From Agelas oroides (lineage: Eukaryota; Porifera; Demospongiae; Agelasida; Agelasidae): a DNA stretch of 64,000 bases. The notes under the pieces were generated by a model, which saw only the letters and a list, made by a program, of their open reading frames with translations, was not told where the DNA came from and searched no databases. Position numbers and translations under genes: made by a program. This document shows, piece by piece, positions 1-64,000 of this stretch. Numbering within the stretch: the first letter of the stretch is position 1; the number at the start of each line of letters is the position of its first letter. The DNA lies in contig OX422189.1 of NCBI GenBank assembly GCA_949130485.1, forward strand, positions 124,001 to 188,000, in the 5' to 3' direction.

Positions 1-47
1 ATACAAGCTGTTATTGTAACTGAGTGATCCTCCCTCCTTCCTCCCAG

Positions 48-2392
<2,345 letters not shown>

Positions 2393-3214
2393 AGGAACGA
2401 ACGTACCTATATACCCCATGTCATACATGGTGTGTACTGGTGTGTAGTGTAGTCGTAGGGTTCACTCTTTTTAATGCCCCATCAGACTGTTAGATTTATT
2501 TTGTACCATGATCATTTTGTAGTTCTGCAATTTTTGGTTCTTCTCATTCAAATTGATTTTGATTCTCTGAGCAATGGACAGAATTCCGTCTCATGCTCAG
2601 TGCAATGTTCCGCTGAGACAGTGGTGTACCCAGACCCCAGCTTCTCACAAGGAAAAGGTTCTGGTGATGATTATAAGTCCAGCAGTTTAGCCACTGGCAC
2701 TAGATCATGCAGAAAACTTTAGCCTCACTCGTGCAGAAAACTTTAGCCTCACTCATGCAAACAAAGCGTATGTACGGTAAAACAGGGTTACATTGTGCCA
2801 TCTAACCTGCTGACTCGGCACAATCAAGAACATGTCACCAGACCACTTTCTCCTGAGAGGATGACGTCCGAGCACGAGCTAGACTAGCTGAGATGGAGTG
2901 TGAAATAGAACCCAAACACAAACACACAATAATATTACACAACAGTGACAATTGATGAACTGATAAGTTACTCGTTATAAAGGTTGAGTGCACAGTGTCA
3001 ACATTATGACAGACATTTTGATACACGGCTCACGAGAACAGAGGCTTGATATCCCAGACCTGCAGGAGGAGAGGGAGAGGAGAGGGAGAACGCTGACACT
3101 CAAATCCAGTTCCCCATCCCTTGTTCCCAAGCTCTTCGTACTCCAGAAGATGGAGAGGATCTACATCTAGCTAGCCTGGAACCGATGTATATAAAATTAT
3201 TACAGCTTTGTGAT
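2393..3214. other. Convergent interval, 3' ends of CH-domain gene and WDFY
   Basis: Probably the 3' UTRs of two genes that end towards each other. An open frame on + at 2988-3170 ends in a stop and contains IPDLQEERERRGR; it could be the terminal exon of something, but I see no partner exon and did not call a gene. Confidence 0.5.
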
Positions 3215-5595
3215 TCAGTCATGTTGTCTGACCCTGATGATTTTGTCTGTGCTGACAGTGATCCAGAGCCCTCTTGGTTGGTCCAAGTCCATACACGTGA
3301 TGGCCGAGTTCAGCTCCAGGAAAGCTGCAAGGGGTGTGCGGCTAGGAGGGAAAGAGGGGGGAGAGGAAGAGGGAGGAAGAGGGGGAGAAGGAGGGGGAGA
3401 GGATAAAGGAAGAGGAAGAAAGGAGGAAAGGGGAGTGAGGTGAAGAAACATCTACAAAGACAACAAATCGTAATGATAGGGGCTCACTCGTCTGTGGTGA
3501 TGGTGGAGTGACAGTCGTTGCACATGCGCACTGGGATCTCAAACCCCATTGGAGGGAAGGTGGACTGGTGGTTAGAACAGGTCGCACACACTGCACGACC
3601 ACACTTGCGACAGTGGTGCTGGGGAAGGAGGGGAAAGAGGGGAGGAGAGAAGAGGAGAAAAGGGGCGAGGGGGAAGGACTTATCATGTGATGGCTCATGA
3701 CCCTCATAATGAACATAACACGATGTGCCAGAACAAGATACACAATGCATCTGTCTGACTCCGAGTGTCTTCTGTGACCACAGGAGAGGGAGGAGAGGGA
3801 GGAGGAGGGAGGAGAGGGAGGAGAGGGAGGAGAGGGAGGAGGGAGGAGAGGGAGGAGAGGGAGGAAAGGGAGGAGGAGGGAGGAGGAGGGTTGAGAGGGA
3901 GGAGAGGGAGGAGGAGGGAGGAGGAGGGAGGAGAGGGAGGAGAGGGAGGAGGAGGGAGGAGAGGAAGGAGAGGGAGGAGAGGGAGGAGGAGGGAGGAGGA
4001 GGGAGGAGAGGGAGGAGAGGGAGGAGGAGGGAGGAGGAGGGAGGAGAGGGAGGAGAGGGAGGAGGAGGGAGGAGGAGGGAGGAGAGGGAGGAGGAGGGAG
4101 GAGATACAAGATACACAATGTACCTGTCTGACTCCAAGTGTCTTCTGTGACCACATGTCCTTTACATTCCAGAAAAAAGGAACACTGCATTTCTCACATG
4201 TGCTTCCTCCACCCCATTCTGCTGTCTGAGGGGAGGGAGGAGGGAGGAGGGAGGAGGGAGGAGGGAGGGAGGAGGGAGGAGGGAGGAGGGAGGAGGGAGG
4301 AGGGAGGAGGGAGGAGGGAGGAGGGAGGGAGGAGGGAGGGAGGAGGGAGGAGGGAGGGAGGAGGGAGGAGGGAGGAGGAGGGAGGGAGGAGGGAGGAGGG
4401 AGGAGGGAGGAGAGGAAGGGAGGAGGAAGGAGAGGGAAGAGGGGAAGGGAGGAGATGAAGGCAGGAGGGAGGGGGAGAGGAGGGAGGAGGGAGGAGGGAG
4501 GAGGGAGGAGGGAGGAGAGGAAGGGAGGAGGAAGGAGAGGGAGGAGGGGAAGGAGGAGATGAAGGCAGGAGGGAGGGGGAGAGGAGGGAGGAGAGGTAGG
4601 GAGGAAGAATGATAGGAGGGAGAGAGGGGGGAGGAGAGGGAGGATAAACCATGCAAGCACGTGACACGCCCCTCTCCCAATGCACCTCTTGTCTCTCAAT
4701 ATCAAGGTTCCACATCCCAACCATCCCATCGTCTGAAGTGGAGAGCAGGCGACGTGTGTGACTTGAGTACACCAGGGAACGAATTTTATTCCTGTACGTG
4801 TGTGTGGACGTGTTTGAGGTGAGGAGAGGGAAGGTGTGTGCATGCATTGGGGGCAAGGTGAGGAGAGGGAAGGTGTGTGCATGCATTGGGGGCAAGGTGA
4901 GGAGAGGGAAGGTGTGTGCATGCATTGGGGGCAAGGTGAGGAGAGGGAAGGTGTGTGCATGCATTGGGGGCAAGGTGAGGAGAGGGAAGGTGTGTGCATG
5001 CATTGGGGGCAGGGTGAGGAGAGGAAAGGTGTGTGCATGCGTGCTGGGAAGAGGTGAGGAGAGGGAAGGTGTGTGCATGCGTGCTGGGAAGAGGTGAGGA
5101 GAAGGAAGGTGTGTGCATGTGTGCTGGGAAGAGGTGAGGAGAGGGAAGGTGAGTGCATGTGTGCTGGGAAGAGAAGGGGAGAGGGATAACAGCTCAAGGC
5201 TGTGTCTCACCTGTGTCCGGTGAGTTCGTAGGCAGTTCCTTTCTGTGAGCCGATGTCCCAGACGACTATGATCTGATCAAACCCGCCAGTGAACAAGATT
5301 CTTCTTTCATTGTCGTAGCACAGAGAACGAACACTGCCTGTGGAGGGGGATGGGGGGGGGGGAGGGCATACAGGAGAGAGAAGAAAGTGAAGGTGGTAGG
5401 ATTCCCTCTCACCCTCACACCCTCACACTCCCACACCCTCACACACTCACTCTGGTGTCCTTTAAGTGTGGTGATGAGCTGGAATCCTGCTGTGTCCAAC
5501 TTCAGGACATTCACCTGACCACTGTAGTCCGCAACAAATGCGTACTTACTGCTAGCATCATATCTGTATAGATACGCTAAGGTAACGTGCACCGG

Positions 5596-5630
<35 letters not shown>

Positions 5631-7287
5631 GGGAGGGAGGGGGGGGGGGGGATACTCGACTGCCAGACACCATGCATGGGCCTCGAAGTTGCCCAGTTTC
5701 CGTCCGGTCTTGGTGCAGTACCACTGAAAAGTCTTATCACGACCGGCGCTCAACACCCATTCCACATCAGATACATACTTTATACTGGTCACTCTATTGG
5801 AATGGGCTGGTGGGGGTGTGAGTGTGGGGGGGAGGGGTGCATGCATGTGAAGGGTGGAGGAAGGGGAGGTTGTATGTCAGTTGCCATATGCATTTTGTTT
5901 ATTGCAATCAATCCAGCCACTTGACAGCAATCAAGTTTATAGTTGACATTAGTAAATGGAAAGTGTGACCATTAACGTACCAAGATAGGTTCTTTTAGGC
6001 TCCAACCGATTTAGGTCTCTAGATAATTTGTACTCCTGCACACGGGGAATAAGAAACAAGATAATTTGTACTCCTGCACATGGGGAATAAGAAACAAGAT
6101 ATCGATCGATCCCTCCTTTGCCAGAGGGATTGGAGAGAGATGGTTGTGACTGTCATAAGGCACAATGTAACTCAGAGGGATTGGAGAAGGATGATTGTGA
6201 CTGTCATAAGGTACAATGTAACTCAGCTAGTGACTGTATGGGTAAGTTCAACCTGTATCCTAAATTGCTCCGCCCCTAGCCATAATGCACTAGTACATGG
6301 AAGAGAGGCCAGTGCGACACGGAGCACTACCAGGAACTCACATGGGTGGCTCCACTACCGAGACCCACAAACAGTCTTTGAGAGTCATGATCATAGGCCA
6401 GTGAGGACGCAGCAGCTAGAGGGAAAGAAGGTTACTCACAAACTAGGCAGCAATGGTGAGGAAGCTTCTCCTATGGCTTACAAACTAATGAATGAAAGTA
6501 GCTGATCAATATACATTCACTTTCAATCATGTAGTACACCTGTCCACTTACACTGGCATTCTCTCCTTTCCTACCCTTTCCCTCCACCCTCCCCTCCCCC
6601 CTCTCCCCCCTCCACCCTTCCCTCCCCCCTCTCCCCCCTCCACCCTCCCCTCCCCCCTCCCTCACGTCCACTATGGCTTACACTGGTAGACCTGGCAGAT
6701 GGAAGGCCAATACTGCCCACTGTCTCGCTTGATCCACACACGCAGAGTCCTGCAAAATGATCAGCCCATAACAATAACACTGCCTTCGTGTCAATGACAG
6801 CACATGACGCCACACAACACCTGAAGGCAAGGGCTAGTAACTTGTATCATCTGTTGAAGTGTTTGTGACCAGGATCAAATGAAATAAGCAATCAATGTTC
6901 TTTAAGAGTCAATCAAGTGATCAATGTGACCTCTGAATGGAACAGATGAACAATCATACCGTAAATCAAGCCATCAAGAGCTTCAGAAGGGACAACCAGG
7001 CACATTTGTCACTGACTAAAAATCTTGATCTTGGGTTACAAACACTTCATTTTGTGAGCACCCCTTATACTGATACTTACAGTACAGTGCACCTCCCTCC
7101 CCCTCCTCCCCACCACCCCCTCGTCCCTCCCCCCCTCCCCCCTCCCTCACTTATCATCGCTGACGCTGATCACAGCATCCTCTCCTGGTACGCCTACCGC
7201 CCCATTGACGCTGTCAGAGTGGCCTTCCAGCTTGCTCAGCAGTATCGGACGCTTGCTCTTCGACACCATTCCAGCCATTCTGGCCAT
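3215..7287 (-). CDS. WDFY2: WD-repeat and FYVE domain protein (WDFY1/2 type)
   Basis: Eleven exons in coding order: 7287-7151, 6749-6682, 6415-6342, 6035-5981, 5806-5656, 5563-5451, 5337-5211, 4791-4686, 4225-4124, 3618-3488, 3341-3215. They give 396 residues (human WDFY2 has 400). Six WD repeats come first, then a FYVE zinc finger at about residues 282-348 with the RQHHCRKCG signature and paired cysteines, then a last WD repeat after the finger, as in the family. FYVE fingers bind phosphatidylinositol 3-phosphate, so the protein should act on early endosomes. The start is the first of three close ATGs (MARMAGM). Introns 7-9 hold large repeats. Exon 4 has a duplicated acceptor and exon 9 a partial copy downstream. 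The start lies 158 bp from the divergent FXR start. Confidence 0.93.
3780..4106. repeat. GGGAGGA purine tract in WDFY intron 9
   Basis: Simple GGGAGGAG repeat on +, which is CCTCCC on the WDFY sense strand. It is flanked by two copies of the 3' part of WDFY exon 9 (3734-3783 and 4107-4156), so the tract looks amplified together with exon sequence. Confidence 0.95.
4229..4655. repeat. GGGAGGA purine tract upstream of WDFY exon 9
   Basis: Simple purine repeat on +, pyrimidine on the sense strand, ending a few bases before the exon 9 acceptor. Its central part is itself a longer duplicated block. Confidence 0.95.
4812..5170. repeat. 39-bp minisatellite in WDFY intron 7
   Basis: About nine units of a 39-bp repeat containing GTGTGTGCATGCATTGGGGG. 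Because 39 is divisible by three, it makes long false open frames on the minus strand. Confidence 0.93.
6021..6096. repeat. 38-bp tandem duplication carrying a splice acceptor
   Basis: Two adjacent 38-bp copies with one mismatch, 6021-6058 and 6059-6096. Each contains the end of WDFY intron 3, the CAG acceptor and the first bases of exon 4. Confidence 0.93.
6122..6223. repeat. 51-bp tandem duplication in WDFY intron 3
   Basis: Two copies starting CAGAGGGATTGGAGA at 6122 and 6173, slightly diverged. Confidence 0.85.
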
Positions 7288-7445
7288 TCGCGGGACGATC
7301 GTCCCAAGACTATGCTTGTACAATACACAATGGTGACGTAATGCAGTTCAGCTAGTCATGTGAGTGTCACGTGTCTGAAAGTTCTCTGGGACTCTGTCGC
7401 GTACTGGTTCTCGTCTCCAACGCTCCATCGACTCAACACGTTGGT
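7288..7445. promoter_or_regulatory. Shared promoter between WDFY and FXR
   Basis: 158 bp separate the two divergent start codons. A CRE-like TGACGTAA lies at 7334-7341. No TATA box is visible. Activity is inferred from position only. Confidence 0.55.
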
Positions 7446-10400
7446 ATGGAGGTCGAGGTCGTCTTTCCTCATATCTGTGGAGCATTCTACAAGGTGAGTG
7501 CTGGCGACTGCGCCCCGTATCTGTTAGGTTGATCGTCCCGCCACCGCCTCCCACGTGGGTTCCGCCCCCATCACAAAGTAGTAGGTGTGAGAGGCAGTCA
7601 GATCTGACAGACAGAATACATTCACACAAACTTTACATAGTACTATAGCTATAAAAATAGGACCAGTAAAAAATGCTTCAGGCTGTGTAATTTATACGGG
7701 AAAATATGCCAAGATTTGGGGGTGTCACTGCAGTACACGTAGCATGGTACAGAACCATGAAGCAAATTTCTCCCTCTCTCCCCAGGCATCAATAGTTGAC
7801 ATCAACCTATCCAATGGCACAGTACTGCTGGCATTTGAGAATGAGTGAGCTATTGTTGTTTGTCGTCTATATGTGCCTGTATGTGACAAGAGCGCATAAG
7901 AACGGGCGGCTAGAGTAAGAGCGTGTAACTCTGTAAATTTGAAACAGGTCGGAATTATTGAACCGTACTAAAAATAGTAACGCGTACTGCGCCGCTGCGC
8001 GTAGACATAAGCCGTTGCTAAGCACGTGCCGTGTGTTCTATTATTAGTACGGCTGAATAATTTTGACCGGACTGTGGGCTTCTATTGGAGTTACACCCTC
8101 TTACTCTAGCCGCCCGTTCTTATGCACTCTTGATGTGAGTTGAACTGGATGCTGCATGTTTCATCTTGTGCCTCTAACCCCTTGTCATGTGACTGACTTG
8201 TGCCTCTAACCCCTCGTCATGTGACTGACTTGTGTCCACTGTACTGTAGCTGGAAGGCCAATACTTGGGTGGAGCTCGCTCATGTGCGGTATCCCCCTGT
8301 GGGTCAGCCTGCCGCTGACATCAATATCCAACCGGGTGCTAATGTGGAGGTAAGAGCTGGTGTCTGTGTTTTATCAGCCTTCGGTGACACCCCTGTTGTT
8401 CATCCTCTGCTTCTCATCTGATCCTCCACAGGCCCTCCTTCCTCACCACAACAACGAACCAGCTGGGTGGTGGATGGGGACACTAGTCAAATCCAAGGGA
8501 GAGGTGAGGCACATTACAACTGAAGTGAAAGTGAACACATGGAAGTGCAGAATACAAGGAGTGCCCTCTCTATGTGAGAGAGGACACACAGGGGTCATTT
8601 TCTCCCTAAATCATGCTGGTTTTCTGAATGATCAGTTTTCCTAGCACTTCCAAGCAACTAGCTGAAAGGGCTTACAAGCGAGGGTTTTAGCAAGTGTTTG
8701 AATAGCTTCTCATGGTCTTCTTCTGCAGCTGCATGTTGTGGAGTTTCAGTCCGGTTCAGAGAAGTACCAGGATATCGTGGAACATGACAAACTCAGAATG
8801 CCCAGCAACAAGTGAGCTCCCTCCCTCCTCTCCTTCCTCTCCCCTTCCCTTCCTCATCTTTCTCCTCTCTCTTCCTCCTCCTACTCTTCACATTCCCTCC
8901 TCCTTTCTTAATTCCTGTCCTTCACATTGTATCTTCCAATCCTCTTCAGCCCACCCCTACAGTTTGTCAAAACTACACACCCTGCCTTGATCTCCCCTCA
9001 CACATACACACACAATTGTTTACCCTCCCCCTCCTCACCCACATAATGTACACACTTGCTTCCCTCAGCCCTCCTCTATCTAAGGTGCAGTTTTATCAGA
9101 AAGAGTTCCCAGTACCTGAAGAGATACAGGAATTGTGAGTGTATGAATACCATCATGCTATCAGTGGTGGGCCTTCCCTCCAAGAATTCTTGTGAAATGC
9201 CCCTTCCTTCCACCCACTCCTTTCATTCCTCTTTCCTTTCCTCCCTCCCTCCCCCTCTCCTTCCTCAGCTGCAAAAGAAGAGATGTCCATCGAAACTTCA
9301 GAACAAAAATCAAGGCTATATGTGTCTCCTACGATGACAGCAAAAAAGCTCTAGTTGTCCTGGTAAACTGACGATTGCTGGAGACCCTTGGCATTGTCAT
9401 ACCCTCACCCTCTCCCCTCTCCCCTCTCTCACACATACACACACACTTATCACACCCACCTAGACTGATAATGAGACATGTATAGAGAGAGCTGTTCTAC
9501 TCATTGACATTCACTTCAAAGACCTCGGGATTCAGAGGAGCTTACTCACCAGGAACGAGATTGTCGCACAGCGGGTGAGAGAGGTAGCCGAATGAGAGAG
9601 AGAGTTAGCCTAGCCTCATTCCTATTGGGTGGGGGCCTGGGGACAAGCGATTTAGCCAAATGTGATCTGTGCATGTGTGGATAGCCATACTAGTCTCATT
9701 CCCAGGCTCCATTCCACCTAGTATTGGCCTAGGAACGAGGCTATGACCATTATTGTTGTGTGTGTGAGGGAGACGAATGTACTAGTCTTCCCCCACGTAC
9801 TGCAAGCTGAGTGACGACCTGGAAACAAGGCTGTGTGTATGTGGTCTACTAGCTGTGGTGTGGTTTGTTCCAGGTGTCCCAGCAGCAGCAAAGACAGCTG
9901 GAGTCGGGTCTCTTTGAGCAGCGGTTCTTCGTGCCAGGAGACCTGGTGGGCCTGGCCATTGGAAAGGAGGGGGTTAACGTGAATGAAGTGCGGAGAATGG
10001 ACGGCATTGTCTCTGTGGAGTTTGAAGACCACTCTTCTATGTTCAGAGTTCGGGCAGAGGTGAGTTGGCTGGTCTGAGCGAGTGCTAGAGCTCGGTGCCA
10101 TGAGGTGTGTGTTTCTTCCTCAGACACAAGAGGCCCTGGCCAGAGCTAAAGAGAGACTGCAGTATGCAAAGGACACAGTCCTCATCCCAAGGAACCTTGC
10201 AGGTCAGCCTCAGTGGATAATGTCTCCACACACACACACACACACACACTTCACCCCTCTCTCACTCCTGACTACAGGCAAGGTGATAGGCAAGCGGGGA
10301 GACATTATCCAGGTGATTCTGGAGAAGTCGAAGGTGAACAACGTGAGGGTGGTCGGAGACGAGGAGGCCAAGCAAAGAAACCTTGACGTCTCAGCACAGG

Positions 10401-11914
10401 TGTGAGGGTGTGCTGTGAGGATGGGTGAGGTGTGAGGATATGCTGTGAGGGTGTGCTGTGAGGGTGGCTGGTGGGCATATTGTGAGGGTGTGCTGTGAAA
10501 GTACGGTGGGTGGGTGAGGTGTGTGGGTGTGCTGTGAGGGTGGCTGGTGGGCATATTGTGAGGGTGTGCTGTGAAAGTGCGGTGGGTGGATGAGGTGTGG
10601 GTATGTATTGTGAAAGTGAGGGGGGGGGGAGGGACAGCTGTGTGGATGTTGATGTGTGATGTAAAGTGTTGATCTCACTCTCCACTTCTGCAGGTACCTT
10701 TTGACTTCATTGGTCGGAAGTCAGCAATTGAGAATGCCAAAATGATGCTGGAGTATCACTTAGACCATCTCAAGGTGGGAACTGCTCTTGAGTCTTGAAG
10801 GCCTATAGTCTTCCTTCCCTCTCCCTCTCTCTCTCTCCTCCCCCCTCCCTATCACCTTCCCTCCTCCCTTCCTTGTAGCAAGTGGAGAGCATTCTACAGA
10901 CCCGTAGAGAGATGGACAGTCAGTTGCAACAAAACAGCTATGGGGATAATACCCCTACCTATTACCCTCGTCCTGGAGAGAGGGACGCTAGTGGTGGGTC
11001 TCCTCCCTGGAGCAGAAGAGGGAGAGGGAGGGGAGGGTTCAGAGGAGCCAGACATGGAGACTCCGGGTTAGTACGTGGTGTCACTCTGTCTGTTAGTAAC
11101 TTTGTTTTCCACCCAGCTGACTGTTGCTTTCAGCTTTCTTTTGGTTTGCTCATGGGAGTAGGGAGCCTACTGGTGGTGTCATCCTGTCTGATAGAGTATC
11201 TTGTTTTCGAGGGTGCTTTTGACTTGCTCGTTCAGTTTTTGTATGGGTAGAACTTGGAAGCAAGAGTATGTCCTTCTTACCTACCTACCTTCCTTGTTGA
11301 ACATTCTGTAATGAGGTGACAATGAGCCGTTGCTTGCTTCTCTCCTTAGGAGCCGTTCTGAGGAGGACTCCAGGCTTCCCGAGACTTCTTCCTCCCCCAA
11401 CCAGCAGCAACCCCTGGAGTGGGGTACACAGGAGGGGGGAGGAGAGAGGGAGGAAGAAAGGGATATCTATTACTCCTCCCAGGAGGAGGACTCTGACTCA
11501 AGTCCGAGCGTAGAGGAGGAAGGAGAGGAGATTAGTGGAGAGGAACAGGTAAGGCACACCCATTACAGGAGTGGCAGTGGCTGTTATAAACGATACTTTC
11601 TTCTCTTCTAGCGCAATAGTCCTCCAGAGGATGACCGTGGTCCTGACCGACGCAGACAGCGGGGAGGCTACAGAGGTAGACGTGGCCGGGGGCGTGGGAG
11701 GGGAGGATGGGGGGGGCGAGGGTACAGAGGCCAGCGACCCCCCAGGCAAGACTGGCAGAATGGAGACAATGGTGACCAACAACAGGAACGATCCTTGGCA
11801 ACGCAGGACAACTCTCCAAAACCACAGCGGGGACCACGTGGGGGGAGGAGGGGAAGGAGGGAGGAACATCTGCAGACCACAGAAAGCAGACCGACTGAGC
11901 CGTCAGGTCACTGA
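7446..11914 (+). CDS. FMR1: FMRP/FXR family RNA-binding protein
   Basis: Fifteen exons: 7446-7493, 7786-7844, 8250-8349, 8432-8503, 8729-8811, 9069-9134, 9269-9362, 9464-9574, 9874-10059, 10124-10202, 10278-10399, 10694-10774, 10879-11066, 11350-11548, 11612-11914, giving 596 residues. The N-terminal tudor/agenet pair starts MEVEVVFPHICGAFYK. KH1 lies at about 212-273 (GLAIGKEGVN) and KH2 at about 300-367 (GKVIGKRGDI, GRKSAIENAK). The tail has an acidic stretch and two RGG-rich segments. This is the single-gene ancestor type of FMR1, FXR1 and FXR2, which bind mRNA and repress translation in the cytoplasm. The symbol stands for the family, since one-to-one orthology cannot apply. Intron 1 carries a MITE and intron 11 a minisatellite. 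Confidence 0.93.
7887..8132. mobile_element. MITE copy A with about 44-bp terminal inverted repeats
   Basis: Ends are CAAGAGCGCATAAGAACGGG and its complement, with the inverted repeat continuing to about 44 bp and a few mismatches. ATGTGA directly flanks both ends, a probable 6-bp target duplication. It lies in FXR intron 2 and encodes nothing. Confidence 0.85.
8165..8230. repeat. 32-bp tandem duplication in FXR intron 2
   Basis: Two copies of a unit containing GCCTCTAACCCC and GTCATGTGACTGA lie just upstream of exon 3. Confidence 0.8.
9691..9743. mobile_element. Hairpin element, AGCCTCGTTCCCAGGC family
   Basis: Imperfect arms TAGTCTCATTCCCAGGC and CCTAGGAACGAGGCTA in FXR intron 8. Confidence 0.6.
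10400..10618. repeat. Minisatellite in FXR intron 11
   Basis: Irregular tandem units built on GTGAGGGTGTGCTGTGA, beginning at the donor of exon 11, so the repeat appears grown from the GTGTGAGG donor itself. Confidence 0.85.
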
Positions 11915-12604
11915 ACACTAGGGGGGTGATTGCCCATCATAAGCCATACACTACAAATATAGAGACAATGTATAGTTGAAGTATGTGATAATTATTCACA
12001 TTAATTTTGTGCAATACATGCTACAGTATTTTGATGACATCTCACTGCTCTCAATGTAGGGTTTTATTGTGACACCATGGCGTAGTCATTTCTTCTTTGA
12101 TGTCCTTTGCAACGTGCAATATAACTATTTGATTTCTTTGACTGTCACCGTGCGTGCGTCTAATCCCCTAGTCTTGTTCTAAGGTCTTTCTGCTAACATG
12201 CATGCATACTGCCAAGTGATGAACAAACTGAAGCAGGGAAAGCCTGGGAATGAGGCTGGAATTCCCTGGTGTCTTGGTGAAGGATAGTAGCATCACAGGT
12301 CTGCCAATTGTAATAGACCCCCCTCGCCTGGGAGTACATAGAATGTGCGGTGAACTCTTCTATATTCCAAACCTCTGAAACAAGGATGCTTCCCATATTA
12401 ACCCTAAAACTTGCTTGTGCACCCACTTCACCATATAATGTCATGAAGAAGGGAGACAATTGGAAAAACTGACAACTATAATAAAATAAAATTTGTAGCA
12501 AAAGATCACCAGATAGTTAAATACCAGATAATAAGACAACTGAACTTTTAACTACCGCACACAAGAACCATGCACAAAACATGACACACTCTGAAGAAAA
12601 AGAT
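11915..12604. other. Convergent interval between FXR and RING ligase
   Basis: Presumably two 3' UTRs. A half copy of the hairpin family (GCCTGGGAATGAGGCT) lies near 12241-12256. No other gene is visible. Confidence 0.55.
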
Positions 12605-13738
12605 CTACACTGAGCCGTATCTGGTCTGTAAAATATCATGAGGTCGATCGACAGGAAGAAGACGTGACTCACTGCCTGAGGTTGCAGGAAAAGGTGTGTC
12701 TTCATCTGAGGAGGAGAGTAGAAGGGGAGGAGGAGGAGGAATGTTTCTAGCTGCCCCCTCATTTGGCTTCCGTGACACATCCAATTTGCACAAGGGGCAC
12801 AGGGAGCTGTGATTGCTCAGCCACTCGTCTACACACTTTGGGTGGAACACATGGTCACACGGCAACACGCGAACATCATTACCCTCTTGGAAATCCTCCA
12901 CACAAATCGCACAAGCATCGCAAACTTCCTTGCCAACATGATATTTTCTTTTTGGCAGTCTCTTTGTCTCTGCTGCTCCCAACGGCACCTGAGCCCCAAG
13001 GTCTACCTGCAGCTCCTGCAACTGACGCAAGATACTCTCAATGAGTTCCTGTCGAGCAAGCCTCTCCTGTCGATGCAGCTGCTCAAAGGTTCTCCGTCGT
13101 TCCTCAATGTCGTGAATCCGGTACTCAACATCCGGGTCTCTGTTACGCACACAAAGACAAAATCCTAAACAACATAAACACACACAGCAGAGGAGGAGTA
13201 GGCTGGGGAGACTGACTACAAATACAGAAATAAAATCACTGCTGTAGACAAGAGCAGTGATGGGATCAGCTGATGAGTTGGAGAGGGCCTTCTCCTTCAA
13301 ATAGTTAGCATAGTGTTCAGTCACAATTGCCACAGGAAACTGCATATTTCTAACAGCTCGAGAAAGCGAACGATTTGTGTCATTGTAGCTAAAAGCAATG
13401 ACCAGCTTGTAACCCGCATTACGTACATTGTTGACCATCTCAATGGCACATGAAGGGTGCCCCTCCACCAATGCAATCCAGTTTGCAGTTAAATTCTCTA
13501 GAAGTGGGACGTGTTGACAAGCATCACGAGGTTCTGGTTGTATTATATGTCCCTTAATCCCTCCTGCAGGGATATTGGCATAATGGTTTGCGAATAACTG
13601 ATCCATGTAATTTGTCAAATTTTTGTCTGGCTGACCATTGTACTGTAAGTTGACATAAAACTCTCCCAGCACACACGATCCGCCATTGAGGAGGAAGAGC
13701 GCTAGTAACACGACCGCTCGAGACACAAAGGCACTCAT
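12605..13738 (-). CDS. PA-TM-RING E3 ubiquitin ligase (RNF13/GRAIL type)
   Basis: A single uninterrupted exon of 377 residues. A signal peptide (about 1-25) is followed by a protease-associated luminal domain with several NxS/T glycosylation sites, a transmembrane segment at about 164-197, a charged coiled-coil stretch (about 203-248), and a RING-H2 finger: C276, C279, C294, H296, H299, C302, C314, C317. The C-terminal tail is rich in proline and serine. This order defines the PA-TM-RING ligases, which ubiquitinate membrane cargo on endosomes and lysosomes. Which human member is closest cannot be told from motifs alone. Having no intron is unusual here and could mean a retrocopy that became functional. 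It starts 170 bp from the divergent adhesion GPCR. Confidence 0.93.
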   Translation of the reverse strand: MSAFVSRAVVLLALFLLNGGSCVLGEFYVNLQYNGQPDKNLTNYMDQLFANHYANIPAGGIKGHIIQPEPRDACQHVPLLENLTANWIALVEGHPSCAIEMVNNVRNAGYKLVIAFSYNDTNRSLSRAVRNMQFPVAIVTEHYANYLKEKALSNSSADPITALVYSSDFISVFVVSLPSLLLLCCVCLCCLGFCLCVRNRDPDVEYRIHDIEERRRTFEQLHRQERLARQELIESILRQLQELQVDLGAQVPLGAAETKRLPKRKYHVGKEVCDACAICVEDFQEGNDVRVLPCDHVFHPKCVDEWLSNHSSLCPLCKLDVSRKPNEGAARNIPPPPPLLLSSSDEDTPFPATSGSESRLLPVDRPHDILQTRYGSV

Positions 13739-13908
13739 TATTCACACCAGAGTAGACCAATCGGATCAAGCAGACACACTTCCCACCGTCAGTTTTCCGT
13801 CAACCATTTTCTTTTGCTTCGCATGCAGTACGTCATGGGAGGATGGGCCAGGAAATTCCTGCAAAGCTTAGAAAGGGCGGGGCTGGTAAGCGCATAGAGG
13901 GGGCGTGA
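13739..13908. promoter_or_regulatory. Shared promoter between RING ligase and adhesion GPCR
   Basis: 170 bp between divergent starts. A CRE-like site (TGACGTAC on the minus strand) lies at 13828-13835. Confidence 0.5.
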
Positions 13909-26086
<12,178 letters not shown>

Positions 26087-26983
26087 CAAGACCGCTATGT
26101 CATAGCTTGAGCAGTTGCATAGTTCCATTATCGTTAGAGCAACCCATATCACTTGTAATTGTACACATATTTTATATTTTCAACCTGTAGCTTTTTTTTT
26201 TTTTTAATTAGCTTCAATGTTCGTGCATGGACACACAAAAAGGCTAGATAAATATGCAAAGTCACCCAATATACAGAACGCATTTTGGCCAATACCAGGC
26301 CTCATCAGCTACGCTGGCCTACTAGGCCACAGTTGGTCGTAACAATATTACTAATATTGTTACGACCAACTGTGGCCTAGTAGGCCAGCGTAGCTGATGA
26401 GGCCTGGTATTGTCTAATATTATTAGACAGTGAGTATAAAATGACAGCAAGAATTCAAACTTACAAAAAGCCGCTGCTGCAGCGAAGGTGAATGTTGGTA
26501 TTTGGAAGACCGGGATGAAGCAAAGTGTTTTGTCTCTCGCACACTGCAAGCAGTTAGGTCCTAGCGGAGAAACGCAGTTGGTAGATACTTGAATCTGCGA
26601 CTTAGAACACTCGTCTTTTTTTTTTCTTTTACTTCCCGCCAGCGGTATTAAACTAACCAGTCAGATTCGGGTAGCTATAACCAATCAGACTGCTTATAGA
26701 AAACTGATTCCCAGTCACGCAAAATTCTTCACGGGAACGAGTCTTGACACGGGCGGGCGGGAGGGGCTCGAATACGCTGTTTGTCAGGCCATAGTCAGGC
26801 ACGCCCCTTTTTGCCACGCATGCGCGATCATTCAGTGAAGAAGCCAACAACAAGTTGTCTATTAGTACCCAAGCAGGAAGCTCGCAGGACCCACAGAAAA
26901 GCAGGCAGACACAGAAAGGGGCAATATAAGACGCGAGACTCTCTCTCCTTGAATATACCTGCGCATACCCTTGACATTGAAGA
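26087..26983. other. Interval between adhesion GPCR and TDP2-like gene
   Basis: Holds the GPCR 3' UTR, a 121-bp palindrome, and the upstream region of the next gene. This is the only same-strand gene junction in the window. Confidence 0.6.
26291..26411. repeat. 121-bp near-perfect palindrome
   Basis: Arms 26291-26350 and 26352-26411 are exact reverse complements around a single C. A second small palindrome, GTCTAATATTATTAGAC, follows at 26412-26428. Confidence 0.95.
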
Positions 26984-27811
26984 ATGAAGCTGCTGACAGT
27001 GGACATGTGTATGCAAGCCGGGCAGCTACAAGAGCGCCTTGAGGCCCTGGGCAAACTGGTGCAGTCCAAGAGACCCGAGTTCGTCGCGCTGCAGAACGTG
27101 AGTAACGAAGTGGTTAAAAAGATCACGAGCAGCGGGTGGGGGGCAAGGTACAATCTTATCAACCCTCCCACCAAATACGAGACGAGGACGAAGCCCACAG
27201 TCGCGATCCTCTCGACCTACCCTGCCCAAGATTCCAGTACCCTCCGTTATCATGGAACTGCTACCAACAAGGTGCTGCTGAAGGGGTACTTTGTGATGTA
27301 CGATAAGCAGAAACAACCACACATTATCAGCATCTGCACGACGCACTTGGAGGAAGGAAAGGAAGCATCTGAAACCAGGGAGAAACAGATTAATGAGGCA
27401 TTCTTCTCACTGATGGACGATGAAGACTGCTTTGTCCTCGGGGACTTTAGCCTCCTGAATGACATTGACGGAGACGTCCATCTTAATGGAGGATGGCAGG
27501 ATGCCTGGGTTACCGGTGGGAATGGAGAAGGAGATACAGTTGTTCCCTCAGCCAACCCACTCATCAAGAACAAGGAAGAACCACGCGGAAGACCAGACAG
27601 AGTCTTTTATAAGACCATGCGCTATCGGTTGGATTCCGTGGAGGTGGTAGGGAAGGGCTCTGTTAGCGGAGCTGGCCTCCAGATTAGTCCCCACTTTGCA
27701 GTGTTAGTGTGTTTCACAGCACTAGAGCATCCGAAACCCCCACCCGAACCCACTGAGGTGCCCTGCTTTTTCAAGAGAGCACAGTGGTCACTCAACTTTC
27801 AGCAGAACTAA
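26984..27811 (+). CDS. TDP2-like EEP-fold protein, probably catalytically inactive
   Basis: Single-exon frame of 275 residues. An in-frame TGA two codons upstream supports this start. The sequence follows the endonuclease/exonuclease/phosphatase fold of tyrosyl-DNA phosphodiesterase 2: TTHLEEGKEASETREKQ aligns with the family's S/T-HLES block, LGDFSLLND with GDTNLRD, GRPDRVFYK with FDRIFF, and SPHFAVLVCF with SDHWGLL. Residues expected for catalysis are altered: the LQE glutamate is asparagine (LQNV), the asparagine of GDxN is serine, and the aspartate of SDH is proline. The GD aspartate and the histidine remain. I infer a scaffold or ligand-binding role rather than DNA repair. It lacks a UBA domain. 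AATAAA lies at 27877-27882. Confidence 0.7.
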   Translation: MKLLTVDMCMQAGQLQERLEALGKLVQSKRPEFVALQNVSNEVVKKITSSGWGARYNLINPPTKYETRTKPTVAILSTYPAQDSSTLRYHGTATNKVLLKGYFVMYDKQKQPHIISICTTHLEEGKEASETREKQINEAFFSLMDDEDCFVLGDFSLLNDIDGDVHLNGGWQDAWVTGGNGEGDTVVPSANPLIKNKEEPRGRPDRVFYKTMRYRLDSVEVVGKGSVSGAGLQISPHFAVLVCFTALEHPKPPPEPTEVPCFFKRAQWSLNFQQN

Positions 27812-28157
27812 GTCTCTCAACCCTTCTGTTACAGCATCTCCTTCATTCCACTTTCTTCAACCCCAGTTAATAGACAAATAAATAGACAAGATGGCTCCAA
27901 TAAATATATTCATTTTATAATGTGTAGATATATAGCTAGCGAGCACCCATCATTGATGTTCCGCTTTTTGACCCCGTAAATTGCCTCTATCGATACTGTT
28001 TGTGCAATGTGTACATACATAGACTGCTAGAGAAATTTTGTACTATATACACATCACAGACCACTGGTATTAAAACTGTGTATAATTTTGATCAGCTATT
28101 TGGATGTTTTAATTTGCTCTACAAGTGATGTGGTTGTAAACTGAAGGCCATAGGCAA
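27812..28157. other. Convergent interval, TDP2-like gene and IFT57
   Basis: AT-rich 3' UTR sequence from both strands, with polyadenylation signals for the + gene near 27877-27905. No gene is seen. Confidence 0.6.
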
Positions 28158-31686
<3,529 letters not shown>

Positions 31687-31888
31687 TCTAAGTGACCAGC
31701 GATCAAGATCCCAAGGTAGGGTCACACATGTACGGTTGTTTATCTGCTCCCTTGGAGACACCGTGCTCCATTTAACGCGCACCCAACAATTAGAAAGGGG
31801 CGTGGTTTGTGCCAACATTACGCAATGGTAAATACGAGGACCTAGGAGGCGTGGTCCACAGGCAAAATCGCATGCAGGACGGGTATCA
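31687..31888. promoter_or_regulatory. Shared promoter between IFT57 and the F-BAR/J gene
   Basis: 202 bp between divergent starts. It contains ATTACGCAAT near 31816 (ATF/C-EBP-like) and CCTTGGAGACACC near 31752, which only weakly resembles half of an RFX X-box. Confidence 0.45.
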
Positions 31889-32509
31889 ATGGAGAGACTT
31901 TGTGGAGTGGTAAGTGCTGCCAGTATGGGGTCGCTGCGCTTCCTATGGTATCATCTAGAGATTTGTGAGCACCTTCTAGTCACAGGCATTGCAAAACATA
32001 ATATTAATACAGGCACGGCCATCTGCTGCGACACGACATAGATTGTTCATGGACACTGGTTCCTTTCATCTCTCACACAGGAGTCAATGCCGATCGTCTA
32101 CCATCGCTTCTCAGATGGAGTGGAGATCGTGCGTTGTGTGCTCGAGTTCTGCAAGGTAGGAGGAGACTTGTGAACACAGCCCCTGCCTGCTGCTGTCTTG
32201 CTCCTTTGTTTGTCCATCTCCCTCCACCCTCCACCCTCCTCCATCCTCCCTCCTCCCTCCTCCATCCTCCCTCCTCCATCCTCCCTCTGTCCCTCATATT
32301 CCCCTGTCTGTCTCACATGCATGCTCCTGTCCGTCTGTCTCACATGCAAGATCGGTCTGTGTGTCTCCCCAGGCAGTGGCAGAGGTGGAGCGTTCCTACT
32401 CCTCCTCCATCCACCGATTGCTCCAAAGTACGGCCTACACGTTCCACTCCAATCTCCTGATGCAGTGGCTGGGCAACGAGCCCTATGAGGAGATAGGGTA
32501 GGCACACTG

Positions 32510-32577
<68 letters not shown>

Positions 32578-35500
32578 CCTCTCCCCATCACACCCCCATC
32601 CTCCCCCCATCACACACACACATCCTCCCACCATCACACCCACATCCTACCCCCATCACACATCCTCCCACCATCACACCCACATCCTATCCCCATCACA
32701 CACACATCCTCCCACCATCACACTCACCTTCCCCATCACACACTCACCTCCCCCATCACACCCATATTTCTTCCTCCCAATCAGCACACTGAAACTCTGT
32801 TGGCAGAAACTGGGTGTAGAGCTGTCCAAGCTGGCTGACTTACATGCTGAAAAAGTAAGACTTTACTGCTGGCTGTGCATCCTTACATCTACTGTCTCAC
32901 TATTCCTCTCTCCCCTCTCCTCCTCCTCTCTCCTCCCCCCTCCTCCTCCCTCTCCCTCTCCTCCTCTCTCCTCCTCTCTCCTCCCCCCTCCTCCTCCCTC
33001 TCCCCTCTCCTCCTCCTCTCTCCTCCCCCCTCCTCCCTTCTACTCCCCACAGGCTGATGCTTACTTGGATGCAGTACGAAAGCCTCTCTTTGATCTCCTA
33101 CCTCAACTTGAAGAGACCAGAAAAACAGTGAGTAATACTAAATACCAGGGCATGATGTTTGTAGCACGTAGCAACAGCTTGCATAGTTGCATGCACACAC
33201 ATACACACACACATGTACATACACACATGTACACCACCTACCATTCACACAGCTAAAGTCGAAAATGCAGCAGTTACGAATCACAATGGAAGCTGCACAG
33301 AGAAGACACACCAGGGTAACACACACACACACACACACACACGGTGCCAGTGTGTCTGTCTGACTAACGTTGCCTTGTTGCTAGGAGAAGCAGAGGTACC
33401 TCCAGTTGGGAGAACAGATGGAACGGCTCCACGAGAGAGCCTCAGAGCTGACCCAGAACACTCCAGCTGCGTCCAGAATGAAGAAGGTCTGTGGAAAGAA
33501 ATACTTTGGCAAAGACATTAAAATAGCCCCCTCCTTGACCACTTTGGCAAAGACATCCTAAGGATTTGCTAGTGGTGTAGGGACTTTTTCCAAACAGTTT
33601 GCTTGCAGCTAGTGGATTGAGTTAGCTTGAAGGTTGACTTTTTTGTTCTATTTTGTTCTGTCTCTGTGTAGCTGGGTGCTCGGGTCTCATTGTTACAAGA
33701 AGAGCTGACCACTCAGGAGAATGTGTACGTGCTATTAGTATGAATGCATTTCACCATTTATTGTGGTATGTGAGAAACAGGGTGAGGACAAAACGTCGAC
33801 ATATGCAAAAGATATTGAAAAATCTCCATGGTCGGGTGTCGACACAGCGGTTGCTAATTACTGTGGGAATTAGATGATGCATTTATAACTATTTGTTGCA
33901 ACAAATGCCGACACATGCTTTGCATGAGGCTTGGTGTAAAACTATGATTTGTCAAATCAATTAACAAGCATGCTTTTGAAAAGAGCACAATATGACAATT
34001 CCATTGGTCATTGTGTTGTAGTCATGGTAACAGTGATACTGTCAATTGTTGACCAAACATAGCCTTGCTCCCAAGCCTTCCCATCATCCAACTTTTGATC
34101 GCGTACAGTCTGCATGCTGCAAGCAATCAAAAGTTGGACATTGAGAAGGGAACTGTAATGAGGCTAGTCAGAATGTGTGCAGTTGTGAACTCTCATAACA
34201 TCTGTTTCCCTCCCCTTCCCTCCCCTTCCCTCCCCTGTTTCCGTCCCTCTCTCTTGTTGCAGGTATGAGGAGGCGCACACTGCGCTGGTCGAAGCACATG
34301 AAACATTTGACAAAGAGCTCGCAGAACTCTACAAGGTACGGTACCCCCCAGCCAGCCATCTTGCCCCAGAACCTTTACTCGTGACCTCATACTGATAATA
34401 CAAGTTTCAAAAATTGTCTACATATTACATCATATGGCCATGTTATAATCCTTCTGTCATACCATATATGGTCGTATACTTCATATGTGGCCATGTTGTA
34501 ATCCTTCTGTCATATCATATATGGTCGTATACTTCATATATGGCCATGTTGTAATCCTTCTGTCATATCATATATGGTCGTATACTTCATATATGGCCTT
34601 GTTGTAATCCTTCTGTCATACCATATATGGTCGTATACTCATATATGGTCATGTTATAATTCTTCTGTCATACCATATATGGTCGTATACTCATATATGG
34701 CCATGTTATAATCCTTCTTTCATACCATATATGGTCGTATACTTCATATATGGCCATGTTGTAATCCTTCTGTCATATCATATATGGTCGTATACTTCAT
34801 ATATGGCCATGTTATAATTCTTCTGTCATACCATATATGGTCGTATACTTCATATAAATTATAGCCATGTTGTAATCCTTCTGTCATACCATATATGGTC
34901 GTATACTTCATATATGATGTAACACACGATGTTACAGTACACAAGTATGGGAGGAGGGCTGTGAGTGAGAGTACTGTGTCACGCTTGGTAGTGTCTGAGA
35001 ACACAGAGCTTGAGAGGGTGAACACTAGAGCTCTTGTGTCACGTTCCTTACTGTGCATGGTTTGTGTTTCAGAACGCAGAAGACAGAGAGCTTGAGAGGG
35101 TGAATGCACTGAAAGAGGCTCTACATGAGTTTACAAAGTAGGCAGCAACATGCCCTAAAGTAGTACCCTGGAGTACGTCCTTCCCCCCTTCTTTTCCTTC
35201 TCCTCTCCCCCTCCCCTCCTCCCTCCTCCCCTCCTCCCTCCTTCCCTCCTCCCTCCTCCTCTCCTCTCCCCCTCCCCTCCTCCCTCCTCCCCTCCTTCCC
35301 TCCTCCCTCCTCCTCTCCTCCCCTCCTCCCTCCTCCCCTCCTCCCCTCCTCCCCTCCTCCCTCCTCCCTCCTTCCCTCCTCCCTCCTCCTCCTCCTTCCT
35401 CCTAGAACACTCTCCAACACTGCTCCTGCATATCTGGAGAGCATGCAGAAGATTGTAATAAGTGTGGATGAAATCAACGGTCATAGCGACATCCAAAACT

Positions 35501-38044
35501 TTGTGGAAGGGTACAAGGAACTCTTGACCCCTCCGGCTCCACCCGAACTAGAGAAATACAAAATCAAGGTCAGACTCTTGACGGTGTGCACTAGATTTGT
35601 CTCACTGGTTATTGACGGTGAAAAAGTTGAACTGTTTTTTTTTCCTCTTGCACACAGGATCCGGTTATCCTTCCGTATCAGGATGGTGACGTGAGACAAA
35701 GGGGAGGTACCTCATCGGAGAGTACGGAGGACAGTAGTGATACCCGAACTGAACCCACAAACTCCCACCACCACTGGACCAGCACGCGTGATATCAATGC
35801 TCATTTGAAGCAGATGTCGAGACCTGTACCAGCTGTGCGCAATCCAATACCAGCTGTGCGCAATAGACTAGGTAACCCTACCACTAGCATGGTGAACCCT
35901 GCTTTCAAAGACAATGGTGCAAGACCGGAAAATGGTGTCGTTTCTGAGGGGAATACTTTGCGGCCAAAACCGCGAAATGAAAGGCTAAACACTTTGCCCC
36001 GTTCCAGAGACCTCGCTCCACCCTCTCACACTGCAAACGCAGTCAAGACATGGGCCCCTCCAGCCACCGGTAACAGTGACAGTCGGGAGAAAGGGGAGAG
36101 GAGACCAACTATTAAAAGACCCGTTCCGGCTCCGAGATCCTTATCACTTCCGTCCCTCCCAAACAGCACAGATAAATTCACTGTCAAACCTAAGCAGCCG
36201 CCCAAGCCATTTGGTGGGAGCGTAGTGAAGGTGGATGTGTGTGACAGAGCAGAGACTGTGGTGAATCAAGACAGAGGAAGTTTCAAGGCAGGGCTGAGGG
36301 ACAGGACTAGCAACCCTTCTCTTGTCAATGATATGCGGGAGAACGAGGTGCAGACCAATATGAGACTACAGGTTCCTCCTGTTCCCACCCGACGAAGAAT
36401 GAATAAGACTTTAGACAGGAAGGAGGGAGATCTACAGGAAGGGTTAGCCATTGTTACTGAGGAGGATGGCAGAACTCACTCCAAAGAAAGAACACAAGTT
36501 CACTTTAAGTGGAATGAGAACAAGGTAGTTGCACCCCACCCGGATCTTGTCCAACTGCTCTCTCAGCTGCAGGAGTCTGCAGCCAACAATGACTATTACA
36601 GCCTGTTTGGTGTGGAGCCCACGGCCACCACATCTGACCTTGCTAAGGCCAGGAGGGAGAAGTCACGCGAGCTCCACCCTGATCACTTTGGGGGGGACCA
36701 CGAGCAGAGAGCTAGGTAAGAAGGAGAGGGTGGCCAATCATAATGAAGGGTAAGACCCCTTTCTTATGACTAGTACCCCTTTTCTTCTGACCCACTTCCT
36801 CCTCCCTCCCCCTCTCTCTCCCCCCTCCCTCCCTCCCTCCCTTCCCCTCTCCCTCCCTCCCTCCCTTCCTCCCTCCCTCCCTCCCTCCCTCCCTCCCTCC
36901 CTCCCTCCCTCCCTCCCTCCCTCCCTCCCTCCCTCCTCCCTCCCTCCCTTCCCTCTCTCCCTCCCTCCCTCCCTCCCTCCCTCCCTCCCTCCCTCCCTCC
37001 CTCCCTCCCTCCCTCCCTCCCTCCCTCCCTCCCTCCCTCCCTCCCTCCCTCCCTCCCTCCCCCTCTCCCTCCAGGGCTGAGGAGAAGCTAGTGAGGATCA
37101 ATCAAGTATTCCAAGATGTGATGAAGAGCGAAGAGTCTCGGGTGCTGTACAACCAAATGTGTCACTTCAGACAGGTATGAGCGCATGATGATTAATGTGT
37201 CACTTCAGACAGGTATGAGCGCATGATGATTAATGTGTCACTTCAGACAGGTATGAGCGCATGATGATTAATGTGTCACTTCAGACAGGTATGAGCGCAT
37301 GATGATTAATGTGTCACTTCAGACAGGTATGAGTGCATGATGATTAATGTGTCACTTCAGACAGGTATGAGCGCATGATGATTAATGTGTCACTTCAGAC
37401 AGGTATGAGCGCATGATGATGTCACTTCAGACAGGTATGAGCGCATGATGATGTCACTTTTATTTCATGCGCTCTTGCCACAGTATGAGAACCTCTTCTG
37501 ATTATCAATGTCATAACAAGGACATTGAGGATGGCAACCTCATCCCCTGGCCTGGGGACGAGGTTGTGGAGGTTCTCCTGCTAGCCTCATGGTTTGAGTG
37601 TGCATGCGTAGGGCAACTTACCACTCAAGCTACATGCATGGTCTGTTCCCATATTTGGGCGTTACACATTCCCACTCTCTCTCATGGTCTGTGCCGTGAC
37701 AAGCTATAATTATATGAAATCAGCAGTGTTCAGTGGACGCAACGTTCTGTTAAGGAAACCGAATGGGTAGCTTGTTCAGGCTCACTTGAAACATCTTCCA
37801 AGTTATACAGTTAGGAAGTGTCAAGCTGTCCTTATTCCATATTTGGGCGTTACACGTTCCCACTCTCTCTCAGGTGTATCCACACATCCTCGCTCAAGGT
37901 CGTGTAGGGCTGGCCACTGCGGAGGGAAAGCTTCTAGCGTTACAGCGAGCAGTGAAGAAAGCACAGATGCCTCTAGTGCTGTTGGAGGAACTGCAGCTAG
38001 CACTCAAGCTCATCAGAACACAACTGAAGCTACACTATAGTTAA
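31889..38044 (+). CDS. F-BAR domain protein with C-terminal J domain
   Basis: Fourteen exons: 31889-31909, 32081-32155, 32373-32497, 32785-32854, 33053-33127, 33253-33315, 33385-33486, 33672-33724, 34263-34335, 35073-35137, 35406-35568, 35658-36715, 37075-37174, 37874-38044; 737 residues. Residues 1 to about 290 look like an F-BAR domain: an FCH-like start ([25 protein letters not shown] is its core, residues about 14-38), then long helices rich in E, K, Q and L. One large exon gives a disordered linker with SH3 ligands ([22 protein letters not shown]). A J domain follows at about 606-670, with HPD at 635-637 ([11 protein letters not shown]) and the expected helix IV start ([15 protein letters not shown]). 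A last exon adds a leucine-rich helix. F-BAR domains bind curved membrane, J domains stimulate Hsp70. I know of no named family with this combination. Confidence 0.85.
32512..32775. repeat. (CA)n followed by CCCCATCACACCCACATCCT minisatellite
   Basis: A CA run at 32512-32575, then irregular 20-30 bp units, all within intron 3 of the F-BAR/J gene. Confidence 0.9.
32905..33050. repeat. Pyrimidine tract before F-BAR/J exon 5
   Basis: TCCTCCTCTCC repeats with a 50-60 bp higher-order unit, ending at the exon 5 acceptor. Confidence 0.9.
34420..34915. repeat. AT-rich minisatellite of about 53 bp in F-BAR/J intron 9
   Basis: About nine units containing CATATATGGTCGTATACTTC and TTCTGTCAT, varying slightly in length. 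Each unit contains palindromes (CATATATG, GTATAC). Confidence 0.93.
35180..35404. repeat. CCTCCCT pyrimidine tract before F-BAR/J exon 11
   Basis: Nearly pure pyrimidine on the sense strand, ending in the CCTAG acceptor at 35405. Confidence 0.95.
36797..37073. repeat. (CCCT)n tetranucleotide tract before F-BAR/J exon 13
   Basis: About 275 bp of CCCT with few interruptions, ending in the CCAG acceptor inside the J-domain coding region. Confidence 0.97.
37156..37452. repeat. 38-bp tandem array grown from the end of F-BAR/J exon 13
   Basis: About eight copies of a 38-bp unit containing GTGTCACTTCAGACAG followed by GTATGAGCGCATGATGATTA. The first copy is the true exon end plus donor; the others repeat both exon and donor sequence. 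Confidence 0.95.
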
Positions 38045-38361
38045 CACATTATCAGCGGTTTGACCAAATATGTAAGTGGGCGTGGTTGTGGAGCTATAGA
38101 CAGTATATGTAGTATGGAGTGAAATTTTATTATATTCTTCGCTGTGTGAAATTTCGTACACAATAGCTACAATAGGTACATCTACAATAATAGGCCAAGG
38201 TTAATTCTCCATCACATGACTTGTACAACACTCAACTGAACAATGGGGCTTTAGTACGTGAGGGGAAAGGGAGTGTGTGACAGCAAGCCTTTTACAAGAA
38301 GGAAAGGGTGTGTACGTGTATGATGTCATGTTTTCTGTGAGAAGGGAATGTGCATGTGAGG
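38045..38361. other. Convergent interval, F-BAR/J gene and NKAP
   Basis: 3' UTR sequence of two converging genes. No further gene or repeat is seen. Confidence 0.55.
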
Positions 38362-40057
<1,696 letters not shown>

Positions 40058-40180
40058 TCCTTACTTTCTAAACTCTGGACCTAGCTAGCTAGCTATGTTT
40101 TGGTTCAAAATTTCTTATATGACGTTAAATTAGATCGCTTTAATTATACGTAACAGTAATTTTGAAACTAGCTGAGGAAA
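40058..40180. promoter_or_regulatory. Shared promoter between NKAP and SELENOT
   Basis: 123 bp between divergent starts, with TGACGTTA at 40120-40127 and a CTAG repeat near 40081. Confidence 0.5.
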
Positions 40181-40450
40181 ATGTCAGGTGGAGCTCAGCT
40201 ACTCAGTTTAGTCTCTCTTCTGCTGGTGATGGGGGGAGGTGCAGAGGGACAGAAGAAGCTAACACATCCTGCTCTTACTGGAACTGCATCACTGACGCTA
40301 AAAGTGCTTTACTGGTAAGTAGAGTAGCAGTGTTACTCATAATTTGTGGATAGTCACATCTCTCGCCTGTAGAAGCGTTTGCAAGTGGAACGGATCAAGA
40401 TGAACTTTAGATCAACAAATCAAAAAAATTTTGATGCTGAAGAGTTGTGG

Positions 40451-40487
<37 letters not shown>

Positions 40488-41222
40488 ACTCCTGAGGGTA
40501 CCGTAAGGTGTTTGAGCAGTATGCCCATGTGCTTCAGTCTGAGGTCCCTCACCTCCACATGGAAGGCAGCACCTATCCCCCTCCTCATATCAACCAGGTG
40601 CTCAGCAATGTGGTGTTTGTCGTGAGAATGGCACTTCTTCTCCTGCTGTTTGCCGGGCCTGATGCACTGCGGTACATTGGCATCCAGAACCCTCCACATA
40701 TCTATATGTGGGCACAGGAGAACAAAGTGAGTGGGATCATTGGGCGTCGTCATGGAAGTTGAGTGGGTAGTTTCACTTCCAAGCTCTTCCAAGTGACGAA
40801 AGCTACGTGGGCTGTGGGCTATTGAATGACTGTTGAACTTGTACCTTTTCCCATGTTGCAGATAACTGCTTTTCTTATCCTGTTTCTTCTGGGAGGACAG
40901 ATTGAAAACCAGCTGCTGTCCACTGGAGCGTTTGAGGTCTACCTCAACGGTAGGTCAGACGTATCACAGATTTGAATGGTTTTAGCAATCTTTCTCCCTT
41001 CTCCTCTCCCTCTCTTTTATCTTTCCTTCTCTCTCTCTCCCTTTCTTCCTCCCTTCCCTTCTCCTTTCTTCTCTCCCTCTTACCTCTCTTTCTTTCTTCT
41101 CAGGTGAGCCAGTATGGTCTAAGCTTAAATCAGGCAGGCTTCCCTCTCTTATTGAGATGAAAGGCTTTATTGAAGAGCCACAGTTCAATTCCTTTATTGC
41201 TGAAGAACCAACAACTACATAA
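40181..41222 (+). CDS. SELENOT: Selenoprotein T, UGA read as selenocysteine
   Basis: Exons 40181-40314, 40486-40726, 40862-40949 and 41104-41222 give 193 residues (human 195) if the in-frame TGA at 40493-40495 is decoded. That TGA sits exactly at the Sec of the family: C45-Y-S-U48-G-Y-R-K-V-F, the CxxU redox motif, and the cysteine codon is split across intron 1. Later blocks match the family (VFEQYAHVL, MWAQENK, GGQIENQLLSTGAFEVYLNG, EPVWSKLKSGRLPS). There is a signal peptide (about 1-23) and a hydrophobic hairpin near 90-135. SELENOT is a thioredoxin-fold oxidoreductase of the ER membrane. A SECIS candidate lies in the 3' UTR. Ordinary gene prediction would truncate or mis-start this gene. 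Confidence 0.95.
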
Positions 41223-41702
41223 CAGCCAGCACCAGTCACAGGTGTGTGCACTGGAGCAAGTTCTCCATTTTTACTCTTTGGTTTGCATTCACAACACCCA
41301 GGCAGATTGTAGTACATTTTACGACTGTAAAGCTAGGAGTTCCAAGGCCCCCCCAAGACTAAACCCTCCACAGTGGGAGGCTATGAGGGGCTTGGGAACA
41401 GAACTAGGTATATTATACCCAGCTGGGACTTATAGGATGGTGCCTTACTTCATTGTTGCAGGGTCATTTGTGGGTTGGTCATGAAGGGGTGTGGCTAAAC
41501 CACTATGTGGGGCTACACACCTGATGCACTGGACACAGCTCATGTGACTATCATGTGACACTGGCAGCTAGCTGTATATGTCTGTGTGTGTTCAGACATG
41601 TTCAGTTCTATAGTACATTACACAAAAATTATTTATTAAATTTCCAACACTGAATCATTGTTGATCATTGATAGATATCTCGGATGATGAGGTGTATTCT
41701 GG
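41223..41702. other. 3' UTR of SELENOT, converging on SBNO
   Basis: Contains the SECIS at 41481-41525 and AT-rich sequence beyond it. No further gene is seen. Confidence 0.6.
41481..41525 (+). promoter_or_regulatory. SECIS element for SELENOT
   Basis: The core reads ATGA (41481-41484), then a 12-bp stem AGGGGTGTGGCT pairing with GGCTACACACCT (one mismatch, two G-U pairs), an apical loop starting AAACC, and TGAT (41522-41525). ATGA/TGAT gives the non-Watson-Crick quartet and the AA sits at the apex, as in eukaryotic SECIS. It lies about 260 nt after the stop codon. Confidence 0.85.
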
Positions 41703-44700
41703 CTAGTTTGTAGTCTGAGGAGAGTTCAGAGGCAGCTGTGCTCTCAGGCAGGAATCAAGATGTTGATTGAGGTCAAAATTTGATACATCTGTGAACTCCT
41801 TGCTGCAAACAGGGCAGTGCACCACCATCCTCCTCTTCAGTGCCTTCACAATGGGAACACACTCTTCAGACTTCCGCTTGCCAAGTCGCACCTTCTCCGT
41901 TGGTCTCTGAGCCGCACCTGATGCCTCCTCAATAAGAATGGGAGCATCGCGGCTGGTGCGAGGAGGAGCTTTAGCAAAGCTGTCCGTGAGCTTCATTTGC
42001 GTGTCTCTAGGCTTTGAAGAGCTGGCAACGGAGACTATTTCCTTCCCTTCCACATCCTCTTGTCTTGAAGTGGGACACTCCACCACGTCTGCTCCTGAGG
42101 TGTGTGGCTCTTGTTTCAACTCCTTCGTGGTCACGTTTTTTGGTTTGAAGAAGTTGCGGAGGGTGACAGGAGGGGTAAAGGCCTTTGTGATGGCCTTCTT
42201 GTCAACGGGAGGTTCAGGCTCAACTGTCAGGTCCTTAGCTGCGGTTGGGAGGGAGGTGGGGAGAGGGACAGGATGGACCTGCAGGCAGTAGAAACAGATC
42301 GAGACACTAATAAACGTGTAACTAATGGAAACCAGGTCTTTAGCCTCGATCATTCCCAGACTCTTGCATGGAAATGAGCTACCAGAGAGAAATGGTAAGA
42401 CCAGACCTTGTAGCCTCATGGGAGTTTGGGAAAGAGGCTATCAGATCTTAGCTATGGACTACACAGCAGCTGTAATGAAGCCTGAAAAATAGAACTTAGT
42501 CATTAATCCCTGACAGAGTTATTTCTAAGTACCCCGGCCAGCTGTGTTTGCTGGAGAGACTTGAGGATGGAGGCCACCTGTGAGATGAGGGGGAGGGGGT
42601 AGCGAACACCAATGAGCCTTCGTCCGTCATCCAGCTGCACCCGCACCACACGCAGCGACCTTGACTCCTTGCTGAGTTCCAGGAGATCTGCATTTCTTGC
42701 GAGTGTAGTTTCAAGGAGGGAGAGAAGTGGGAGGATGCCTCCAGAGAGCAGGTGAATGTGGGAGAGACGAGACCCAACTGAGAGGGGGGGGGGGAATATG
42801 GCAGTGTCCACTTCTAACAGTTTTTGATACAAATAAGTAAATAGTTTTGTAAGCATGAAATATCAGTCAGGTGTTTGCCTCTTACCAGACTTGTGGGAGG
42901 AGGGAAAGTGGCCTGGGTATATAGAAGGCTAGTGTAGTTGGTATGTGACTTACTGAGACACTGTGGTGCGTTCTTGCATGAGGGTCCGTGGATACAGTGG
43001 TCCTTAGTGTTCTCGTACTGTGCTCTCCATCCCTCCTCTATTGACCAACATTGTGTGCAGTTATTACAGTCTCAACGCACTAACGAATAGGGTCTTACCC
43101 GCGTCCTCCGGTGAAATGTGAGAGTATTTGTTCAACAAGTCTGTCTTGGTCTCCTCATAGAATGAGCGGCCAGTGTTGGGCCTGCAGACACAATCATTGT
43201 ACATTGGGTTTATACTCCTTGCCTAAAACACCTTGCACGCCTGTACATGCCCCTGAGTAAAAAGGATGACAAAAGATTGAAGGTCACACACCTGATGATA
43301 TTGAAGAGGTGTGAGGCGCTCTCCTTCTGCAGGGCCAGCAGGTAGAGGTGGCGGTGGTACTGCTCCCTCTTGGAGCGGTAGAACCCACTGCCCTTCCTGT
43401 TAGCAGCCTGCTGCGCGAGGGAAGAGGCCTCCGCCCAGCTCACACCCCTGTCCGCTACCACATGCGTATGGCTGCAGGAAGGGCAGAATGTAGATGTTAA
43501 CTAGAATGGAATGTAGACAATGATTGGAATGGAATGTGGATAATGACTGGAGTGGAATGAGGACAATGACTGGAATGGAATGAGGACAATGACTGGAGTG
43601 GAATGTGGATGATAACTGGAGTGGAATGTGGATGATAACTAGAATGGAATGTGGACAAAAACTGGAAGACCATGTGGAGGACAACGCACATGGTTGGCAC
43701 ATGAGAGAGTCTGTATTCTGTGAAGACCTCCCTGGGGGTCCCCACCAACATGATAGACTTGGCCGTGATGTCCGTGACTCCCTCAGTAAACCTGTACAGC
43801 AGAGACAGCTGTCTGTAGCCCTAGTCCCATTCCCAGAGGAAAAGAGGGTCTAGTGTTCTGAGTTAGCCTCGTTCCCAGGCCCCGCCCAGCTTTCTGTCGC
43901 TTGCAGTACTAATAGCGATGGAAAGCTGGGCGGGGCCTGGGAACGAGGCTAACTCAGAACACTAGACCCTCTTTTCAGTGTCAATATGTATTGCTACACC
44001 GCACGTTCTACATATGAAACTGTGAAGTCTCTTGGGACGAGTTTTCTCTATCTACAATTTGGCTCAAAAGGTTGTTTATATGATTCTGCCATCTGATTGG
44101 AGCTTTTGAATTCCTGGCCAGAACATGTGACAAGAAATGCTGCTCAAAACACCAGACCGTATTTGCACGAGACTACTGTACTCTATATATGAGAAGAGGG
44201 GCAGTCCAAAAGACTGATACGATCTCCTTACCTTCCCTCCCGCTTGGCGTTGTTGATGACCACAGAGAGTATCTCACAGAAATAGGCAAATATCTGTTGA
44301 CAAGAGTGGCAGCTGATCATTAGCAGCCCTTGAGGCCACACCCCTTCCACACCCCCTCACCAGGTTTTGCTGGTGGACCTTCAGACCGAGTATTCTGTTG
44401 AGGAACTTGCTGACATCCCCTGTCTCCCCCTCCTTCACCGTCCCACCCTCAAGCACACCCATTAGACCAACACTCTCCTGAGAGAGAGATAGATAAGGAG
44501 AGGGAAAAAGAGGATAGGGATGATTTAGTCAACTTAACCTGAGGATGAAATAGACAAACAGACAGACAGACAAAACTGTATGTGATTGTATGTTGTGATC
44601 AAGTGATTTTCCTCTTACCTGAAGAATGGTAAAGAAATGATCTAGTTGCAGGTCCTCTGTGATACCAGCTGCCTGTGAAACTGTCTGCAAACTGACACCG

Positions 44701-47700
44701 TTCTGTAGGTCTCGCTGGAAGACGAGTATGTCCCAAGATGACACGCACACACATGCACACCATAACACCATACATGTGCACACACCCTCATAATGGAGTT
44801 GTACAGCAGCCTGAGAGCTAGCCGGCCATACTGTGTATCGAAATTGAACTCGCTGAACTCTGCTCCAGTAGCTGCCCGTCTGTCTCCCTTGGTAAGAGCA
44901 CCTTGTGGAAGAAGGGGGAGGAGAGGAGAGGAGAGGAGAGGAGGGGAGGGGAGGGGAGGAGAGGAGAGGGAGAGGAGAGGAGAGGAGAGGAGAGGAGAGG
45001 AGGGGAGGGGAGGGGAGGGGAGGGGAGGGGAGGGGAGGGGAGGGGAGGGGAGGGGAGGGGAGGGGAGGGGAGGGGAGGGGAGGGAGAGGAGAGGAGAGGA
45101 GAGGAGAGGAGAGGAGAGGAGAGGAGAGGAGAGGAGAGGAGAGGAGAGGAGAGGAGAGGAGAGGAGAGGAGAGAATGTACATTGTAAAGTGATGGGTGAG
45201 GGTCACATCGCAAACAGACATGAATAAGATGGTGCCAGTGTTCCTACCGAGGGTTTGTAGTCTCTTGGCAACTGCAGCTGCAAACCTCCTTTCACCACCA
45301 AGGTTGGTTGTGACCAGCTGGTAGAGGGGGCCACTGTGTGTGTGTGTGTGTGAGGGAGGGGGGGATTCAACACATGCCCCACCCATCACATGCCCGTACC
45401 ATGTGCCACACCCACCTAGACTGGTTAGCACGATGTGTTCTCCCAAGCTGTTGCACGGCCTTGTCTGCACTCCAGGGTAGTTCCATTGTGACGTGGAACC
45501 TGCGTCGCTGGTTTCCCACCCCTGTGTCCGCATGCAGGGAGATCCCTGGAGGGAGGAGAGTAACCTCATTCCCAGTCCAGTGGGCAAGGAACGGAATGGC
45601 ACCAATCAGTAGGATGCTATGCAATGAGCATACCAGTGCTGGCTGCATCGGAGATGATGGCCACCAATTTTTTTCCATCCATGAATGCCATACGCTGGGA
45701 AGGGAGAACAAATATCGGTAAAGGGTGGGTGAAGAGCTCCGTCTATACGATGATATCTCAACATGTGTAGACTATGCAAACAGCTTTATATGTAAAGACC
45801 CACCCCCAGGCTCTTCCCAGGAGGCTGGGCGGGGCCTGGAAATGAGACTGTGTGTAGACTATGTGGTCTTGATTCAGGCAATCATCAGCCAGCAGATAAA
45901 TGGATAGTACGTAAATAGAAATTTGAGCAGGAAGCCATATAGCTGCAGGGGTGTGGCAATTGCTACTGACCTCTCTGTTGTTGAGGCTCTCGAGTGAGTT
46001 CCCCCCACTGTCCCTCAGTTCGTAGTGCACCTTGTCTCCCCTCCCACTCCTCACCATCCTCCCCCTCCGCCCTGTCATCTCCGCCACACACCCCGGGCCA
46101 CCAAGTTGGTCAATAATGTCATCCAAAGGACTGTAGTCATGTGACAGTGTGTGTAGTCATGTGACAGTGTGTGTAGTCGTGTGACAGTGTGTGTAGTCAT
46201 GTGACTGTGTGTAGTCGTGTGACAGTGTGTGTAGTCATGTGACAGTGTGTGTAGTCGTGTGACAGTGTGTGTAGTCATGTGACAGTGTGTGTAGTCGTGT
46301 GACAGTGTGTGTAGTCATGTGACAGTGTGTGTAGTCGTGTGACAGTGTGTGTGTAGTCATGTGACAGTGTGTGTAGTCATGTGACAGTGTGTGTAGTCGT
46401 GTGACAGTGTGTGTAGTCATGTGACAGTGTGTGTAGTCGTGTGACAGTGTGTGTGTAGTCATGTGACAGTGTGTGTAGTCATGTGACAGTGTGTGTAGTC
46501 GTGTGACAGTGTGTGTAGTCATGTGACAGTGTGTGTAGTCGTGTGACAGTGTGTGTGTAGTCATGTGACAGTGTGTGTAGTCATGTGACAGTGTGTGTAG
46601 TCGTGTGACAGTGTGTGTAGTCATGTGACAGTGTGTGTGTAGTCATGTGACAGTGTGTGTACATGGAGCAAGGTGCCTGTGTGTATTGTGTGAACTACCT
46701 GTTAGGTAGCTCCATTTTTGAGACAAACTCGAGCAGCATATCTTTTGCAGTGACACTCCAGAGGTCTTGAATGGGAGGTGTCTGAGAGAGAGAGAAACAA
46801 ATGAATGTGTGGTCACATGACAGGCACATGACCTACCTGGGAGTGTATGGTGGTGGGAAAGTGCTCTCGCAGAAACCGCAGCAGAATCTCCTGTGTGAGG
46901 GACACAAAGTTGTCCAGGTCCCCCTCCACCCGCGACACCTCGTTCTCCAAGCTGGACTGTGGCAATACAAGACACGAATGTCAGGTAGCCTCATACCCAG
47001 GCTAAGTGAGGCAGGCCTGGGAATGAGGCTAGGCGGTGGGTGTGGCCAACCTCTCCAGTCGTCTGAAGTCCAATGACAACCGCAAGTCCCTCCGAGAGGG
47101 CCCGCTTTGCCTCTGATACAATAGAGGGCACCTTCATACTCATGCTGGAAGGGAAGACAAAATTATACCGATTCCTTTCTTGCTGAGACTAAAATAAGCA
47201 CACCACTGATGGCTATGGCTCTGCTCGGGACCTTACCAAAGCTGTTTGAAGAACCTCTGGTGCGCTGCCCAGAACGTGGCCCACAGACGCTGGTTGGGTG
47301 CTCCAACACGTGCTTGAGCAATGGTGAGAGACTTGTGGAGCTCATTCCTGGAGGGTGAGACGCAGGTATAACATGAGAGGAGTCTTAAAGTCACTGTCAT
47401 ATGCACTCACCACACATGAGCTGCAGTACTGTAGACCTGGACCTGTTCATCACTGAGGGGAACCTCCAGCATCGTAAACTGCAGGGGAACATGCAGCTGC
47501 TCTTGTGATTGGCCATAAGGATTGTGACTGATCATGTGACTCATGCAGATGATCATGTGACTCATGTGGCTGATCATGTGAGTCATGTGACTCATCATGT
47601 GACTTGTGTAGATGATCATGTGACTTGTGTAGATGATCATGTGACTTGTGGCTGCAGTAAGTATTGTCACATCTACCTCTGCCTGTTTGAAACTGATACC

Positions 47701-50616
47701 ACGTGAGACGTAGAGTCCAGCCGACTTCATTTCCATCGCTAACATCTCGGCTGCCCCTAGTCCACGCTGTGTGATACTCTCTAGAAAGTTGTCAAATGAC
47801 TTGTATGCCATGCCCTCTCCCCATAGTCCCAGACGCTCCATATATGCCTGAAAGGTTATAAGGTTTGAGAGGAGAAGGAGAGTTACAGGAGGGTGTACAG
47901 GAGGAGGGAAGGTAAGTATTGCTGGTGTTGAGCAACTAGAGTCTCACCGAGTTCTTGACGTCGCTGACTCCTGTGGCGCTACAGTACACCACTCTGGCCC
48001 GGGGAAGCATCCTGAGTGGGGGAGGAGGCCATGCATCACATAACACACCTCCTCACCTACATCCTCTCCACCCCCCACCTCTGAATGGTTGTGACGGCTA
48101 GGGCAATCTTGGTGCTCCGTTTCTCTTTCCCAGGAACAAAGTTCTTTGCCTTGTGGCACTCGTCAAAGATAAGACAACCACTGAACAACTGCCCCCCACA
48201 CCAGTCCACCAGTTGCTGCAGACGACTCCTGCTCCGTCCACCTCGGAAGGGGAAGAAGAGGAGGGGGGGGGGAGGGGGAAGAGGGAGAGGGAGAGGGGGA
48301 AGAGGGGGGAGGGGAGGGGGGAAGGGAGAAGGAGGGAAAGAGGATATATTAGCCGTACACATAGCCATACACAGCCTCGTACCCAGGCTCTTGGCCGCCC
48401 GCCGAGAGCCTGGGTACGAGGCTAATGCCTTCCCTTCTTGTAAGTCTTTCATGCACAAGTGAAACCTCTTCATCTTTTATGTATTGTTGCCAACGCTAAC
48501 AGAAAATGGAGTAGGCCTGAGAACCAGATAAATTGTACCTTTCTGAATGCTGCTGATGAGAGTAGCATATGTGGAGAAGACCACACCCTCTTTGAAATCA
48601 GCTGGGAGCCCCAGCACCCTGTGTGACACACACAACGTCAGTCAGTTGTGATCCTTCTCTTCCTTGTTTTATTTCTCAGGTATGTACCTTGTCTCTCTGT
48701 CCAGCTGCTGGCAGCCATCAATGACTTTTATGTGACACCCAATGTCATGAAGATCCCTGGGAGGGAGGAGGAAGGAAGGGAAAGAGGAGGGGAGGACAGA
48801 GGAAGAAAGAACATAGGCAATTATAAATGTACTCTCTCACACGCCTCCTCCCCCCCCCCCCCCCCCCTCCTTGTTCACACACCTCTCAGCATCCATCCTG
48901 AGATCATGTGACACGCTGAACCAAATGTGCTTGTACTGCCCACGGGCGTAGCTATCGACAATGATACCTGCAATCTGCGGAAGACGCAAGATGTAATGTG
49001 TGAGCTCACTCTACACCTCACCTTCCCACCTCACTCCACTCTACTGCCGCTCCTCCTTCACACTCTCCCCTCCTCCCCTCCCTTCCCTCTACTTTCTCAC
49101 CTGCCGTCCCTTCCCCACACCAGCCCCATCTCCAATGAAGAAGCCGGCTCTGCTGCCATTAGGGAGGATGGTCAAGTGGCGTTGACACTGCAGAGAGGAA
49201 GGAGGAGTGGAGGGGAGGAAGGAGGAGAGGAGAGGAAGGGGAGGATGAGGTGGGGGAGATGAGGGGGAAGAGAGGAGAGGGAGAAGAGGAGGAGGAGAGG
49301 AGGAGGAGGAGAGGAGGGGGAGGAGGGGAAGAGCAGGTGGATGAGGGGGAAGAGGGAGAAGGGGGAGGAGAGTGGACAGGGCAAGGAGGTAAGATAGAAG
49401 GAAGTGTGTGTCTGTCTGTGTGTTACAAGACGCTTCCATACGGTGTACAGGATTCCTTCTAGCTGTAGACTGCTCAGTTTGCCGGAGGAAATGAGAGGAG
49501 GTGGGATAGAGTCCTGGAGGGAGTAGGTTGCAGGGGGCAGAGGAACGTCCTACACAAGGAGAGACAAATCTTTCACGACAATAGTGGGAATGGAGTGGTG
49601 TGTCACTGACAGCAAGTGAGGCTGCTTCGACTATGTCAGCAGGGTGGGGTCTGGCGGTGGCAAAGGCTGGGTTGTTGTTCTTGTAGGAAGAGAATACCTC
49701 CTTGCTGAGGGAAGAGAAGGGGGAGAGGGGGAGGAAGAGGAAGAGGAGAGGAGGGGGGGGAGGAAGAGGAGGGGGGGAGGAGGGGGAAGAGGGAGAGGAA
49801 GAAGAAGAGGAGAGGAGGGGAGGAAGAAGAGGAGAGGAGGGGGAGGAAGGGGAAGAGGGGGGAGGGGGAAGAGGGAGAGGAAGAGAGAGAGGAAGAGGAG
49901 AGGAGGGGAGGAGGAAGGGGAAGAGGAGAGGAAGAGGAGAGGAGGGGAGGAGGAGAGGAAGGAAAGGAGGGAGAACAGGGGGATGAGGCTAGGAGAGGGA
50001 TGAGAAAAATGTACGTTCATAGTAGTCTTTGGTGGTCTATTGAGCTAGACCATCTCTCACCCACTTCTTGAGAGTGGGAGATGGTGGACTAAGTCATATA
50101 TGGCCATAAAACAACTTCCTCCCTCCTCCTGCCTCCCTCTCCCCACCTCGTAGTGTGATGCACTTCCTCTTTTGCCATCTTGTTGATTTCCTCCTGTTCC
50201 TCAGACGGCTTCACCTCCCTCTCCAAGACCACCTTCCTCCTTGCCTCCCTACGCACCCCTGGCGATCCCTTCCCTCCCACCTTTGGCACCCTAGCACCAG
50301 GCGCAATGACTGCTTGCAGATGCTGCGTCTGAAGGAGGAGGTTCAATGCCTGAATTTGTTGTACATGGGGCATCCCTGTGGGAGACACAGGTACAAGGGG
50401 AGTGCCCCCACGGATGGGAGTCAGAGGGCTCCGCAAAGTGGGTGGTGAGCTTCCTGTGATGGGAAGAGGAGGGCCAGGGCTTGTTGCTGATGTACCAGTT
50501 GACCCTGGATGGTGTACAGTAGTTCCTTGGCTCTGTATCTCTTGGTGAGGGCATGGAGGGCGAGAGGAGCTGGGAACCTTCTCTCCAATACACACTACAT
50601 CTTCACCCGAAGACAT
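41703..50616 (-). CDS. SBNO1: Strawberry notch homolog with probable C-terminal UBZ4 zinc finger
   Basis: Exons in coding order: 50616-50147, 49704-49611, 49549-49442, 49187-49101, 48974-48883, 48756-48688, 48618-48539, 48241-48079, 48011-47948, 47847-47677, 47478-47411, 47347-47237, 47144-47051, 46956-46837, 46781-46699, 46130-45971, 45694-45634, 45545-45416, 45333-45248, 44901-44786, 44714-44619, 44477-44361, 44293-44232, 43791-43690, 43471-43292, 43181-43099, 43037-42954, 42777-42515, 42278-41703; 1329 residues. Walker A ([10 protein letters not shown]) and DECH (360-363) belong to an SF2-like helicase core; [28 protein letters not shown] and ALTKGDRRA are family signatures. Strawberry notch is a nuclear transcription and chromatin regulator. 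The last exon encodes FFKPK and a UBZ4 finger ([13 protein letters not shown]); its junction uses a weak donor, otherwise the protein stops at 42503 with 1141 residues. Confidence 0.9.
43497..43675. repeat. GGAATG-type minisatellite in SBNO intron 24
   Basis: Units of about 21-23 bp containing CTGGAATGGAATG or TGGAGTGGAATG, resembling GGAAT satellite chemistry. Confidence 0.88.
43840..43975. mobile_element. Long hairpin element, perfect 55-bp arms
   Basis: Arms 43840-43894 and 43921-43975 are exact reverse complements with a 26-bp spacer. The inner part is the AGCCTCGTTCCCAGGC family hairpin; the arms extend beyond it into a GTCTAGTGTTCTGAG stretch. It is the best preserved copy, in SBNO intron 23. 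Confidence 0.92.
44919..45176. repeat. GGAGA/GGGGA purine tract in SBNO
   Basis: Pentanucleotide repeat switching between GGAGA and GGGGA blocks. It is pyrimidine on the SBNO sense strand and ends 18 bp before the acceptor of exon 44901-44786. Confidence 0.97.
46131..46668. repeat. 18-20 bp minisatellite GTAGTCATGTGACAGTGT in SBNO intron 15
   Basis: About 28 units alternating TCATGTGAC and TCGTGTGAC, with occasional extra GT. The array begins right at the acceptor of exon 46130-45971. Confidence 0.95.
46986..47031. mobile_element. Hairpin element in SBNO
   Basis: Arms TAGCCTCATACCCAGGC and GCCTGGGAATGAGGCTA around a short loop. Confidence 0.75.
47515..47655. repeat. Irregular GATCATGTGACTCATGTG repeats in SBNO intron 10
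   Basis: Units combine GATCATGTGA with TCATGTGACT, giving overlapping palindromes. Confidence 0.8.
48373..48423. mobile_element. Hairpin element in SBNO intron 7
   Basis: Perfect 19-bp arms starting AGCCTCGTACCCAGG, with a 13-bp GC-rich loop. Confidence 0.85.
49195..49375. repeat. GA-rich purine tract before SBNO exon 49187-49101
   Basis: Irregular GGAGGAG/GAGAGG repeats on +, pyrimidine on the SBNO sense strand, ending close to the acceptor at 49188. Confidence 0.9.
49712..49995. repeat. GA-rich purine tract before SBNO exon 2
   Basis: About 280 bp of GAGGGGAAGAGG-type repeats, pyrimidine on the sense strand, ending at the exon 2 acceptor. Confidence 0.95.
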
Positions 50617-50727
50617 TCCTTCGTCGTATCATGGGCCAGTCTTGACTACAGATCACTCATGGTCCCACATGTCGCAACGGTGGTTGAATTTCCCGCCAGA
50701 TTTTGTCTAATTAATGCACCAGTAGAC
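50617..50727. promoter_or_regulatory. Shared promoter between SBNO and PIN4
   Basis: 111 bp between divergent starts, the shortest of the eight. It contains TTTCCCGCCA at 50689-50698, a good match to an E2F site. Confidence 0.55.
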
Positions 50728-51687
50728 ATGCCTAAGGGGAAGGGAGGAGGTGCAGCTAAGGGAGGAGGAGGGAAGTCTTCCAAGGGAGGCAAGGGAGGAG
50801 GTAGGTATGTGCCCTGGTGATGATTTAGTGATTTAGGAGGGAATCTATCTCTGTGCAACCTTGTCCTTGTTGGAATCATCCTGCACCATGCAGGATGACT
50901 TGACGTCCAAGGGTCGTGCGTTGTCCCCCTCTCTCTCTAACAAACCACAGGCTCAGGTGGTGCAGAAGCAGCTGAGTCATCCAGTGGGAAGGGGAAGAAG
51001 TCGGGAGGTGGTACAGCAGTCAAGGTAAATGTTCCATTCACCTTTGGTAGCATCACACTTGCAGGAAGCAAAAGGTCAGTGACAGCCGGGTAAGCCTTGC
51101 ACCCAAGCTTCCACTGTGAAAATAAGCTATGATACAAGGTTGCTTCTACCTTCTCAAGTAGCCAAACTTCTGGGAGAGTCCGACTGTGTAAGACTAACGT
51201 CTCCACTTCCTCCTCCCATGTGTCTTGGTACAAAGTTATATACCCCCTTCCATTGTCTGTGTAGGTGAGGCACATCTTGTGTGAGAAGCACTCAAAGGCG
51301 ATGGAGGCACTTCAGAAACTAAAGGAAGGGCAGAAGTTCAGTGAAGTGGCAACTGCTTACAGCGAGGACAAGGCCAGACAAGGGGTGAGAGAGAAACGCA
51401 ACATTCACCTGTTCCTAGGCCCCACCTGGAGAGATAACATGAGCCTTATTCTCAGATTAAATAGGGAGAGCCTGGGGAACACGGCAAGTGTTTAGCCTTA
51501 GGCCACTCGAGATTTTGTTTCTTGTCAGGGAGACCTTGGGTGGATGAGTCGAGGGTCAATGGTGGGACCATTTCAAGACGCTGCTTTCAAGCTGGACCCC
51601 AGCACTGTGGATAGACCCAGCTACACAGACCCTCCCATTAAGACAAAGTTCGGCTACCACATTATCATGATTGAGGGAAAACGATAG
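50728..51687 (+). CDS. PIN4: Parvulin-type peptidyl-prolyl isomerase (Par14)
   Basis: Exons 50728-50800, 50951-51024, 51265-51384 and 51529-51687; 141 residues (human 131). A glycine/lysine-rich N-terminus (MPKGKGGG) binds nucleic acid in the family. The parvulin domain follows: [61 protein letters not shown]. It isomerises peptidyl-prolyl bonds and in mammals works in the nucleus and in pre-ribosome assembly. AATAAA lies at 51742-51747. Confidence 0.95.
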
Positions 51688-51917
51688 AAAACGGAGGTCA
51701 TCGCTGAAGAATCATGCACACATTCATTTCTGTTTGTCTGAAATAAAATATTTCTCTACCCAAAAATTGTACTCACTGTACATGCATTGTGTAATGCAAA
51801 ATGAGTAATAAAATTAAAAGAGCTCAGATGACATGAGATATAATATATGAGCTAAATTGAAAGAGAAGGAAGAGTGGCGGCTGTGCATTACGTTACTCTA
51901 CCCTCAACTGCTGTGAC

Positions 51918-54900
51918 TTATCGCACACTGTGTAAGAGTGCGGTGATACTGTCCTCTGTCTGACTCTGACTTTGGTCCAGTTTCTTGGAGTGTGCAAAGC
52001 ATTTCCATATCCGGAGAGTTTCATCTGCTGAAGCAGAGGCAACTGTTGTCTTCTTGGGACTGAGGCACATGTGAAGTACCCTGCCTTGGTGCCCAACCAG
52101 CTCACCAATACGCAGCATAGAGGGAAACTTCCAAACTGTCATTTGGTGTTTGGGATTTCCGTGGGCAGAGATCATCTCGCGGTATTCACGGTTCCATGCT
52201 ATGGCAGATACCTGGAGGGGAGTGGTCATAATTAACTTCAGCCCTTCGCTGTCAAAAATATTGAACTGCTGAGAAAAATGAGCGTGAACATATCGCAAAA
52301 AATGTCAGTTTTGTTGCGGGCCACGTTAATGATGTAATGCGTAATGCATACTAAATTATCCTTGTACGTGCAATATGGGGACTTCCGGTCGCTGGCGGTT
52401 CGGCTGCAAAACCCATGGTTGAGAAGAACTGGGAATGAAGCTACCGTGTAAGAATTCAGTGATACAAAGTCACAATGAATCATGCAACTGGGTAGACTGA
52501 AAAGTGGAAAAAGGGTTGGATGTTCTGAGTACATCTTCTCACAGGAGGGGATCTGCCACACAACCATGGCACAGTTTATGATGTCCAAGTGGCCCCGTGC
52601 ACTCCATGTTAGCTTCGTACCCAGGCTCCTCCCCGTGCAGAAAAACGGGGAGGAGCCTGGGTATGAGGCTACTCCATGTGACAAGAAGTGTCATTCAGAA
52701 CACCAGACTCTCCTTTGCACAGCAATAGCCGTGTGAACACAACACTAGCCCTGCCCGCCAAAACTTAAAAACACACTCAGACTTGTTGAAGTAAATTATC
52801 TTTACATATCACCACAGATGTCCAGCTTGCAAGTTTGTGGGTGTCATGGCGTACTGATAATATGCATCAACACTTCACAGCTGATAGAGAGGCTACCCAG
52901 TGTGAGAGACTGACCTGTGACTTTGTGTCTACCGAGTTGAGGCATTGTCCGTTGGAGGTATTCCATATCTTGATGCATTTGTCGTTGGTGCCTCCTCCTG
53001 TTGCCAGCATGCCGGACTGCCAGGGACACCAAGCCACAGCCTATGAGGAAGAGGAGGAACAGGGAATGACTTGGAGCCGAAGTTCTCTATAGCTAATTAC
53101 AAAATACCTCAAACCACAAACTGGTTGCAACCAAAGAAGATGATGTATCAACATCCAGTAACCTCGTCCACAGACCCCACCCCGGTTTTAATGACACCCC
53201 CTGACTGTAAGTGTGGTCAGTCTGGTACTCACCTTCACAGCGGCCTGGTGTCCTCTCAGAATCTGGTGTGGCTCCTGAGGGTTCTTGGCATTCCAGATGC
53301 AGACCAGATTGTCGTTGGCTCCACTTGCAAGGTACTTTCCGTCTGTTGACCATTTCATCCCGCACACCTCAAGATGGTGGTACTCGGACTTTGCCACACA
53401 GTGTTCCGGCTTGCGTACATCATGGTAGTGAATCGAACCATCTCGGCTACCACTGCAAGTGAAGAAACCCATCCAAGTTTTAAAGCAGTCTGTTTTAAAG
53501 GTTGTCACAGTTGTAGCTTCTGTCTGCAGCACTGTAAGTACTGTTGGAACCTTCTCAGATATGGTATGTTGCTCATGGCAGCCTCATTCCCAGACCCCAA
53601 CCCAGCTTTCTGTCACTTCCAGTAAAGTACTGAAAATGATGGAAAGTGGGGTGTGCACCTGGGAACAAGGCTACCTACCTCACTTACCTAGTAAGTGTGT
53701 GTGAGTTCCATGTCAGGACGCCCACCCTGTCTCTGTGGCCCTTCATTACACGCACTCGCTTCTCTTTCTCAACGTCCCATAACTAAGAACAGGAGGTGGG
53801 AATACTCAAGCAAAGAGCACTTGTCTTAAAATGAGTGGCAGTTGCTGTCATTACCTGAATGGCGGCGTCACTTGTTCCGATGGCCAAATACTTTCCATTT
53901 CCAGCCCAAGAAACAGATGAAACGTAGTCAGTCTCTGAGCTCAACTCCAGGAGCTGCTGCACAGAACCATCACTAGCACTCCACAGAAACACACTACCAC
54001 CCAGACCAATGGCCAAGCAGTTGTTCCTACCCCAGTCAATCGTGTTCAAGTCTGGAAGAAGAGAAATGTAGCTGGTGTTAACAAGAATTATTCACTCGCC
54101 ATGTGCAAGGAATGTAGCACTCGATGGAGGTGCTAACTTGGAATGTTTATAACTTTCACTCACTATGTATACATGATTATATCAACATTACAATCAATAT
54201 GTGTGCTAGGTCATTTTCACACAGTTATACAAGGTAGTGAATTGTCATCTACATCAAGGGGAAAACCCTGTTACCAAGGTGATAGCTACCAAAGTATGGC
54301 ACAGAAATACACACATAGACAATCTGACTTACAGTAGTCATCCACGAGGCTTGGTGCATCTAGAATTCTCTCGGCACTTGTGGGAAGAGTGTGGGGTGGT
54401 TTCTTGTGAGAGCTTCTCACTGAACTAGCATTGAAGGATGCACTCATGTTGGCAGTGTAGTTGAGAAACGAGCCTGTGCGTGTTGGGGGGGGGGGGGGGG
54501 TGCACACAACCTCAACCATCTTGTAACAAACTGGTTACATACAACATCAGTGTGATTGAACAACCAAACAACCAACCACACCTGAAATAAAGACAGGTTT
54601 ATAGCACCTGAAAGGCAGATCTAAAGTTTATAGTCACTCGCTGCACAGGACATGCTGTGTATTTGGGCCTGTGAATGTGTGTGTAGCAACATGTTAGCTG
54701 CATACCTTCCCCCATGGAGGGAGTCGTCGCACTGAAGGAGAGCACGCCCCGCTGGCTCTGTGCTCGCGGCCTGCTCTTTGAAACCGCCTTGAGTAAAGCA
54801 TGGCGGTACTCCTCTCTGCCCGGGCTCTCCGCCTCCTCTTCCTCTTCCCCTCTCTCCCCGTCCTGCCGCTGGAGGAGGTAGGAGCTATATTCCAGATCTG

Positions 54901-55249
54901 TCGTACTCCTGTTGGGGATGAACCGGCATCCCGACGGCGACTGTCCAGCCCTGCCTGGCGTCTTCTTTCTGCCTGACTTGGGCGGAGTCCTTCTCTTAGA
55001 GTGTGGTGTCTTGTTCGAGTGGCCGGGTGTTTTTCTTGGAGTCTTTTTGTACTTTACCGCAAGCTTGTCCGGTGTTCTAGCAGAGGTGACGTTGGCCATG
55101 TTAGAAGTTCTGACTCTCAGCGGTGAACTTACATGTACCTCCGAGCGAGGCGCTTTCTGTACATGTCGTGCTGGCAACATTTGCCATCTCTCTACAGGAG
55201 GGGCGAGAGGCTGCTTCAAGCGGATGAGCTCGTTCAGTTGTGCGTCCAT
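51918..55249 (-). CDS. CDC20: CDC20, activator of the anaphase-promoting complex
   Basis: Seven exons in coding order: 55249-54706, 54473-54333, 54051-53855, 53782-53688, 53452-53233, 53040-52915, 52211-51918; 538 residues (human 499). The N-terminus is basic and proline-rich with several TP sites. A C-box variant CRFIPNR lies at 108-114. A Mad2-binding-like [11 protein letters not shown] comes before the propeller, and the order C-box then Mad2 motif fits CDC20 rather than FZR1. Seven WD repeats follow ([80 protein letters not shown]). The tail ends VR rather than the usual IR. The protein brings substrates to the APC/C in mitosis and is the target of the spindle checkpoint. It starts 180 bp from the divergent acetyltransferase gene. 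Confidence 0.93.
52610..52671. mobile_element. Hairpin element in CDC20 intron 6
   Basis: 27-bp arms (TAGCTTCGTACCCAGGCTCC start) with two mismatches and an 8-bp loop. Confidence 0.85.
53580..53672. mobile_element. Hairpin element in CDC20 intron 4
   Basis: Diverged copy: outer AGCCTCATTCCCAG and CTGGGAACAAGGCT, with the inner family motif CAGCTTTCTGTCACTT. Confidence 0.7.
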
Positions 55250-55429
55250 TATACTGTGTATCTGCAAGACAGGTCACAAGTGTGAAGTAGCCAAACACAT
55301 CAGCTGAGTGAGTTATATTTGAACTTCCCTCCACATTTAAATTTGATAAAATCGAATCTGATTGGGTAATTCTGTAATGACGTAATAGATTGTCGTCTGC
55401 GCTGCGCATATGCGCATTGCTTTACAGCG
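55250..55429. promoter_or_regulatory. Shared promoter between CDC20 and acetyltransferase
   Basis: 180 bp between divergent starts. It contains TGACGTAA at 55378-55385, a reverse CCAAT box (GATTGGG) near 55360 and an NRF1-like palindrome GCGCATATGCGC at 55404-55415. Confidence 0.6.
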
Positions 55430-56691
55430 ATGGATGCAGTGAAGATAAGATCTGCTTGTCCAGAAGATGTGCCTGCCATACTGTGGCTGATTCAGGTGGT
55501 TCAGAGTCATTGATGCTTTACATTTTTGCTTGCTTCAAAATATGCGAGGTTACTTTTCTCTACAGCTTCTTGCAGAAGCAGAGTACGAAGTGCATGGTTT
55601 GAAGATTGGAGAGAAAGGTACCACACTCTAAATTGTGACATGTACAGCTTTTTCTGGGGTAAGTTACATATAGGAATTTTATATTTGCTATAGAGTTGCT
55701 TCGAGATGGGTTTGGTGCGGAGAAGTACTTCCATGTGCTTTTGGCAGAGCTGAAAGACCCTCCTCCTCCCTCAAAGCAGGAAGGTATATACCAGAGGGGT
55801 AGGAGCAAGTTGAGAAGAGGGGGGGCGAGTTAAGAAGGGGGCGTGCGTAGTACGCCCCTTCTAGGGGGTATATATGAGCCCCCCAGCTTTCAAAAGTGGG
55901 GGGGGGCAACTGCCCCCCCTTCTCCTACCCCTCTGTATACCTAGCTACAGAGGCCAGGTAAAAGTCCAAGATTTTTTCAGTCCCACTCAAAATATATTTT
56001 TAACTGAGATTTTAGTTCAGTTGTGTAAGAGAATAGTTTATTCTAACGGAGAATGTAGGCTTGCCCATGGTACGGAGCTATATTATCTATGGCTTGCCCC
56101 TGTACTTGGGCTGCATGTAGTATCACACTGCCCTACCTCTGTAGAGGCCAGTAATGGGAGCAGGGAGGAGCTACCTTCACAAGCAATGAAGAAGGATGAG
56201 CGACTTGTTGGCTATGCCCTTTACTACAATACCTACTCAACCTGGGAGGGCCGTGTTCTCTTTGTGGAAGACTTGTTTGTGAGGGCAGAACACAGAAGTA
56301 AGTCATTCAGTGGTGCAATGGAAGTGAAGTATATCAAAATGTTCATTAGATCTACTAAAACACGTTGTAATTGAATACAGATAAGGGAATTGGTACGGCC
56401 CTGTTGAGGGAATGTGCAAAGGTAGGTGTACTAACCTTTATAGTTCGTTGATAGTTTGATGCAGTTATCGTGTTGTCTTAGATTGCAGTATCGAAGGACT
56501 GTGCCCGTATGGCTTGGCAGGTGCTGGACTGGAACACGAAAGCTATGGATTTGTACAAGAGATTGGGAGGGGAGCACATGGAGGAGTGGCTGACTGTTAG
56601 GATGAGCAAAGATACTCTCACAAAGTTTGCCAATGGGGAGGAGGAGAACCGCAAACATAGGAGATATTCAGCTCCAATAAATGTGGTGTAG
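55430..56691 (+). CDS. SAT1: SSAT-type diamine/thialysine N-acetyltransferase
   Basis: Exons 55430-55495, 55566-55617, 55694-55783, 56145-56297, 56381-56421 and 56482-56691; 203 residues (human SAT1 171). The GNAT fold matches spermidine/spermine acetyltransferases along its length: IRSACPEDVPAILWLI, KELLRDGFG, VGYALYYNTYSTWEG, LFVEDLFV, the acetyl-CoA loop RNKGIG, and WNTKAMDLYKRLG. An insert of about 25 residues with PPPPS and charged residues lies before the third strand, largely from the ends of exons 3 and 4. It should acetylate polyamines or thialysine in the cytosol; SAT1 and SAT2 cannot be told apart here. Intron 3 is almost filled by a foldback element starting at the donor. AATAAA lies at 56715-56720. 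Confidence 0.9.
55784..55942. mobile_element. Foldback element overlapping a splice donor
   Basis: Outer arms CCAGAGGGGTAGGAG (after GTATATA) and CTCCTACCCCTCTGTATAC, with an inner hairpin GAAGGGGGCGTGCGTAG/TACGCCCCTTC. The left end coincides with the GT donor of acetyltransferase exon 3. Confidence 0.8.
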
Positions 56692-56953
56692 AGTGTGAAC
56701 TATGGGAATTATTTAATAAATTGACCCTGTGCAGTTGAATATGTCTAGGGGGGATGCAGTACGTTGTGGGGTAAGTGTGAGTGAGTTGTATGGTATTATA
56801 TACATCACTGCGACATGTTATAAAAAGCTGTGCACAAACACGTATGGAGAAGTTTGACAACGTACTGTACACCGCAACACAAAACTTCTGTAGATATGAG
56901 CATGGAATTGTATCCTATAAAGCTCTCAGTATGCACGCACAATAAGATCTCTG

Positions 56954-57728
56954 CTAGAGGTCATGTTGGATGAGGTAATCTGCTAGTTTCTCCATGACAG
57001 AGTTACAGTTTGCAGCCTGTATCCCATGGCTGTAAGTCCCAATCAGAATTGCTTTCCTGGTCTTCACAATGCAAATACCCGAGTCAGCCCCCCTCCGGCC
57101 ATAGATTGACTTCCCACGGTCACCTCTGAGGTATATATAACTCTGGTTAGCCACCTGCACTCCATCCCGTCGTAGTGAGGACTCATCACCCATAATACTG
57201 GCTAGGAGCTTCACTATCTGTTCAGATGTCACCTAAACATGAGGGAAGCATTCCTCTAAGGGCCACATCCTAGGTCCTCTAGAGATACTTTTGCAAGCCA
57301 GACTCAACAAATTGTTTTGAGTATCATGCATGAGGAGAGCTGGTGTTAAAGTAGCCTCGTTCCCAGCCGCTTTCATCCCAGCTGCTCCCATCCCAGCTTT
57401 CATTGCTTGCAGTGTGTGAGAGGCTGGGAACGAGCCAGACCCTTCTGACAGGTTGGGTCTGGCTTGCAATAAGACTTACTTAGGACCCTAGATTGGTAGA
57501 TGGGGTACTTTCTAATCCACTCTCATGAGGAGAATCAACTCTACTGGCCTACATGGTCCGCATACTGACGATTGATCGACAATTATGTACCTTAAAGTCG
57601 GGCGAAGAAGCCCAACGCGCGCCGTCCAGAGCGTGGATGGCCGCCTTGCTGACCTGTCCCGTCTTCATCAGCGCATCGTCCACGTAGGACTGCCAGCGAG
57701 ATCGCTTCGAGGGCTGGTTTGCAGACAT
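56954..57728 (-). CDS. PFN: Profilin
   Basis: Two exons, 57728-57591 and 57232-56954; 138 residues (human PFN1 140). The N-terminal helix carries the family pattern (SRWQSYVDDALM), and the central and C-terminal parts match (LLASIMGD, YIYLRGDRGKSIYGRRGADSGICIVKT, LIGTYSHGIQAANCN, EKLADYLI). Profilin binds actin monomers, phosphoinositides and poly-proline. The short N-terminal extension MSANQPSKRSR is not typical of vertebrate profilins. It starts 152 bp from the divergent FUNDC gene. Confidence 0.92.
57353..57436. mobile_element. Hairpin element in the profilin intron
   Basis: Arms AGCCTCGTTCCCAGCC and GGCTGGGAACGAG, with the inner family motif CAGCTTTCATTGCTTGCAG. Confidence 0.8.
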
Positions 57729-57880
57729 ACCTGCCTGCAGCAATTGTTTTGCCGTTTCCAAAGCAGCACCACCTAGCCCCTCCCACGGCCACCACATTAA
57801 ATTTTTTCTCGAATTTCGTATAATTAGAAGTCCAATGATGATGCAAGTTCGATAATTTGTGAAGGTGGGGCAAGGGCAAA
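57729..57880. promoter_or_regulatory. Shared promoter between profilin and FUNDC
   Basis: 152 bp between divergent starts. An inverted CCAAT is not clear; TCCAATGATGATG lies near 57832. Confidence 0.45.
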
Positions 57881-58971
57881 ATGAGCGAGCCAAGCAGTGG
57901 TTCAATGCAGACTACTATAATACGGCACATAGACAGAGAGGTGGTGGAAGGTAGGTTTTATGGGAGGGATCACTTTAGGGCATGTTGGGATAGGCTCTGC
58001 TTTCCCTTCCCCTGCCTTCCTTTTTCTCCCCTTTTCTTTCACCAACCCTTCTCCCTTTCTTCCACCACCCCCTTCCCTCCTCTGCTGCTCTATCTCTTGT
58101 GCCCTCTCTCCCTCCCGGGTACAAGCACAGGAGCGGATGATGTCATTTCTTCTGTCCAGTTTGACCGACAGCAGCTCACTACAACATGGCGTAAAGCAGT
58201 GGTGTTTGCAGTGCATACCTCCCCAATAAAACAGTTTGGTATCGGATTTGGAATTGGATGGTGGGTGTGTTCATTAGCACTCCTATTTCTCAGTGTTTGT
58301 CTTAGTTTGATGGTAAAGCAGTGCCAGTCTGAATTAATGGCCTCATACTTTTTTTTTCCTGATAGGATTTCAGGGTACTTGTTCAAAAGGGTCAGCAGAA
58401 CTGCAGCATTCCTGGTTGGATGCTCTTTTATAGCTCTACAGGTGTGTGTGTGTGTGTATGTGTGTGTGTGTGCATGCGTGTGTGTGTGCATGCGTGTGTG
58501 TGTGTGTGTGTGTGTGCATACATGTATGTGTGTGTGTGTGTGATCTCTATATGCAGGGAGCTACAGCACTGGGGATTGTGGACATTAACTGGAACCGTTT
58601 GAGGCTTGTTGCTCAGCGTAAGATGAGCAGAGTCCAGCAGTTAGCAGAATCATCGTCAGAGTCCGTCACAGAACAAGTGAGGCCATTACCTAGGCAACCA
58701 GCAAGAGTTAGTGTACATCATACACTAACATTACTGTATATAGTCACTCAGGCCATATCTTAGATATAGTGCTTGCAGAATGTAAGCTGGGGCTGTGAGG
58801 ATGGGAACCAGGTTGTGTTTGTACGATGGCTACTATTTCACTTCTCTGCATGGTCTCTTGGTAGACGAATATGCTCTCTTCTCTTCCATGTAGGTTGTCA
58901 ATTTCTGCAGACAACATATGTACATTACCAGCGGCTTTGCCACCGGAGCCGTCATGGCCATCACATTCTGA
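57881..58971 (+). CDS. FUNDC1: FUN14 domain protein (FUNDC)
   Basis: Exons 57881-57950, 58131-58260, 58366-58441, 58557-58676 and 58894-58971; 157 residues (human FUNDC1 155). The FUN14 domain is clear: SPIKQFGIGFGIGWISGYLFKRV with the glycine-zipper start, FLVGCSFIALQ, DINWNRL, and the last helix ITSGFATGAVMAITF. FUNDC proteins sit in the outer mitochondrial membrane; FUNDC1 acts as a mitophagy receptor through an N-terminal YxxL motif. I see no obvious YxxL in this N-terminus, so the LC3-binding role is uncertain. AATAAA lies at 59046-59051. Confidence 0.92.
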
Positions 58972-59467
58972 GTCAGCAGTATACTAACACTGTCCACACA
59001 GTCAGTTGTGTTTTGTAAACAAGATTTATGTCCGCAAATGTCCACAATAAAAGCATGATGTTCATTAGTCAGAAATACACGAAACGATCAAATATTGTAG
59101 TAGCTAGGGAGATCACCGTCACCAGTGGTGTTGTTCCCACTTTACAGTTCCTGATCACTGGCACACAATGCACAGGTAACAAAACTTGAAGGAATTTGTC
59201 AATCTCACAAGCCAGACTTTTTCTGTTCTGAATGGTTTCAGTACCTAACCTTCCTCTGTGTGCCGATACCGAAGTGATTGGCACAGCAGGACAGAGCCAA
59301 GCTTGTGAGACTACAGCAGCCTACACATTAAGAGGTAGCCTTGTTCCCAGGCCTTCTCACCATCCACTTATGCAAAAGCGAGGGGGGGTAAGTGATCATA
59401 AACTGGACAGTGGAAAGGCCTGGGAGCTGCAGAAGAGGAACATAAACTAAAGTGAGTGGCTATGATA
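58972..59467. other. Convergent interval, FUNDC and MRPS24
   Basis: 3' UTR sequence. A diverged hairpin-family copy lies near 59334-59430 (GTAGCCTTGTTCCCAGGCC and GGCCTGGGAGC). No gene is seen. Confidence 0.55.
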
Positions 59468-60253
59468 CTAGATTCGTTTATACACGACACTGCTCTTGCC
59501 ATGCACACACTGTATCTCCATCTTCACGTTACACTTGAACATGTGAGTGAGCAGTTCTTCTGCATAGCCAATGAGGAAATGCATGGTTCTGACTGATGGC
59601 AGGGGACACACAATCCCGCAGACGGTGATAACGTTATGCCGTCTCTTAATGACCACTTCTGACAACCATGTGTTCTGCCAAGTACCCAGGATAAACTTGC
59701 GGATGAAATTATCTTCAATAGCCACTGTCATTGGACTTGGTTGTCCAGGGTTCTTCACTGTGGCTGCAGTGGGGAGAGGGGGAGAGGGGGAGGAGGGGAG
59801 GGGGAAGGGAGGGGGAAGAGAGAAAGGAGGGGGGATCAAGTTAGAGATGTTGCCTACTAGAATGAGTCTAGTGATATCATACTTGCATTCCAAGAATTCC
59901 ATCCTTTGGTAACACTGATGCGGTACGGGGGCTGGGCTTGTTCGTATGTGAGGGGGAGATCCTTTCGGGGGGTGATCTTGAAGTGTCCTGCTGGACTGTT
60001 GTTCTTGCAACACACAGCGGACGTCAGCAGGCTACGACCTAGCCAGCGGTGGGCAGGACACACCCACACACTCAGAGATAGCTGAAAAAACATGTATCCA
60101 CTGCTTATAGTCTATCTACTAAGGCAGCTGAAATATGTAAGCACCAAATTATACACACTGCTATGGCCAGTCTCAGAAATGCCCTGAACTCTGTCTCGCA
60201 GGCAGAGTTCTCCCGGACTATGAGACTACTGAACTCACTCTTGCTCTCAACAT
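59468..60253 (-). CDS. MRPS24: Mitochondrial small-subunit ribosomal protein (uS3m)
   Basis: Exons 60253-60239, 60081-59883 and 59763-59468; 169 residues (human 167). The first coding exon is only 15 nt (MLRAR); joined to exon 2 it completes a basic amphipathic mitochondrial targeting peptide (MLRARLSLSVWVCPAHRWLG). The mature part follows the family: KDLPLTYEQAQPPY, VAIEDNFIRKFILGTW, VVIKRRHNVITVCGIV, FLIGYAEELLTHMFKCNVKMEIQ, VVYKRI at the end. A simpler start at 60093 (MFFQL) would read through the TTTTTTCAG acceptor and is less likely. It starts 119 bp from the divergent PHF14. Confidence 0.9.
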
Positions 60254-60372
60254 CCTGAGATGGCCGACAGCTTGATATCAGTCAGTCGGCTAACTGGACT
60301 AGACTCGGGGATACATGCACGTTTAGGCGATGACGTCATAGGTCGCACGCACGTGTATAAATCAACAGCACA
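60254..60372. promoter_or_regulatory. Shared promoter between MRPS24 and PHF14
   Basis: 119 bp between divergent starts. It holds a perfect CRE palindrome TGACGTCA at 60331-60338 and a CACGTG E-box near 60350. Confidence 0.6.
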
Positions 60373-63300
60373 ATGTCAGGAGGTAAGGGTATTTGCAAAA
60401 TGTAAGTAATCTACATTTCCCTTGTCCCATGGACTAACTTACCTCCCCTTGACCTTGCTCTTGCAGGAGGGTATTCTCAGCGTCGTGTGCGACCGCCCAA
60501 ACCAGGGGAGGTGGTGGACCTGGGGGCAAAGTTCGGAGTGGCTGTTGGCAGCGACTCTGACTCTAGTGACGCTGAGTTTGCTCCTGAAGATGAGGAACAG
60601 GACTCAGAAGGTGCATCTAGAAATGCAGGTTTTTTTTTTTACATGTGGGTGTGTCTAGGTGTGCACTAAATAGTGGGCGTGTCTAAGATATTTTAGACGT
60701 GCACTAAATAGTGGGCGTGTCTAACATGTATTAGGCGTGCACTAAACAGTGGGTGTCTAATGTTTAGGCGTGCACTAAATAATGGGTGTGTCTAATGTTT
60801 AGGTGTGCACTAAATAGTGGGTGTGTCTAATGTTTAGGCGTGCACTAAATAGTGGGTGTGTCTAATGTTTAGGCGTGCACTAAATAGTGGGCGTGTCTAA
60901 AATGTTTTAGGAATCCTGGCTGGCTCAATCTCAATTTCATTTTCTCCAATGAGCAATTTTATGAGTAAAACATGTACATACGTATGTCTGCACCTCAAGA
61001 TATGTGACGATAGTGATTCAATTTATCAACATTATGTCAGATTCACGAGACTCGTCTGACGAGGGAGAAGAGGAGAGTGAAGTGGAGGAGGGTGGGGAGG
61101 AGGGAGAGGAGAGTGTGAAGGAGAAGAAGGAGGAGGAGGAAGAGGGCAAGCCAGGAGGGCCGCTGGATGCAGAGGATGAAGTGATGGAGGTGGAAACAAA
61201 AACAGAGAAACCATCTGAGAAACAAAGTATGTCTCTTTGCAATCCTCCCTGGCAAAGTGGAGTTGAGTGACAGTGTGCAAGATATCCCCTGTTTACATGG
61301 TAGTCCATATTGGTACATTACTTTACTCCGTAGGTGCTGAGAATGAGGGTGTGAGCAGTGAAGGTGGGGGTGGTGAAGGTGTGGTGGACAAGGATAAGAT
61401 AAACCCACTTCTAATCACGCGTCGGTCGCACCGTGTCATCAAGCCCACGAAGGACATTGATCTTTACCTGTTGAGCGCCCAGTTTGGAGTGTCGCTGGAG
61501 GACAGTGAGGGGGAGGAGAGCAGCGATATGGAGTTTGCCCCGGCAGAGGAGTCCGATGGTAGACCTAAGAAGATATATTGGTGGTCATGTCCTTATTGTG
61601 TCAATGTTGGTTCTCTTTCTCCAGCTGGTTCAATGAGTGATGTGTCTTCCATTAGTGGGGAGAGAGAGGAGGGAGAGGAGGGAGAGGGGAAAAAGGAGGA
61701 TAAACAAATGGCCACTGGTATTTCATGGAATTAGAACCGAATGTTGTACTACATAATGACTACATGAAGATTTAGTCCAATCAGATCACAGTACAAGTAT
61801 ATGGCTATTGTCTTTATTCTCCAGATGATCCGGATGATGCCAGTGTGAGTGAGTTCAGTGTCATGCAAGAAGTGCCTCAAACCAAGACCATCGAAATTCC
61901 ACTGTGCTGTGTCTGCCTGGAGGACAGGTACGTGAGGAAGGCCTGCTCTTTAGTGAACCTGGGTATGAGGCTAGCGCATGACGTGCTGTGAATCATAGCG
62001 TCATTCCCAGGGAGGGGCCTGGGAGCGATGGTAATAAAATTGACAGCCACTTTATACCCTTCCCAGTATGGGCGATGAAGATATAGTCACATGTGACCAC
62101 TGTGGCATCTCTGTGCATGAAGGTGAGTTGATCACATGACTGTCACATGATGTCGTGATGTCACATGACTGTCACGTCACATTGACTGTCACATGATGTC
62201 ACATGTCACATTGACTGTCACATGAGGTCACATGTCACATTGACTATCACATGAGGTCACATGTCACTGACTGTCACATGATGTCACATGTCACATTGAC
62301 TGTCACATGAGGTCACATGTCACATTGACTGTCACATGATGTCACATGTCACATTGACTCACACGAGGTCACATCACATTGACTGTCACATGAGGTCACA
62401 TGATGTCACATTGACTGTCGCATGATGTCACATGTCACATTGACTGTCGCATGATGTCACGTCACATTGACTGTCACATGAGGTCACGTCACATTGACTG
62501 TCACATGAGGTCACATGATGTCACATGACCCCCTGCAGGTTGTTATGGGGTTCCAGAAGATGATGGAGTAGATGACTCACGATCGGACCTCTCTTCATTC
62601 ACCACCGTCCCGTGGTTCTGTGACACTTGCAAAGCTGGAGTCTCCCCCATTGCCTGTGTTAGTTCAGTTCTACTTGGGCTGTATTTGTGTTTAGAGTATG
62701 CTATCATGAAATGCTTGAATTTGATTGGCCAGTGTGAGTGCTCTAAATCACTTAGAGCCACCATCCGTCGACTCAATGTGATTCAAAACTCTCGTTTCTT
62801 GCAGAGTTGTGAGCTGTGTCCAAACAATGGAGGACTTTTCAAACAAACAGTAAACGGACGGTGAGACACACTCTCATCTGGTATATCCTATGTAGACCCC
62901 TGGATCTAGAATGGTTGTTGTGAATTACACAACCTTTGTTCCAGGGGAGCAGTCGCAGCTAGTGTCTACTTCACCCAGTTGAAGGGACTAGTAGAACACT
63001 GCACAGACTTCAAATGTGACAGCTATCCCCCTGAATTAGCCTCATCCCCAGGCTCTGGAATTGGTCACTTGTGGCAACATTCCATTCCATTCCACAGTAC
63101 TATTCCATTCTGTTCTACAGCTGGGTGCATGTGGTCTGCAGCTTGTACACTCCGGGGATAGAGTATGTGGAGCCCGATTTGCTCAGCGGGGTCACACTGG
63201 AAACACTGGCTGCAGCAAAGTGGGGGGCAAAGGTGAATGTGTACTTGGTCAGCATGTGTATAATAGTGACCTTCCCTCCTCCTTCTCTCCTCCTCTCCTT

Positions 63301-63954
63301 CCCTCCTCCTTCTCTCCTCCCCTCCTCCTTCTCTCCTCCCCTCCTCCTTCTCTCCTCCCCTCTTCCTTCTTTCCTCTCCTCCTTCTCTCCTCCCTTCCTC
63401 CTTCTCTCCTCCCTTCCTCCTTCTCTCCTCCCAACAGGCCTGCCAGCTGTGCGATGACGAAGGGTTTAGTAAAACGGGAGTGTGTATCGGGTGTGATGCT
63501 GGTATGTGCAAGAGCTTCTTCCACGTCACATGGTGTGTGTGTGGTGTGTGTGTGTTTGCACGTGTGTGTGGATGTGTATGTGCGTGCATGCGTGTGTGTG
63601 TATACGTGCGTGCGTGTGCATGCATGTGTGTGTGTACCGAGTGCTATAGCTTCTGTTCCTTCCTTCTCCCGGCAGTGCCCAGCAGCACGGCTTACTCTGT
63701 GAGGTGGACGATGACGACAAAGATGTAAGTGACTCCCACTTCAAACTCCAGCCTCGTTCCCATGCAGTATGAAAGCCTCACACCTCCACTTTTATCACTT
63801 GCGATGAAAGCTTGGGATGGGAGAGCCTGGGAACTAGGCTACTAATTCTCTCAGAGCTGATTACAGCTGGTTTTTCCTGCCCTAGCGGGACCTCGTGGAC
63901 CCCTACTTTGCTCACTGCAAGGCACACTGTGATAAAGACATTGCTAAGAGAAAG
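60373..63954 (+). CDS. PHF14: PHF14, PHD-finger chromatin reader (5' part, continues past window)
   Basis: Exons so far: 60373-60382, 60467-60610, 61041-61226, 61334-61558, 61625-61717, 61825-61927, 62067-62122, 62539-62657, 62805-62860, 63121-63232, 63438-63532, 63676-63724, 63886-63954. The first coding exon is 10 nt. An acidic N-terminus carries two similar blocks (LGAKFGVAVGSD with AEFAPEDEE, and LSAQFGVSLEDS with MEFAPAEE), suggesting an internal duplication. The first PHD (LCCVCLEDS, CDHCGISVHEGCYGV, WFCDTCKAG) is followed by an extended ePHD (SCELCPNNGG, WVHVVCSLYTPG, CQLCDDEGFSKTGVCIGCDAGMCKSFFHVTCAQ). PHF14 reads histone H3 and represses transcription. Later PHD fingers would lie beyond 64000. 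A three-residue IAC insert comes from the donor choice at 62658. Confidence 0.93.
60650..60910. repeat. 35-45 bp minisatellite in PHF14 intron 2
   Basis: About seven units containing GTGCACTAAATAGTGGG and GTGTCTAATGTTTAGGC. Confidence 0.92.
62125..62530. repeat. TCACATGA-type minisatellite in PHF14 intron 7
   Basis: Irregular units mixing TGACTGTCACATGATG and GAGGTCACATGTCACAT. Nearly the whole intron is built from CACATG E-box-like words. Confidence 0.93.
63265..63436. repeat. TCTCCTCCC pyrimidine tract before PHF14 exon 63438-63532
   Basis: CCTCCTTCTCTCCTC repeats on the sense strand, ending in the CAACAG acceptor. Confidence 0.95.
63750..63841. mobile_element. Hairpin element in PHF14 intron 12
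   Basis: Outer AGCCTCGTTCCCATG and AGCCTGGGAACTAGGCT with the inner CACTTGCGATGAAAGCTT motif. Confidence 0.75.
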
Positions 63955-64000
63955 GTTCGTGTGGTCACATGACATAGTAATGGATGTCACATGTAAACAG

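Follow-up and report, generated by a model that had tools for sequence, protein, structure and literature searches.

A probable sponge gene encoding an F-BAR domain and a J domain in one protein

The DNA analyzed here, a window of 64,000 nucleotides from the sponge Agelas oroides, contains a probable gene, which we call F-BAR-J, whose predicted protein carries both an F-BAR domain and a J domain. As far as we found, the parts are known and their combination is new, recorded in databases and unnamed. Databases already mark the Pfam FCH and DnaJ domains on Amphimedon queenslandica LOC109582354, an uncharacterized protein of 622 amino acids in its isoform X1 (P0003 below). In the open-licence literature, judged mostly from titles and the starts of abstracts, we found neither a description of an F-BAR and J/DnaJ architecture nor the locus name LOC109582354, which agrees with a preliminary description of this DNA, whose author knew of no named family with this architecture.

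Gene model and domain architecture

The gene and its parts lie on the plus strand as follows.

31889..38044, plus strand: F-BAR-J gene, 14 exons, 737 amino acids, TAA stop codon at 38042-38044
31889..35568, plus strand: exons 1-11, predicted F-BAR domain (residues 1-295), from splice sites, an FCH match above cut-off, identity to relatives and the P0003 fold
31889-31909, 32081-32155, 32373-32497 and 32785-32854, plus strand: exons 1-4, F-BAR part
33053-33127, 33253-33315, 33385-33486 and 33672-33724, plus strand: exons 5-8, F-BAR part
34263-34335, 35073-35137 and 35406-35568, plus strand: exons 9-11, F-BAR part
35658..36715, plus strand: exon 12, linker containing PxPxxR four times, followed by the J domain as far as HPD (635-637)
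37075..37174, plus strand: exon 13, remaining J domain, from Pfam and alignment to relatives
37874..38044, plus strand: exon 14, C-terminal extension (starting at residue 682), identified by its conservation and helical in the P0003 model

All 14 exons are in phase and all 13 introns have GT...AG ends. Exon boundaries were placed by eye following the preliminary description, so that the open spliced frame, with 38 and 42 stops in the other two frames, is open partly by construction, and the homologs provide independent support for the gene model. The linker and HPD lie in the single frame of exon 12, and their connection is therefore independent of splicing. The protein ends in LKLHYS; the query for homology searches had 736 residues, with the final S left off.

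In the whole protein, Pfam FCH is matched at residues 11-95 (30.2 bits, cut-off 27.8) and Pfam DnaJ at residues 607-674 (32.8 bits, cut-off 27.8), with the HPD tripeptide of the J domain at residues 635-637. The three full-length members of the group, F-BAR-J and its relatives P0002 and P0003, all match both families, and HPD and the basic helix II (ARRE) are invariant in them at an overall identity of 36-40%. The preliminary description had proposed fourteen in-phase exons, an F-BAR, linker and J architecture and an intact HPD at 635-637, and had set the presence of an F-BAR fold in the N-terminal ~290 residues as a test; each of these points is upheld by the intron ends, the open frame, the Pfam matches and the full-length relatives. 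That description did not contain the C-terminal extension or the relatives with the same architecture, which are newly seen here. None of the three pieces of the extension tested matches a Pfam family at E ≤ 1.

J proteins of classes A and B have an N-terminal J domain followed by a DnaJ zinc finger and/or DnaJ_C. Neither of these has a Pfam match in the F-BAR-J protein at E ≤ 1 and its J domain is C-terminal, which argues that F-BAR-J does not belong to class A/B and hence falls in class C. The net charge of its F-BAR domain is -11, a warning against presuming strong membrane bending.

Relatives, linker and predicted fold

Protein searches returned three matches at E ≤ 0.01 among 8000 scored candidates and, in a second search, six among 8000, of which P0002 (610 amino acids, FCH then DnaJ) and P0003 are full length. 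Both align with F-BAR-J from the first to the last residues. The Amphimedon protein has the same order of FCH, linker, DnaJ and C-terminal extension, and differs in the sequence and length of the linker; sequence comparison thus indicates that the combination is present in a second, distantly related sponge. Identity to the two full-length relatives is 46% in the F-BAR domain, 47-59% in the J domain, and 49% and 47% in the C-terminal extension (residues 675-736), compared with 16-17% in the poorly conserved linker of ~300 residues. Conserved ends and a divergent linker are the pattern expected for working domains on a tether. The 610 residues of P0002 form one uninterrupted frame, and the contig that carries it is no longer than 4289 bases; P0002 is probably derived from cDNA, given that the partial frames P0001, P0004, P0005 and P0006, which lie around exon 12, each stop at its end. 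Over the aligned part, P0001, P0005 and P0006 are 76-80% identical to F-BAR-J, and P0004, at 99%, may come from the same species as the window. A further search of 378 candidates returned P0003 alone and missed the known relative P0002, and for this reason we do not claim that F-BAR-J is absent outside sponges.

These relatives bear on whether two adjacent genes have been fused by an error in the gene model. Such an error might be sought at the 35568/35658 junction, which falls in divergent linker sequence at the end of the F-BAR domain, and in the placement of exon boundaries by eye. However, the alignments of P0002 and P0003 are unbroken over exons 1-2 and over the 36715/37075 and 37174/37874 junctions, and at 35568/35658 support comes from both relatives being single predicted proteins that span F-BAR to J. 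In addition, one continuous frame of P0001 covers both exon 11 and exon 12 sequence, separated by some additional residues that are probably intronic. An erroneous joining of two genes is accordingly extremely improbable, and a slip in the gene model is ruled out by both full-length relatives, in which FCH likewise precedes DnaJ.

An AlphaFold model of P0003, weak in places, contains long helices of the F-BAR type. When this model was used in a Foldseek search, the first 13 rows were F-BAR/EFC domains (probability 1.00), followed by J domains (probability 1.00), so that the predicted fold is the helical one of F-BAR domains. Residues 247-471 of the model have a pLDDT below 50, and the C-terminal extension is modeled as helices at 574-592 and 597-621; the P0002 model has a mean pLDDT of 51.5. 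Matches of the F-BAR domain are scattered over Imp2, FBP17, PSTPIP1 and syndapin and favor no single subfamily. CIP4/FBP17, PSTPIP1, Cdc15/Imp2 and PACSIN have an N-terminal F-BAR domain, as F-BAR-J does, but theirs typically precede SH3 or other modules and not a J domain. For the J domain, a profile search gave 53 chains at E ≤ 0.01, with DNAJA1/DnaJ-type chains ranking first. The HPD-x-F motif of F-BAR-J is, in our view, reminiscent of HscB, the HscB model NF001420 matches all three full-length members weakly (best E 0.00065), and Foldseek rows for the P0003 model include HscB chains; an HscB identity was rejected, as the 53 matches of the J profile include none to HscB.

The preliminary description also reported SH3 ligands in the linker, and this holds in part. 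The PxPxxR pattern, picked post hoc after inspection of the sequence, occurs four times against a shuffle mean of 0.37, a count reached by a fraction of 0.000 of 2000 shuffles, and is also present in sister sequences; one instance, PVPAPR, presumably fits the CIN85/CD2AP-type motif. On the other hand, PxPxxR is absent from the P0002 and P0003 linkers, and the standard class II SH3 motif, with two, one and one occurrences in the linkers of F-BAR-J and the two full-length relatives, is not above shuffled sequence (counts reached by 11%, 29% and 35% of shuffles). SH3 docking by the linker is therefore offered as a suggestion for this lineage only.

Proposed function and alternatives

The account we lean toward places F-BAR-J among class C J proteins, anchored to membrane, and has it bring Hsc70 to F-BAR-bound membrane to dismantle a local assembly there. 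The domains, the HPD tripeptide and their conservation are observed, and from them we infer membrane binding, Hsc70 activation and a client. In this process, the F-BAR domain would dimerize on a lipid membrane, and the flexible linker would let the J domain reach out and may, in this lineage, dock SH3 proteins. The tethered J domain could then capture Hsc70-ATP and make Hsc70 clamp a nearby client, so that a membrane-bound assembly would be dismantled or kept small; this assembly might be a coat, some partner complex or the protein's own F-BAR scaffold. The C-terminal extension may bind the client or regulate the J domain. If this is true, a protein that shapes membrane could recruit a chaperone to the very place where it acts.

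By analogy, RME-8 with SNX-1 appears to be the best parallel for F-BAR-J, and auxilin a weaker one. In worms, the BAR domain of SNX-1 is bound by RME-8, a J protein of endosomes, and the authors of that study propose that RME-8 and Hsc70 uncoat ESCRT-0 and SNX-1 itself (PMC9642905). Like F-BAR-J in our proposal, RME-8/DNAJC13 and SNX-1 place a J domain and Hsc70 at BAR-marked membrane, in their case endosomal (PMC9642905). There the two activities belong to two proteins, whereas F-BAR-J would hold them in one chain. RME-8/DNAJC13 is a protein of ~260 kDa that has its J domain in the center and also contains IWN repeats and a PI(3)P-binding domain, whereas F-BAR-J has 737 residues and a C-terminal J domain. 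If our account is correct, evolution has placed BAR-type membrane binding and Hsp70 recruitment in a single chain where worms use RME-8 and SNX-1. F-BAR-J would then be a compact system for testing whether Hsp70 dismantles BAR-type scaffolds, as the RME-8 authors propose in their model (PMC9642905).

A special case of this account is that the client is the F-BAR coat itself, which Hsc70, recruited through the J domain, would dissolve. The union of both domains in a single chain would suit such a self-limiting scaffold, as would the RME-8 model, in which SNX-1 is both activator and client (PMC9642905), but the formation of an assembly by the F-BAR domain of F-BAR-J is an assumption, and we hold this special case to be possible yet on the unlikely side. 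Reading the J domain as a mere binding module, or as serving general protein quality control, would dispense with the membrane disassembly cycle altogether. The activity of the domain is backed by sequence alone, which leaves room for this idea; however, HPD and ARRE are invariant in the three full-length members despite an overall identity of 36-40%, and we consider it quite unlikely.

Auxilin and GAK combine a C-terminal J domain with a PTEN-like part and a clathrin-binding region, and the F-BAR domain might replace the PTEN-like part in a protein that strips clathrin from vesicles. The C-terminal position of the J domain and the endocytic functions of F-BAR proteins speak for this idea, and the preliminary description, which had favored an endocytic, auxilin-like role, was right that the PTEN-like part is lacking: the F-BAR-J protein has no Pfam PTEN_C2 match at E ≤ 1. 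Neither was the clathrin-binding region found. No clathrin box and no NPF motif occurs in any of the three linkers, a motif search that divergent motifs could escape, and two loose clathrin-box matches in F-BAR-J (611 and 715) lie outside the linker in folded parts, the J domain and the extension, and have no counterpart in P0002 or P0003. In addition, there is no auxilin chain among the 53 J-profile matches at E ≤ 0.01. The same genome has a separate auxilin/GAK-type J exon on another contig (L009, 1462-1794), which is 56% identical to an approximate mammalian probe sequence, and F-BAR-J is therefore no stand-in for auxilin. Replacement of auxilin is disfavored on these grounds, and we judge it improbable. 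An exon-by-exon genome search with PTEN_C2, which the PTEN part of auxilin could escape, gave one match (L004), which by its residues resembles tensin.

Sequence searches indicate that F-BAR-J is additional both to this auxilin-type protein and to other F-BAR proteins of the genome. The FCH search found at least three places elsewhere, a lower bound since F-BAR-J's own FCH exons were not recovered; one of them is by its residues a long syndapin-like exon, 25% identical to F-BAR-J over 84 residues. A whole-genome search with P0003 gave four exon matches, all at the F-BAR-J locus, which is 4 of its 14 exons, so that a diverged second copy could escape.

Neighboring genes and tandem repeats

The F-BAR-J gene lies between IFT57 and NKAP, both on the minus strand: IFT57 begins ~200 bp upstream and NKAP ends ~0.3 kb downstream.

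31687..31888, no strand assigned: gap of ~200 bp between the inferred IFT57 start and the F-BAR-J start, head-to-head
38362-39027, minus strand: NKAP-like gene, Pfam Nkap_C in two exon frames

A promoter shared by IFT57 and F-BAR-J in 31687..31888 is possible, and could hint at expression of F-BAR-J in ciliated cells. The head-to-head arrangement might also point to the collar membranes of feeding cells as a site of action. F-BAR-J might be a sponge coat with its own off-switch, in which the F-BAR scaffold recruits Hsc70 through the J domain and C-terminal extension for its own disassembly, perhaps at endocytic membranes or at the collar membranes of ciliated feeding cells; we hold this extended version of the self-dissolving coat to be unlikely.

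Two tandem repeats lie within the gene. A 53-bp repeat (34432-34916, 9.1 copies) is inside the intron between 34335 and 35073. A 38-bp repeat (37156-37452, eight copies, 96% matches) contains the end of exon 13 and its splice donor, and use of any of the seven later donors in this repeat would lead to a stop at codon 683, just past the J domain, with loss of the C-terminal extension.
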